Part shown: one piece after another, positions 1 through 56,638 of the stretch
Position numbering within the stretch: position 1 is the stretch's first letter
Layout: each line of letters starts with the position of its first letter
Origin: a virus
Reading direction: 5' to 3' (one strand)
IMG/VR virus record: IMGVR_UViG_3300042402_004196
Coordinates: 1 to 56,638 of that record
DNA length: 56,638 bases
The notes under the pieces: generated by a model
The model's database searches: none
Seen by the model: the letters and a program-made list of their open reading frames with translations, nothing else
What the model was told of the DNA's origin: nothing
Program-made: the position numbers and the translations under genes

Positions 1-1442
1 GTCAAAATACTGCATCTGGAGAATACTCAACAATAAGTGGTGGTTATGAAAATACAACATCTGCTGATTACTCAACAATTGCCGGTGGTGCAAATAATAC
101 AATATCAACATATAGCGAATATGCAACAATCGGTGGTGGTGATGATAATACAATTATAGGTAGTGAAACTGCAACAATTGCTGGAGGAGAAAATAACACA
201 ATTACAACAAATAGTGACTATTCATTTATTGGTGGTGGTTATGATAATGTTGTAAAAAGTTCTTGTTCATCAATTGTTGGTGGATGTAACAATACAGCAA
301 GTGGTTACAACTCATTTATTGGTGGTGGACAAAATAATTTTTCTGGAATAAATAATTTTGTTAATGGAATAAATAGTTCTGTATATACTGGTGGGACCAT
401 AAATCTTTCTTTTAGTAGTGTTGTACCAACATCAACATCAAGTGGTACCGGATCTGGAGCATACTTTGGTTTTGATTTTGTTCTTGGTGTATTACAAACT
501 GTCCAAATACAAAACGGAGGTTCTGGATATTCTAATGGTGAGACACTATATTTTAACGGTGGATTATTTGGTGGATCTTCACCTTTAGATGATGTTTGGT
601 TAAACATCCAAACACAAAACAATACTCATACAACCGTAAGTGGTGGATATTGTAACACATCAAGTGGAAGTAATTCAACCGTAAGCGGTGGTTATTGTAA
701 CGAATCAAGTTGTGATTATTCAACCGTAAGTGGTGGACGACAAAACACATCAAGTGGATATTATTCAACCGTAAGTGGGGGTGCACGTAACACATCAAGT
801 GGTAATTCTTCAACAATAAGTGGTGGTTATGGTAATATAACAAATGCAATATATTCAACCGTAAGTGGTGGGTTGTATAACACGGCAAGTGGTTGTTATT
901 CGACAATTAGTGGTGGTGGTTCATCATCCGGATATTCTGGACATCTAGCATCAGGTATTTTTTCTGTTATTGGCGGTGGTAATAGAAATACATCAAGTGG
1001 GGTTTATTCAACTGTAAGTGGTGGACGGACTAACACATCAGGCGGGGATGTTTCAACTATAGGTGGTGGAAACAGTAATACAGCAACTTGTTTTAATTCA
1101 ACAATAAGCGGTGGATATTGTAACACATCAAGTGGGATTTCTTCAACAATAAGCGGTGGAGGTAGAAACACGGCAAGCTGTCTTTATTCAACAATAGGCG
1201 GTGGATATAATAACACAACAATAAATGGTTGTTCAGCAATACTTGGTGGGCAATGTAATACAACACAACACGATTGTTCATTTATTGTTGGTAGCGGAAT
1301 TTTTAGTACTGCTGCAAATACAACACATATGAATTGTTTAAATCTAAAAGATATTCCAGTTGATCCGGCACCTGCAACACTCCCTTTAGGAACTGTTTAT
1401 AGGTGTTCAACTGATAGTAATAGATTATATATTTGTGTATAA
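1..1442 (+). CDS. beta-roll tail fibre protein, 5' end outside window
   Basis: The reading frame is open from base 3 to the TAA at 1440-1442, with no initiator, so the N-terminus lies upstream. The protein consists of short repeats of the form GG-x-x-N-T-(A/S)-S-G-x-x-S-T-(I/V)-S, the pattern of YadA-head-like left-handed beta-rolls found in trimeric adhesins and phage fibres. The repeats break at about 340-620, where a non-repeat domain with an N-G-G-x-G-Y-x-N-G-x-T-L pattern is inserted; it recurs in the fibre at 16503. The last 75 residues form a Cys-containing cap (S-F-I-V-G, then N-T-T-H-x-N-C-L) shared with the two other fibres. Ser, Thr and Gly dominate, giving many possible O-glycosylation positions next to glycosyltransferase genes. 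Host-binding role is inferred. Confidence 0.8.
   Translation, partial: QNTASGEYSTISGGYENTTSADYSTIAGGANNTISTYSEYATIGGGDDNTIIGSETATIAGGENNTITTNSDYSFIGGGYDNVVKSSCSSIVGGCNNTASGYNSFIGGGQNNFSGINNFVNGINSSVYTGGTINLSFSSVVPTSTSSGTGSGAYFGFDFVLGVLQTVQIQNGGSGYSNGETLYFNGGLFGGSSPLDDVWLNIQTQNNTHTTVSGGYCNTSSGSNSTVSGGYCNESSCDYSTVSGGRQNTSSGYYSTVSGGARNTSSGNSSTISGGYGNITNAIYSTVSGGLYNTASGCYSTISGGGSSSGYSGHLASGIFSVIGGGNRNTSSGVYSTVSGGRTNTSGGDVSTIGGGNSNTATCFNSTISGGYCNTSSGISSTISGGGRNTASCLYSTIGGGYNNTTINGCSAILGGQCNTTQHDCSFIVGSGIFSTAANTTHMNCLNLKDIPVDPAPATLPLGTVYRCSTDSNRLYICV
1221..1340 (+). repeat. fibre C-terminal cap repeat, copy 1
   Basis: This 120-base segment is very similar to 18318-18437, with mostly silent or conservative differences. 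It encodes the Cys-rich end of the beta-roll fibres (N-G-C-S-A-I-L-G-G through N-C-L). Confidence 0.8.
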
Positions 1443-1450
1443 ATAATTTA

Positions 1451-1490
1451 AACCCCAATTAAAAGTTGGGGTTCTTTATTTTTATTCTTT
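1451..1490 (+). terminator. rho-independent terminator
   Basis: An 8-bp perfect stem AACCCCAA / TTGGGGTT (1451-1458 with 1466-1473) closes a 7-base loop, followed by a T-rich tail. It sits just after the fibre stop codon. The core CCCCAATTAAAAGTTGGGG recurs at 18741-18759. Confidence 0.9.
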
Positions 1491-1508
1491 CTTTTTTATT
1501 TTTATTAT

Positions 1509-2255
1509 ATGTTTGTAACAGTATGTAATAAAAATTATCTCATAGGATTTGAGGTAATGTTAAAATCTCTTGTTGATAATAACCCAAGAGTAATAAAAGA
1601 CAATATTCCATTTTTAATTATATCAAATGATATAAATCCAGAAGATTTAATCACATCAAGAAAAATATATAACAATATACACATAAAAAGATTTGATAGT
1701 GAAAAATATTCTGAAATTGAGAAATTAAAACAAATTCAAATGGCATTTGGTGATTACACCAAGTATGAAATATTTTCATTAGAAGGCGAAAATAAAATTA
1801 TATTTTTAGATTCAGATACTTTAATTTTAGGAAACATTGACCACCTTATTGATTTCAAAGAAGATTTTGGTGCTGTAAGAGAATTATATATTGACCAACA
1901 CAATACCGGTGTCATGGTTATTGGAAAAAAATATCTAAATCAACAAATTACAACTGATTTAATTAATCTTACACAAACTTACGGAATTACAGAACATTTG
2001 GATCAAGATATAATTAATAATTATTTTACTGATGTTATAACAGATATTCCAATTCAATATAACTTTTTAAAAATCTATCATAAAAATATTTTTCAAAACA
2101 CCGGACTTCCAGACTACATAAAAATTATTCATTATGTTGTTAAAAAACCTTGGCAACAAAAACCATTGGTAATATTAGAAGAAGGAACTTTGTGGACCGA
2201 AAGATATTGGTTTGAGTATTACTCTAAAATTTTGAAATATAAGTTAAATGGTTAA
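1509..2255 (+). CDS. GT8-like glycosyltransferase
   Basis: The 248-residue protein has the layout of GT-A-fold, GT8 (glycogenin/LgtC-type) transferases. The N-terminus has T-V-C-N-K-N-Y-L. A D-S-D metal and nucleotide-sugar motif lies at residues 101-103 within I-I-F-L-D-S-D-T-L. An N-T-G-V motif is near 132, a D-Q-D-I-I segment near 165 and a C-terminal I-I-H-Y near 216. No signal peptide or membrane segment is seen, so it should act in the cytoplasm. It follows the fibre terminator, and its end overlaps the next gene by 8 bases, marking the start of a sugar and sulfate operon. The donor sugar and acceptor cannot be told from sequence. Confidence 0.72.
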   Translation: MFVTVCNKNYLIGFEVMLKSLVDNNPRVIKDNIPFLIISNDINPEDLITSRKIYNNIHIKRFDSEKYSEIEKLKQIQMAFGDYTKYEIFSLEGENKIIFLDSDTLILGNIDHLIDFKEDFGAVRELYIDQHNTGVMVIGKKYLNQQITTDLINLTQTYGITEHLDQDIINNYFTDVITDIPIQYNFLKIYHKNIFQNTGLPDYIKIIHYVVKKPWQQKPLVILEEGTLWTERYWFEYYSKILKYKLNG

Positions 2256-3165
2256 GAGACATTATGATAATTCAGAGTTATTAAACTATGTAGAACGAGA
2301 TAAAGAAACAAAAACATTAGAAGGAAAAGAAATTCTAATGCACTTTGATTCTTTTTGTTTGGGTGATACAATTTGTTTTTCATCTTTCATTGATCCGTTT
2401 TTGGAGTATCACAAACCAAAAAAAGTTTTAATCTCAACTTTCTTTCCTTTTCTTTTTCAATCAAAAGATCCAAGGTATGAGTTTATAAATGCAAATCAAA
2501 AAAAAGAAATTATTGTTGATAAGTTACTTGATGTTGGTTATGACAAAAATAGTTTGGAAGATACTTTGGGTGGAATGTTTTATGCAACAAAAAGAACAAT
2601 GTGGTTACCGCAAGATACAAAACCAGGTAAGTGTCCTGTAATACCTTATAAAAGAAATGTGATTAAAAATAAAATAACAATTGCACCAGAAAGTTTAAAA
2701 GAAATTGCACAATGGAATTATTCTGGAAATACTGGTTGGCAACAAGTTGTTGATGACATTGTTAATTCCGGATTTAAAGTCTCAAATGTTTCTTATGAAA
2801 ACACAATGAATCTTAAAAATGTTAATGGTGTTCACGGAAATAAAGACATAAGAATTTCTTTATTTGAGATTTTGGAATCAAGGTTGTTTGTTGGTTTATC
2901 TTCCGGACTTGCATGGCTAGCTTGGGCTTACGGCGTTCCTGTTGTAATGATCTCAAGTTTTACAAAATCACATAACGAATTTGATTGTTTTAGAGTTGTT
3001 AACCCACACTCTTGTTCTGGTTGTTTTAATACATTCCAAAACATAAAAACAAAATGTCCTTTATTTTTGGGAACCGAAAGAGAAAACGAGTGTCACAAAA
3101 CAATTACACCAAAAATGGTAATTGATAAGATTAATGAAGTACTCTTATTTACAAAGGATAAATAA
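2248..3165 (+). CDS. TibC-like O-heptosyltransferase family protein (GT9-related)
   Basis: This 305-residue protein resembles bacterial autotransporter heptosyltransferases (BAHT, TibC type), GT-B enzymes that put heptose on serines of beta-helical adhesins. The donor-site region F-V-G-L-S-S-G-L-A-W-L-A-W-A-Y-G (214-229) is followed by V-P-V-V-M-I-S. A four-cysteine cluster follows (C256, C259, C270, C282; C-x2-C, then two more Cys). In TibC a comparable cluster binds iron. C247 is an extra Cys nearby. The ATG overlaps the preceding gene. The neighbouring beta-roll fibres are natural candidate acceptors, which is inference. A plain GT9 heptosyltransferase acting on lipopolysaccharide remains possible. 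Confidence 0.68.
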   Translation: MVKRHYDNSELLNYVERDKETKTLEGKEILMHFDSFCLGDTICFSSFIDPFLEYHKPKKVLISTFFPFLFQSKDPRYEFINANQKKEIIVDKLLDVGYDKNSLEDTLGGMFYATKRTMWLPQDTKPGKCPVIPYKRNVIKNKITIAPESLKEIAQWNYSGNTGWQQVVDDIVNSGFKVSNVSYENTMNLKNVNGVHGNKDIRISLFEILESRLFVGLSSGLAWLAWAYGVPVVMISSFTKSHNEFDCFRVVNPHSCSGCFNTFQNIKTKCPLFLGTERENECHKTITPKMVIDKINEVLLFTKDK

Positions 3166-3181
3166 TTTCTAAATTTTATTT

Positions 3182-4063
3182 ATGGGAAAAAAATATAGTA
3201 TATTCCACATTGAGGGTGGTTTAGGAAAACATGTAATGGCAACAGCTGTTGCTCAGTGTATTAAAAATAATTACCCAAATAGAGAGCTTATTGTTGTTTG
3301 TGCTTACCCAGAAGTTTATTTAAATTTACAATTTGTTGATAGAGTTTATAGGTTGGGTAACACACCTTATTTTTATGAAGACTATGTAAAAGATAAGGAC
3401 AGTAAAATTTTTAAACACGAACCTTATTTTACTGAAGATCATATTCACAAAAAATTAAATCTTATTCAAAACTGGTGTAAAATTTTTAATTTAGAATATA
3501 ATGGTGAGCAACCATCACTTTTATTTAATCTTAGACAACAACAAATCGGTTTTAATAAATGGAAAAGAGAAAAACCTATTATGGTTATTCAAACAAACGG
3601 TGGACCATTACAAGAACAACCATATCCATATTCTTGGACAAGAGACATACCATATGATGTAGCACAAAGAATTGTTGATTCTTTCTCTGGTTATTACCAT
3701 ATAATACAAATTTGTAGACACGAGACAAACGCATTACAAGGTGTTGAGGTTATAAAAGAACCAATGTCAAATATGGAATTATTTTCTTTATTATTGTTTT
3801 CACAAAAAAGAATATTGATTGATTCTTGTTTACAACACGCAGCAGCAGCCCTTGGTTTACCATCAACCGTACTATGGGTTGGTACATCACCAAAAGTTTT
3901 TGGTTACAACTTACATACAAACATAGTTGCAAACTTACCTAACACAGTGAAACTTCCAGATAGTTATTTATTTGATTATAACTTTAATGGTACAGTTCAC
4001 GAGTGCCCTTTATTTGATTCAAATATATTTGATATAAACGAAATAATACAAACTTTACAATAA
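3182..4063 (+). CDS. GT9-like glycosyltransferase
   Basis: This 293-residue GT-B-type protein has a GT9/ADP-heptosyltransferase-like N-terminus: F-H-I-E-G-G-L-G-K-H-V-M-A-T-A near residues 8-22, then the V-D-R-V-Y-R-L pattern. Its C-terminal donor region (I-L-I-D-S-C-L-Q-H-A-A-A-A-L-G-L-P, about 217-233) is typical of the family. It lacks the Cys cluster of the preceding gene. The stop codon overlaps the next start (TAATG at 4061-4065). It probably cooperates with the two upstream transferases. Substrate unknown. Confidence 0.65.
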   Translation: MGKKYSIFHIEGGLGKHVMATAVAQCIKNNYPNRELIVVCAYPEVYLNLQFVDRVYRLGNTPYFYEDYVKDKDSKIFKHEPYFTEDHIHKKLNLIQNWCKIFNLEYNGEQPSLLFNLRQQQIGFNKWKREKPIMVIQTNGGPLQEQPYPYSWTRDIPYDVAQRIVDSFSGYYHIIQICRHETNALQGVEVIKEPMSNMELFSLLLFSQKRILIDSCLQHAAAALGLPSTVLWVGTSPKVFGYNLHTNIVANLPNTVKLPDSYLFDYNFNGTVHECPLFDSNIFDINEIIQTLQ

Positions 4064-4881
4064 TGCCACAAAAGATTTTTTTTCAAAGCTCACTACCAAG
4101 AGCTGGTTCAACATTACTTCAAAATGTTATGGGACAGAACCCAGAATTTTATGTAACACCAACATCTGGTGTTTTAGAACTTGTATATGCCGCAAGAGCA
4201 AATTACACAAATTCACCAGAGTTTAAAGCTCAAGACTCAGAACAAATGAGAAGAGGATTTCTTACTTTTTGTAATTATGGTATTAACGGATTTTTTAACG
4301 CGGTTACAGATAAACCTTATGTTTTAGATAAGAGTAGAGGTTGGGGTGTTCATTACGGATTTTTAAATTCCTTTTATCCAAATCCAAAAGTAATTTGTAT
4401 GGTGAGGGATTTAAGAGGAATTTATTCATCAATGGAAAAGAATTTTAGAAAAAATCAACACATGGATTCTGGAATTGTAAATCACGCACAAATGCAAGGA
4501 ACAACAACAGAAAAAAGAATTGACATTTGGTCACAATCACAACCGGTTGGACTTGCAATAGAAAGGCTACAACAAGTTTTTAAAGAAGGAATTAATCAAA
4601 ATATGTTATTTGTAAAATTTGAGGATTTTTGTTCTAATCCAAAAACAGAAATGCAAAGAATTTATAATTACTTAGAGCTACCGTATTATGAACATGATTT
4701 TAATAATGTAGAACAGATCACCCAAGAAGATGATGCGGTATATGGAATTTATGGTGATCATAAAATAAAAAGTAAAATAGAACCATTAAAATTAGATTAT
4801 AAGGAGGTTTTAGGTGTTAACGCATCAAACTGGATTAAAACAAAATATCAATGGTTCTACGATCAATTTGGTTATTTTTGA
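4063..4881 (+). CDS. PAPS-dependent sulfotransferase
   Basis: The 272-residue protein has the sulfotransferase fold signatures. A 5'-phosphosulfate loop (S-S-L-P-R-A-G-S-T-L-L-Q) lies at residues 9-20 and a 3'-phosphate site (M-V-R-D-L-R-G-I-Y-S-S) at 113-123 with R115 and S122/S123. Such enzymes move sulfate from PAPS to a hydroxyl or amine of a sugar, protein or small molecule. No membrane segment is visible. It lies directly upstream of an APS kinase gene, which would supply its donor, and downstream of three glycosyltransferases, so a sulfated glycan is the simplest product. The acceptor is not known. Confidence 0.85.
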   Translation: MPQKIFFQSSLPRAGSTLLQNVMGQNPEFYVTPTSGVLELVYAARANYTNSPEFKAQDSEQMRRGFLTFCNYGINGFFNAVTDKPYVLDKSRGWGVHYGFLNSFYPNPKVICMVRDLRGIYSSMEKNFRKNQHMDSGIVNHAQMQGTTTEKRIDIWSQSQPVGLAIERLQQVFKEGINQNMLFVKFEDFCSNPKTEMQRIYNYLELPYYEHDFNNVEQITQEDDAVYGIYGDHKIKSKIEPLKLDYKEVLGVNASNWIKTKYQWFYDQFGYF

Positions 4882-4885
4882 TAAT

Positions 4886-5341
4886 ATGAAAGAGAAAAAA
4901 ATTTATTGGTTGACAGGTCAACCGGGTGCTGGTAAAACAGTATTAGCACTAATGTTAAAAACAATTTTAGAAAAAGAATATGGAAATGAAGTATTCCATA
5001 TTGATGGTGATGAATTAAGAAGACTTTTTAATAATCAAAAATATGGTAGAGAAGGTAGAGAAGAAAACATCAAAAGAGCACAAGATATTGCTAAATTTTT
5101 ATTAGCACAAGGACACGATGTAATTGTAAGTTTAGTTGCACCTTACAAAGAATTAAGAGAAAGTTTTAAATATGATTTACAAAATTTACTTGTTGAGTTT
5201 TATGTTCACACAACAGACATTAGAGGTAGAGAACATTTTCACACAGATGAATATGAACAACCAACTGAAAATTTTATAGATATTAATACAACAGGGATTG
5301 ATCCACAAGAATCATTAAATGAAATAATTAAACACATATGA
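4886..5341 (+). CDS. cysC: adenylylsulfate (APS) kinase
   Basis: The product is 151 residues. A Walker A loop G-Q-P-G-A-G-K-T is at 11-18. An I-D-G-D-E-L-R motif, an R-E-x-N-I-x-R segment and L-V-A-P-Y-K follow, as in CysC, which phosphorylates APS to PAPS. It is shorter than typical bacterial CysC (about 200 residues). I chose the ATG at 4886 over an in-frame ATG at 4814, because the upstream 24 residues read through the sulfotransferase gene and are not family-like. The ATGA at 5338-5341 couples it to the next gene. A related small-molecule or nucleoside kinase is the main alternative. Confidence 0.72.
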   Translation: MKEKKIYWLTGQPGAGKTVLALMLKTILEKEYGNEVFHIDGDELRRLFNNQKYGREGREENIKRAQDIAKFLLAQGHDVIVSLVAPYKELRESFKYDLQNLLVEFYVHTTDIRGREHFHTDEYEQPTENFIDINTTGIDPQESLNEIIKHI

Positions 5342-5817
5342 GTTGGGAAATAAAAAATCATGGAGGAAGACCAACATCAAATTCGGATAAAAAATATGCG
5401 GTCTTTATAGGCCGTTGGCAACCATATCATTATGGTCACATTGAATTGATAGAACAAAAAATAAAAGAAGGAACTCCTGTTTTAATTATGGTTAGAGACA
5501 TTGAACCGGATGAAAAAAATCCTTTTACAACAGAACAAACCGTATCAATGATTAAAAAATATCATGAGTCAAAAAATGATGATGTTAAAGTTGTTGTAAT
5601 TCCAGATATTGAATCTGTTAATTTTGGAAGGGGTGTTGGCTATGAAATTAATGAATATATACCACCAAAAGATGTTGCAAGTATTTCGGCTACTGGTATT
5701 AGAAATTGTATAAAAAATAAAGATGAGTATTGGAGAAAATTAGTTGATCCCGTTATTCAAGAAGATGTTTTAAATTATTTATTAAATGAAAACACAGAGC
5801 AAAACATATCAAATTAG
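5338..5817 (+). CDS. HIGH-type nucleotidyltransferase (NMNAT/adenylyltransferase-like)
   Basis: The 159-residue protein carries the nucleotidyltransferase HxGH site (G-R-W-Q-P-Y-H-Y-G-H, residues 25-34), N-P-F-T at 61-64, an I-P-D-I segment and an I-S-A-T-G-I-R motif at 116-122. This is the layout of NadM/NMN adenylyltransferase-like enzymes that join AMP to a phosphate-bearing substrate. It starts inside the stop codon of the APS kinase gene. That coupling raises the possibility that it makes APS, as ATP sulfurylase (also a HIGH-fold enzyme) does, but the residue pattern is closer to NMNAT. Substrate is unresolved. Confidence 0.65.
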   Translation: MSWEIKNHGGRPTSNSDKKYAVFIGRWQPYHYGHIELIEQKIKEGTPVLIMVRDIEPDEKNPFTTEQTVSMIKKYHESKNDDVKVVVIPDIESVNFGRGVGYEINEYIPPKDVASISATGIRNCIKNKDEYWRKLVDPVIQEDVLNYLLNENTEQNISN

Positions 5818-6226
5818 ATATAATACAATTTCAAAGGACGATACCGAAAGGTGGAGATTAATTGAAAATGGAAATGAAATTTTTGTTTCAGATATTATAA
5901 TTGATGGACATACCCAAACAACAAAAGATTGGATGCCAGAAATAAATGATTATAAATGGCACATAAGTTGTGTTGGTCATTGTGTTGTTAAAAATAATGT
6001 TGCATATATTACAACAATAAAAGAAGAATCGGTTATTGTTAGACATATTCTAAAAACAATAACATATAGATTTTTTGCAACACTAACAACAATTGCAACA
6101 GCACTATTACTTGGGGCATCAATTGAGGTGTCGTCTTTGATAGGTTTAGGTGAGTTACTTATTAAACCAATTATATATTTCTTTCATGAAAGAATATGGT
6201 ATAAACTTATAAAAGTTAAAAAATAA
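5786..6226 (+). CDS. DUF2061 membrane protein
   Basis: The 146-residue protein has an N-terminal soluble part of about 80 residues rich in W, N and I, and a C-terminal DUF2061 domain (about 86-142). That domain has R-H-I-L-K-T-I-T-Y-R, a hydrophobic segment (A-T-A-L-L-L-G-A-S-I) and the family-typical K-P-I-I-Y-F-F-H-E-R-I-W-Y. It probably lies in the inner membrane with one or two helices. It overlaps the preceding gene by 32 bases and closes the sulfation operon. The function of DUF2061 is unknown; a role in sulfate or precursor handling is a guess from position. Confidence 0.7.
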   Translation: MKTQSKTYQIRYNTISKDDTERWRLIENGNEIFVSDIIIDGHTQTTKDWMPEINDYKWHISCVGHCVVKNNVAYITTIKEESVIVRHILKTITYRFFATLTTIATALLLGASIEVSSLIGLGELLIKPIIYFFHERIWYKLIKVKK

Positions 6227-6237
6227 TATATTCAAGG

Positions 6238-6245
6238 TATTTATC
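6238..6245 (+). promoter_or_regulatory. TATTTATC motif before adhesin genes
   Basis: The 5' T is 20 bases before the ATG at 6258. It is one of a family of identical motifs at transcription-unit starts and resembles the T4 late-promoter octamer TATAAATA except at two positions. Confidence 0.45.
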
Positions 6246-6257
6246 ACTAAAAGGTGA

Positions 6258-6758
6258 ATGGAATATATTATTACCATAAATAGCGTTACATATGACGGAG
6301 AATTTGCTAGTATTTTGTTTAATCCACAAGATACTGATATTGTAATAAATTTAGGTTTAGTCCAACTCCCTTTTACATTTAATTCGGGGTTACTTGATCC
6401 GCCAAGAGAAATTTACGGAAATTATACAATTTTGGTTCAAGGATCCGATTGTTCTAAAACATTAAGAGTTCCGGCGCCAACACCAACTCCAACACCTACT
6501 GTAACACCAACAAGGACACCAACTCCAACACCTACTATAACACCTACACCTACACCGACATTTGATCCGTGTAAAGTGCCAACACCAACACCAACAACGA
6601 CACCAACCAACACGCCGACACCAACCAACACGCCAACACCTAGTGTGACATGTACAAATCCTTGTGGTTGTCCAAAACCATCAAACACACCAAAACCATC
6701 AAACACACCAACTAAAACACCAACAATCACATGTACAAATCCTTGTGGTTGTTTATAA
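6258..6758 (+). CDS. Pro-Thr linker protein, putative tail adhesin subunit
   Basis: The 166-residue protein has an N-terminal globular part (1-70) of beta-type composition ending in a G-S-D-C segment, then a long Pro-Thr stretch (P-T-P-T-P-T type, about 73-165). The linker is interrupted twice by a T-C-T-N-P-C-G-C motif, whose second copy ends the protein. The architecture, a small domain then a C-x-P-T-P-T stalk, matches the N-terminus of the next gene. Pro-Thr stalks are extended and often O-glycosylated, which fits the glycosyltransferases on both sides. No enzyme motif is seen. Probably a virion surface component (inference). Confidence 0.55.
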
Positions 6759-6767
6759 TAATTAAAT

Positions 6768-9700
6768 ATGTCTCAACAGATAACAATAACAGGAGCAACA
6801 GGTATAGGACCATATCAAGTCCAAGTATGTGATATAACATATACAACATGTGTTACTGTTACTGGATCAACAAACATTCCACCAACTTTTACTTTTGATG
6901 TTCCACCACCATTTGAGGATGTTTCATCATTACTTGTTATTTTAACTGATTCAACCGGTTGTGATTATTTTGAATACTTTGGTTGTCCTCCGACACCAAC
7001 TCCTACACCAACACCAACAGTTACTCCCACACCAACCCCAACATATCTTTGTTATTGTATAACGGCCGAAAATATAACAACAAATAATGGATATTTTGAT
7101 TATACGGATTGTAGTGGAAACCAAGTTACAAATGTTTTAATACCAAGTGGCGTTACATATTTTACATGTGGTATTCACCCAACAAATGAGATAAATGTTA
7201 GAACAACAGTTGGTGGTTTTTGTGATTCAAATCAGTCATGTCCAACACCATCTTGTACTCCAACACCAACAAATACACCAACACCTACACCGACAAATAG
7301 AGGAAGATATAAATCATTACATAGAACAACAAACACATCAACAGGATCAAGTGGTGCTACTCAATTAAAACTACCATTAGAACCAACAGGAAATTATGCT
7401 TTTACTGTATTCTGGGGTGATGCGTCATCTGATGTTATTACAGCTTGGAATGATCCGGCAACAACTCACACTTATGCGGCTCCTGGTGATTACCTTGTGG
7501 AAATTGATGGAACAATAGAAGGGTGGAGATATAATAATACAGGAGATAGAAAAAAAATATTATCGGTATCTGATTGGGGAATATTAAAATTTGGAAACAA
7601 TGGTGATTACTTTTATGGTTGTTCCAATCTAACTTTAAACTCAGTTAATGATACGCCAGACATATCATTAACCACAAATATGTCACAAGCATTTAGGGAA
7701 TGTTCTTCTTTAAGTTCATTTAATAATTTAAATTCTTGGAGCACATCAAATACTAATGACATGTCATATATGTTTTCATTTTGTCCTTTGTTTAACCAAA
7801 ACATCGGATCTTGGGATGTTTCAAATGTTACAACAATGCAAGGAATGTTCTATGATGCAACATTATTTAATCAAGATATATCAACTTGGAACACTCAGTC
7901 TTTAGATGATACTTCATATATGTTTTCTGATTCAACAAACTTTAATCAAGATATATCAACTTGGATAACATCTGGTGTTACAAATATGTCTGGAATGTTT
8001 TCAGATGCAATATCATTTGACCAACCAATTGGAACTTGGGATGTGACAAATGTAAATTTAATGAGTTATATGTTTCAAGGAGCCGATTCATTTGATCAAG
8101 ATCTTGGTTCTTGGAATGTTATAAATACATATGATATGTCCGGGATGTTTGATGGAATCGCACTGTCAACACAGAACTATGACTCAATATTACAAAACTG
8201 GGCATTACTTTCACCACTACAACCAAATGTTATTTTTGATGGTGGCAACTCACAGTATTCTGTATCATCATTATCCGCAATAACGGAACTTACTTTATTT
8301 CCAAATTATTGGGTAATAACAAATGGTGGTCAATCAAGATTTGAATCTACTTGGAACACATCAAATACAAGTGGTGGCTCTTCTTTAGCAAACCAAGTAC
8401 AACTTCCTTTAGAGTTATCCGGAACTTACAACTTTTTTGTTGATTGGGGTGATGGAAATTCTGACACAATAACCGTATGGAATGACCCAGCAACTTTACA
8501 TACATACACAACACCTGGAATATACACAATAAAAATATATGGTCAAATTGAAGGTTGGAGATTTAATATTACTAGTGACAGATTAAAAATATTAAGTATC
8601 CAAAGTTGGGGTTCAGATTTTAGATTAGGTAATAATAATGGGTATTTCTTTGGTTGTACCAATTTAGATTTGAGTGGTGTTTCAGATATTCTAAACTTAA
8701 CTGGAACATTAGATATGAGTTCGACTTTTAGAGGTTGTGCATCTCTTACAACGGTTAATAATATGAATTTATGGAACACATCTTCTGTTACAACAATGGT
8801 AGGTTTATTTAGACTTGCAACATCATTTAATCAACCAATTGGAACTTGGGATACATCTTCTGTCACAAGTATGGTTAGTTTATTTAATAGTGCAACATCA
8901 TTTAATCAACCAATTGGAACTTGGGATACATCTTCTGTCAACGATATGAATAATATGTTTAATAGCGCAACATCATTTGACCAAGATTTGGGAACTTGGG
9001 ATACATCCTCTGTTACAAATATGTCCGGAATGTTTAATGGTGCAACATCATTTGATCAAGATTTAGGAACATGGAATGTTACTTCATTAACAAATTGTAC
9101 AAATATGTTTTTAGGTGTCACACTATCAACATTAAACTATGATTCATTACTTATTGGTTGGGCATCATATGGAACACTTCTTCAAACTTTTGTTCCTTTT
9201 GATGGTGGAAACTCACAATATACACCAGGTATATCAGGACCATCAAGATTATTCTTGGATGATCCATTACCATTAGGAAGAGATTGGATTATAACAGATG
9301 GGGGTCCAATCCCAACTTCATTTGTTTCTACTTGGAACACATCAAATACAAGTGGTGGCTCATCGTTAGCAAACCAAGTTCAATTACCATTAGAAATAAG
9401 TGGTGTTTATAACTTTGTTGTTGATTGGGGTGATTCAACAACAGACACAATTACAGTATGGAATGATCCTTTAACTTTACATACCTATGGTGCTCCTGGA
9501 ACTTATACAATAACAATAACTGGTCAAATAGAAGGATTTAGATTTAATAATACTGGAGATAGAGATAAAATTTTATCTGTAACAAGTTGGGGTCCAGATT
9601 TCAGATTAGGTAATAGTAGTGGTTATTTTTGGGGTTGTTCTAACTTAGATTTAAGTGGTGTTTTAGATGTTTTAGATTTAACTGGGACATTGAGTTTGAC

Positions 9701-10508
9701 TGTGGCTTTTAGAAATTGTACAACACTTACAACAGTAAACAATATGGATTTGTGGGATACATCTTCTGTTATAGATATGAATAATATGTTCCAGAATTGT
9801 TTTGTGTTTAATCAACCAATTGGAACTTGGGATACATCTTCTGTTCAGTTTATGAGTAACATGTTTTCAGCTGCAAATTTATTTAACCAACCAATTGGAA
9901 CTTGGAATACATCTTCTGTTACAAATATGACTGGTATGTTTAATAATGCAACATTGTTTAACCAACCAATTGGAACTTGGAATACTTCATCTGTTTTACT
10001 TATGAATGTTATGTTTTTAAATGCAACATCATTTAACCAACCAATTGGAGCTTGGAATACATCTTCTGTTATGGATATGAATGGTATGTTTAATAATGCA
10101 ACATTGTTTAACCAACCAATTGGAACTTGGAATACATCTTCTGTTATAAATATGTCTAGTATGTTTAATAATGCAACATTGTTTAACCAACCAATTGGAA
10201 CTTGGAATACTTCATCTGTTTTACTTATGAATAGTATGTTTAATGGTGCAACATCATTTAATCAGGATTTAGGTACTTGGAATGTAACATCTTTGGCTGC
10301 TGCCTCAAATATGTTCTTTGGTGTAACACTTTCAACACCAAATTATAATTCGTTACTTAATGGTTGGGCGTCATATGGTGGTGCATTACAATTTAGTGTT
10401 CTATTTGATGGTGGTAATTCTGTATATACAATTGCAACAGCAGGTGCGTCAAGAGGGTTTTTAACAACAACAAAATTTTGGACAATCACTGATGGTGGTG
10501 GAATTTAA
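6768..10508 (+). CDS. large DUF285-repeat adhesin with Pro-Thr stalks
   Basis: This 1246-residue protein begins with a small domain (1-75), a Pro-Thr stalk (about 76-91), a second Cys-containing domain, and a second stalk (about 163-177). Three similar modules follow, each starting with a PKD-like beta domain (V-D-W-G-D-x-x-x-D, then W-N-D-P, H-T-Y, P-G-x-Y) and then DUF285 repeats. The repeats are 25 residues long (M-F[18 protein letters not shown]), at least seven in the last module. DUF285 is known from BspA-like surface proteins of Bacteroidota and Mycoplasma. A receptor-binding side fibre is likely. It has no signal peptide, consistent with a phage structural protein. Confidence 0.75.
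9786..10310 (+). repeat. 75-bp tandem repeats (DUF285 units)
   Basis: Seven consecutive 75-base units each begin with ATGTT and encode M-F-x(23). Several are nearly identical over 50 or more bases (for example units from 9936, 10086 and 10161), so copy number could change by slippage or recombination without breaking the frame. Confidence 0.85.
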
Positions 10509-10554
10509 TATTTAATTTTTAATATCATCTTTTATCATTTTATAAAAAAATAAA

Positions 10555-11799
10555 ATGAGTACAATCTTTGTTCAAATTGCATCTTTTAGGGATCCCCAAC
10601 TTAATCCAACAATTAAAGATATGTTGGAAAACGCAAAATACCCAGAAAATTTAAGAATAGGAATTTGTAATCAATATAATCCGGAAGACGATTTTAATCT
10701 TGATGAATATAAAGATGATGAAAGATTTAGAATTGATGATATAATTGACACAGATTCAAAAGGTGTTTGTTGGGCTAGACATATGGTTCAACAAAGATAT
10801 AGTGGAGAGACTTATACATTACAGATTGATTCTCATATGAGATTTGTAAAAAACTGGGACGAAGAAATGATCCAGATGATTAAGGACCTACAAGATAAAG
10901 GTTATAAAAAACCATTACTAACAGGTTATGTTTCATCATTTGATCCGGATAACGATCCAAAAGGAAGAACACAGGAACCATGGAGAATGACATTTGATAG
11001 ATTTACACCGGAAGGTTGTGTTTTCTTTTTACCTGAAACAATACCTGGATGGAAAGAATTAAAGGAGCCAATAACCGCAAGATTTTATTCGGCACACTTT
11101 TGTTTTACATTAGGACAGTTTGCAACTGAAGTACAACACGATCCAAATTATTATTTTCACGGAGAAGAAATTTCAATTGCTGTTAGATCATATACACATG
11201 GTTATGATTTATTTCATCCACACAAAGTTTTGATCTGGCATGAATATACAAGAAAAAATAGAACAAAGCATTGGGATGTTGATAAGGAGTGGTTTAAAAA
11301 GAATGACGCATCACATAAAAGAAATAGAGAATTACTTGGCGTTGACGGAGAAACATTTTCTGGTGATACAAGTTTTTATTATGGAACAGAAAGAACAATC
11401 AAGGATTATGAAAAGTATTCCGGAATTTTATTTGAGAGAAGGGCCGTACAACAATACACCGTAGATAAAAAATACGCACCAAATCCATATGAATTTAAAG
11501 ATGAGGTAGAATGGAAAGAAAGTTTTCTTTCAATATTCAAACACTGTATTGATTTATCTTTTGATATGGTTCCAGAAACAGATTATGATTTTTGGGTTGT
11601 AGCTTTTCATAACGATAAAGATGAAACATTATTTAGAAGAGATGCTGACCCGACTGAAATTTCAATGATGATGAAGGATCCGGATCGTTATTGTAAAATA
11701 TGGAGAGAATTTAATACTACTGAAAAACCTAAATATTGGGTGGTATGGCCACACAGTGTGTCAAAGGGGTGGAGAGATAGAATAACAGGTAATTTGTAA
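10555..11799 (+). CDS. GlcNAc-transferase family glycosyltransferase (Skp1-GnT-like)
   Basis: The 414-residue protein matches the pattern of the GlcNAc family (PF11397). It opens with I-F-V-Q-I-A-S-F-R-D-P, then G-V-C-W-A-R-H and L-Q-I-D-S-H-M-R-F near residues 91-99, in which D-S-H stands for the DxD/DxH metal site. F-H-G-E-E-I-S-I-A near 200 is also typical. In eukaryotes this family adds GlcNAc to hydroxyproline of Skp1, and bacterial and phage members are uncharacterised. The C-terminal 110 residues (about 300-414) form an extra domain I do not recognise. It lies directly after two Pro-Thr-rich adhesins. Confidence 0.75.
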   Translation: MSTIFVQIASFRDPQLNPTIKDMLENAKYPENLRIGICNQYNPEDDFNLDEYKDDERFRIDDIIDTDSKGVCWARHMVQQRYSGETYTLQIDSHMRFVKNWDEEMIQMIKDLQDKGYKKPLLTGYVSSFDPDNDPKGRTQEPWRMTFDRFTPEGCVFFLPETIPGWKELKEPITARFYSAHFCFTLGQFATEVQHDPNYYFHGEEISIAVRSYTHGYDLFHPHKVLIWHEYTRKNRTKHWDVDKEWFKKNDASHKRNRELLGVDGETFSGDTSFYYGTERTIKDYEKYSGILFERRAVQQYTVDKKYAPNPYEFKDEVEWKESFLSIFKHCIDLSFDMVPETDYDFWVVAFHNDKDETLFRRDADPTEISMMMKDPDRYCKIWREFNTTEKPKYWVVWPHSVSKGWRDRITGNL

Positions 11800-11803
11800 G
11801 AAC

Positions 11804-12511
11804 ATGGAATATGCGTTTGCCACTTTTTGTTTTGGTGATAGATATCAAAAACAAACTAATAGATTAATTGAGAGTTTAGAAAAAACTAACATTAAAAAAG
11901 AAATTTTTGTTATTACAGATGATGAAAGTAAAATAAAAAACTTGCCTTGGGTCAAAGTAAAAAACATAAAAGAATATAATCCTAATTATTTAAATTACGC
12001 TAAAAATTATTTTGATTTTGATTTTTCGGTAAAAAGATATGTTTTAAGATTTGCTTTAGAAAATAATCAAACTAACATAATTTTAATTGATACGGATGTT
12101 ATTACTGGACCATCGTTCTCAGATTTAAACATAAAAAATGCTTTTATTACAAACCATATAATTGGTCCGGTTGTTTATGAGTACGAAAAAGAAGTAATAT
12201 CAAGTTCAAAATTAGGTAAAAGACTTAACCACTATGAAAAAATATTTGGTGTAGATTTAAATAAAACCGGTATGTGGATGCCGGAAGACTGTATTCAATT
12301 TCTAAGTATAGAAAAAAATATTTTTGGTAAATTTTTAGATACTTGGGATAAATGTATTGAAATAAAATATAAAGATAGGTTACCAAATGTTCCTGCTGGA
12401 AATATAGATGAAATGTGTTTTTCGGCTTTATTACATGGTATTGGGGTTGGTAATAACTCAGATAAATCGGTTAATATATTAACCGCTAATCACGATATTT
12501 GGTATAGATGA
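11804..12511 (+). CDS. GT-A-like glycosyltransferase
   Basis: The 235-residue protein has a GT-A pattern: F-A-T-F-C-F-G-D near the start, an I-L-I-D-T-D-V-I segment at about 91-98 carrying the DxD motif, and a D-E-M-C-F-S segment near 204 that could be the acceptor-side acid. It has no membrane segment. It starts 4 bases after the preceding stop and ends in an ATGA overlap with the next gene, so it is part of one translational unit with both. The substrate cannot be assigned. Confidence 0.55.
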   Translation: MEYAFATFCFGDRYQKQTNRLIESLEKTNIKKEIFVITDDESKIKNLPWVKVKNIKEYNPNYLNYAKNYFDFDFSVKRYVLRFALENNQTNIILIDTDVITGPSFSDLNIKNAFITNHIIGPVVYEYEKEVISSSKLGKRLNHYEKIFGVDLNKTGMWMPEDCIQFLSIEKNIFGKFLDTWDKCIEIKYKDRLPNVPAGNIDEMCFSALLHGIGVGNNSDKSVNILTANHDIWYR

Positions 12512-14172
12512 TCACATTAGTTACAGGTTTATGGGACATAGGTAGAGGTGAGTTATCGGATGGTTGGTCACGATCATACGAACATTATCTTGATAAGTTT
12601 TCACAATTGTTAAAAGTAGAAAACAATATGATAATTTTTGGAGACAAAAGGTTAAAAGAATTTGTTTTCCAACACAGAGAAGAACATAACACACAATTTA
12701 TTTTAAGAGAATTATCTTGGTTTAAGAATAATGAATTTTATCCTCTAATACAAAAGATAAGAACAAATCCATCTTGGTATAATCAAGTAGGTTGGTTAAA
12801 AGAATCAACACAAGCTCGTCTTGAGATGTATAACCCACTTGTAATGTCAAAGATGTTTTTATTACATGACGCAAAACTTCTTGATAGATTTGATTCAAAA
12901 TTAATGTACTGGATTGATGCTGGACTTACAAATACGGTTCATCCGGGATATTTTACTCACGATAAAGTTTTAGATAAGATAGAAAAAAAGTTTAACAAGT
13001 TTACATTTGTATGTTTTCCATATGATGCTCACACCGAGGTTCATGGGTTTGATTATAAAAAGATGTGTGAGTTGTCCGGAAAAGACACAAAGATCGTTAC
13101 CCGTGGGGGATTTTTTGGTGGAGATAAAGATTCAATCTCACAGATGAATGTTCTTTATTATGATTTAATGTCATCAACATTAAAGTCCGGATATATGGGA
13201 ACAGAAGAATCTTTATTTACAATTCTTCTATATCAAAACCCATCACTTATTGATTACTGTGAAATTGAATCAAATGGATTGGTATACAAATTTTTTGAGG
13301 ATATTAAAAACAATACTGTTGTATTAAAAAACGAAGGAAAGAAAGTTGTAACAAATTATAATGGAGATGTTGGTTTATATGTAATCACATTTAACTCACC
13401 AAAACAATTTGAAACTTTAATAAAATCAATGTTGGATTATGATTCAAACTTTATTCATAAAACAAAAAAGTTTTTACTTGATAATTCAACCGATCTTTCA
13501 ACAACACCAAGGTATAGAGAACTATGTGATGAATACAGATTCCAACATATAAAGAAAAATAATATTGGGATAACTGGTGGTAGAGTTTTTATTGCCGATC
13601 ACTTTGATAAACAAGATGACCTTTATTCTTATTTTTTCTTTGAGGATGACATGGAATTTTATAATGGAAAAGATATAACTTGTAAAAATGGTTTTGTAAG
13701 AAAGATTGATAACCTGTTTGACAAATCAATTGAGATTATTAAAAAAGAAAACTTTGATTATTTAAAGTTAAACTTTACCGAATTTTACGGATCACACAAC
13801 AAACAATGGGCGTGGTATAATGTTCCTCAAGAATTTAGAGAAAAACATTGGCCCGATAACCCAAAACTTCCAAAACAAGGTCTTGATCCTTATTCACCAA
13901 ACCTGGAGTTTAAACATATAAAATCACATAAAGGATTACCATATGTTTCTGGTGAAATATATTTATCCAACTGGCCAATTCTTATGACAAAAGAAGGAAA
14001 TTATAATTGTTATATTAAAACAAAATTCCAACATCCTTATGAACAAACGGTGATGTCTCATTGCTATCAAGAAATGGTAAAAGGAAATATTAAACCCGGA
14101 TTACTACTTACAACACCAACAGAACATAACCGTTTTGATTTTTATGAAGGTTCGTTAAGAAAAGAATGTTAG
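12508..14172 (+). CDS. two-domain glycosyltransferase (HtrL/YibB-like plus GT2-like)
   Basis: The N-terminal half (about 1-280) resembles the HtrL/YibB (WlaTC) family: V-T-G-L-W-D-I-G-R-G at 4-13, the conserved Y-N-P-L-V-M-S-K segment and Y-W-I-D-A-G-L. The C-terminal half (about 290-554) looks like a GT2-type transferase with V-I-T-F-N-S-P-K at its start and an F-F-E-D-D-M acidic motif near 380. It is 554 residues long, far longer than YibB alone. Two domains in one chain suggest sequential sugar additions. The start is fixed by the ATGA overlap with the previous stop. Confidence 0.62.
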   Translation: MITLVTGLWDIGRGELSDGWSRSYEHYLDKFSQLLKVENNMIIFGDKRLKEFVFQHREEHNTQFILRELSWFKNNEFYPLIQKIRTNPSWYNQVGWLKESTQARLEMYNPLVMSKMFLLHDAKLLDRFDSKLMYWIDAGLTNTVHPGYFTHDKVLDKIEKKFNKFTFVCFPYDAHTEVHGFDYKKMCELSGKDTKIVTRGGFFGGDKDSISQMNVLYYDLMSSTLKSGYMGTEESLFTILLYQNPSLIDYCEIESNGLVYKFFEDIKNNTVVLKNEGKKVVTNYNGDVGLYVITFNSPKQFETLIKSMLDYDSNFIHKTKKFLLDNSTDLSTTPRYRELCDEYRFQHIKKNNIGITGGRVFIADHFDKQDDLYSYFFFEDDMEFYNGKDITCKNGFVRKIDNLFDKSIEIIKKENFDYLKLNFTEFYGSHNKQWAWYNVPQEFREKHWPDNPKLPKQGLDPYSPNLEFKHIKSHKGLPYVSGEIYLSNWPILMTKEGNYNCYIKTKFQHPYEQTVMSHCYQEMVKGNIKPGLLLTTPTEHNRFDFYEGSLRKEC

Positions 14173-14178
14173 TCGCTA

Positions 14179-14186
14179 TATTTATA
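14179..14186 (+). promoter_or_regulatory. TATTTATA motif before fibre genes
   Basis: The 5' T is 21 bases before the ATG at 14200, and the motif begins shortly after the stop of the glycosyltransferase gene. Member of the recurrent TATTTAT(A/C) family. Confidence 0.45.
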
Positions 14187-14199
14187 GTAAAAACATTTA

Positions 14200-14661
14200 A
14201 TGGAATTTTTCATCAAAAAAAATGCAACACTTCCTGTTTTAAAAATGCAAGTTGTTAAAGACGGACGCAGTGATTATAATAATTTCATGGATTTTATTGA
14301 GGAGTCTGCAATATTTTTTTCTATGACTGACATAGAAACCGGTATTCCAAAGATTGTTACAAGACCGGCAGGATTTGTAAAAAAAGAATTAATGGATCCA
14401 AATGCACCATTTGAGTATTATGTTTACTACCAATTTCAATCAAAAGACACAAGAAAAGTTGGTAGATATGAAGGTCAGTTTCTTTTAAGAAATAACGATG
14501 GTGTTTTAATTCTTCCAATAAGAGATAAACTATTTATAAACATACAGGAAAGTTTCATAGCTGATGATCTTCCGTATGAAAGTTGTTATGTTTCAGAATT
14601 TCCTTGTTGTTTAAAAACACCTGTGATTCCAGTAACAACAACTACAACAACAATAATTTAA
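14200..14661 (+). CDS. putative fibre adaptor protein (BppU N-domain-like)
   Basis: The 153-residue protein has a beta-rich pattern with R-Y-E-G-Q-F-L-L-R, a D-G-V-L-I-L-P-I turn and L-F-I-N-I-Q, reminiscent of the N-terminal domain of baseplate upper proteins (BppU). The end is a poly-threonine tail. It has no enzyme motif or signal peptide. It comes directly before two beta-roll fibres in the same short transcription unit, which points to an adaptor or collar for those fibres. The family assignment is tentative. Confidence 0.4.
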   Translation: MEFFIKKNATLPVLKMQVVKDGRSDYNNFMDFIEESAIFFSMTDIETGIPKIVTRPAGFVKKELMDPNAPFEYYVYYQFQSKDTRKVGRYEGQFLLRNNDGVLILPIRDKLFINIQESFIADDLPYESCYVSEFPCCLKTPVIPVTTTTTTII

Positions 14662-14669
14662 AATAAAAA

Positions 14670-14822
14670 ATGGCAAATAAAAGAATATCACAATTACCTT
14701 ATGTTGGAAACACAGGTTACACCGTAAATGACATAATGCCAATTGTAAACTACTTGGGTGTTACAAGTGGAACAACAAAACATACACCAATATCAGATCT
14801 TAAAAGTTATATTTTAAGTGGT
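14670..14822 (+). repeat. direct repeat of fibre 5' end, copy 1
   Basis: These 51 codons are nearly identical to 16503-16655, with one amino-acid change (Ile41 to Leu). They encode the N-terminal attachment segment beginning M-A-N-K-R-I-S-Q-L-P. The copies lie 1833 bases apart. Confidence 0.9.
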
Positions 14823-16466
14823 GTGACTTCTTTATATGAAGTTGGTTCTGGTGCTGGTTCAACACAAAGAATCGGTCTTAATAATGATGCTAGTGGAGAT
14901 TGTTCTGTTATTAGTGGTGGACAAAATAATACGGCAAGCTCATCTTATTCAACCGTTGGTGGTGGTGTTGGTAATACGTCTATCGGTAAATATTCAACGG
15001 CATCTGGTGGTTTTTACAACTCAGCTGAAGGGTTTTACTCAGCTGTAAGTGGTGGTCGACAAAATATTGCAAATTGTGATTATTCAACAATTAATGGTGG
15101 TAGAGCTAATACAACACTTGGATGTTACACAACAATTGGTGGTGGGGCTTCAAATAAAACATCTTGTGATAATTCAACGGTAAGTGGTGGCTACAATAAT
15201 AAATCATTAAGGCCAAATTCAAATATTGGTGGGGGTATTAATAATATAAACTTTGGTGATTCATCTGTTATAAGTGGTGGGGATTCAAACGAAATTGGTC
15301 AAGGTGCCGGTTTATCTGGGACTATTTTAGCTGTTAAATTAATAAGTTATACTGGTACCGGAGTTTCTGACGGTGTTTATACCTCAAACGGAACAACAGG
15401 TAGTGGGACAGGCGCAGTTTTTGAAATTACTTTTAGATCAAATAAACCAACGGTTACCGCAATACTTAACGGTGGGTCAAATTATATTGTTGGTGACGAT
15501 GTTGTTTTACTAGGGTCAGATTTCACATTCGGTACAACACCCCAAAATGACATAATTTTAGATGTCTCAGCTGTATCAACAGCAATACCAGGAATTAGTG
15601 ATGTTATTGGTGGTGGACAATTAAACACAATTACAAGTTGTTTTAGTTTTATTGGTGGTGGTGCAAATAATACATCATTTGATTGTAATTTTACATTCAT
15701 TGGTGGTGGTGTAAACAACACAATAAATTCTTGTTGCTCAACAATTGTTGGTGGTGACACAAATAGAATAGTTGGGTCGTCAACAAGTTCAATAATTGGT
15801 GGCGGTACACAAAATATAATATTAAACAACTCAAATAACTCTTTTATTGGTGGTGGTATTTCAAATACCAGTAATAATGCTTGTTCATTTATTGGTGGTG
15901 GAAATAATAATTACACAACCGGATTTAACAATGTAATTGGTGGTGGATACTTTAATTCAACATGTTCATGTTACTCTTTTGTTGGTGGTGGTGGTTCAAA
16001 TGGTGCTTTAGGTGGTCACTCAGTTGTTGTTGGAGGTGTTGGAAATGGTTCATCAAATAGTGCGTCAGTTGTTGTTGGGGGCTCTTCTAACCGAGCAACA
16101 GGTACTTGGTCATTTGTTGGTGGTGGTCAGTCTAATACTTCATTTAGTCAACATTCATTTGTTGGTGGTGGGTTTCTAAATACAGCAAGTGGTTATAGAT
16201 CAACAATTGTTGGTGGTGGTGGATCTTGTGATGCGTTATCAAATAAAACAGTTGGTAATAGATCGGGTATTTTAGGTGGATTTAGTAATATAGTTCTTCA
16301 CGATTGTTCATTTATTGTTGGTCAAAGTATTACAACATCATGTCCAAATACAACATATGTCAATTGTTTAAATATTGTGAGTTTACCAACAGAAGCAAGT
16401 TTACCTCTTCCAACAGGAACATTATATAGATGTACATCGGATAATTCAATTTATTCGGTACCATAA
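14670..16466 (+). CDS. beta-roll tail fibre protein, paralogue 2
   Basis: The 598-residue protein starts with a conserved attachment segment (1-51, shared with the next gene). Beta-roll repeats of 14-16 residues (S-G-G-x-N-N-x-x-x-x-x-x-S-T) follow. A non-repeat insertion lies at about 215-300, then more repeats dominated by F-I-G-G-G-x-N-N and V-V-G-G. The C-terminal cap has H-D-C-S-F-I-V-G and N-C-L as in the other fibres. The repeats predict a rod-like trimer. It is shorter than its neighbour, and its middle repeats differ in sequence (F-I-G-G-G rather than S-T-I-S-G-G). It probably forms an alternative or stacked fibre. Confidence 0.78.
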   Translation: MANKRISQLPYVGNTGYTVNDIMPIVNYLGVTSGTTKHTPISDLKSYILSGVTSLYEVGSGAGSTQRIGLNNDASGDCSVISGGQNNTASSSYSTVGGGVGNTSIGKYSTASGGFYNSAEGFYSAVSGGRQNIANCDYSTINGGRANTTLGCYTTIGGGASNKTSCDNSTVSGGYNNKSLRPNSNIGGGINNINFGDSSVISGGDSNEIGQGAGLSGTILAVKLISYTGTGVSDGVYTSNGTTGSGTGAVFEITFRSNKPTVTAILNGGSNYIVGDDVVLLGSDFTFGTTPQNDIILDVSAVSTAIPGISDVIGGGQLNTITSCFSFIGGGANNTSFDCNFTFIGGGVNNTINSCCSTIVGGDTNRIVGSSTSSIIGGGTQNIILNNSNNSFIGGGISNTSNNACSFIGGGNNNYTTGFNNVIGGGYFNSTCSCYSFVGGGGSNGALGGHSVVVGGVGNGSSNSASVVVGGSSNRATGTWSFVGGGQSNTSFSQHSFVGGGFLNTASGYRSTIVGGGGSCDALSNKTVGNRSGILGGFSNIVLHDCSFIVGQSITTSCPNTTYVNCLNIVSLPTEASLPLPTGTLYRCTSDNSIYSVP

Positions 16467-16480
16467 TTAAAACTAAAACA

Positions 16481-16488
16481 TATTTACA
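16481..16488 (+). promoter_or_regulatory. TATTTACA, variant of the upstream motif
   Basis: One base differs from the TATTTAT(A/C) consensus. The 5' T is 22 bases before the ATG at 16503, close to the 20-21 spacing of the other copies. Confidence 0.3.
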
Positions 16489-16502
16489 AATAAAAATAAA
16501 AA

Positions 16503-16655
16503 ATGGCAAATAAAAGAATATCACAATTACCTTATGTTGGAAACACAGGTTACACCGTAAATGACATAATGCCAATTGTAAACTACTTGGGTGTTACAAG
16601 TGGAACAACAAAACACACACCATTATCAGATCTTAAAAGTTATATTTTAAGTGGG
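16503..16655 (+). repeat. direct repeat of fibre 5' end, copy 2
   Basis: Second copy of the 153-base segment at 14670-14822; see that entry. Confidence 0.9.
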
Positions 16656-18521
16656 ATAACAACCGGATCAACACAACTTTATGAAGTTGGTTCCGGAACA
16701 GACTCAACACAAAGAGTAGGTGTTAGCTCCGATGCTAGTGGGGATTATTCTGTTGTTGGCGGAGGTTCAGGTAACACATCAACAGCAACGGCATCAGTTG
16801 TAAGTGGCGGAGGTTTTAATACCTCAAGTGGTTTTGGTTCAACAATTGCTGGTGGAGGTTTTAACACTTCAAATAATACAGGATCAACAATAAGTGGTGG
16901 TTTTTGCAATACAACGGTTGGCGCGTTATCAACAATAGGTGGTGGTTTTAGTAACACAACAAGTGGCCAATCTTCAACAATAAGTGGTGGTGGTGGTAAA
17001 TTCGGAAATAAAGCAAGTGGCGACTCATCAACTATCGGTGGTGGTGGTGACAACACAACAAGTGGTGTTTATTCAACGATAGGTGGTGGAAGTTTTAATA
17101 CTTCAAGTGGTATTCTTTCAACGATAGGTGGTGGTGCAAATAACACATCAAGTGGAAATTATTCTTTTGTTGGTGGAGGATTTAGAAATACTACATCAAA
17201 TTACTACGCAACAATAGGTGGAGGACGACAAAATACATCAAGTGGATATTTTTCAACCGTAAGTGGTGGGTATTTTAACACAGCAACTAATTATACCTCA
17301 ACTGTAAGTGGTGGACGGTATAATACAGCAAGTGGTTGTTACTCAACTGTAGGTGGTGGACAATGTAATAAAACAGCAACAATAATTAATACAATTAGTG
17401 GTTATTATAATGCAACATATAGTGGAGTAATATCTGGAACATACACCGTTAGTCCTTCATCAACAAGTTCTGGTTATGGTACTGGATCCTCATTTAATAT
17501 TGGTTTATTTTATAACACAATTAGTGCATATAATTCTCCAACATATGCCGGTTCAACTGTCAGTGGATATTATGGTCCTTTTGCACCAACAAGTGCGGGA
17601 ATACCTGGCGGATCTGGTTCACAATTTAGTTTTAATTTCTCACCAGCAGGAACATTATCAGGTGTTTATATAAATAATGGTGGTCAAAATTATACAAATG
17701 GAGACACACTTACATTTAACGGAACTTTATTTGGTGGGGGATCAGGAACGGATGATGTAACTATAGGAATAACAACATCAACATATTTTAATATAGCATT
17801 AAACAATGGTGGTCAAAATTATACAAATGGAGACACACTTACTTTTAATGGGACTTTATTTGGTGGCCTTAACCCTACTGACAATGTTGTTTTTCAAGTA
17901 ACTACTTTTTCAGATGGTCAATTATCAACTGTTGGTGGAGGACAATGCAACACATCAAATGGTAAAAATTCGACCGTAAGTGGTGGATTTGGAAATACAT
18001 CAAGTTGTTGTTACTCAACAGTAAGTGGCGGACGATCTAACACATCAAGTGGATATTATTCAACAATAAGTGGCGGACGATCTAACACATCAAGTTGTAT
18101 TTCCTCAACTGTAAGTGGAGGACGAAATAACACATCAAGCGCAACTTATTCAACCATAAGTGGTGGATATGGAAACAAATCAATTGAGGGTTTTTCAACC
18201 GTAGGTGGTGGACGACTAAACACATCAAGTGGAGATTGTTCAACCATAAGTGGTGGATATGGAAACAAATCAATTGGGTGTAGTTCAACAATAAGTGGTG
18301 GTATTTATAACACATCAATAAATGGTTGTTCGGCAATACTTGGAGGTCGATGTAATACAGCACAGCACGATTGTTCATTTATTGTTGGTAGCGGAATTTT
18401 TAGTACCGCAGCAAATACAACTCACGTAAACTGTCTACACTTTAGTAACATACCAACAAGCTCAGCTGGTCTTGCACCAGGAACTGTATGGAGTAACGGA
18501 GGAGTATTAAATATAGCGTAA
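16503..18521 (+). CDS. beta-roll tail fibre protein, paralogue 3
   Basis: The 672-residue protein has the same 51-residue N-terminus as the preceding fibre. About twenty beta-roll repeats (S-T-I-S-G-G, N-T-S-S-G) follow, then a non-repeat domain (about 300-475), more repeats, and a C-terminal cap close to that of the first fibre. The inserted domain holds two copies of N-G-G-Q-N-Y-T-N-G-D-T-L. Ser, Thr and Gly make up most of the chain. With two near-identical N-termini in tandem and interchangeable C-terminal caps, the locus looks built by duplication and exchange. Confidence 0.8.
   Translation: MANKRISQLPYVGNTGYTVNDIMPIVNYLGVTSGTTKHTPLSDLKSYILSGITTGSTQLYEVGSGTDSTQRVGVSSDASGDYSVVGGGSGNTSTATASVVSGGGFNTSSGFGSTIAGGGFNTSNNTGSTISGGFCNTTVGALSTIGGGFSNTTSGQSSTISGGGGKFGNKASGDSSTIGGGGDNTTSGVYSTIGGGSFNTSSGILSTIGGGANNTSSGNYSFVGGGFRNTTSNYYATIGGGRQNTSSGYFSTVSGGYFNTATNYTSTVSGGRYNTASGCYSTVGGGQCNKTATIINTISGYYNATYSGVISGTYTVSPSSTSSGYGTGSSFNIGLFYNTISAYNSPTYAGSTVSGYYGPFAPTSAGIPGGSGSQFSFNFSPAGTLSGVYINNGGQNYTNGDTLTFNGTLFGGGSGTDDVTIGITTSTYFNIALNNGGQNYTNGDTLTFNGTLFGGLNPTDNVVFQVTTFSDGQLSTVGGGQCNTSNGKNSTVSGGFGNTSSCCYSTVSGGRSNTSSGYYSTISGGRSNTSSCISSTVSGGRNNTSSATYSTISGGYGNKSIEGFSTVGGGRLNTSSGDCSTISGGYGNKSIGCSSTISGGIYNTSINGCSAILGGRCNTAQHDCSFIVGSGIFSTAANTTHVNCLHFSNIPTSSAGLAPGTVWSNGGVLNIA
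17676..17842 (+). repeat. pair of 38-bp identical repeats inside fibre insert domain
   Basis: Bases 17676-17713 and 17805-17842 are identical (spacing 129 bases) and encode the N-G-G-Q-N-Y-T-N-G-D-T-L motif twice. A diverged copy occurs in the first fibre near 517-550. Confidence 0.85.
18318..18437 (+). repeat. fibre C-terminal cap repeat, copy 2
   Basis: Closely matches 1221-1340 over 120 bases; encodes the Cys-rich end of the fibre. Confidence 0.8.
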
Positions 18522-18544
18522 TAAATAAAAATAAAACAAAAAAA

Positions 18545-18727
18545 ATGGAAATCAAATTATTATTTAAGTATGAAGAACCAATTACAATTGGTGATCACAA
18601 AGTAAAAGCGATTAGACAAGTACCAAGAGGAATTAGATTCAGAACTGAAAATGGGCCAGTTCTTAAAGAGGTTGAATTTAAAGAAGTTTGGACTGAGCAA
18701 GAATTACACGCTTTATTGTTAAATTAA
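18545..18727 (+). CDS. hypothetical small protein
   Basis: The 60-residue product is rich in Lys and Glu (theoretical charge near neutral), with alternating beta-type residues at the start (E-I-K-L-L-F-K-Y) and a short C-terminal helix ending in L-H-A-L-L-L-N. No known motif is recognised. The ATG follows an A-rich leader of the type used elsewhere in this genome. The gene lies between the last fibre and a strong terminator, so it is the final cistron of the fibre unit. Confidence 0.6.
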   Translation: MEIKLLFKYEEPITIGDHKVKAIRQVPRGIRFRTENGPVLKEVEFKEVWTEQELHALLLN

Positions 18728-18739
18728 AAAATTAAACCC

Positions 18740-18767
18740 ACCCCAATTAAAAGTTGGGGTTTTTTAT
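18740..18767 (+). terminator. rho-independent terminator
   Basis: The stem ACCCCAA / TTGGGGT (18740-18746 with 18754-18760) has the same 7-base loop as the terminator at 1451, followed by six T. The 19-base core is identical to the first copy. Confidence 0.9.
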
Positions 18768-18792
18768 TTGACATTAGTTAGGTAAATCAATA

Positions 18793-18800
18793 TATTTATT
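18793..18800 (+). promoter_or_regulatory. TATTTATT motif before DNA polymerase
   Basis: The 5' T is 20 bases before the ATG at 18813, the same spacing as most other copies. The last base is T instead of A or C. Confidence 0.4.
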
Positions 18801-18812
18801 TAGGTAAGGTAA

Positions 18813-21785
18813 ATGTCGTTTTACACGACAGCAAATGAACCACTCAAAAAATATATTATGATTACAGCAGAAGAAATTAAATCGTTTCTAGAAGGAAACG
18901 ACCCTGAAGAACACATTGTGGCAATAGAATTTGATTATCAAAAAGACCACATTTATAAAATCAAAGAAGTACCCGGAAAGGGAAAATCAATCGTTAGAGA
19001 TAGTTTAATAGCATTTGCGTGGGTTGGTGACTTACGTGGTCTTAACTTTTATCAAGGTTCAAAAGCTTTACAAAAAGAAGCAATGTCCAAATATGGAATT
19101 GTTATTGAAAAATTAAGAACAGATGGAAATGAACAATTAGAAAAAGGTTTAACATTCCTTGTTAAATCACTTAAAGGGTATAGAGCGTTATCACAATTTT
19201 TTAGAGACGGCGGTATAGATCCTTGGGGTGAAAAAGCAAAAGACAAGTTTTTAATGTTAACACCGACAGAACAATTCTTAGTTTCAAAAGAAAAAAGATT
19301 GTTTAAAGGATTTGAAGATTACAATGATATTACAAGACTTGTATTTGACCTTGAGACGACCTCTTTGGAACCAAGGGATGGTCGTATATTTATGATTGGA
19401 ATTAAAACAAATAAAGGTTACAGAAAAGTAATTGAGTGTTCAAATGAAGACGAAGAACGAAGAGGTCTTGTTGAGTTCTTTAAAATTATAGACGAGATAA
19501 AGCCATCAATCATTTCTGGTTATAACTCAGCAAACTTTGACTGGTATTGGATTTACGAAAGATGTAAGATGTTAAATCTTGATATTAAAAAAATTGCAAA
19601 GTCACTTCATGGTGAAAGGTCAATAACACAAAAAGATTCAATGTTAAAACTTGGTAATGAGGTTGAGAAATTTACCCAAACTCAAATGTGGGGTTATAAC
19701 ATTATTGACATTATCCATTCAGTTCGTAGAGCTCAAGCCATCAACTCCTCAATAAAAGAAGCAGGTCTTAAATACATTACAAAATTTATTGATGGTGAAG
19801 CCGCTGACCGAGTGTACATAGACCACGATAAAATTGGTTCTTTATACAAAGAAAAAAACTTATACTGGTTAAACATAGAAAACGGAAAATATAAAAAGGT
19901 TGGTGTAGATGAGAAGATAGATGAGGTGTGTTCAAGAAGAACTGACATATACATTCAAACAACTGGTGATGATATTGTTGAAAGATATTTGGACGATGAC
20001 TTAGAAGAAACGTTACTTGTTGATGAAGAATTTAACCAAGGTTCTTTCCTTCTGGCATCACTTCTTCCAACAACATATGAAAGAGTATCAACAATGGGTA
20101 CGGCCACAATCTGGAAGCTTGTAATGCTTGCCTGGTCGTATAAGAATGGACTTGCAGTTCCAGCAAAAAAAGAAAAAAGAAACTTTGTTGGTGGATTGTC
20201 ACGATTACTTAAAACAGGATACTCAAAAGATGTATTAAAACTTGACTACTCTTCCCTATACCCATCTATTCAATTAACACACGATGTATTCCCAGAATCA
20301 GATATTACTGGTGTAATGAAAGGGTTGTTATCATATTTTAGGGATACTCGTATTATGTATAAGAACTTAGCATCAGAATATAAATCAATTGATAAAAAGA
20401 AGGCCAAATCTTATGATACAAAACAGTTACCAATTAAGATTTTTATTAACTCATTGTTTGGTGCTCTTTCCGCTCCACAGGTATTTCCTTGGGGTGATAT
20501 GGATATGGGAGAACAAATTACTTGTACTGGTAGACAGTATTTAAGACAGATGTTAAAATTCTTTATGAAAAGAGGATACACTCCACTTGTATGTGATACG
20601 GACGGTATGAACTTTTCTTTACCAGATGGTGGAGTTGAGAATAGAAAATACATTGGTCGTGGATTAAATTGGTTAGTTAAAGAAGGAAAAGAATATACGG
20701 GGTATGACGCTGATGTGGCCGAATTTAACGACCGGTTCATGCGTGGTACAATGGGTCTTGATTGTGACGGAACTTGGGATTCTTGTATTAACTTAGCTCG
20801 TAAAAACTACGCAACATTAGAACATAATGGTAAAGTAAAACTAACAGGAAACACAATTAAATCTAAAAAGATGCCAAAGTATATTGAGTTGTTTTTAGAT
20901 AAAGGAGTTAAACTATTACTTAATGGTAATGGTCAAGGGTTTGTTGAATGGTACTATGAATACTTACAAAAAATATTTGACCAAAAAATTCCTTTAATGG
21001 ATATTGCAAGTAAGGCAAAAATTAAACAATCAATTGATGACTACATCAAAAGAAGTAAAACTAAAACAAAGGCCGGTGCTTTAATGTCGAGACAAGCCCA
21101 TATGGAACTTGCAATAAATGAAGGTCTTAATGTTAATCTTGGTGATGTAATTTATTATGTAAACAACGGAACAAAGGCTTCACACGGTGATGTTCAGAAA
21201 GTTAATCAACCAAAGAAGGGATGGAGTGAGGAACAGATAAGTTTATTTTTTTCAAACAATGAAAAATCGGATTATAAAAATAAAGAACAATTCCTACTTA
21301 ACAATGGTTGGGAAAAATCTTGGTCAGACAATAACTGGGTTCGTAGTGACGCTAAAAACAAGGAAGCTAATACCGGAATACCAACAGATTTAGCATATAG
21401 ACTTGCTAGCACAGATTCTGTAATACAACTTAACTGTTATAGAATTAACCCCCAAGAATTGGAAAGTAACCCAGGACTTACTGGTGAGTATAATATTCAA
21501 AGGGCAATTGCAACATTTAATAAAAGAGTAGAACCATTACTTGTTGTTTTTAAAGAAGAAGTAAGAGATGGACTTTTAGTTAAGAATCCAGAAGAAAGAC
21601 CATTCTTTACAAAAGACCAGTGTGAATTAATTAATGGAGTTCCTTTTGAGGAAAAAGATCAGGACGACATCCAAAAGGATCTTATTGATATGGAAAAAGG
21701 TGAAGTTGAATTTTGGGGAAATGTTGGTATAAACCCACAATATATTTACGAATTAGCTGAAGAGGGGTGGGAAGAATATATTTAA
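18813..21785 (+). CDS. 43: T4 gp43-like family B DNA polymerase
   Basis: The 990-residue replicative polymerase is longer than T4 gp43 (898). The 3'-5' exonuclease is intact at the motif level: Exo I F-D-L-E (D179, E181) and Exo II Y-N-S-A-N-F-D-W near 245. The polymerase motifs are A, L-D-Y-S-S-L-Y-P-S (D478); B, K-I-F-I-N-S-L-F-G (K542 to G550); and C, C-D-T-D-G (D595, D597). Motif C has Gly after the second Asp where T4 and most family B enzymes have Ser. The start at 18813 is favoured by the upstream motif spacing; an in-frame ATG at 18858 is the alternative. It ends in a TTAA overlap with a convergent gene. Confidence 0.95.
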   Translation: MSFYTTANEPLKKYIMITAEEIKSFLEGNDPEEHIVAIEFDYQKDHIYKIKEVPGKGKSIVRDSLIAFAWVGDLRGLNFYQGSKALQKEAMSKYGIVIEKLRTDGNEQLEKGLTFLVKSLKGYRALSQFFRDGGIDPWGEKAKDKFLMLTPTEQFLVSKEKRLFKGFEDYNDITRLVFDLETTSLEPRDGRIFMIGIKTNKGYRKVIECSNEDEERRGLVEFFKIIDEIKPSIISGYNSANFDWYWIYERCKMLNLDIKKIAKSLHGERSITQKDSMLKLGNEVEKFTQTQMWGYNIIDIIHSVRRAQAINSSIKEAGLKYITKFIDGEAADRVYIDHDKIGSLYKEKNLYWLNIENGKYKKVGVDEKIDEVCSRRTDIYIQTTGDDIVERYLDDDLEETLLVDEEFNQGSFLLASLLPTTYERVSTMGTATIWKLVMLAWSYKNGLAVPAKKEKRNFVGGLSRLLKTGYSKDVLKLDYSSLYPSIQLTHDVFPESDITGVMKGLLSYFRDTRIMYKNLASEYKSIDKKKAKSYDTKQLPIKIFINSLFGALSAPQVFPWGDMDMGEQITCTGRQYLRQMLKFFMKRGYTPLVCDTDGMNFSLPDGGVENRKYIGRGLNWLVKEGKEYTGYDADVAEFNDRFMRGTMGLDCDGTWDSCINLARKNYATLEHNGKVKLTGNTIKSKKMPKYIELFLDKGVKLLLNGNGQGFVEWYYEYLQKIFDQKIPLMDIASKAKIKQSIDDYIKRSKTKTKAGALMSRQAHMELAINEGLNVNLGDVIYYVNNGTKASHGDVQKVNQPKKGWSEEQISLFFSNNEKSDYKNKEQFLLNNGWEKSWSDNNWVRSDAKNKEANTGIPTDLAYRLASTDSVIQLNCYRINPQELESNPGLTGEYNIQRAIATFNKRVEPLLVVFKEEVRDGLLVKNPEERPFFTKDQCELINGVPFEEKDQDDIQKDLIDMEKGEVEFWGNVGINPQYIYELAEEGWEEYI

Positions 21786-22153
21786 CCAAGTTTTAAACCA
21801 TCACTAGATGTTATATACCAATTTCCTTCTACGAATTGGAATTGAACACAGGCTCCTTTTTCTAAAAGGAGCTCATCCCAATCTTCATCTATCTTACCAA
21901 CATCAGATTTAACAACAACAGTTGTTAGAGATTTAACAACAACTCTACTACTTTTTTGTGAATTTAAAGTTACTTCACACTCATCAACATCTTTTATAAT
22001 TAATATTGTTTCTTCATCGGTTAGATAATTTGGTGTTGACACAACTCTTGATAAATCTTTAATTGTTTCAATAACAACTTTTGGTTCAACCACAGTTTGT
22101 GTCTGATACCTAACCACGTTTTTTCTTTCTGTTGTGTTAATTCTATTAATCAT
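21782..22153 (-). CDS. hypothetical protein downstream of gp13-like gene
   Basis: The 123-residue protein is rich in Val, Thr and acidic residues, with a V-V-V-K-S repeat pattern in the middle and a C-terminal beta-type segment (V-Q-F-Q-F-V-E-G-N-W-Y-I-T-S-S-D-G). It has no signal peptide or membrane helix. The ATGA overlap at 22150-22153 couples it to the gp13-like neck gene, so a structural or head-completion role is plausible. Its stop overlaps that of DNA polymerase by four bases on the opposite strand. I do not recognise the family. Confidence 0.6.
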   Translation of the reverse strand: MINRINTTERKNVVRYQTQTVVEPKVVIETIKDLSRVVSTPNYLTDEETILIIKDVDECEVTLNSQKSSRVVVKSLTTVVVKSDVGKIDEDWDELLLEKGACVQFQFVEGNWYITSSDGLKLG

Positions 22154-23274
22154 ATTACATATATTTGTCTTGGCATTGCTCGGAACTTTAAACCTTTATT
22201 TAAATTTTCAGCAATAAGAGCTTCCCTCTCCATAACTTTTTCTGGTTTCAATCTAGTAAGTCTTCCTTCAGCACCAATAAGTTCTTCAATTAGTTTTGCT
22301 TTTTCATCTTTTCCTTCTGTCGCTAAAGATTGCCATTCCATAGTAAGATCACCATCTGGTGTCTTTAAATTACCACTAAATTTACCACGAACTTTAGAAA
22401 GCACTTCTTTACAATATGCGATAAACCATCTTCTAACCCAAACTTGTGCAGGATTGTTTAAATCTTGCCAACTTATTTTATCAAAAGGAACATCAGAAGG
22501 TAATTTAATAATATCTGGATTATCTTTTAAACATTTATCTCTATCTTCCGGACCAACATCATAATACCAATACCAAACTCTTCCTTTTGTTAAAGCGGTA
22601 TTACCAAAATCAAATTTACCACCTGGTGTATTCATTAAGTGAATTGCTTTTTTTCCGTCTGGTAATGCTGTAATTCTGTATGTTAAATCACCTAGAATAA
22701 TTCTTTTTTGTATGTTTATTTCTTGCATTCTCAATAAACTATCAAAAGCTGGTGTTAAAAAATAACTACCGGCCATGTTACCCATTTGTGCGTATCCACC
22801 GACACCACCAAGACCTCCACCACCAATACCACCAAACGACCAAGGATCAAATAAAAGATTATTCATTGTTGGTGGTGTAAACCACAACAATTCATTTATT
22901 TCTCTGTTTGCTGGAATTTCATAGATCTGTTGTCCTTTTTGTAATTGAATATAATCTTTCTTTAGAACGTAATCACCACCAGCCTGTAAACCGACAATTT
23001 TTGAATACGCATAAGTATATCTTGTTTCATAATCCAAACTCCTAGTTGTAAAAGCTTTAGACAAAGATTGTGTATCTAAATTCAAATTATATAGGTTAGT
23101 CCATTGAGACTCAATTAACCAATCCTGAACATATTGAGAATATTCATCAATAGAAAACTCTAAAAGAGTGTCCATTTGTTCATCTTCTAATTCAACACTC
23201 CTTAATGGTGCACCAAGTAAATGTCTAATTTTTCTGTAAAGGTTGGATCTTTCCGGTTCATTAATAATTGACAT
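22150..23274 (-). CDS. 13: T4 gp13-like neck protein
   Basis: The 374-residue protein has the N-terminal pattern of gp13-type neck proteins: L-Y-R-K-I-R-H-L-L-G-A-P, then V-E-L-x-D-E-Q and an acidic helix ending in E-Y-S-Q-Y-V. A glycine-rich stretch (G-G-I-G-G-G-G-L-G-G, about 147-156) lies in the middle, as in gp13. The C-terminus has the W-V-R-R-W-F-I-A-Y-C-K-E-V-L helix and a final E-E-L/E-R-E-A-L region. gp13 joins the portal to the tail. It is somewhat longer than T4 gp13 (309). It is on the minus strand, away from the other neck and tail genes. Assignment is from remembered family pattern, not a search. Confidence 0.68.
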   Translation of the reverse strand: MSIINEPERSNLYRKIRHLLGAPLRSVELEDEQMDTLLEFSIDEYSQYVQDWLIESQWTNLYNLNLDTQSLSKAFTTRSLDYETRYTYAYSKIVGLQAGGDYVLKKDYIQLQKGQQIYEIPANREINELLWFTPPTMNNLLFDPWSFGGIGGGGLGGVGGYAQMGNMAGSYFLTPAFDSLLRMQEINIQKRIILGDLTYRITALPDGKKAIHLMNTPGGKFDFGNTALTKGRVWYWYYDVGPEDRDKCLKDNPDIIKLPSDVPFDKISWQDLNNPAQVWVRRWFIAYCKEVLSKVRGKFSGNLKTPDGDLTMEWQSLATEGKDEKAKLIEELIGAEGRLTRLKPEKVMEREALIAENLNKGLKFRAMPRQIYVI

Positions 23275-23287
23275 AGTGATTTTTTTA

Positions 23288-23295
23288 TATAAATA
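23288..23295 (-). promoter_or_regulatory. TATTTATA motif before gp13-like gene (minus strand)
   Basis: Read on the minus strand, the 5' T at 23295 is 21 bases before the ATG at 23274. Confidence 0.45.
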
Positions 23296-23305
23296 TCACA
23301 ATAAA

Positions 23306-25405
23306 TTATTTTACACCTACTATTCTACTAAGGTCTATTTTGAATCTTTCGTTTTTTGATAGTAGTCTTATAATATCTTGTGGGATATTATCACCTAATC
23401 TATTAACACCATACTTCCCACCAAATGAATTCATTAGATCAACTATTTTTATTGTTTCTGGAGTACTACTTAAAAAAGTAACATAGTCATCTTGTGATAG
23501 AACTGGAAATTGTATGCCACCAGTCATAGTTGGTTTGTAATTTAAAATTTTTGATGAAAATGTTATTGTTTGTGACCCTTTAGTTTTTGGTGCTGTTAAC
23601 AATTCAGGTATTTTTGCAAGTTGTATCAACTTGTTTTTGTCAAAATAATATAAGTTAATTTTATTTTCACTACCAGATGGTATACCAATTAACATTCCTG
23701 TAACCTCTTCTAATAACTTAGTTAGAATATCCTCAGCGCAGTTTCTAATATCTTGATTCTTGTGTTTAAGAATAAGTTCTAAAAAATTTGGAAATTGTGA
23801 TAAATTAATTAATTCTTCTTTATTTTCAGGACTGCCATTATAGTTCATAATATAACTATTAACAGATTTTTTAATACTTTTTAAATTTATTTTTTCACCC
23901 GTATTTCTAATAATTTTACAAGATATTTTATCCCCATCAACAGTAAAGACATCATAAGGTGAATTTAAATTTGTTGCTAGTTGACCACCTAATAAACCAG
24001 AAATTAACGCTTCAAAATCAAAACCTCTAGTCCTACTTTTAACAAATCTTTGAAAATAGTTTTCAAATCTAAATTTTGATCTTTCTGAAACATTAGTTAA
24101 ATTTAAAGTCATAAGTCCCTCAATTTTTCTATTGAAGATTAAAGAACCTCTTTCTATTTCAGCTGTAATAATATTGTTAATAGCAGATTCTGCAGCCTCT
24201 GCATCTAGAGGAATTAACCTAATTTTTTGTAACTCACGATTCATTAATTTTTTAATGTCTTGACCTGTTTCTTCATTTTCTAAAAGAACTCTAATGTAAG
24301 ATTCTTTAACAATTTTTTTATTTTTTAAAAGATATAACTCATTTACAAATTCCCAATTTATATGGTTCCAAAAATTTTTAACATATTCATCTCTTTTATT
24401 TCTATATCTTAAATAATAAGCGTGTTCCCAAACATCAAGACCTAATAATGGATAACCACCATCTTTAATAATATTCATAAGTGGGTTGTCCTGGTTTGGT
24501 GTAGACATTATTTTTAAATTACCTTTTTTTGTTAAAACCAACCAAGCCCACCCAGAACCAAACCTATCAAGAGCAACTTGATTAAATTCGTCCTTAAGAT
24601 TTTTTATATTTCCGTATTGTTTTTTTATTTTTTCATAAACTTCACCGGAAGGTCTTTGTTTTTTTGGGGACAACATTTTCCAAAATAATGCGTGGTTAAA
24701 TGCACCACCTGCATTATTTCTTACCTTTTCGTCAAACTTACTTATTGATTTAATAATATCTTCTAATTCTAGGTCTTTGTAATTTTTCTTTGATAAAGCA
24801 TCGTTTAATTTTTTTACATAACCCTTGTAATGTTTGTTATAGTGAATATCCATTGTTTCTGGATCAACAAACTGTTTCATTGCTGAATATGAGTAAGGTA
24901 GTTTTTCAATACCAATTTTTTTCATCTCAAGAAGAAAATTGTTTTTAATTTCTTCTTTTTCTGTTAATAAAATTTGTTCATTTAATAACTGAACATTTTT
25001 TATTAATTTTGTTGTTGATTCAAAAACTAAACCATTATAATTTGGGTACTCATTTTCAAACATTTTAATTAATCTACCAGCAAAAGCATTTGCCTCATCT
25101 TCGTTTTGACCTCCAATGTCCGGACCTCTTTCTCTACCCAAAACTAATCTCTGATGTGCGTGAACCCACTCATGGGCAAGAGTTCTCATTATATCCCTAT
25201 TTAGTCTATTTCTAGATAAAACTCTTATTTCGCCATTCATGTTTTGTGATCCTGTTGACATTACACCACTTTTTTTACCAAGAAATAAAATAGTTAAAGG
25301 ATTCCCAACTGGGTATTTAGAATTTATAAATTTAATAAAATCATTATACATTTTCTTGTCTTCCGACGAAAGACCAGAATCAATATGTTTTACAGTAACT
25401 TTCAT
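23306..25405 (-). CDS. metalloprotease-like / Mn superoxide dismutase / nuclease-like fusion
   Basis: The 699-residue protein has three parts. Residues 1-130 look like a zincin: H-E-W-V-H (H78, E79, H82) and a downstream E-D-E-A-N-A-F-A-G (E104), as in ImmA/IrrE-type peptidases. Residues about 165-358 are a complete Fe/Mn superoxide dismutase with all four metal ligands (H188, H238, D324, H328), H192/Y196 and G-S-G-W-A-W-L. A-G-G before N-H and N-Q-D at 304-306 indicate the Mn type. A helix K-K-I-V-K-E-S-Y-I-R-V-L-L-E-N (363-377) leads to a C-terminal part (about 385-699) with E465, D485 and S-C-K497, suggestive of a PD-(D/E)XK nuclease but unproven. No signal peptide is seen. A late-type motif precedes it, so it may be a virion protein (inference). 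Confidence 0.82.
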   Translation of the reverse strand: MKVTVKHIDSGLSSEDKKMYNDFIKFINSKYPVGNPLTILFLGKKSGVMSTGSQNMNGEIRVLSRNRLNRDIMRTLAHEWVHAHQRLVLGRERGPDIGGQNEDEANAFAGRLIKMFENEYPNYNGLVFESTTKLIKNVQLLNEQILLTEKEEIKNNFLLEMKKIGIEKLPYSYSAMKQFVDPETMDIHYNKHYKGYVKKLNDALSKKNYKDLELEDIIKSISKFDEKVRNNAGGAFNHALFWKMLSPKKQRPSGEVYEKIKKQYGNIKNLKDEFNQVALDRFGSGWAWLVLTKKGNLKIMSTPNQDNPLMNIIKDGGYPLLGLDVWEHAYYLRYRNKRDEYVKNFWNHINWEFVNELYLLKNKKIVKESYIRVLLENEETGQDIKKLMNRELQKIRLIPLDAEAAESAINNIITAEIERGSLIFNRKIEGLMTLNLTNVSERSKFRFENYFQRFVKSRTRGFDFEALISGLLGGQLATNLNSPYDVFTVDGDKISCKIIRNTGEKINLKSIKKSVNSYIMNYNGSPENKEELINLSQFPNFLELILKHKNQDIRNCAEDILTKLLEEVTGMLIGIPSGSENKINLYYFDKNKLIQLAKIPELLTAPKTKGSQTITFSSKILNYKPTMTGGIQFPVLSQDDYVTFLSSTPETIKIVDLMNSFGGKYGVNRLGDNIPQDIIRLLSKNERFKIDLSRIVGVK

Positions 25406-25409
25406 TATA

Positions 25410-25417
25410 GATAAATA
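25410..25417 (-). promoter_or_regulatory. TATTTATC motif before SOD fusion gene (minus strand)
   Basis: Read on the minus strand, the 5' T at 25417 is 12 bases before the ATG at 25405, closer than the usual 20-21. Confidence 0.35.
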
Positions 25418-25436
25418 CTATAAAAAACAAAAGAAA

Positions 25437-27197
25437 TTAAGGTCTTTTATTGATTAACTTTAAGATTTCCTCAACAACATCACCAGAGTCTTGTACCTCA
25501 TCACCCATTACGGTTCCAATAATTTTTTTCTTTTTATTTAGGATATCATAAATAACACCCTCAATTGTGTTTTCAAAAATTGGGTAATAAACAAGTACAT
25601 TGTTTTTTTGTCCATAACGGTAAGCCCTGTCTTCAGCTTGAGCATGTTCTGCCGGAACAAATGATAAGTCATTCATAATTACAACTTCTGCTGCCGTTAA
25701 AGTAAGTCCAACACCAGCGGCTTTTAAATTCCCAACAAATACTTTAACTTTTTCATTTTCCTGAAATTGATCAACAGCATATTGTCTCTGAACTTTATTA
25801 CAACTACCATCAAGATATACTGATTCTTTTCCAAAATGATTATGTATTAGTTGTAAAGTGTCAGTAAAGTTTGTGAAAATAATAACCTTTTTTCCTTGAT
25901 CAATAATGTTTTGAACAAACTCAATAGTTTCTTTTACTTTTTCATTTGCAATTACTTTTCTTACTTTCATAATTTTTGAAAACTGGATTGTAAGAGATGA
26001 AGATTCTTCTTTTTTATTTTCCAGCCAATCATAATATTCACCCATCAAATCTTTATATTCTTTTGATGAGGTTCTTAAGTAAACTGGCGTTATAATTTTT
26101 TCTGGTAAATCTAAAACTTGTTCTTTTAATCTTCTTAAAATTTGTTTTGATGTTCTATCTCTTAACTCCTCAAGGTTAGAAGCTCCAGTAACATTCCATA
26201 TTTTTCTATTACCGGCTCTGAACTGAAATCCTTGACAATAACGAATAGCATAAGCCATCCAATTTTGGGCAACCGGACTTTCAATTATTGATAATAGATT
26301 ATAATAGTTCATTGGTCTGGATGTCATTGGTGTTCCAGTTAATAACCAAACTCTTTTTATATCTTTCACAAAATTGTTAATAATTTTTGTTCTTTGAGCT
26401 TGAGTATTTGATACCATATGAGCTTCATCTAAAATAACCAACTCAAAATTTGATTGAGTCAATAATGAATTTTCCTTATCTTTTGGGTCGTGAAAGTTTT
26501 TTAATATATCGTAATTTACAATAACAAAATCAGATTCAGTTGAAAATTTTTTACCTTCTGCAATATAGCAAGATCTATCTGAATAATTTGCAATTTCTCT
26601 TTCCCAATTTATTTTAAGTGATGCCGGACAAATAATTAAAATCTTTTTTGCTCCCGTTTCTAAAGCGGCAATAATTGTTGAGGTAGTCTTACCTAATCCC
26701 ATATCGTCAGCCAAAATAAATCTTCTAGAACCAACAAGTTTTTCAATTGCTTCTTTTTGATGTGATAATGGTGGTCTATGATCGTATTTGGAATAATCAA
26801 TATTAACATCATCTACCGTTTGTGATTTAATTAAAGATGATTTAGGAACCCAAAACTCCGACAAATTATCCTTTTCAAAAAATTTACCCCACACATGATA
26901 CGATTTATCTTTCTCAACAAGTAACTTTTCAATATATATTTTTTCCGGTGTTTCAAGTAGATACCGTTCTTCTGCAAACTTTTTTGCGAAGTAATTATCT
27001 AACTCAACCCATTTACGAGCAACCTTTGGTTTTGTGTCAAAATATGTTGTTATGTATTCAGCTTGTGATCTTGTTGGGTAAAACTTCTTATTAGTTTCCT
27101 TTTTAGTTTTCATATAAATAATGTAATTGTTAGCCCCACTATATGAGTCTAACAAATCCATTGCTTTTAGTTCTATTATTTGTTTTGTGATTTCCAA
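25437..27197 (-). CDS. SNF2-family DNA helicase/translocase
   Basis: The 586-residue protein is an SF2 helicase of the SNF2 type. Walker A is D-D-M-G-L-G-K-T (164-171), motif Ia I-C-P-A-S-L, and Walker B L-D-E-A-H (256-260). Motif III is L-T-G-T-P-M, then I-I-F-T-N-F, A-A-G-V-G-L-T-L-T-A-A and R-A-Y-R-Y-G-Q. It is compact like SMARCAL1-type fork-remodelling enzymes and may fill the role that UvsW has in T4 (inference). The frame begins at a TTG (27197); the first ATG is at 27161. I keep the TTG because the extra residues form a plausible helix. It is the first gene of the minus block. Confidence 0.88.
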   Translation of the reverse strand: MEITKQIIELKAMDLLDSYSGANNYIIYMKTKKETNKKFYPTRSQAEYITTYFDTKPKVARKWVELDNYFAKKFAEERYLLETPEKIYIEKLLVEKDKSYHVWGKFFEKDNLSEFWVPKSSLIKSQTVDDVNIDYSKYDHRPPLSHQKEAIEKLVGSRRFILADDMGLGKTTSTIIAALETGAKKILIICPASLKINWEREIANYSDRSCYIAEGKKFSTESDFVIVNYDILKNFHDPKDKENSLLTQSNFELVILDEAHMVSNTQAQRTKIINNFVKDIKRVWLLTGTPMTSRPMNYYNLLSIIESPVAQNWMAYAIRYCQGFQFRAGNRKIWNVTGASNLEELRDRTSKQILRRLKEQVLDLPEKIITPVYLRTSSKEYKDLMGEYYDWLENKKEESSSLTIQFSKIMKVRKVIANEKVKETIEFVQNIIDQGKKVIIFTNFTDTLQLIHNHFGKESVYLDGSCNKVQRQYAVDQFQENEKVKVFVGNLKAAGVGLTLTAAEVVIMNDLSFVPAEHAQAEDRAYRYGQKNNVLVYYPIFENTIEGVIYDILNKKKKIIGTVMGDEVQDSGDVVEEILKLINKRP

Positions 27198-27234
27198 AAT
27201 TATGTACTATACATAAAAATAATAATAAAAACAA

Positions 27235-27242
27235 TATTTATC
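27235..27242 (+). promoter_or_regulatory. TATTTATC motif before neck/tail genes
   Basis: The 5' T is 21 bases before the ATG at 27256. It lies in the 58-base divergent gap between the SNF2 gene and the neck gene. Confidence 0.45.
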
Positions 27243-27255
27243 AATAAAACATCAT

Positions 27256-27768
27256 ATGGATAATAAAGTTCCTATAACAAGACTTGGTAAATTTTTTGGC
27301 GATAATGACTTTAGGTTAGAGATTGAAATGGGTCAAGAGTGGTTAATTGGTGACATGAACTATACTTGTGTTCTCTATAGAGTTGATAGAATGAAAACTA
27401 AAACAGATGATGTATATGGTGAAACAGTATCAGACGGTATAAAGTTTTTACCACCGGTTGAGTTTAACGCTTATGTTGCAATTGCAACTCCTGAAAATAA
27501 ATTTCTTGGTTCTACTAAAATGGATCAAGTTGAACCTGGTAATATCACAATGTCGGTTTATTTAAAAACTTTAGAAGATTTAGAAATTGATATTCAGTTT
27601 GGTGATTATGTTGGATATTATGATACAGAAAGTTTTGTAAGATATTACACAGTTGTAAATGATGGTCGTGTGACTTCAGATATAAAACATACATATAAAG
27701 GTTATCGTCCATTTTATAGAACAATAATTGCAGCGCCAGTTGGACCTAATGAATTTAGAGGATTATAA
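27256..27768 (+). CDS. putative neck protein (gp14-like)
   Basis: The 170-residue beta-rich protein has no enzyme motif or signal peptide. The segment L-E-D-L-E-I-D-I-Q-F-G-D-Y-V-G, followed by F-V-R-Y-Y-T-V-V-N, recalls the part of T4 gp14 that binds the tail side of the neck. It is shorter than gp14 (256). It starts 58 bases from the divergent helicase gene and ends 2 bases before the gp15-like tail terminator. That reproduces the T4 order 14-15, which is the main support. Another head-closure protein is the alternative. Confidence 0.5.
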   Translation: MDNKVPITRLGKFFGDNDFRLEIEMGQEWLIGDMNYTCVLYRVDRMKTKTDDVYGETVSDGIKFLPPVEFNAYVAIATPENKFLGSTKMDQVEPGNITMSVYLKTLEDLEIDIQFGDYVGYYDTESFVRYYTVVNDGRVTSDIKHTYKGYRPFYRTIIAAPVGPNEFRGL

Positions 27769-27770
27769 AA

Positions 27771-28811
27771 ATGCCACTACCAAAGAAAATAAAAAAAGAT
27801 ATTAGTTTAATTGAGAAGAAAATACTTCTTCCAAGAAGAAATGAGATTGCTGATATGATTTCACAAGATGGAACATATCTTCCTAAATCTTTATTACATC
27901 CAGATTTAGATAGGGGTTTTTTAGATTTTGTTCGTGATGAATTAAAATGTGTTGTTGAGGGAAAAACAATACCTATGGTTGATATTTTGATTACAACACA
28001 AAATTGGTCACAATTTACTGAAACTTGGGATTTCCAAAACATTGATAAAAATGTAGAACCCCCTTTTATTGCAGTTGTAAGATCTCCAGAAGTTGAGTAT
28101 GGTAATAACCCGTCAATTACTACATACACAATCCCAAATAGAAGACAATATTTTTATGCTAAAGTTCCAACTTGGGACGGACAAAGACATGGAATGGATA
28201 TCTATAAAATTCCACAACCAGTACCGGTTGATATAAAATACACTGTGGTTATTGTATGTAATAGAATGCGAGAATTAAATAGATTTAATCAAACTGTAAT
28301 TACAAAGTTTTCATCAAAACAAGCATATCAAGTTATCAAAGGACATTATATTCCAATTATTAGAGGAAGTATATCCGATGAGTCCGTACTTGATCTTGAA
28401 AAAAGAAAAGTTTATTTACAAAAATATGAAATGACACTACAAGGTTTTTTAATTGATGAAGATGAATTTGAAATAAAGCCGGCAATAACAAGGACTTTTC
28501 AGATTTACGAAACAGAAACCCAGATTAAAAAGAAAAAACCAAAAAAACCTGAACCACAAATAACATCAACTTATATGCCAATGTTTCCAGTTGGTAACTT
28601 AGTTAGTGTTCAAAATTTTGATTATACTGTTAATTTAAAATTATCTGAAAATAAAAACGTAGATTCATTCCAAGTTTTTATAAACAATGATTTTTATGGA
28701 ACTAGTGTTACAGAAATACAAATTAATACCGGTGACGAGTTAAGACTTGTAGTGACAAAAGATGATAACACAAAAGAGTCAGATATAATATTCAATCAAG
28801 AATTAATTTAA
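27771..28811 (+). CDS. 15: gp15-like tail terminator / sheath stabiliser
   Basis: The 346-residue protein resembles gp15 in two segments: P-V-D-I-K-Y-T-V-V-I-V-C followed by a helix with F-N-Q-T-V-I-T-K-F near 150-180, and K-Y-E-M-T-L-Q-G-F-L near 220. T4 gp15 caps the tail tube and sheath and joins the neck. This protein is longer than T4 gp15 (272), with a Lys-Pro-rich linker (K-K-K-K-P-K-K-P-E-P, about 245-254) and an extra C-terminal beta domain of some 85 residues. Its neighbours are the probable gp14 gene and the sheath. Its stop shares TTAA with the convergent small gene. Confidence 0.6.
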   Translation: MPLPKKIKKDISLIEKKILLPRRNEIADMISQDGTYLPKSLLHPDLDRGFLDFVRDELKCVVEGKTIPMVDILITTQNWSQFTETWDFQNIDKNVEPPFIAVVRSPEVEYGNNPSITTYTIPNRRQYFYAKVPTWDGQRHGMDIYKIPQPVPVDIKYTVVIVCNRMRELNRFNQTVITKFSSKQAYQVIKGHYIPIIRGSISDESVLDLEKRKVYLQKYEMTLQGFLIDEDEFEIKPAITRTFQIYETETQIKKKKPKKPEPQITSTYMPMFPVGNLVSVQNFDYTVNLKLSENKNVDSFQVFINNDFYGTSVTEIQINTGDELRLVVTKDDNTKESDIIFNQELI

Positions 28812-28972
28812 TTCTCACCGTATATATCCTTTTTTTCTTTACACTTTTCTATTATTAGGTTTTCCAAAAACCTATACATCTTTATACCTCGTTTATCACA
28901 ATACTTTTTTAAGATATCATGAGACTCAACAGAGATCTTTAAATTTTTTATCTTTTTAGGTTCTTTATCCAT
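28808..28972 (-). CDS. small ribbon-helix-helix-like protein
   Basis: This 54-residue minus-strand frame reads K-N-L-K-I-S-V-E-S-H-D-I-L-K-K-Y-C, a turn, then K-M-Y-R-F-L-E-N-L-I-I-E. One beta strand, a helix, a turn and a second helix are the layout of MetJ/Arc-type DNA-binding proteins. It fills most of the 285-base gap between the tail terminator and the sheath genes, and no plus-strand gene competes. The stop codon overlaps the convergent stop by TTAA. A role as a phage repressor of nearby promoters is possible. Confidence 0.65.
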   Translation of the reverse strand: MDKEPKKIKNLKISVESHDILKKYCDKRGIKMYRFLENLIIEKCKEKKDIYGEN

Positions 28973-29007
28973 GGGTAGAAAAAAGGTAGAAAAAAATCAT
29001 ACCAAGA

Positions 29008-29059
29008 TATAAATAGTTTTAATTAAGTAAAGTTTTTGGGATAAATAAGAATATTTATA
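29008..29059. promoter_or_regulatory. divergent TATTTAT motifs between RHH gene and sheath gene
   Basis: Minus-strand copies lie at 29008-29015 (TATTTATA) and 29040-29047 (TATTTATC), and a plus-strand copy TATTTATA lies at 29052-29059. The plus copy is 45 bases before the sheath ATG, leaving a longer A-rich leader. The first minus copy is 43 bases before the small gene. Confidence 0.4.
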
Positions 29060-29096
29060 ATAAAAAATAAAATTAAAAATTTAAAAATTAAAACCT

Positions 29097-32000
29097 ATGG
29101 CAACTAACAGTAAAGTATTTGTATCACCTGGTGTCTATACTTCTGAAGTGGATTTAAGTTTTGTAGCACAAAGTGTTGGTGTTACAACTCTAGGTATTGC
29201 GGGGGAAACTATAAAAGGCCCAGCATTTGAACCTATCTTCGTAAGAAATTACGACGAGTATCAAACCTACTTTGGCGGAACATCTCCTGAAAAATTTATC
29301 AATACACAAATCCCTAAGTATGAAGCTTCATATATAGCAAAAGCTTATTTACAACAATCAAATCAATTATTTGTAACAAGAATCCTTGGATTATCTGGTT
29401 ATGACGCTGGACCATCTTGGTCAATTGTTACAAAAGCAAATGTGGATCCAACAACTGTTGATTTCGTTTGTTTCAGTGCGGTAACAGATCCAACTAATGT
29501 GTGTGACACAATTTGTGTTATCCCAAGTGCTATCACTTATACCGTAACATTTACTGGATGTACAAGCGGTACTGACACAATTACATTTGAAACAAGTTTT
29601 TCAAGTGAGATTGAAAGTATCCTTGATGAACAGTATGAAAGTTTTGACGGAACAGTTGATACCCTTGATAATGATATTAAGAGTTTAATTAGTGATGTAA
29701 TCACAAGTGTTGATCCTTTTACTACAAAAGATAGTACAATTAGTTATTTTGGGTCAATTTGGGGAGAAGATTATGATACATTATCAACAGTATTTTCTGC
29801 TGAAACAAATGTATTTGATGTGCCTTCTGTTTCAAGTGATTTAACAGACTATACATCACCTTTCAACGATGCTTGGTATTACTCATTATTTGATAATATT
29901 GGTGGTGGTTCATATTCAGGATTCTCATTCTTTACATATGTTGAGGATTTAGAAATGATTGTGCCTGTTACAACAACATCTACAACATTGACACCAACCC
30001 CAACACCATCAGCATCTCCGATAAATCCTTGTATTACACCGACACCATTTGTTTCTCCAACACCAACACCAACTCCGGTTAATGTTGATTGTTTTTCTGG
30101 AACAGTTAGAGTTAAAGTGTATTACTACAGTGGAACACCATTTACTGATTATGATGATTTAGTTGTTGGGACATTAAGATCAAGAGGTATCGCAACTTAT
30201 TCAGATGGAAATAACCCTGTTTATGAAGTATCTAACATTTCAAATGTTAATTTAAATATGACTGGACAATATGTTGGTGTTCTTAAAAACCCATATTTAC
30301 CATTTGCTATTAATGTAACAAATGATTCTGGAACAAACTTTATATTTGAGACTTCATTTGCACAATCTGATTCACAATATGTTGCGAAAGTATTTGGTGG
30401 AACTAACTTTGGTAAACCAAGACAATCTACACCATTATTCTTAGAGGAAAGATTCCAAGCTCTTTTAAATTACGGTTGGAGAAAAGGTTTCATTAGAGGT
30501 TTAAGTTCTGACTTAATTAGTTTAGATTCAGCACAAAGTGAAAGTCCACAATCTATTGGGTGGTATTTAGATAAATACCAATCTCCAAGTTCACCATGGG
30601 TTGTTTCAGAATTAAGAGGAACAAAAACATTTAACCTTTTCAAATTCTATACAATATCTGATGGTAATAATGCAAACTCTGAAGTAAAAATTTCATTTAT
30701 TAATTTGTCTTTTGCTAATAGAACATTTGATATATTAGTTAGAGATTATTTTGATGTTGATTCTAATCCAGTTGTTCTTGAGAAATTTACAAACTGTTCT
30801 ATGGATCCTTCACAAAACAACTTTGTTGCTAAAAAGATCGGAACATTAGATGGTGAATATGAGTTAAACTCAAAATACATAATGGTTGAGATAAATGAGG
30901 ATGCACCAGTTGATTCAATTCCTTGTGGTTTTGAGGGTTATACTTTCAGAGAATACGCTGGAGCTAGATCACCATTCCCAGTTTATAAAACTAAATATGA
31001 TTTCCCAGGTGAAGTGATTTATAACCCACCATTTGGTTTATCATCAGGTGGTGATGATGCGATCAGATCTTCTGGCGACAATATCAGAAGAACTTATCTT
31101 GGATTCTCAAACAATATCGGATTTGATACAAGTTTCTTTGAATATAAAGGAAAAAGAAATCCAATTACAACTTGTGATTTAGAAGGTGGTGAGTGGGCTT
31201 ACAGAACAAGAGGATTCCATATGGACCAATTTGCTAGTGGTATTACAATTTCTAGTGGGTTTGCAACAAGTGGAACACCAAAATATTATGTAGGTGCAGC
31301 TTCTTTCTCTTCTGAACCAACAAATATTAATAGTCCATATTATAGACTATTCTCAAGAAAATTCACAATGCTTGTTAATGGTGGATTTGACGGATGGGAT
31401 ATATATAGAGAATATAGAACAAATGGTGACAGATATGTATTAGGTCGTCAAGGATTCTTAAATGGTGCTTGTGTTTCTGATAGATACCCAGATGCTAAAG
31501 GTTGGGGTGCATTCAAACAAATCACAATTGGTGATGGAAATGTTGATTACGCAAACACTGACTATTACGCATACTTACTTGGTATTAGAACATTTGCAAA
31601 CCCAGAAGCTGTTAACATCAATGTATTTGTATCTCCAGGAATTGATTATGTAAACAATGGTGATTTAGTTGAGGCAACAATTGACATGATTGAAAACGAA
31701 AGAGCTGACTCATTGTATATTACAACAACTCCTGACTACAATATGTTTGTTGCATCAACAACTGAAGGTGATAATTTAATTTATCCTCAAGAAGCGGTTG
31801 ATAGTTTAGAGGAAAGAGGAATCGATTCTAACTACACGGCAACATATTATCCATGGGTATTAACAAGAGATAGTGTAAATAATACACAAATCTATATCCC
31901 TGCAACAGCTGAGGTTACAAGAAACTTGGCACTTACTGATAATATTGCGTTCCCTTGGTTTGCGGCAGCAGGTTATACTCGTGGTATTGTAAACTCAATT

Positions 32001-32447
32001 AAAGCACGTAAGAAGTTAACACAAGAAGACAGAGACGTACTTTATGTTGGTAGACTTAACCCAATTGCTACGTTTGCCGATGTAGGTACTGTAATCTGGG
32101 GTAACAAAACTCTACAAGTAAGAGAATCTGCTCTTGATAGAATCAATGTAAGAAGATTATTACTACAAGCTCGTAAATTAATTTCTGCTGTATCTGTAAG
32201 ATTATTATTTGATCAAAACGATGAACAAGTAAGACAAGATTTCTTAAACGCAGTTAATCCAATTTTAGATGCAATCAGAAGAGATAGAGGTTTATATGAC
32301 TTTAGAGTTACAGTTTCAAGTGACACTGAAGATTTAGATAGAAACCAATTGACAGGTAAGATTTATATCAAACCAACAAGGTCTCTTGAATTTATTGACA
32401 TTACATTCTATATTACTCCAACCGGAGCTTCGTTTGAAGATGTATGA
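29097..32447 (+). CDS. 18: gp18-like tail sheath protein, enlarged
   Basis: The 1116-residue sheath is far longer than T4 gp18 (659). The N-terminus is typical (V-F-V-S-P-G-V-Y-T-S-E-V-D, 7-19) and so is the conserved C-terminal domain (about 900-1116) with I-N-V-R-R-L-L-L, N-P-I-L-D-A-I-R-R-D-R-G-L-Y-D-F and F-I-D-I-T-F-Y-I. The added material is in the outer part. It includes a Pro-Thr linker of the P-T-P-T-P type at about 296-325 with a Cys at each side, like the stalks of the two adhesins near 6.3-10.5 kb. The sheath surrounds the tube and contracts; the insertion probably projects outwards. It is followed by a strong terminator. Confidence 0.93.
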   Translation: MATNSKVFVSPGVYTSEVDLSFVAQSVGVTTLGIAGETIKGPAFEPIFVRNYDEYQTYFGGTSPEKFINTQIPKYEASYIAKAYLQQSNQLFVTRILGLSGYDAGPSWSIVTKANVDPTTVDFVCFSAVTDPTNVCDTICVIPSAITYTVTFTGCTSGTDTITFETSFSSEIESILDEQYESFDGTVDTLDNDIKSLISDVITSVDPFTTKDSTISYFGSIWGEDYDTLSTVFSAETNVFDVPSVSSDLTDYTSPFNDAWYYSLFDNIGGGSYSGFSFFTYVEDLEMIVPVTTTSTTLTPTPTPSASPINPCITPTPFVSPTPTPTPVNVDCFSGTVRVKVYYYSGTPFTDYDDLVVGTLRSRGIATYSDGNNPVYEVSNISNVNLNMTGQYVGVLKNPYLPFAINVTNDSGTNFIFETSFAQSDSQYVAKVFGGTNFGKPRQSTPLFLEERFQALLNYGWRKGFIRGLSSDLISLDSAQSESPQSIGWYLDKYQSPSSPWVVSELRGTKTFNLFKFYTISDGNNANSEVKISFINLSFANRTFDILVRDYFDVDSNPVVLEKFTNCSMDPSQNNFVAKKIGTLDGEYELNSKYIMVEINEDAPVDSIPCGFEGYTFREYAGARSPFPVYKTKYDFPGEVIYNPPFGLSSGGDDAIRSSGDNIRRTYLGFSNNIGFDTSFFEYKGKRNPITTCDLEGGEWAYRTRGFHMDQFASGITISSGFATSGTPKYYVGAASFSSEPTNINSPYYRLFSRKFTMLVNGGFDGWDIYREYRTNGDRYVLGRQGFLNGACVSDRYPDAKGWGAFKQITIGDGNVDYANTDYYAYLLGIRTFANPEAVNINVFVSPGIDYVNNGDLVEATIDMIENERADSLYITTTPDYNMFVASTTEGDNLIYPQEAVDSLEERGIDSNYTATYYPWVLTRDSVNNTQIYIPATAEVTRNLALTDNIAFPWFAAAGYTRGIVNSIKARKKLTQEDRDVLYVGRLNPIATFADVGTVIWGNKTLQVRESALDRINVRRLLLQARKLISAVSVRLLFDQNDEQVRQDFLNAVNPILDAIRRDRGLYDFRVTVSSDTEDLDRNQLTGKIYIKPTRSLEFIDITFYITPTGASFEDV

Positions 32448-32465
32448 TAAATTTAAAAAAATAAG

Positions 32466-32496
32466 AAAATGGGGGTCACTGATCCCCATTTTTTAT
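32466..32496 (+). terminator. rho-independent terminator after sheath gene
   Basis: A 9-bp stem AAAATGGGG / CCCCATTTT (32466-32474 with 32484-32492) has a 9-base loop; its 3' arm ends in a run of T. Confidence 0.85.
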
Positions 32497-32505
32497 TTAA
32501 CGTAA

Positions 32506-32513
32506 TATTTATT
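32506..32513 (+). promoter_or_regulatory. TATTTATT motif before HAD hydrolase gene
   Basis: The 5' T is 11 bases before the ATG at 32517, just after the sheath terminator. Confidence 0.35.
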
Positions 32514-32516
32514 AAT

Positions 32517-33350
32517 ATGAATTACAAAAAAATAGTTAGAAGATTAATTAATGAAATTATAGATGATCAGAATTCACCTGTAATGAAATACTATGCTTTT
32601 GATTGGGATGATAATCTTATGTTTATGCCAACAAAAATTTATCTAAAAGATAAGAACGGAAAAAGTGTTGGTATGTCAACTGAAGATTTTGCGGAACATA
32701 GAACCGATATTGGAAAGAAAGACTTTAAATATGAGGGACATACAATCGTAGATTTTGATAAAGAACCTTTTAGAGATTTTAGTGTTACTGGAGACAAAAA
32801 ATTTTTAGAGGACTCAATGAAAGCGCCAATAGGTCCGGCGTGGGATGACTTTATAGAAGCAATTAATAAAGGGTCAATTTTTGCAATCGTAACCGCAAGA
32901 GGGCACACACCCTCAATATTAAAAGAATCTGTTTATAAACTTATTAAATCTAATAAACATGGACTTGATTCGTCAGAATTAGTAAAAAACTTAAAAAAAT
33001 ATAGAGAGATTGCAGATGAAGACGATATGTCTAACGATGAACTTATTAAAGCTTATTTAGATATGTGTAGATTTCATCCGGTGTCATATGGTGCTGGTTC
33101 CGCTACAAATCCTGAACAAGGAAAAATTGATGCGATGGAAGAGTTTATAAGATACGTTAAAAGAACATCACACAAGCTACAGAAAAAAGCATTTATGAAA
33201 AATAAAATAGGAAATTATTTTACACCTTTTATTGGATTTTCAGATGATGATGTAAGAAATATAGAAAGTATGAAAAAACATTTTGATAAAAAAGATGATA
33301 ATATATTAAAAACTTATTTAACAGCAGGAGGTAAAAAAAGATTATATTAA
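32517..33350 (+). CDS. HAD-superfamily hydrolase-like protein
   Basis: The 277-residue protein has HAD motif I as F-D-W-D-D-N (D29, D31), a motif II-like I-V-T-A-R-G-H-T near 125 and a motif IV-like G-F-S-D-D-D near 243. HAD enzymes are phosphatases or related phosphoryl-transfer enzymes; the substrate is unknown. I start at 32517. An in-frame ATG at 32469 lies inside the terminator hairpin and adds residues encoded by it. The N-terminus K-K-I-V-R-R-L-I-N-E resembles a segment inside the SOD fusion protein. It sits between the sheath and tube genes, so late expression is likely. Confidence 0.72.
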   Translation: MNYKKIVRRLINEIIDDQNSPVMKYYAFDWDDNLMFMPTKIYLKDKNGKSVGMSTEDFAEHRTDIGKKDFKYEGHTIVDFDKEPFRDFSVTGDKKFLEDSMKAPIGPAWDDFIEAINKGSIFAIVTARGHTPSILKESVYKLIKSNKHGLDSSELVKNLKKYREIADEDDMSNDELIKAYLDMCRFHPVSYGAGSATNPEQGKIDAMEEFIRYVKRTSHKLQKKAFMKNKIGNYFTPFIGFSDDDVRNIESMKKHFDKKDDNILKTYLTAGGKKRLY

Positions 33351-33430
33351 TTTAATATATTAAGTTATTATATAATAGAAGAATATTTGATAAAAAACGA
33401 AAGTAAAGAGAAAATTTTTTATCCAACCTA

Positions 33431-33438
33431 TATTTATA
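33431..33438 (+). promoter_or_regulatory. TATTTATA motif before tail tube gene
   Basis: It lies in the 128-base gap before the tube gene, 48 bases before its ATG, leaving an A-rich leader like that of the sheath gene. Nothing else is recognised in this gap. Confidence 0.4.
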
Positions 33439-33478
33439 ATAAAACAAAATAAAATAAAAATTTAAAAAAAATAAAATT

Positions 33479-33967
33479 ATGGCTGATTTGTTAATGAAAA
33501 TGCCTATTCCTTACGAGCCAAAACGTAACAATAGATGGATTTTAAGATTTCCTTCATCATTGGGAATCAATGAGTGGTACGTTGAAAGTACGTCAAGACC
33601 TAAATTATCAATAAATTCAGTTAAGATTCCTTTCTTAAATACCGAAACTTATGTTGCTGGTAACTTTACTTGGGGTGAACTTGCCGTGACTTTTAGAGAT
33701 CCAATCGGTCCTTCAGCAACTCAAGCTGTTATGGAGTGGATTAGAACTTGTGCTGAGTCCGTTACAGGACGTATGGGTTATGCTGCTGGTTACAAGAAAA
33801 ATGTTGATCTTGAAATGTTAGACCCAACCGGAGTTGTTGTTGAGAAATGGATTTTAGAGGGAGCTTGGTTAAAAGGTTACGATGGTGGGTCACTAAAATA
33901 TGGTGGTGATGAGATTGCAACAATTACTTCAACAATTGTAATGGATAGATGTATATTAGTGTATTAG
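33479..33967 (+). CDS. 19: gp19-like tail tube protein
   Basis: The 162-residue protein equals T4 gp19 (163) in size. It has the tube-protein pattern: N-R-W-I-L-R-F-P near 18-25, W-Y-V-E-S-T-S-R-P-K-L near 33-43, and a closing segment with Y-D-G-G-S-L-K-Y-G-G-D-E-I and I-V-M-D-R-C. It polymerises into the inner tube through which DNA passes. It lies after the sheath and HAD genes. A homing endonuclease gene has been inserted directly after it. The A-rich leader has no Shine-Dalgarno sequence. Confidence 0.92.
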   Translation: MADLLMKMPIPYEPKRNNRWILRFPSSLGINEWYVESTSRPKLSINSVKIPFLNTETYVAGNFTWGELAVTFRDPIGPSATQAVMEWIRTCAESVTGRMGYAAGYKKNVDLEMLDPTGVVVEKWILEGAWLKGYDGGSLKYGGDEIATITSTIVMDRCILVY

Positions 33968-34008
33968 TTTTTTACTAAAAGATACCTATCCAAAACAAAC
34001 TTTGTTAT

Positions 34009-34043
34009 ATTCCCATATATTTATATGTATGGGAATTTTTATT
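34009..34043 (+). terminator. hairpin that ends the tube gene and covers the endonuclease start
   Basis: A 12-bp stem (34009-34020 with 34025-34036, one G-T pair) has a 4-base loop and then T-rich sequence. The 3' arm contains the likely ATG (34029-34031) of the next gene. It may both stop tube transcription and limit endonuclease translation. Confidence 0.7.
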
Positions 34044-34946
34044 TGTAATATATGTGATAATGAATTTAATACGATAAATAGTATTAGAGCACACTCAATT
34101 CAAAAACATAATATATCGGCTGAAGATGTTTATATTAAACATGTATTAAATAATATAATACCTAAATGTGAATGTGGTTGTGGTAAAAAACCACCATTTA
34201 TAACAGTAACAAAAGGATTTTCAAGATTTATACAATCACACCATAATAGAGTTAAAGGTAATAATAATTTTCATAAAAACCCAGACACTCATAAGAAAGC
34301 GATTGAGACACAAAAGAAAAATTGGAAAGAAGGAAAATATAAAGGGTGGTGGGAAAACAAAACACCAGAAACTATTGTAAAAATTGAAAATATTAAAATT
34401 AAAATTAAAAACAATAAAGAAAGATCTAAAAAAATTTCTGAAAAATTAAAAGGTGTTCCAAAAACAGAAGAAAGTAAAAGAAAACTATCTGAAACTCAGA
34501 AAAAAAGATATATTGATAATCCAAAATTAAGGGTTAACCAATCTAAAATAAAATTAGAATGGATGAGGAAAAATTCAAAAGTCAAAACATCAAAACTTGA
34601 AATAATATTTACAAATATTTTAGAAAACATTGGTTTAAAAAAAGATATTGATTTTATACATAATCATTTAATAACAGAAATTAAAACATTTTTTGATTTT
34701 TATATTCCACAAAAACAAATAATAATTGAAGTTGATGGTGATTTTTATCATTGTAATCCAGAAACAAAATACAAGATACCAAAATATGAAATACAAAAAA
34801 AGAATAAAATAAATGATAAACGTAAAAATACTTGGTGTCAAAACCACAACATAACTATTTTAAGATATTGGGAAAAAGATATTAATGAAAGACCAGAGTG
34901 GGTTATTTCAGATTTGAAATCAAAATTAAGTTTACAAAAAAAATAA
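34029..34946 (+). CDS. Vsr-like homing endonuclease with zinc finger
   Basis: The 305-residue protein has an N-terminal C2H2 zinc finger (C6, C9, H22, H27) and a Cys/His-rich stretch near 46-80. Two NUMOD3-like DNA-binding segments follow (K-K-I-S-E-K-L-K-G and R-K-L-S-E-T-Q-K-K-R). The C-terminal nuclease domain is like Vsr/EDxHD enzymes: E-I-I-F near 190, F-D-F-Y-I, I-I-E-V-D-G-D-F-Y-H and N-D-K-R-K-N then I-L-R-Y-W. This is the make-up of free-standing phage homing endonucleases. The strong Lys/Asn bias is unlike its structural neighbours. It separates the tube gene from the chaperone gene. The ATG at 34029 is preferred to an in-frame ATG at 34002. Confidence 0.8.
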   Translation: MGIFICNICDNEFNTINSIRAHSIQKHNISAEDVYIKHVLNNIIPKCECGCGKKPPFITVTKGFSRFIQSHHNRVKGNNNFHKNPDTHKKAIETQKKNWKEGKYKGWWENKTPETIVKIENIKIKIKNNKERSKKISEKLKGVPKTEESKRKLSETQKKRYIDNPKLRVNQSKIKLEWMRKNSKVKTSKLEIIFTNILENIGLKKDIDFIHNHLITEIKTFFDFYIPQKQIIIEVDGDFYHCNPETKYKIPKYEIQKKNKINDKRKNTWCQNHNITILRYWEKDINERPEWVISDLKSKLSLQKK

Positions 34947-34976
34947 ATAAAATATCATTATAATAAAAATAAAATT

Positions 34977-35741
34977 ATGGATCAAGATTTAATAAATTAC
35001 GGACAACAAAATTTCACATTACCACACGATATAGTTCCTTTACCGTCTGGTGGTATTTTCTATAAGTCAAAAAAGAAATCAATTAAAGTTGGTTACTTAA
35101 CAGCAAGTGATGAAAATATATTAGCCAACATGGATGGAAGAAAGTCAATTAATGAAGCGATTGTTATTCCACTTCTAAGAAGTAAAATTTATGAACCGGA
35201 TATTAGACCTGAAGAACTTTTGGAAGGTGATGTTGAGGCAATTCTATTATTTTTAAGAAACACATCTTTTGGTCCCGAATATAATGTGGTGACAACAGAT
35301 CCAAAAACAAAACAATCATTTGAAACCTCAATAATGTTGGACGAGTTAAATATTAATAAATCAAAAGTTGAACCAAATGAAGATGGATTCTATTCTGTAA
35401 AACTTCCAATGTCAGGTTCAAATGTTAAGTTAAGAATTTTAAGTTTAATGGATACGATTGCAATAGACAATATTGTTGACAAATACCCAAAAGGTTATGC
35501 AGCACCAATTGTAACAACAAGATTAAGTAAAATGATTGTTGAGGTTGATGGTAATACCGATCAAGGAGAAATTGCATTGTTTTGTCAGAACATGCCAATA
35601 GGGGATTCAAAATTCATAAGAAAATTTATGAAAGAAAACGAACCAAGACTTGACTTAAATCGTTCAGTTATAGCCCCGTCTGGAGAAAAGGTAGATGTTA
35701 CAATCGCCTTTGGGGTGGAATTTTTTCGGCCTTTCTTCTAA
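34977..35741 (+). CDS. tail assembly chaperone / gp26-like baseplate protein
   Basis: The 254-residue protein opens with a pattern seen in T4 gp26/gp51-type baseplate proteins: H-D-I-V-P-L-P-S-G-G-I-F-Y, then I-K-V-G-Y-L-T-A-S-D-E-N-I-L. The middle has F-L-R-N-T-S-F-G-P-E-Y. No catalytic motif is seen. It lies between the tube and the tape measure, the place where phages encode the G/GT chaperones. A second reading frame overlapping its end extends it (see 35695-35892). I read the pair as a chaperone made in two lengths by frameshifting. The gp26/51-like and chaperone roles are not exclusive. Confidence 0.6.
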   Translation: MDQDLINYGQQNFTLPHDIVPLPSGGIFYKSKKKSIKVGYLTASDENILANMDGRKSINEAIVIPLLRSKIYEPDIRPEELLEGDVEAILLFLRNTSFGPEYNVVTTDPKTKQSFETSIMLDELNINKSKVEPNEDGFYSVKLPMSGSNVKLRILSLMDTIAIDNIVDKYPKGYAAPIVTTRLSKMIVEVDGNTDQGEIALFCQNMPIGDSKFIRKFMKENEPRLDLNRSVIAPSGEKVDVTIAFGVEFFRPFF

Positions 35742-35892
35742 TTATATTCCTTTTTTAAACGAAGAATTTTTTTATTTAGCTAAATACCTCCGTATGCAGT
35801 ACAGTGAGTTTTTACGTATTCCAACATATGTAAGAAAATATTTAATTAATAAACTCATAGAGGATTTAACCCAAAATAAAATCCAACCCTAA
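35695..35892 (+). CDS. frameshift extension of the tail chaperone (T-like part)
   Basis: This short frame overlaps the end of the chaperone in the +1 frame. After a slip at the T6C run, translation would resume at 35728 and add 54 residues: F-L-N-E-E-F-F-Y-L-A-K-Y-L, Y-S-E-F-L-R-I-P-T-Y-V-R-K-Y-L and a terminal helix. A segment of the type E-x-L-x-x-P-x-x-x-R is usual in phage chaperone T extensions. The combined product would be about 304 residues. Independent initiation at the ATG 35695 is possible but would give an unnatural N-terminus and has no leader of the local type. Confidence 0.6.
   Translation: MLQSPLGWNFFGLSSNYIPFLNEEFFYLAKYLRMQYSEFLRIPTYVRKYLINKLIEDLTQNKIQP
35718..35730 (+). other. 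candidate programmed frameshift site
   Basis: In the chaperone frame the codons are GAA TTT TTT CGG. The six-T run plus C (35721-35727) allows tRNA-Phe to re-pair on TTC one base forward, and the next codon CGG is rare in this AT-rich genome. A shift of +1 (or -2) joins the two frames; -1 meets a stop within about ten codons. Confidence 0.55.
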
Positions 35893-35893
35893 A

Positions 35894-35901
35894 TATTTAT
35901 C
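35894..35901 (+). promoter_or_regulatory. TATTTATC motif before tape-measure gene
   Basis: The 5' T is 20 bases before the ATG at 35914. Confidence 0.45.
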
Positions 35902-35913
35902 TTAAAAACAAAA

Positions 35914-37884
35914 ATGGGTATTACTGATGCAATAATATTAGGTTTAGCAAAAAAAATTATTGGAAAAACTGTAACTTCAATAAAAGACTTATCGCCAGAA
36001 CAAAGAAAAGCAATTGAAGAAGCTTACAATAAAGGTGTTATTGATGGAAGTAAAAATAATGGTAATGATGAAGATTACAAAAAACCAGTTAATACCACAA
36101 CAACCGGTGCTGGTTTTACTGGTGCAGGACCATTTGTTGATTTAATAGAAGCAAAAAAAAAGTTAGAATCAGCTTTTAATCCAGAAACAATTAGTGGTGC
36201 TGTAGATGAATTAATTAAAGGAGCCCAAGGACTTGGAAATAGTATGGGTATCGGACGAGCAAGAGCTGAAGAGTTCAGATCTATGATTGCCGATACAGTT
36301 CCTGAAATGCAAAAATTAGGGTTTGACCAAAATAAAACACTAGAAATAATGCAGGACATTCCAAAAACATTGGGTGTCAATACTACATTAACAAAAGAAA
36401 CAATAGTTGAAATTGGGTCAGCATCAAAATTTTCTGGACAAGAAGCCGGAGTTTTAGCTAATAACTTTAAAGGTGTCGGGATTAATTTGGCCGACGTTGG
36501 AGATGAAATGGCAAAAGCCGCAAATTACGCAAAAAGTGTTGGTGTTAATGTAAAAGCTGTCACTAATGAATTAGTAACAAATCTTAAAAATTTAAATCTT
36601 TTTAATTTTGAAGGAGGTGTTCAAGGATTAACAAAAATGGTTGCACAATCTAAAATGTTAGGGATTAACATGGATGCCGTATTTAGAAAAGCTGATGACC
36701 TTTTGAATCCTGAAAGTGCGATAGAATTTTCATCGGCATTACAAAGATTAGGTGTTCAATCAAGTGCATTACTTGATCCACTATCAGCTATGGACATGGC
36801 ACTTAATGACCCGGCGGCATTACAAAATGAAATGGTTAAAGTTTCTCAACAATTTACAAGATTAAAAGCTGATGGTTCAGGTTTTGAAATTTTACCTGGA
36901 GCAAAATTACAATTAAGAGAAGTTGCGAAATCAATGGGAATGACAGCAGATGAATTAGCAAATATGTCAATAAAGAGTGCTGATTTAGATATGAAGATGA
37001 GTCAGATCAGATTTCCAGGTTTTGCAGCATCTGAAGAAGATAAAATGTTAATTGCTAATATGGCTCAAATGAAAGACGGCAGAGCTATGGTAACAATTGC
37101 AAATGAAGGTGGTGGAACAGACGAGGTTGCTGTTGAAGATTTAACCGCCGAACAATTAGAAAAATTAAAAGAAGAACAAGCAGATCAAAATAAGACAGCC
37201 GAAGAAATTGCCAGAGAACAATTAACAGTATTAGAAGAAATTGCCGCACAAATTGGAGGAACCGCAACAGCTGCAACTATGGGTGCCGCTTCAGCCGGTG
37301 CTGTACAAAGAATGACAAACACTGTAAATGAAATGAGACGATCTGTTAGTAGTGTAGTTTCAGAAAAAATTACAACCGAAAAAGTAAGAAAAGCCGTAGG
37401 TGGTCCTTTAGGTGACGTTGAAAAAGGAGCTGTAAATGCTCTAGCCCAAGGCGATGTAATGGCACTTATAAGAAGTTTAGGTGATGCCGGAGATAAAATA
37501 ATAGGTACTGCTAATGATTTAGGTTCAGGACTTGTTGATGGTACAAAACAAATTGTACAAAAAATGAGTGCCGCTGTCCTTGAACAATATAAAGATGTTG
37601 GTGGTGTAAAACCAGGACAAAGTGATATTGAAAAAACTTTATTGGGATATTTAGATGAGTTACAAAACAAAACAACAACAAAAGAAACTGAAACGAGTAA
37701 AACAAATAGTTTTAATGTTAATCAAAATATTGATGTTAAAGGTACTTCAGATCAGATAACAAGAGAAAATGTATTCAAATGGAATGATGAATGGTGGTCT
37801 GAAGTTACAAAAGATCCATCAAAAATGAATAAAGCTATTGAAGGTATTGATAAATCAATGTCAGGAAGTGGCATGGCAAAATAA
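35914..37884 (+). CDS. tail tape measure protein
   Basis: The 656-residue, mostly helical protein is rich in Ala, Gly, Glu and Lys. A hydrophobic Ala/Gly stretch (A-A-Q-I-G-G-T-A-T-A-A-T-M-G-A-A-S-A-G) lies near 445-465, the kind of segment found in tape measures. Length is close to T4 gp29 (590); at about 1.5 Angstrom per residue it would set a tail near 100 nm, a family-based estimate. Its position after the tube and the frameshifted chaperone is the classic tape-measure place. No lytic domain is visible. Confidence 0.68.
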   Translation: MGITDAIILGLAKKIIGKTVTSIKDLSPEQRKAIEEAYNKGVIDGSKNNGNDEDYKKPVNTTTTGAGFTGAGPFVDLIEAKKKLESAFNPETISGAVDELIKGAQGLGNSMGIGRARAEEFRSMIADTVPEMQKLGFDQNKTLEIMQDIPKTLGVNTTLTKETIVEIGSASKFSGQEAGVLANNFKGVGINLADVGDEMAKAANYAKSVGVNVKAVTNELVTNLKNLNLFNFEGGVQGLTKMVAQSKMLGINMDAVFRKADDLLNPESAIEFSSALQRLGVQSSALLDPLSAMDMALNDPAALQNEMVKVSQQFTRLKADGSGFEILPGAKLQLREVAKSMGMTADELANMSIKSADLDMKMSQIRFPGFAASEEDKMLIANMAQMKDGRAMVTIANEGGGTDEVAVEDLTAEQLEKLKEEQADQNKTAEEIAREQLTVLEEIAAQIGGTATAATMGAASAGAVQRMTNTVNEMRRSVSSVVSEKITTEKVRKAVGGPLGDVEKGAVNALAQGDVMALIRSLGDAGDKIIGTANDLGSGLVDGTKQIVQKMSAAVLEQYKDVGGVKPGQSDIEKTLLGYLDELQNKTTTKETETSKTNSFNVNQNIDVKGTSDQITRENVFKWNDEWWSEVTKDPSKMNKAIEGIDKSMSGSGMAK

Positions 37885-37893
37885 ACTTAAAAG

Positions 37894-37901
37894 TATTTAT
37901 C
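37894..37901 (+). promoter_or_regulatory. TATTTATC motif before baseplate gene
   Basis: The 5' T is 20 bases before the ATG at 37914. Confidence 0.45.
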
Positions 37902-37913
37902 AAATAAAAAAAA

Positions 37914-40900
37914 ATGTCAGAGAGTACTTTATCTTTTTCTTCATCGTCAAACTTTAGAAATCAGTTAATAGCAAGAAACTTGTCACCATATACTGTACCT
38001 GGAGTTTTTTCACCTGGCGGTGGAAATACAAACTATGAAACAAATCTGACCGTTACAAGTGTTGTAGATTCTCCAGATACATTAATTTCAACAAACAATC
38101 TAGCAAATTCTTTATATCCATTAAACGAATATGGACCTGAAGGTGGTTTCCAAGGAAAATACACACTTCCTGGTGCTCCATATCCGGTTGAGTCAAACAA
38201 AGGACCTTATGGTCCAAATGACACCCAAATGGATTTAATTAATGAATTTTTTATTGATGCTGCATATATTCAAAATGTATACGGACCTGAAGGTGGTTAT
38301 AGTGATTTAGTTGAAATTACAGATGTTGTTGGAAGTCCTAAATTATATCAACCATATTGGGATCCATCATCATTTGTTGCATCTTCATATTCACCTTACG
38401 ATTTAATTTTTAATCAAAACCCAACTGGATCAAATGGTCCTTTATCACAAGATACATACTTAGCAAGAATTGGAGCAAGTAGACTTAAAAGTTTATTTGA
38501 AGAAAGAATTGCTGCCGAGATAACACAAAACACAATAGGTCGTGTTAACCTAGATTCATTAACAGATCCAGCATCTGCAGCACTTGTTGCAGCTGGAAAA
38601 GAACCTTTTGTTGAAAAAAATTGGAAAATTACAGAACCTGAAAACCCATTAGGCGCCGCTGTTAGTTTAGCAAATAGATTAACCGGAACATATTTCCCAA
38701 CATCATTAATTCCCGGTGATTATTTCAATGATGTAAACATACAAGCACCAAAATTAGAAAGTGCGTTAAATGTTATTAACCCACTTACTGGCGGATTGTT
38801 AGGTCCAGTTTTAGATAATTTTAGAAATCCATCAGAAACCTTTGTACAAAATACGGGTAATGGTCAAAGATCAATTTTATTTTCATCTTTAGATTATAAC
38901 AAATATAGACCAAAATATACTAGAGGACCAATTCAAAGTATTACAACAGGATTAGATAGAATTTTAGATCCTGACAAACCAAATACCGGTGGTTACTATG
39001 TTGGTAGTCCAGAAGCTGAACCTTCTAAAATTGATTCACCTGCAAACCAATTACCAGTTGGACCAGGAGGAAAACAAATTAATACTATTGTTTACGGACC
39101 ACAAGAGTTAGGAATATTATATGAAGGTAACCAAAATAAAATTCAAAATGGTTTAGCTGGCAAAGCACTTACTGATGGTGGTGGTATCGCCGGACAGTTT
39201 GTTTGGACATCCCCAAAGTACAAATCAAATGCTGGATTTAAAGTAGGTGTTGGGGGTGCTGTAAAATCATTAGATAAAGAATATAATGTAATTAAACCTG
39301 ATTATGAAAAATATCAATCTACCGATATTAAATTTAAAGAAGGTTCAATATTAGATGACACCCAAAGATTAATAGATGCTGCAGATACCGTACAAGGTGG
39401 TACTAGATTAAAACATGTAGGTAATGCAATCAATCAAGTATCAAAAGTGTTTAACGATGGATATAAAGAACTAACAAAAGGTTCAAAAGTTTTATCATAT
39501 AAAAATGATTCTGATGGTACTGAAGCTGGAATTGAATATTGTAGAATTTTTACAAAAGATACACCTTATTATACTTATGGTGATTTACAAAAATCAGATG
39601 GTATTACAACTGAAGGTAGAAAGTTTAGTTATTCTGTTTTTGATAAAACCTATAACTTAAATATTGCACCACTTAAAAATCCAGGATCAACAAATATTAT
39701 TGATAATAAAGTTAAAAAATACATGTTCTCAATTGAGAATTTAGCTTGGAGAACATCAGATAGACCAGGTTATACTTATGATGATTTACCTGTTTGTGAA
39801 AGAGGACCAAATGGAGGAAGAATTATGTGGTTTCCACCATATGGTCTTACATTTAATGATGACTCAAAACCAACATTTAACCAAACTACATTTTTAGGCA
39901 GACCAGAGCCAATATATACATATAAAAATACAACAAGAAGTGGTAGTATTAGTTGGAAAATGATTGTGGATCATCCAGCAGTGATGAACACAATTGTTCA
40001 GAAACAACTTAAAAATGTTGCAAAAAAAGAACAAGTAGATTCAATGATCGATTCATTTTTTGCTGGTTGTTTAAAATATGACTTATACGAGTTAGGAATT
40101 AAATTTAATACAATACCAACAAGAGATTTATTTACATACCAACAAGTATTAAATAATCCAAGACTAACATCTGAAGAATTAGGACAAGTTGCTTTTGAAA
40201 TACCCCAAGCACCTGAAAGTAAAAACCAAAATAGTGGTGGTGGTAACAATGCTGACAATACAGGCGATGCTGTTGGGTCAGAATCAAATACTAAAAATGA
40301 AACATCAACAGGTTTAGTAGATGCTTCATCAGATTTGGAGAAATTTATTGGATATGGTTGGTATTTTGAAAACAACTCACCAAATTCAATAACAGGAAAA
40401 TCAACATATGGTGAAAAGGCAAATAATGATTTTGAATATTGGTATAATGATTATACCAGTAAACAAAATACAACATATGTAACAAATGCACCAGAAAAGG
40501 TTTATTTAACAAATGATACATCCGAAGGTAGATATGGCGCAAAATATGCGATAAAAGATACTGGACCGGTAAAGGAATATACAAGAGAAGCAATACAAGA
40601 TTTTTTTACACAAGTTATTATAGGAAATTTTGACATATTAAAAGGTGGATTTTTAGAAGAAGTTAAAAAAATATTAATTGCCGGAGGTGAAGTTGAGGTT
40701 GATCTAACAAGTTCTGCTTCAGCAACAGCAAGTGTTGATTATAATATTGATATATCAAAAAGAAGAAATAGTGCTGTAATGCAATGGTTAGAAAAACAAA
40801 CAGTACAAGATGGAAAAACACTAAAAGAGTTTATTGATCAAAAAAAATTAGTTTTAAATTTCACACCAAGAGGTGAACAAGTTGTAATACCTAAAACAAA

Positions 40901-43094
40901 TGCTGAAGCCAAAGAAACACCAGATCAAACTGATATTTCGTTAGTTAATAGTAGTGGAAGTGATGGTGTGTTAAAAGATAATGTTGATTGTAGGGTTAAC
41001 GTAAGAGAAAGACTTTCGTACAATGCTACTTTATATTCTAGAACTGGAGCTGCAGAATGGTGGTCTATTCCACCAATGGCGTGTAGAAGGGTTGCAATAC
41101 AAGCTATCAGAGCTAAAAAACCACCTGAACCAACACCTAAACCACCAGACCCAACACCGGTTGTAGGTGGTGGTGGAGAACAAATTGAAGTTCAGAACCC
41201 ACAAACAAAACCAACTAATGCTATTAAACCATCTCCAAATATTACTGTTGAACAAAAAATAAAAGATGGTATATCAAAAAAAGTTTTAAGATTTTTATTT
41301 TCTGAATGTGATTATTTTGAAGTTTTAAAAGAATCGGACCCAATGGTATACCAATCAATTAAAGATAAGATTAAATATTTTACTCCAGCATTCCACTCAA
41401 CAACACCGGAAGGTTTAAATGGTAGATTAACATTCTTAAATCAATGTGTAAGACCTGGACAAACAATTCCTATAATTGGTGCCGATGGAAGACCAAAATA
41501 TAATGATGCTTTAAATACATCATTTGGTGCACCACCAATATTAGTTTTAAGAGTTGGTGACTTTTACCATAGTAAGATTGTGCCAAATAGTATGAACTTT
41601 AAATATGGTGATGCTCAGTATGATTTAAACCCAGAAGGTATTGGAATACAACCAATGATTGTTGATGTTACAATGAGTTTTGATTTTATTGGTGGACACG
41701 GATTAAAAGGTCCTGTTGAGGAATTACAAAACGCACTATCGTTTAATTTTTACGCAAATACTGAAGTATATGATGAAAGAGCAACAGCAACAGAAGATGT
41801 TTCAGCAAGAGACAAATATGTTGTTGAAAAAATATTAGCAAATCAACCACCAGTTAAAGTTGCTCAAGTTCAAAACCCAATACCAAAAAGAGGTGGATCA
41901 ACTATTGGTAATTTACTTAATAATACAGAATTAGATTATACACAATTTGTAAATTCATTCTGGACTAAAACCGTTGAGTATTTTGACACGGTTATTAACA
42001 CAAATTGTACAATAGTTAAAAATAATAGTATTGGATCAATATATTCCCTCTTCTTAAAAAGAAATTATTTGAAAGGAACATTTGATGAATACGGAACAAA
42101 AAGTGACATTTCAATTTATGGTAAACCTAACGATTTTGAAAATAGAATTAATAAATTATTTGAAGAAACACTTAAAGATATTTCTAACGATAACGATACT
42201 TTTATGCGTACGGTTATAAAAGAAGGTAAAGATTTAAGGTTAAAAGACAAAAGAGAAATAAGAGATAGATTAATTTCTTATGTTGGAAGTAAAAAAGATG
42301 AATTTATTTTAAATGTTAATAATGACCTTAATAATTTAATTAAAATCCAAGAAGATTATGTTCAGTTTATTAGAAAATTTAATTTACTATTAACAAAAAC
42401 AGATGGCTCACTAAATAGTGATAATATTTCTAACGTATATAATTTATCAGGTGTTACATCTGGATCAACAGATAGTTTTACAGCACTCCAAGATGTTTAC
42501 ACGGCAATCAAAAACAAACATGTTGAATTTTTTGATAATACAGACGGTATTGTTAAATCCGTAGCATATTTAGGTCTTGATTTAACAAATAATATTTACA
42601 ATGAATCTAAATCAATTTTTACCGACAAGTCGGTAACCCCAACTGAAATTGAGGCAAAGTTTGCTCTAGACCCAACAACCGATAATGAAACAGAAACTGA
42701 TAATAGATTTTATCAAATAATGGGTCCAATATTTTATGATGACACAAAAAAAACAGACCTAATAAATTATTTATTAAATAGTTCTTTATATGGTGAAAAA
42801 AAATCAGATGTTGAAAAAATAATAAACTCCGGAACAACAGCGTGTGTTAATCAATTTAATCTTTACACTAAGAGAAATATTGATAAGAAATTTAATATAG
42901 AAAGTATTAAGAATGAACAAAGATATAAAGATTTAATTAAATCACCGGTAGATGAGGCAACATCATATAAATTAAACTACACTTTTACAACTGACGGGAC
43001 ACAACAACAAAAAGAAAGGATTACAAACCTTTATTCAACAAATAACATAAATACGAAGTTTGATACTTTTGATGGTAAAATAAAATTTAATTAA
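37914..43094 (+). CDS. giant baseplate protein with OmpA-like domain
   Basis: The 1726-residue protein has no overall relative that I recognise. The N-terminal region repeats Y-G-P-E-G-G-(F/Y) twice (near 72 and 123). Around 895-1000 is an OmpA-like peptidoglycan-binding pattern: A-S-A-T-A-S-V-D-Y-N-I-D-I-S-K-R-R-N-S-A-V-M. A Pro-rich linker (P-P-E-P-T-P-K-P-P-D) lies near 1070. Near 1210-1280 the pattern V-G-D-F-Y-H-S-K-I, D-L-N-P-E-G-I-G-I-Q-P-M resembles myovirus baseplate proteins. The gene lies between the tape measure and the gp53-like gene, so a baseplate hub or tube-initiator role is likely. Two bases separate it from the next gene. Confidence 0.6.
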   Translation: MSESTLSFSSSSNFRNQLIARNLSPYTVPGVFSPGGGNTNYETNLTVTSVVDSPDTLISTNNLANSLYPLNEYGPEGGFQGKYTLPGAPYPVESNKGPYGPNDTQMDLINEFFIDAAYIQNVYGPEGGYSDLVEITDVVGSPKLYQPYWDPSSFVASSYSPYDLIFNQNPTGSNGPLSQDTYLARIGASRLKSLFEERIAAEITQNTIGRVNLDSLTDPASAALVAAGKEPFVEKNWKITEPENPLGAAVSLANRLTGTYFPTSLIPGDYFNDVNIQAPKLESALNVINPLTGGLLGPVLDNFRNPSETFVQNTGNGQRSILFSSLDYNKYRPKYTRGPIQSITTGLDRILDPDKPNTGGYYVGSPEAEPSKIDSPANQLPVGPGGKQINTIVYGPQELGILYEGNQNKIQNGLAGKALTDGGGIAGQFVWTSPKYKSNAGFKVGVGGAVKSLDKEYNVIKPDYEKYQSTDIKFKEGSILDDTQRLIDAADTVQGGTRLKHVGNAINQVSKVFNDGYKELTKGSKVLSYKNDSDGTEAGIEYCRIFTKDTPYYTYGDLQKSDGITTEGRKFSYSVFDKTYNLNIAPLKNPGSTNIIDNKVKKYMFSIENLAWRTSDRPGYTYDDLPVCERGPNGGRIMWFPPYGLTFNDDSKPTFNQTTFLGRPEPIYTYKNTTRSGSISWKMIVDHPAVMNTIVQKQLKNVAKKEQVDSMIDSFFAGCLKYDLYELGIKFNTIPTRDLFTYQQVLNNPRLTSEELGQVAFEIPQAPESKNQNSGGGNNADNTGDAVGSESNTKNETSTGLVDASSDLEKFIGYGWYFENNSPNSITGKSTYGEKANNDFEYWYNDYTSKQNTTYVTNAPEKVYLTNDTSEGRYGAKYAIKDTGPVKEYTREAIQDFFTQVIIGNFDILKGGFLEEVKKILIAGGEVEVDLTSSASATASVDYNIDISKRRNSAVMQWLEKQTVQDGKTLKEFIDQKKLVLNFTPRGEQVVIPKTNAEAKETPDQTDISLVNSSGSDGVLKDNVDCRVNVRERLSYNATLYSRTGAAEWWSIPPMACRRVAIQAIRAKKPPEPTPKPPDPTPVVGGGGEQIEVQNPQTKPTNAIKPSPNITVEQKIKDGISKKVLRFLFSECDYFEVLKESDPMVYQSIKDKIKYFTPAFHSTTPEGLNGRLTFLNQCVRPGQTIPIIGADGRPKYNDALNTSFGAPPILVLRVGDFYHSKIVPNSMNFKYGDAQYDLNPEGIGIQPMIVDVTMSFDFIGGHGLKGPVEELQNALSFNFYANTEVYDERATATEDVSARDKYVVEKILANQPPVKVAQVQNPIPKRGGSTIGNLLNNTELDYTQFVNSFWTKTVEYFDTVINTNCTIVKNNSIGSIYSLFLKRNYLKGTFDEYGTKSDISIYGKPNDFENRINKLFEETLKDISNDNDTFMRTVIKEGKDLRLKDKREIRDRLISYVGSKKDEFILNVNNDLNNLIKIQEDYVQFIRKFNLLLTKTDGSLNSDNISNVYNLSGVTSGSTDSFTALQDVYTAIKNKHVEFFDNTDGIVKSVAYLGLDLTNNIYNESKSIFTDKSVTPTEIEAKFALDPTTDNETETDNRFYQIMGPIFYDDTKKTDLINYLLNSSLYGEKKSDVEKIINSGTTACVNQFNLYTKRNIDKKFNIESIKNEQRYKDLIKSPVDEATSYKLNYTFTTDGTQQQKERITNLYSTNNINTKFDTFDGKIKFN

Positions 43095-43095
43095 A

Positions 43096-43419
43096 ATGAG
43101 TTTACAATATTACAACAGATACAGTAAATTTTTAAATAATGGAGAACAACAAGTTGTCCCTTATATTAACCTACCATCAAAATCAACTGACAAAAATTAT
43201 ATTTATAGAGTTGGACAGTCAAGATTAGATAAAATATCTTTTCAGTATTACGGAACACCATTCTTTGGTTGGTTAATACAACAGGCAAATCCAAAGTATT
43301 CCGGATCTGAGTGGTCAATACCAGATGGTGCTATATTGACAATTCCATTTCCGTTACTAACTTCATTACAGGATTACAATAACGAATTGGAAAATTACTT
43401 TTTTTATTATGGTAGATAA
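43096..43419 (+). CDS. 53: gp53-like baseplate protein with LysM-like fold
   Basis: The 107-residue protein has a LysM/gpX-like core (about 36-81): Y-R-V-G-Q-S-R-L-D-K-I-S-F-Q-Y-Y-G, W-L-I-Q-Q-A-N-P, I-P-D-G-A-I-L-T-I-P. T4 gp53 (196 residues) is a LysM-like baseplate wedge protein, and P2 gpX is a small relative. This one is short, closer to gpX in size. It overlaps the next gene by 11 bases. Position between two baseplate genes supports the role. Confidence 0.68.
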   Translation: MSLQYYNRYSKFLNNGEQQVVPYINLPSKSTDKNYIYRVGQSRLDKISFQYYGTPFFGWLIQQANPKYSGSEWSIPDGAILTIPFPLLTSLQDYNNELENYFFYYGR

Positions 43420-46400
43420 CGGAGAAAACATTTTAGTTGAATTTGACTATGATAATATAACCCTTGTTGATCCTAATAAAGTAATAGATGAAGAAGGTAA
43501 GGTTAAAGAAAGATATGTCAAACAAGAAAATTTAGTAATGTATGCTAACTTGGAATGCAGTGTCGTCCCAAGAACAAAGTTAGCAATTGGAGCCCCATTA
43601 AATGATAATGTAAGAACAATCTCAGTTGGAAAGATTAATTTCCTTAATCCTGGGTTTAAAACTTTTTTAAATACAAGTTGGTCAGACGAACTTACAGGTA
43701 AAGATACTGTAAAAGGATTAGGAGTTAACCAACCAAAATTAAATGCGGTACAAAACCCAAAGAAAAACGATGATTATTACATCACACAATCACAATATTC
43801 TAATGGAACACCAGGAGCTGTTGATAACGGGTTACTTGGTTTAAAGTCAATTAACATTGATATTAATACCGCTTTTTACCCAACTGTCACAATTAAAATG
43901 GAAGACGTAAAAGGTAGGGCATTATTTGAAGCCGGAAACAATTCACCATATGCTGCTTTTTTCCAATTACCTTATCCAATCTTTTATTTAACAATAAAAG
44001 GTTTTTATGGTAAAGCCGTTAGATATCCATTAATGTTACAAACATTTTCATCATCATTTGACTCATCAAGTGGCAATTTTAAAATAGATTTAAAATTATT
44101 TGGATATAAATACGGTATAATGTCTTATGTGAATTGGGGTCAGATGTTAGCAGTACCACATATGTATAACACATTTGTTAATACTAACACACCAACAAAC
44201 AAACAAGGAATTACTGAAAATGTAACACTACAGAATAATGAAGTTGTTATTACAGCATCAAAACCATCACAAAACAAACCACAACTAGTTAGTCGTGGTT
44301 ATCAAAAAATGAAAGAAGTGTATTCTGAATACAAAGCCAAAGGTTTAATTGACGATGATTTTCCGGAATATACTGTAACAAAATTAAAAAGTAAGTTAGA
44401 TACTTTTATAAAAGAAATTTTGGAAAAGTTTGCTAAAGAAAATTTAGGTACTTTAACAGAATTAGATAATTATCAAACACTTTTAACCGAGTTCTCAAAG
44501 AAAGTATTTTTTAATACAAATTCTTGGTATAGAACATATTTGGATACCAAAATACCTTTAGTACTTAGTGATGATACAAAAGTTTACACCTATAAAAAAG
44601 AATATGATGACGAATCAAAAAGATCGGCAGCAGAAACAGAACTTGATGGTATTATAAAAGATTTTTTGTCAAAACTTGCAGCCAATAGTGTTGCTGGTAA
44701 AAATGGTAGTTATGTTGTTGGAGGCAAAACAACAAAGAGTGAAATACCAATTGATGTTGATATAAATAAATTTAAAAAAGACGTATCCTCTAAAGATGTT
44801 GATTTTCCAAAATCATACAAAGAAACAACAGGTAAAGTAGCTTCCGGTACAACTGAATTGGATTTTTTTAGAAATACATTATCACCATTAATAGACAAAC
44901 TTAAATGGTTTGTTTTTGACGGTAAAAACACTTTTAATGAAATAATTGCTACGGCTTCTAAAAATGTAACAACATTAAGAACAGAAGTAGAACAAAAAAT
45001 TACTGAAAGTTTAACAGAACAATTATCAAGAAAAGATAGTGGTATTGGATTTAAACCAACTATTAGAAATATTTTAGCACCATTCTTTGCACAAGGTGAA
45101 GCTTTTTTACGATTAATGGATGATGTCCATACTGCCGCATGGGGTATTAGAGAAAATCAATATCGTAAAGCGGCAGTACTTGGTGGCTCATCAACAGCCC
45201 AAAGTGTTGATGTTAAAGTACCGGGCCAAACTAATGAACCAATATATCCTTGGCCACAAGTATTACGTGAATATACCGCAACTGATGGAAATGAAAAATT
45301 TGAACAAAAATATCCTGGTGATCCATCAATATCGTCATTAACTAAAGCTTATATAAGTGAGTTATGGCCTGAAGTTGAATTTGTTGAGGAATATATAAAA
45401 GGGTTTATTGAAAGAGAAGCCGATGAACCAGATTTTGGAGATACTGGTAACGGTGCTTTTAAACCAAATAGATTAAGTTTAAATGCTATTGACTTCCCAA
45501 TTACAAATGAAGTATTCCAAAATAAGGAAGAAGTAAAATTTTATTATGAAATATACGAAAGAGTTTTAGTTAATTCTTTTTATTCAAAATTAAGTAGAAT
45601 TCCGGGATATCAATCTAGTGTTTATCTTGTTGAATCCGAAGATGAAAAATTAAACGTAATTAAAAGTTTGGGATCTGAAAGTCCATTTTTACAAAAAAAA
45701 TTAAAACAGTATTTAATTGACTCTGCAAATTATACAACATTCCTTAGACACATTTCAAATCAAGGTGAAGGTGAAAGTTGGCAAAAATTTATTAGAGGTG
45801 AGTTTGTTACACCTTACTTAAAGAATAAAGTGGATAACCCCTTTCAGATTTTTAATAGTACTTTATTAATAAGTGAAAGATCACAACCAGATTTATCTTT
45901 AACTCAAGAATTAAAAATAACTGATTTTGTACAAAATTTAACATCAAGTAATGAGTTTGATTTTACAGATATGTATCCGATAACAAATTTAGATTGGTGT
46001 AAGAATTATCTTGCAAATGGAAAACCATTAAATGGAGATACTGAAGTATTCAACACCAATAAAGTTTTAGTTTATAATACAATTCATAAGACAATTACAA
46101 ACTTTTCAAAGGATGATACTGTAACAACAAAAAGACCGATTACAAACTTTAATTATACAACTGGAATTTTTTCACAGACAATAGATACTAATTTAAAACA
46201 ATTTTATAAAAATAGAAAAATAGAAGAACAGTTCATTACCGAAGGTAATTTGAATTACTCTGGTTATACTGGATATTTGGATTCTGAACAGACAACCTCA
46301 ATGTTAAACACACCATTTTTTATTAATGCAATACAAAATGGAGTGTTTAATTTTAGATATAAAAGTAATGATTTATCACCTTATAAAGCGGCCGCGTATT

Positions 46401-49400
46401 ATTTTTTAAATAGTTTACCTTTAGCCACATTAAGAGAAAAATATAGAAGTCAGGATTCCTCAACAGACCTTGATTATATTATATCAACACTCAAAAAATT
46501 TGGTGCTATTCACAGATTACCATACGCTTGGATTTTAAAATATGGATCAATTTGGCACAGATATAAAACTTGGAATAGAAAAGGTACTGATATCTTAGAC
46601 GATTCTTGGAAAGATTTTAATTATCTTGGAAACTATGATCCGTCAAATTCCGCAACAACAAAGACATACACACTTAATATCAATAACACTGAAAAAAACA
46701 TTGTATTGCAACAAAACTTAGTAGCTGGTACCGCAACTACAACATATATGAATACAGGATTTTATCCTAAGTTGGTTGATGATATGAATGTTTTCTTACA
46801 AGGTTTAAAATTATTTTCAGGTACAACCCAACTTAATGGTACGGCAAGTGTTTTTGATACAACACTTGTTGTTTATTCTGTAAACGATAATAATTTAGCA
46901 CCAGGACAAATCCTTGCCGGACCTGGAATTGATGTTAATACAACAATTGTTTCACAAGTAAGTGGAACAACCGGTGGTATTGGTATATATACAATAGCTC
47001 CAGTACAAAACTTAACAATATTAAATGGTACTTGTACAATAACCGGAACAACAATGGATGTTCTAAGTATAACTGGTGGTACATTATCAACAAATCAAAT
47101 AATTGGTGGTTTAGATATTGAATTAAATACAAAAATAGTTTCACAAGTAAGTGGAACAACTGGTGGTGTTGGAAGATATAACATAGATATATCGCAAAAT
47201 AAGACACTCACAACATTCTTTGAAGTAAACCCAGAAACTTTTTTTGTTACAAATGCGGCAACCGGTGGATATTCTCAAAGTGAAGTACAAACATTAATAG
47301 ACGAAGGAAAACTAGTGCTCTCAACTAATTTAGATAGTAAAATTATTAAAGCTCCAGGTTTTGATAATAACAACAATCAAAGAACATTATCGTTATCAAC
47401 ATGGTCTGTATTATCTAAATCAAACACATCGGACTCTTATTATATTTTACCTTCTTTTGGTAATACATTAAATCAAGTAAATGATGAGTGTTTTAAAAAC
47501 AATAATTTAAAAATAGAAGTACAATCAAATCCTGCATTATTTAATGGTTCTGTTAGATTTTTTTGGGGGGCACCGAATTATGGTTATTTTGATACATCTA
47601 AAATAACAAAAGCATCACCGGATTCATATATGAAAGAAATTTTTAAAGATAAATCAATACAACAAAATTTTTCTTTAAATGGTGACTCAAAAAAATATAC
47701 AAAAATATCAGAAATGTTTACAACCTTTGAAACAAACTTATTAGATTATTTTGAAGAAGAATTTTTAAATTTCAGTAGATCAATATACGATTATAAAACA
47801 TTAATTCCTGGAGAACCAGGTGCAGAAACAGAAACAGAAATTGCGTTTAAGAATTTTCAGTATTTAATGAGACAAATGATGGTTATAACCAAACCAAACG
47901 ATCTAACCTCTGAAGGATTAGTTACTGAAGTAATCCAAAAACAAAATGAAAACTTACAAAAACTATTAAGTAAGTTTATGGAATATGATGTTGTGTTTAA
48001 AATGGGTAACCCAACTATGTTTGATAGAAGATTATTCTATACGTTCTCAACAAAATTTATTCAAGACCCAATTTCATATCAAGGTTATAACCAAGGAACA
48101 CCAGGTTCATTACCAACAAACGGTGGCTCAATTACTTTAGCCCAGTCAAAAACGGCAAATCCAGAAACTTGGAAAGACTTAGAATATTATGTGGGATTTT
48201 CAGAAATACCAGAATTAGTTTATTCCAATAACGGTTCTTATATAACTGACTTTTTTGTTGATATGAATGTACAGTTTAATCAAAAAAATGTAAAAGATTT
48301 TGCACCAATAATAAAACTTTATGCGACACAAAAATTAAAAAATAAAAATATAAATATATCTGATTTTTTTAGTTTAATGAACACATATTTAGATACAACA
48401 GAATTGTATCAGAATAACGTTATTAATGATTTAATGACAGGAATTAGAAATGATTTACCTGAAATCGTTGTAACTAATGAGGGTCAAGACAATAAAGCAC
48501 CATTACAAGGAGATCAATCAAGAGATGAATTGTGGGATTTATTTAAAAATTTAAACGATACGTGGATTGCCGGTGCTGACATTAAAAATAAAACACTATT
48601 TGAAGATGTATTGTTATTTGATAGAGCGAGTAGAGATATTGGACAAAAAGTTTTAGTTGATATTTTTAAAGTAAAAGATTTAATTGAAACGGGACTTGTT
48701 AAAAATAGTATGTTTAATCTTGTAAGTACTATACTACAAGAAAACAATTTTACGGTAATGCCATTACCTTCGTTTACAAATTTTTATAATGTACAAGATG
48801 CGGTAAAAAATCCAGTACCAAAACCAGAAGGTACTTTAGAGTTTGCAAATTCATTTTGGGGTACGTTTTTAAATGTTGATTATAGAAATTCATCACCAAA
48901 AATATTGTGTTATTATAATAGTAAACCAAGTGCTCACTTGGCTATGAATGATAATGCTGACTATAGATATAGAGATGATGCTTTTGATCTAAGGAGAGCT
49001 AGTGATAATCCATTATTAGAAAATCAATTAAATAAAAATAATTGGGATAAGTCAAATAAAATTGTAGGTTTTAATGTTGATGTTAGTTTACAAAATCAAC
49101 AAATATTTGAAAGTATAAGTCTTAACCAAGACGCAGGACAACCAACTGCCGAATCACTTGAAATGATAAATCAAATGGCAAACCAAAGTAAAAACAGAGG
49201 AGTTGCAACACAAAGTGTATCACTCTATAATTTATATAGAAATAGAAGTTACACTTGTAGTATTGACATGATGGGAAATGCTTTGATGCAACCAATGATG
49301 TATTTTAATCTTAGAAACGTCCCAATGTTTAGTGGTCCATATATGATCACAAAAGTTTCACACACAATTGGTGAAGGCGATTTTAAAACCTCAATTACAG

Positions 49401-50164
49401 GAACCAGACAACCTTTTTATAGTTTACCTAAAATAGATAACTTTATTCAATCTTTAAGTGTAAATCTTATTAATAAAATTAAAGAACAAATACAAAAACA
49501 AGAGGTTGAAAATAAAAACTTTAGTGGTAATGTTATAACCGAAGTCAATACAGTTGTTTCAAATGTTACGGGAAAAGATACGTTAACATCTAATCAAAAT
49601 TGTGCTGATAAATTAAACGCCGCTTATGTTGGGTTTACAGGGGTTGATGCACCGACTACAAACTCTTACACATCAAAACAAATGAATGATTTATTGATAG
49701 CTAGAACTAAAAACTATGGTTTAACAACCGGAACACAAAATGAGATTGACATTAGAGAATTGTTATTTGTTTTCTTTTATATGGATACTGGTAACTCAAC
49801 TGGGTTTAAAGCCTATGAAAATAATTTTGGAACAATTAGTTTGAATGATACCTATGGTCCTTCTTTTATTAATTTTATAAATAAAAAGTATTTTTGTTTA
49901 AGTAAAGGAAATAATATTAACATACCGGTTGTTTCATTTTCTAGTATAGAAAGTTTTATTGATTTTGCAATATCAAAAATATATCCTAGTATTAGTTCAT
50001 ATCAAAGTGGTAGAAACATACAAAACGTCGTTAAACAGTATGTAAATTTATGGGCATCAGTAAGAAGTGCAAACGTTTATACTAAAATGACCGAACAAGA
50101 TAAAAAATCTTTAGAGAATAAAGCTAGTGAAGGGTTAAATGTCTTTATTTCAATTAACCCATAA
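43409..50164 (+). CDS. giant baseplate hub-like structural protein
   Basis: The 2251-residue protein is the largest in the window. Near 145-230 is a beta-rich part (F-Y-P-T-V-T-I-K-M-E-D-V-K-G, F-Y-L-T-I-K-G-F-Y-G-K). Residues 1142-1267 are two 63-residue repeats of a fibre-type domain (I-V-S-Q-V-S-G-T-T-G-G). Near 1940-2010 is a hub-like segment: Y-T-C-S-I-D-M-M-G-N-A, then F-S-G-P-Y-M-I-T-K-V-S-H-T-I and F-K-T-S-I-T-G-T-R, the pattern of gpD/gp27-type hub proteins. The last 190 residues form a further domain I do not recognise. It seems to combine hub and decoration functions. It starts inside the preceding gene. Confidence 0.6.
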   Translation: MVDNGENILVEFDYDNITLVDPNKVIDEEGKVKERYVKQENLVMYANLECSVVPRTKLAIGAPLNDNVRTISVGKINFLNPGFKTFLNTSWSDELTGKDTVKGLGVNQPKLNAVQNPKKNDDYYITQSQYSNGTPGAVDNGLLGLKSINIDINTAFYPTVTIKMEDVKGRALFEAGNNSPYAAFFQLPYPIFYLTIKGFYGKAVRYPLMLQTFSSSFDSSSGNFKIDLKLFGYKYGIMSYVNWGQMLAVPHMYNTFVNTNTPTNKQGITENVTLQNNEVVITASKPSQNKPQLVSRGYQKMKEVYSEYKAKGLIDDDFPEYTVTKLKSKLDTFIKEILEKFAKENLGTLTELDNYQTLLTEFSKKVFFNTNSWYRTYLDTKIPLVLSDDTKVYTYKKEYDDESKRSAAETELDGIIKDFLSKLAANSVAGKNGSYVVGGKTTKSEIPIDVDINKFKKDVSSKDVDFPKSYKETTGKVASGTTELDFFRNTLSPLIDKLKWFVFDGKNTFNEIIATASKNVTTLRTEVEQKITESLTEQLSRKDSGIGFKPTIRNILAPFFAQGEAFLRLMDDVHTAAWGIRENQYRKAAVLGGSSTAQSVDVKVPGQTNEPIYPWPQVLREYTATDGNEKFEQKYPGDPSISSLTKAYISELWPEVEFVEEYIKGFIEREADEPDFGDTGNGAFKPNRLSLNAIDFPITNEVFQNKEEVKFYYEIYERVLVNSFYSKLSRIPGYQSSVYLVESEDEKLNVIKSLGSESPFLQKKLKQYLIDSANYTTFLRHISNQGEGESWQKFIRGEFVTPYLKNKVDNPFQIFNSTLLISERSQPDLSLTQELKITDFVQNLTSSNEFDFTDMYPITNLDWCKNYLANGKPLNGDTEVFNTNKVLVYNTIHKTITNFSKDDTVTTKRPITNFNYTTGIFSQTIDTNLKQFYKNRKIEEQFITEGNLNYSGYTGYLDSEQTTSMLNTPFFINAIQNGVFNFRYKSNDLSPYKAAAYYFLNSLPLATLREKYRSQDSSTDLDYIISTLKKFGAIHRLPYAWILKYGSIWHRYKTWNRKGTDILDDSWKDFNYLGNYDPSNSATTKTYTLNINNTEKNIVLQQNLVAGTATTTYMNTGFYPKLVDDMNVFLQGLKLFSGTTQLNGTASVFDTTLVVYSVNDNNLAPGQILAGPGIDVNTTIVSQVSGTTGGIGIYTIAPVQNLTILNGTCTITGTTMDVLSITGGTLSTNQIIGGLDIELNTKIVSQVSGTTGGVGRYNIDISQNKTLTTFFEVNPETFFVTNAATGGYSQSEVQTLIDEGKLVLSTNLDSKIIKAPGFDNNNNQRTLSLSTWSVLSKSNTSDSYYILPSFGNTLNQVNDECFKNNNLKIEVQSNPALFNGSVRFFWGAPNYGYFDTSKITKASPDSYMKEIFKDKSIQQNFSLNGDSKKYTKISEMFTTFETNLLDYFEEEFLNFSRSIYDYKTLIPGEPGAETETEIAFKNFQYLMRQMMVITKPNDLTSEGLVTEVIQKQNENLQKLLSKFMEYDVVFKMGNPTMFDRRLFYTFSTKFIQDPISYQGYNQGTPGSLPTNGGSITLAQSKTANPETWKDLEYYVGFSEIPELVYSNNGSYITDFFVDMNVQFNQKNVKDFAPIIKLYATQKLKNKNINISDFFSLMNTYLDTTELYQNNVINDLMTGIRNDLPEIVVTNEGQDNKAPLQGDQSRDELWDLFKNLNDTWIAGADIKNKTLFEDVLLFDRASRDIGQKVLVDIFKVKDLIETGLVKNSMFNLVSTILQENNFTVMPLPSFTNFYNVQDAVKNPVPKPEGTLEFANSFWGTFLNVDYRNSSPKILCYYNSKPSAHLAMNDNADYRYRDDAFDLRRASDNPLLENQLNKNNWDKSNKIVGFNVDVSLQNQQIFESISLNQDAGQPTAESLEMINQMANQSKNRGVATQSVSLYNLYRNRSYTCSIDMMGNALMQPMMYFNLRNVPMFSGPYMITKVSHTIGEGDFKTSITGTRQPFYSLPKIDNFIQSLSVNLINKIKEQIQKQEVENKNFSGNVITEVNTVVSNVTGKDTLTSNQNCADKLNAAYVGFTGVDAPTTNSYTSKQMNDLLIARTKNYGLTTGTQNEIDIRELLFVFFYMDTGNSTGFKAYENNFGTISLNDTYGPSFINFINKKYFCLSKGNNINIPVVSFSSIESFIDFAISKIYPSISSYQSGRNIQNVVKQYVNLWASVRSANVYTKMTEQDKKSLENKASEGLNVFISINP
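46832..47209 (+). repeat. tandem 189-bp repeat in baseplate gene
   Basis: Two 63-codon units (46832-47020 and 47021-47209) encode the same fold pattern, ending I-V-S-Q-V-S-G-T-T-G-G. The best-conserved DNA blocks begin at 46949 and 47138. Confidence 0.75.
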
Positions 50165-50182
50165 TTTTATTAAACCTAATGA

Positions 50183-50190
50183 TATTTATA
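50183..50190 (+). promoter_or_regulatory. TATTTATA motif before 50204 gene
   Basis: The 5' T is 21 bases before the ATG at 50204; same context (GATATTTATATAAAA) as the minus-strand copy at 23288-23295. Confidence 0.45.
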
Positions 50191-50203
50191 TAAAAAAAAT
50201 AGT

Positions 50204-50431
50204 ATGAGCAGAACAAAATTAATTTTGGATAATTATCTTGGTAAAAATACAAGAATGACAGAAAAAGATGCCGGAAACGGTTTTAAAGAAGTGTGTGATT
50301 TGGACACAGGCGATTGTTTTACAGTTAGAGAAAAAGATGGTCTAATTGAAAGAGTAGATAATACTATGAAGACAAACAAAAAAATCCAAGTTGAAACCAA
50401 AAGTGGTATAAAACAATTATTAAATGGATAA
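50204..50431 (+). CDS. hypothetical small protein
   Basis: The 75-residue product is Lys- and Thr-rich, with a central C-D-L-D-T-G-D-C segment holding its only two cysteines six apart, which could form a disulfide or bind metal. No family is recognised. It is the first gene of a two-gene unit with a motif upstream, and its stop overlaps the start of the next gene. Probably a minor virion or assembly protein, by position only. Confidence 0.55.
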   Translation: MSRTKLILDNYLGKNTRMTEKDAGNGFKEVCDLDTGDCFTVREKDGLIERVDNTMKTNKKIQVETKSGIKQLLNG

Positions 50432-51146
50432 GATGGGTATAGATAAAAAAATTTTACAGGAAATCGCAAGATTTAAAACTATTAACACTTATATTATGGA
50501 GCAAGAAGCTCCACCACCACCAGATCCAGCTGCAGATCCATTAGCCGGTGGAGCACCACCACCAGATCCTGCCGCAGATCCATTAGCCGGCGGAGCACCA
50601 CCAGCACCAGATGCAGCAGCAGGAGCGCCACCAGCACCAGGAGCACCACCAGCACCAGGAGCACCAGGAGCAGGGGCACCACCAGCACCAGTTGATGTTG
50701 AAACAGACAAAGATGTTGAAGAGATCGGTGGTGAAGAAAAACCGGACGAAGAAAAAATTGAAATTACAGATCTTGTAAGCACACAAAAAAATATTGAACA
50801 AAAACAAGAAGAATACTTTAATAATCTATTTAAACAGTTAAGTTCTCTAGAACAAAAATTAGGTGATATGGATCAGTTAGTTTCTAAAATAGATGGGTTA
50901 GAAAATAAAATTGAAAAAATGAGACCAAAAACACCAAAAGAAAAATTAGAGTTAAGGACTCTTGATTCTGGTCCGTTTAATCAAAAACTTTCTGATTTCT
51001 TTACTGACAAACAGGACGAAATGGAAAAATCTGGTAAAAATGAATATGTATTAACTTCAGATGAGGTTGAACAATTCTCAAAAGGTCAGATTGAAAATTC
51101 TTTTAATGATTATGAAGACAATGAAGAAGATACTGATATGATGTAA
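50424..51146 (+). CDS. Pro/Ala/Gly-rich protein with acidic coiled-coil end
   Basis: The 240-residue protein has a short basic N-terminal helix ([10 protein letters not shown]), then about 65 residues of Pro, Ala and Gly with two copies of [15 protein letters not shown] coiled-coil-like region (about 110-180, [11 protein letters not shown]) and a very acidic end follow. The Pro-Ala part is GC-rich (50510-50690) in an AT-rich genome. It might be a scaffold or an internal head protein. The ATG at 50433 is an alternative start, one base after the previous stop. Confidence 0.6.
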
Positions 51147-51154
51147 ATTTAGAA

Positions 51155-51172
51155 AGGGACATTCGTGTCCCT
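51155..51172 (+). terminator. hairpin after Pro/Ala-rich gene
   Basis: A 7-bp stem AGGGACA / TGTCCCT has a TTCG loop. The following sequence is only moderately T-rich, so termination strength is uncertain. Confidence 0.6.
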
Positions 51173-51194
51173 CTCTCAAATTTTTAACTGATTA

Positions 51195-51223
51195 TTGACT
51201 GCGACACAAATTTTAATTATACT
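51195..51223 (+). promoter_or_regulatory. sigma70-like promoter for SSB gene
   Basis: TTGACT (51195-51200) and TATACT (51218-51223) are separated by 17 bases, a near-consensus housekeeping promoter. It lies about 34 bases before the SSB ATG. No TATTTAT motif is present here, so this gene probably belongs to an earlier class than the structural genes. Confidence 0.6.
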
Positions 51224-51256
51224 TTCTATTGTAAACCTTTAAAAACAAATACATAT

Positions 51257-52123
51257 ATGGCGACAAACAATGTTTTAGACACAGTTCTCTCTCAGTATGA
51301 GAACTCAAAATCCGGAGACTACACATCTGGATCAAAAATGTCTCAAGAAGACAGATTAAAAAAGTATTTTGCTGCAATACTTAAAGACAACGAAAAGCAA
51401 GCACAAAAAAGAATCCGTATCTTACCTACACCAGACGGATCTTCCCCATTCAAAGAAGTATGGTTTCATGAAATCAATCTTGATGGAAAATGGCAAAAAT
51501 TTTATGATCCGGGAAAAAATGATAATGAAAGATCTCCTTTGAGTGAAGTTTATGAAGAATTAATGTCAACGGGTAAAGATTCTGATAAAGAATTAGCTAA
51601 GCAATACAAACCTCGTAAGTTTTATATTGTTAAAGTTATTGATCGTGACAACGAACAAGATGGTCCTAAATTCTGGAGATTTAAACACAACTACAAACAA
51701 GAAGGAATTTTTGATAAAATTATTCCTATCTATAAAGCAAAAGGTGATGTTGCAGATGCTGAAAAAGGAAGAGACCTTATTCTTGAATTAACTAAAGCAA
51801 AGACACCAAAAGGCGCTTTCTACACTGTAATCCAAACAGTTATGTATGACGACCCGTCTCAAGTACATGAAGATGATGACACAATGAAATCTTGGATTGA
51901 AGATGAGCTTACTTGGGAGGATGTTTATTCTAAAAAACCTACTGAATATTTGGAGTCTGTTGCCCGTGGTGAAACACCAAGATGGGATTCAGATGCTGGA
52001 AAATACATCTACGGAGATTCATCAGAGGGTGAAATCGTTATGGGTGGTAACAAATCTAAAACTGAAACTAAAGTTGAGGATCCACAAGCAAACGATGAAA
52101 TTGATGAAGAATTACCATTCTAA
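51257..52123 (+). CDS. 32: gp32-like single-stranded DNA-binding protein
   Basis: The 288-residue protein is close to T4 gp32 (301) in length and layout. It has a basic N-terminal cooperativity region, a central OB-fold region (K-R-I-R-I-L-P-T near 51-58, W-F-H-E-I-N), and an acidic tail ending D-E-I-D-E-E-L-P-F used to recruit replication proteins. It contains no cysteine at all, so the zinc site of T4 gp32 (one His, three Cys) is absent. It has its own sigma70-like promoter and a strong terminator, so it is expressed as a single gene and can be made in quantity. Confidence 0.9.
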   Translation: MATNNVLDTVLSQYENSKSGDYTSGSKMSQEDRLKKYFAAILKDNEKQAQKRIRILPTPDGSSPFKEVWFHEINLDGKWQKFYDPGKNDNERSPLSEVYEELMSTGKDSDKELAKQYKPRKFYIVKVIDRDNEQDGPKFWRFKHNYKQEGIFDKIIPIYKAKGDVADAEKGRDLILELTKAKTPKGAFYTVIQTVMYDDPSQVHEDDDTMKSWIEDELTWEDVYSKKPTEYLESVARGETPRWDSDAGKYIYGDSSEGEIVMGGNKSKTETKVEDPQANDEIDEELPF

Positions 52124-52139
52124 ATTTTATTAAAAATAT

Positions 52140-52180
52140 GTGGGTATATTGGTATACAATGTACCCACTTTTTCTTATCT
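52140..52180 (+). terminator. rho-independent terminator after SSB gene
   Basis: A 12-bp stem (52140-52151 with 52157-52168, one T-G pair) has a 5-base loop and then TTTTTTC. Confidence 0.9.
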
Positions 52181-52195
52181 TTTAAAAAAGAATAT

Positions 52196-53206
52196 ATGGC
52201 AATTAAAAAAAACGACTTTAGCTCAATAAAGAAAAAATTCTCTTCTGACGCAAAATACAAACCACAAAGATACTTTGATTTAGGACCCGCATTTTTAGAT
52301 GCTGTAGGACTTCCAGGTCCTGCTATGGGACACATTAATATGTTTTTGGGTCACTCTGATACTGGTAAGACAACAGCACTTGTAAAAACAGCGGTTGACG
52401 CACAGAAAAAAGAAATACTACCAGTTTTTATTATCACAGAACAAAAATGGTCTTTTGAGCACTCAAAACTTATGGGTTTTGAATGTGAAGAAGTTGTTGA
52501 TGAGGAAACAGGTGAATTAACTTGGGATGGGTTCTTCTTATTTAACAATAATTTTAGTTATATTGAACAAATTACGGATTATATTAATGATCTGTTAGAT
52601 GCTCAAGAAAAAGGTGAACTAGATTATTCATTATGTATTATGTGGGATTCTGTTGGTTCCGTTCCTTGTAAAATGACCTATGAAGGTAAAGGTGGTAAAC
52701 AACACAATGCTAGTGTTTTAGCTGATAAGATTGGAATGGGAATTAACCAAAGAATTTCCGGGTCAAGAAAAGCAGATTCAAAATACGAAAATACATTAAT
52801 TATCGTTAATCAACCTTGGGTAGAATTACCAGACAATCCATTTGGTCAACCTAAAATTAAAGCAAAAGGTGGTGAAGCAATTTGGTTAAATTCATCTTTA
52901 GTGTTTTTATACGGAAATCAAAAAGGTGCTGGAACAACAAAGATTACAGCAACAAAAGATAAAAGAACTGTTAAATTCGCATCAAGAACAAAAGTATCGG
53001 TTATGAAAAACCACATTAATGGACTTGGTTTTGAAGATGGTAAAATTATTGTAACACCTCACGGGTTTTTACCTGGAAAGGATCCTACGGAAGAAAAGAA
53101 GTCTATTGAAGACTACAAAAAAGATTATGCAGAATATTGGAAAACAATTATTGGTGTAGATGGTGAATTTGATTTAAAAGAAGAAAAAGTTTATGAACAA
53201 GAATAA
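52196..53206 (+). CDS. uvsX: UvsX recombinase (RecA family)
   Basis: The 336-residue strand-exchange protein has Walker A as G-H-S-D-T-G-K-T-T (52-60), a Walker B-like C-I-M-W-D-S-V-G-S near 155, and N-Q-P-W in place of the RecA N-Q region near 205. It coats single-stranded DNA to drive recombination-dependent replication and repair, cooperating with gp32. Length is slightly below T4 UvsX (391). Its end overlaps the methyltransferase start by 14 bases. Confidence 0.92.
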   Translation: MAIKKNDFSSIKKKFSSDAKYKPQRYFDLGPAFLDAVGLPGPAMGHINMFLGHSDTGKTTALVKTAVDAQKKEILPVFIITEQKWSFEHSKLMGFECEEVVDEETGELTWDGFFLFNNNFSYIEQITDYINDLLDAQEKGELDYSLCIMWDSVGSVPCKMTYEGKGGKQHNASVLADKIGMGINQRISGSRKADSKYENTLIIVNQPWVELPDNPFGQPKIKAKGGEAIWLNSSLVFLYGNQKGAGTTKITATKDKRTVKFASRTKVSVMKNHINGLGFEDGKIIVTPHGFLPGKDPTEEKKSIEDYKKDYAEYWKTIIGVDGEFDLKEEKVYEQE

Positions 53207-54215
53207 ATTAAAAGTAGTATCGTTATTTTCCGGTTACGGAACACAAGAGTTAGCACTTAAATATATTGGTGTTGATTATGAAAATGTTGCAAACTGCGAC
53301 AACTTCAAACAAGCAAATGAATGTTATGACACTTTACACACAACAACACATGGAAACCTTGGAGATATAAGAATGATAAATGAAAATACATTTCCGGAAT
53401 GTGATTTATTAACATATTCATTTCCATGTCAAGACATCTCAATTTCTGGAGTTCAAAAAGGTATTAAAGAAGGTACAAGAAGTGGATTGTTATTTGAAGT
53501 TGAAAGACTTTTGAGTACAAATAGACCAAAATTCCTTTTGATGGAAAATGTTAAAAATTTAGTATCTCACAACCATATTGAAAACTTTAAAAAACATATA
53601 TATTTTTTAAGAGGTCTTGGTTACAGTTCTTTTTGGAGAGTGTTAAATGGTGCTGATTTTGGATGTCCACAAAACAGAGAAAGAGTTTTTATGATGTCAG
53701 TATTAAATAGTAGTATTGAAGAAGTACAAGAAAAAATGATGAATGTTGATAACCATAAAAAAACAAGAATCCCGATGCGATCATTTATTGATGAAAATTT
53801 TAGTGACTCATTAATTGTTGATTGCCAATTTACATCACACACACCAAAAAATCACACAATTTGTAAATTAGTTGGTAGAAGAGATGATGTTAGTTACGAC
53901 CAAGCTAGAAGAATTTATTCTGTTGACGGTTGTTCTCCTTGTTTAACAACAAGTGGATCACCACAAATTCTAACAGAAGATGGTAGGGTTAGAACAATTA
54001 CAGCAAGAGAGGGTTATAGATTTATGGGTGTTAGAGAAGATGATATTAATTTGTTACTTACTACATCATTATCAAATACAGCGCATGTAGCACTAGCAGG
54101 AAACTCAATTTGTGTTCCGGTTATGGAGGCGATTTTCAGTGAATTTTTCTCTGAATATATGTTAGAAAAAGAACCAGTAATGTCAAACCCAATTAACGAA
54201 GAATTTAATGACTAA
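53193..54215 (+). CDS. C5-cytosine DNA methyltransferase
   Basis: The 340-residue protein has an intact motif set. Motif I is L-F-S-G-Y-G-T-Q-E-L (11-20), and the catalytic P-C-Q is at 78-80 (C79). E-N-V is at 118-120, Q-N-R-E-R-V at 160-165, and the closing G-N-S-I-C-V-P-V near 309. It would methylate cytosine in a short site using S-adenosylmethionine. No restriction gene is adjacent, so it is probably an orphan protecting phage DNA. It overlaps both neighbours (14 and 8 bases) inside the replication cluster. The target site cannot be read from sequence. Confidence 0.9.
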   Translation: MNKNKLKVVSLFSGYGTQELALKYIGVDYENVANCDNFKQANECYDTLHTTTHGNLGDIRMINENTFPECDLLTYSFPCQDISISGVQKGIKEGTRSGLLFEVERLLSTNRPKFLLMENVKNLVSHNHIENFKKHIYFLRGLGYSSFWRVLNGADFGCPQNRERVFMMSVLNSSIEEVQEKMMNVDNHKKTRIPMRSFIDENFSDSLIVDCQFTSHTPKNHTICKLVGRRDDVSYDQARRIYSVDGCSPCLTTSGSPQILTEDGRVRTITAREGYRFMGVREDDINLLLTTSLSNTAHVALAGNSICVPVMEAIFSEFFSEYMLEKEPVMSNPINEEFND

Positions 54216-55224
54216 AACTCTTTTAGTAGATGGAAACAACTTATTAAAAATTGGTTTTCATGGAGTTAGGGATTTTTTTAATAACGGTGAACATGTTGGT
54301 GGTACCTGGCATTTTCTAAATACCCTAAGAAGATTTTTAGAAGAAAATAATTACAATAAAGTTGTTGTATGTTGGGATAGTGAAACCGGATCTTCACAAA
54401 GAAGAATTATCTATCCCAAATATAAATTAAATCGTAAACAAAAAAACGAAGACGACTTTAAAGAACAGTCTTTTACAACCCAAAAAAATAGGGTAAAACA
54501 ATACCTTGAAGAAATGTTTGTTAGACAATTAGAAGTTGGACAATCGGAGGCCGACGATTTAATTGCTTACTATTGTCATATTTCAGAAGATGAAGATAAA
54601 ACAATATTTTCATCAGACAGAGACTTAACACAATTAATTTCTGAGAAGGTAACTATATACTCACCCCAACAAAAACGATATTATAAAAATGGTGACGGAA
54701 TTAAAATATATGAATCCGAAATACCGCATTATAATGTTAAAACTTACAAAATATTAACTGGCGATAGTTCAGATAATATTGACGGTATTTTTTATTTGGG
54801 TGAAAAAACATTTCTTAAACTGTTTCCTGAAATACTTGATACTGAATTAAAATATACCGATATTTTAACAAAGGCAGAAATGTTACTTTCAGAACAGAAG
54901 GGAAATGTTGCTTTACAAAATCTCCTTAGTGGGAAAACCAAAGAGGGAATATTTGGAGAAGAGTTTTTCACAATTAATGAAAAATTGGTGGACCTAGCTA
55001 ATCCACTCATTTCTCAGGAAGGAAAAGAACTTGTTAGGTCGTATTACTCAGAGTCATTGGATCCTGATGGACGAGGACACAGAAACCTAATAAGAATGAT
55101 GATGGAAGACGGATTCTTCAAATTTCTCCCAAAGGGTGACGACGCTTGGGTAAATTTTTTAAAACCATTTTTAAAACTATCAAGAAAAGAAAAAACAAAT
55201 TTTAGAAACAAAACAAAAAAGTAA
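54208..55224 (+). CDS. rnh: RNase H-like 5'-3' nuclease (T4 Rnh, FEN family)
   Basis: The 338-residue protein, slightly longer than T4 RNase H (305), has the FEN/5'-nuclease acid set: D8 (L-V-D-G-N-N), D57 (C-W-D-S-E), E114/D116/D117 (S-E-A-D-D), D137/D139 (S-S-D-R-D) and D186/D189 (G-D-S-S-D-N). The last group begins a helix-three-turn-helix. It removes RNA primers and flaps during lagging-strand synthesis. The C-terminus is Lys-rich. It follows the methyltransferase with an 8-base overlap. Confidence 0.88.
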   Translation: MTKTLLVDGNNLLKIGFHGVRDFFNNGEHVGGTWHFLNTLRRFLEENNYNKVVVCWDSETGSSQRRIIYPKYKLNRKQKNEDDFKEQSFTTQKNRVKQYLEEMFVRQLEVGQSEADDLIAYYCHISEDEDKTIFSSDRDLTQLISEKVTIYSPQQKRYYKNGDGIKIYESEIPHYNVKTYKILTGDSSDNIDGIFYLGEKTFLKLFPEILDTELKYTDILTKAEMLLSEQKGNVALQNLLSGKTKEGIFGEEFFTINEKLVDLANPLISQEGKELVRSYYSESLDPDGRGHRNLIRMMMEDGFFKFLPKGDDAWVNFLKPFLKLSRKEKTNFRNKTKK

Positions 55225-55229
55225 AAAAA

Positions 55230-55679
55230 ATGAAAGATCAAGATGTAACAAAAGTAGAATTTCTTCTTATGTGTAATGATAATATCGTTGTACAAAGATT
55301 CTTTAATGTTAAAGGATTTAACAAAAACGCACATAAGTCTGAACAATTCTACGACTACATTAAATCATTTTGTAATGGATTACAATATGATTTAAAAATG
55401 AGATCGGTTGTTTATATGATGGAGAACCAGTATGAAATTATGGAAAATCCAGATGTATTAAACACCTCAATTACCGAAGGACAAGAAAATTTTAACCTTT
55501 ATATTAAGGTTGAGAACATGACAATTTGTCAGAGGACATTTGACGCAAAAGTATACCCCCCAAAGGTCAGATATACCGTAGACCTACGCCCAAGGCTGAA
55601 AAGCATATTATCTGAACTTACTGACATTTTTTCAGGTAGAAAATTTAATTATTTTTATCCACAATTTATTCAAAACTAG
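55230..55679 (+). CDS. hypothetical protein in replication cluster
   Basis: The 149-residue protein is mixed alpha/beta with five scattered residues of Cys/Met-rich character near its start (L-L-M-C-N-D-N) and a conserved-looking V-R-Y-T-V-D-L-R-P segment near 120. No motif is recognised. It starts 5 bases after the nuclease gene and ends just before the helicase motif, so it is co-transcribed with the replication genes. A role in replication is inferred only from context. Confidence 0.6.
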   Translation: MKDQDVTKVEFLLMCNDNIVVQRFFNVKGFNKNAHKSEQFYDYIKSFCNGLQYDLKMRSVVYMMENQYEIMENPDVLNTSITEGQENFNLYIKVENMTICQRTFDAKVYPPKVRYTVDLRPRLKSILSELTDIFSGRKFNYFYPQFIQN

Positions 55680-55682
55680 TAG

Positions 55683-55690
55683 TATTTATC
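55683..55690 (+). promoter_or_regulatory. TATTTATC motif before helicase, with Shine-Dalgarno
   Basis: The motif is 31 bases before the ATG at 55714. The leader carries an AGGAGG Shine-Dalgarno sequence (55701-55706), unusual among the genes of this window. Confidence 0.45.
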
Positions 55691-55713
55691 TTTACTGATA
55701 GGAGGAAAAAATT

Positions 55714-56638
55714 ATGGCGACAAACAAAAACTTTGAATATCTTGGCAACAATTTTCAAATACAATTACTTAATCAAATCATTGTAGACAAAGACTTTTCA
55801 CATTCGATTATTGACGTAATAGAGAACAATTATTTTGAAAACAAGTATTTCAAAATCATCATTCAAATGATAAAAGAATACTATAAAAAGTATGACCATA
55901 CACCATCATTTGACACATTAGAACAAGTCGCAAAATCCGAACTTCAACAAGAAACTGCCGTTAAGGTTGTACTTGATACTATTAAGAAAATCAAGTCTGC
56001 ACCTATCGACGGAGTAGATTTCGTACAAGAAAAGGCACTTAAATTCTGTAAACAACAAGAGTTGCAGAAGGTTATGAAAAAGGCTCAAAAGATTATAGAC
56101 GGGGGTGAGTTTGAAAACTATGATACCCTAGAAGAATTGGTAAGAGACGCATTACTTGTTGGTTCAAAAGACACATCGATGTTAGATGTCTTTTCAAACC
56201 TAGACCAAGTCTTGGATGATGACTATAGACACCCAATTCCAATGGGAATACCAGGAATTGATCGATTGTTAAAAGGAGGATTGGCGAAAGGAGAAATTGG
56301 TGTAATACTTGCACCAACTGGTGTAGGGAAATCAACCATTCTAACAAAGATTTCAAACCACGCATTTAACCTAGGATTTAACGTACTTCAAGTATTTTTT
56401 GAAGACAACCCAAAAGTGATACAGAGAAAACATTTTACTCTCTGGACAAAGATTCACCCTGACGAATTGTCAGAAAAAAAGGATGAGGTGATGACTAAGG
56501 TAAACGAAATCAAGGAAACAATGCCAAATGAGTTAATCTTAAAGAAACTACCGTCTGACACAAAGACTATGTTGCAAATTAAGAATGAAATTAGAAAGAT
56601 GATTGCTGATGGCGTTAAGATAGACATGGTTGTTTTAG
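55714..56638 (+). CDS. 41: gp41-like replicative DNA helicase (DnaB family), 3' end outside window
   Basis: The reading frame is open to the window end; 308 codons are visible. Residues 1-165 form the N-terminal domain. The RecA-like core starts with I-P-M-G-I-P-G-I-D-R-L-L-K-G-G and Walker A is A-P-T-G-V-G-K-S-T (200-208). Near 303-308 the Walker B strand (I-D-M-V-V-L) begins as the window ends. It unwinds DNA at the fork with the primase. The leader has a clear AGGAGG, so strong translation is expected. It is the last gene of the replication cluster seen here. Confidence 0.93.
   Translation, partial: MATNKNFEYLGNNFQIQLLNQIIVDKDFSHSIIDVIENNYFENKYFKIIIQMIKEYYKKYDHTPSFDTLEQVAKSELQQETAVKVVLDTIKKIKSAPIDGVDFVQEKALKFCKQQELQKVMKKAQKIIDGGEFENYDTLEELVRDALLVGSKDTSMLDVFSNLDQVLDDDYRHPIPMGIPGIDRLLKGGLAKGEIGVILAPTGVGKSTILTKISNHAFNLGFNVLQVFFEDNPKVIQRKHFTLWTKIHPDELSEKKDEVMTKVNEIKETMPNELILKKLPSDTKTMLQIKNEIRKMIADGVKIDMVVL

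Follow-up and report, generated by a model that had tools for sequence, protein, structure and literature searches.

A gene on the minus strand of the 56,638-nt window (the whole stretch of DNA analysed, IMG/VR record IMGVR_UViG_3300042402_004196) encodes a 699-aa protein in which a zincin-like domain, a complete Mn-type superoxide dismutase (SOD) and a C-terminal domain, here called module A, are joined by two linkers. The evidence leaves evenly balanced chances that this protein is a late, modular, head-packaged cargo of T4-like large phages. The position of the gene (23306..25405), its length and its three-part make-up had been read correctly in a preliminary description made from the letters of the window. 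That description named a frame error joining three genes as the finding that would overturn it, and suggested a database search for the same order of domains. The gene is one open ORF with an ATG start, and a scan of IMG/VR yielded 218 stretches related to it. Among the best 80 of these 218, which were retained, many are full-length fusions (among L001-L033), on contigs as long as 257 kb, and the zincin-SOD core was also found on contigs of up to 304 kb. Dozens of independent contigs have the fusion in an open frame, and dN/dS is 0.04-0.14 for the zincin, SOD and module A when the window, L001 and L004 are compared. A frame error or an assembly chimera is thus ruled out by the open frame in many independent contigs and by purifying selection on all three domains. 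Clearly, the 699-aa ORF is a genuine fusion of a zincin, a SOD and a C-terminal domain. In the AlphaFold2 (AF2) model of the whole chain, pLDDT falls below 50 at aa 130-173 and 363-382 only, that is, in the two linkers and a slight flank. The coordinates of the parts of the gene given below all refer to the minus strand.

The N-terminal domain (aa 1-128, 25022..25405) is very probably a zincin, as its HEXXH motif had suggested in the preliminary description. The motif reads HEWVH (aa 78-82, 25160..25174) and is followed by EDEAN (aa 102-106, 25088..25102), which is invariant in the alignment and in which E102 or E104 is the candidate third zinc ligand; both motifs are kept in 69 of the 70 zincin-bearing ORFs. 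HEXXH with a downstream Glu ligand is the arrangement of zincins of the M78/IrrE-ImmA type. The domain was modelled with a pLDDT of mostly 85-93, and its fold in BFVD most resembles phage proteins named IrrE N-terminal-like (E 1e-4 and 2.3e-4), the PDB match list being filled by SODs. By sequence, the domain matched no Pfam family above cut-off and gave no PDB profile match: the best match to the Peptidase_M78 profile, found for one of the 16 members, had an E of 0.13 and was below cut-off, and the profiles of DUF6055, M91, M76 and SprT stayed below cut-off as well. A pattern scan of bacterial genomes revealed no zincin relatives.

That the middle domain (aa 166-362, 24320..24910) is a SOD is virtually certain from its sequence. 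Both Pfam halves of the family score well above cut-off over aa 167-356 (Sod_Fe_C 1.8e-39, Sod_Fe_N 7.7e-22), and Sphingobacterium sp. T2 MnSOD is the closest relative in the PDB, at E 2.9e-62 and with 47% identity across the SOD part. The four metal ligands that had been picked out earlier, H188 (24842..24844), H238 within AGGAFNH (24692..24694), D324 (24434..24436) and H328 (24422..24424), show little or no variation among 60 distinct homologues, and the same holds for the second-shell residues H192, Y196, W286, W288, Q305, W326, E327 and Y331. The Mn-type signatures AGGxxNH and NQD are also present, so the SOD is complete, as had been claimed. In contrast, the suggestion that it may serve as a SOD-fold scaffold lost ground, because the full SOD active site, needless for a scaffold, is kept; a decayed SOD with such a role is disfavoured on the same grounds. 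The phage domain shares the fold and all metal ligands of bacterial MnSOD (SodA; Sphingobacterium sp. T2, PDB 6gsc/5a9g), from which it differs in being fused to other domains. When a tree was built with 78 SODs from cellular organisms, mainly Bacteroidota, the phage SODs formed a single separate clade (100/100). The nearest cellular SODs, again mostly from Bacteroidota, are at most 56% identical to the phage copies. A Bacteroidota-like origin of the phage SOD is suggested, and the carriers are large T4-like lake phages that probably infect Bacteroidota. Cultured phages also have SODs, as exemplified by PA5oct and Vibrio phage 2.275.O; among cultured phages, no match spanned most of the fusion, the search with module A was empty, and that with the zincin returned one weak match.

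Module A (aa 386-699, 23306..24250) had no meaningful match by sequence. The AF2 model of aa 379-699 (pLDDT 88.6, pTM 0.83) placed it nearest to restriction endonucleases: the first eight Foldseek matches in the PDB are Eco15I/NhoI, with weak E values of 0.014-0.08, a probability of 0.92-1.00 and a TM-score by target of at most 0.54, and PvuII appears lower. Among solved folds, these enzymes are the closest to module A, and a restriction-endonuclease-like fold is likely on the strength of the model. The putative nuclease core, which had been noticed as an E/D/K pattern, consists of E465, P483-x-D485 and S495-x-K497 (23915..24013), all invariant, including in relatives with 44-47% identity. The usual active site of this fold reads PD...(D/E)xK, and module A reads PxD...SxK with an invariant Ser. 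Its D-x9-[E/S]-x-K spacing is the same as in PvuII (D58, E68 and K70), and the Ser stands in place of the PvuII Glu. As this Ser replaces the usual D/E of (D/E)-x-K, an active nuclease is rather doubtful. Thus, of the nuclease-like C-terminal domain proposed earlier, the fold held up moderately well, and the activity did not fare as well. Matches to a TnsA/gp4-like gene (PF08722) elsewhere in these phages were all below cut-off.

Among the zincin-bearing forms, the zincin-SOD core (~362 aa) is constant, and the module that follows it is exchangeable. In 32 of 81 loci the core has nothing after it; in the others it precedes module A (~335 aa), B (~344 aa), C1 or C2 (103-144 aa), or C1 and C2 together. 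Modules B, C1 and C2 have no convincing match in Pfam, PHROGs or PADLOC. An ORF of 872-878 aa (L122-L127, L135) is devoid of the zincin and has the order SOD-B-A, and module A also occurs on its own, in ORFs of 342-344 aa (L121, L128, L129, L134). The tree of the core requires at least 10 changes of the C-terminal state. In the related genome G002, a SOD-C2 fusion has five other C2-type genes arrayed around it. Most of the paralogues in this array (238754-242671, L201-L202) carry MKIII[ST]ESQYK leaders. The top fold match to the fusion in BFVD (E 1.7e-25, 31% identity) is A0A6J5L953, which comes from an uncultured Caudovirales phage and is named 'superoxide dismutase'. As the alignment takes 554 columns on this 501-aa target, the latter probably comprises a SOD and a module A-like part; it is too short for all three domains, and we found nothing written on its architecture in the literature.

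Both linkers of the fusion are rich in the tripeptide (L/I)xE. Linker 1 (aa 129-165, 24911..25021) contains LNEQ, LTEK and LLEM, and linker 2 (aa 363-385, 24251..24319) contains the leader-like KIVKESYIRVLLENEE. Across 30 distinct full-length proteins, 7.9% of the positions in linker 1 and 6.3% of those in linker 2 begin an (L/I)xE, versus 0.6-0.8% in the three domains, and [LI]xE is present in all 50 distinct zincin-SOD linkers, even though the surrounding sequence varies. The extended form [LI]xE[SNT] was found at 14 of 15 module joints, the exception being that of L033, against 3% of the 15-aa windows that make up the background of the proteomes; the 15 joints were picked by hand and some are related, so they are not 15 independent tests. 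Many proteins of these phages start with a basic-hydrophobic leader that ends in xE (MKELIRHIIKEE, MKKVIRLTESDLTRIVKRVINE). A leader pattern occurs in the first 40 aa of 47/204, 37/161, 35/203 and 16/132 proteins, compared with 5-18 in later windows; two stricter patterns (R2, R3) were too rare for use. When 265,367 internal windows were ranked by a leader profile, the linker of the G003 fusion came tenth, that of L122 about 28th, and linker 2 of the window, a moderate match, about 64th. These similarities suggest that the linkers are leader-like, that is, derived from the N-terminal leaders of the phages or mimicking them, and the shared leaders are themselves a candidate capsid-targeting signal in this phage group. 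In G001 (L151-L166), G002, G003 and G005, the leaders (MKELIRHIIKEE, MNLQESIRRILREE, MKKVIRLTESDLTRIVKRVINE) are almost the same in tens of proteins, most of them small. In addition, three proteins have a second, internal copy of the leader (G003 87190, L181; G001 53511, L153; G002 97421, L194), as might result from the fusion of two genes that each had a leader, and the Met is kept in two of these proteins; in the G003 protein the copy reads MNLQESIRRILKEE.

The fusion gene lies directly downstream of a gene for a SNF2-type helicase (25437..27197, minus strand; Pfam SNF2-rel_dom 4.8e-30), and is followed by a neck-type gene of the head-tail adaptor Ad2 family (gp14-like; 22150..23274, minus strand). 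The latter confirms the neck protein neighbour of the preliminary description (phrog_211, 2.8e-10). The order helicase, fusion, neck-type gene and a gene for a ~120-aa protein, all on one strand, is that of the window and of four relatives (G001, G002, G003 and G005), with C2-type genes intervening within it in G002. The sequence TATTTAT (25411..25417, minus strand) begins 12 nt ahead of the ATG of the fusion, and is in the same place in nearly all the loci listed. It precedes 12 of the 42 genes of the window, on the coding strand, and in four relatives it was found upstream of 22-30% of genes versus 2-3% of random 60-mers, an 8-13 fold enrichment, consistent with a promoter-like element. As the sheath, tube and neck genes have it too, starting 20-48 nt before them, the late-type motif and late, structural-gene setting proposed earlier are supported. 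The motif of the SOD gene is very near the ATG, and its transcripts may therefore be leaderless. Elsewhere in the window, sheath families match about the last 300 aa alone of a 1116-aa sheath protein (29097-32447), the remainder being a large extra part. By eye, a gene between tail genes (34002-34946), with a zinc-finger-like start, possibly encodes a homing endonuclease, and the product of 53193-54215, which starts with LFSGYGTQELAL, resembles a C5-cytosine DNA methyltransferase.

A precedent for proteins carried in the head is provided by T4, the internal proteins of which enter the head by means of N-terminal propeptides, and many of which are ejected into the host (PMC9026906). The propeptides of the T4 IP proteins and Alt are short and are cut by gp21, and targeting of IPIII needs only its first 10 residues (PMC9026906). 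Of 10 related records, 7 contain both Gp23 and a prohead protease of the T4 gp21 type (Peptidase_S77). The N-terminal part of the capsid protein reads ...ASFLINEATSEGS (...SFLINE/ATSEGS), and a cut after the Glu, INE/A, where T4 practice would place it, is plausible. Short leaders that end in an (L/I)xE-type site are common to T4 IPI-IPIII and Alt and to these phages, along with gp21 (S77) and gp23 homologues. In contrast to the T4 proteins, the leader-like elements of the fusion are internal and link several folded enzymes. The chain opens directly with the zincin, a short N-terminal targeting propeptide being absent, so the fusion falls outside a strict definition of T4-type internal proteins. 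The (L/I)xE sites are present at the ends of what would be its mature parts; it is their cutting, together with packaging, ejection, the catalytic activities and the targets, that we infer.

If the leaders, from which the linkers derive or which they mimic, are capsid-targeting peptides that end in (L/I)xE sites for the gp21-type prohead protease, as is likely, the fusion precursor would enter the prohead core and be cut at the linkers into separate enzymes, which would be ejected together with the DNA. The SOD would then clear superoxide early in the infection of the new host, and the zincin and the C-terminal module would act upon host proteins or nucleic acid. That the protein may enter the host, as the preliminary description had it, gains indirect support from the linkers, leader-like and rich in (L/I)xE, and from the T4-type prohead protease of relatives. 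For packaging in the head, we see the arguments as equally weighted on either side, and cutting by the prohead protease at the linkers falls somewhat short of that. The full scheme, in which copies of a capsid-targeting leader join enzymes into a cargo polyprotein that is cut as the head matures and whose parts are injected together, the last module being freely exchanged between phages, is put forward tentatively. What speaks for a packed cargo is the complete SOD active site, purifying selection, and a constant core with swapped modules; the conserved gene order and the TATTTAT that also precedes the sheath, tube and neck genes; the presence of Peptidase_S77 and Gp23 in relatives, together with the frequency of the leader motif at N-termini; the concentration of (L/I)xE in the linkers, to which the predicted disorder is confined; and the SOD-C2 fusion amid leader-bearing C2 genes, as well as the precedent of T4 IP and Alt. 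What speaks against it is that T4 targeting sequences are N-terminal and the zincin has no such leader of its own, that linker 2 of the window matches the leader profile only moderately and the joint of L033 deviates, and that gp21 and gp23 are known from relatives, the window being a fragment.

The protein could instead act uncut and unpackaged in the infected cell, as an auxiliary multidomain enzyme that shields the host and the replicating phage from superoxide. Such a role would suit the complete active site of the SOD and the SOD genes of the cultured large phages mentioned above, and, in one survey, more than 10% of freshwater phages had ROS-defence genes, SODs included, and phage-mediated ROS defence was already proposed (PMC6802176). 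We nevertheless regard it as rather unlikely, as it leaves unexplained the leader-like module swapping, the linkers rich in (L/I)xE and the fixed site beside the neck gene. Those linkers could also be scars: if leader-bearing genes often fuse, they would be functionless remnants of leaders, and the SOD would be an ordinary enzyme to which passengers have become attached. The occurrence of internal leader copies in other proteins, in some with the internal Met retained, the G002 array and the variation of the linker motifs fit this explanation, which is made improbable by the retention of (L/I)xE in 50/50 zincin-SOD linkers despite varying surroundings and by its density in the linkers of the 30 full-length proteins, about 10 times that in the domains.

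The proximity of the neck gene, which the fusion adjoins in all genomes examined, raises the question of a neck or head-completion factor, in which module A would serve as a nuclease for packaging or for DNA ends, with the zincin and SOD aiding assembly or forming a dimer scaffold at the neck. Large phages do have a virion-associated nuclease of the TnsA/gp4 type with a restriction-endonuclease fold, and zincin-like peptidases have been suggested to act in maturation (PMC7824862). Yet many relatives lack module A or have another module in its place, the 878-aa form is missing the zincin, and the SOD retains an active site that a scaffold would not need, so that we consider such a factor very improbable.

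The occurrence of SODs in freshwater phages is already known, and their role in ROS defence already proposed (PMC6802176). Kavagutti et al. (2019) reported SOD among phage genes in lakes, and the passages on it that we found describe no fusion, module swapping or packaging. The bS21-encoding Bacteroidetes phages of Chen et al. (2022) are likewise from freshwater and reach 331 kb; the main text does not mention SOD (PMC9723584). In those phages, the bS21 gene lies on the reverse strand between the portal and prohead protease genes (PMC9723584), and the same is likely for G001, where a small basic protein, bS21-like by eye, is encoded on the opposite strand between the portal and protease genes (135003-135188, L157). 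In the open-access literature, supplements aside, we found no description of the fusion, its swapped modules or its leader-like linkers.

If the packed-cargo reading is true, these phages would deliver a ready-made SOD, and not just its gene, along with a protease and a module that acts on DNA or RNA, and the delivery would coincide with the moment at which host defence acts. The proposed 'phage-mediated ROS defence' would then become a mechanism of delivery open to testing, and a sequence rule drawn from the leader-like linkers would predict which proteins are injected by a large group of uncultured lake phages.
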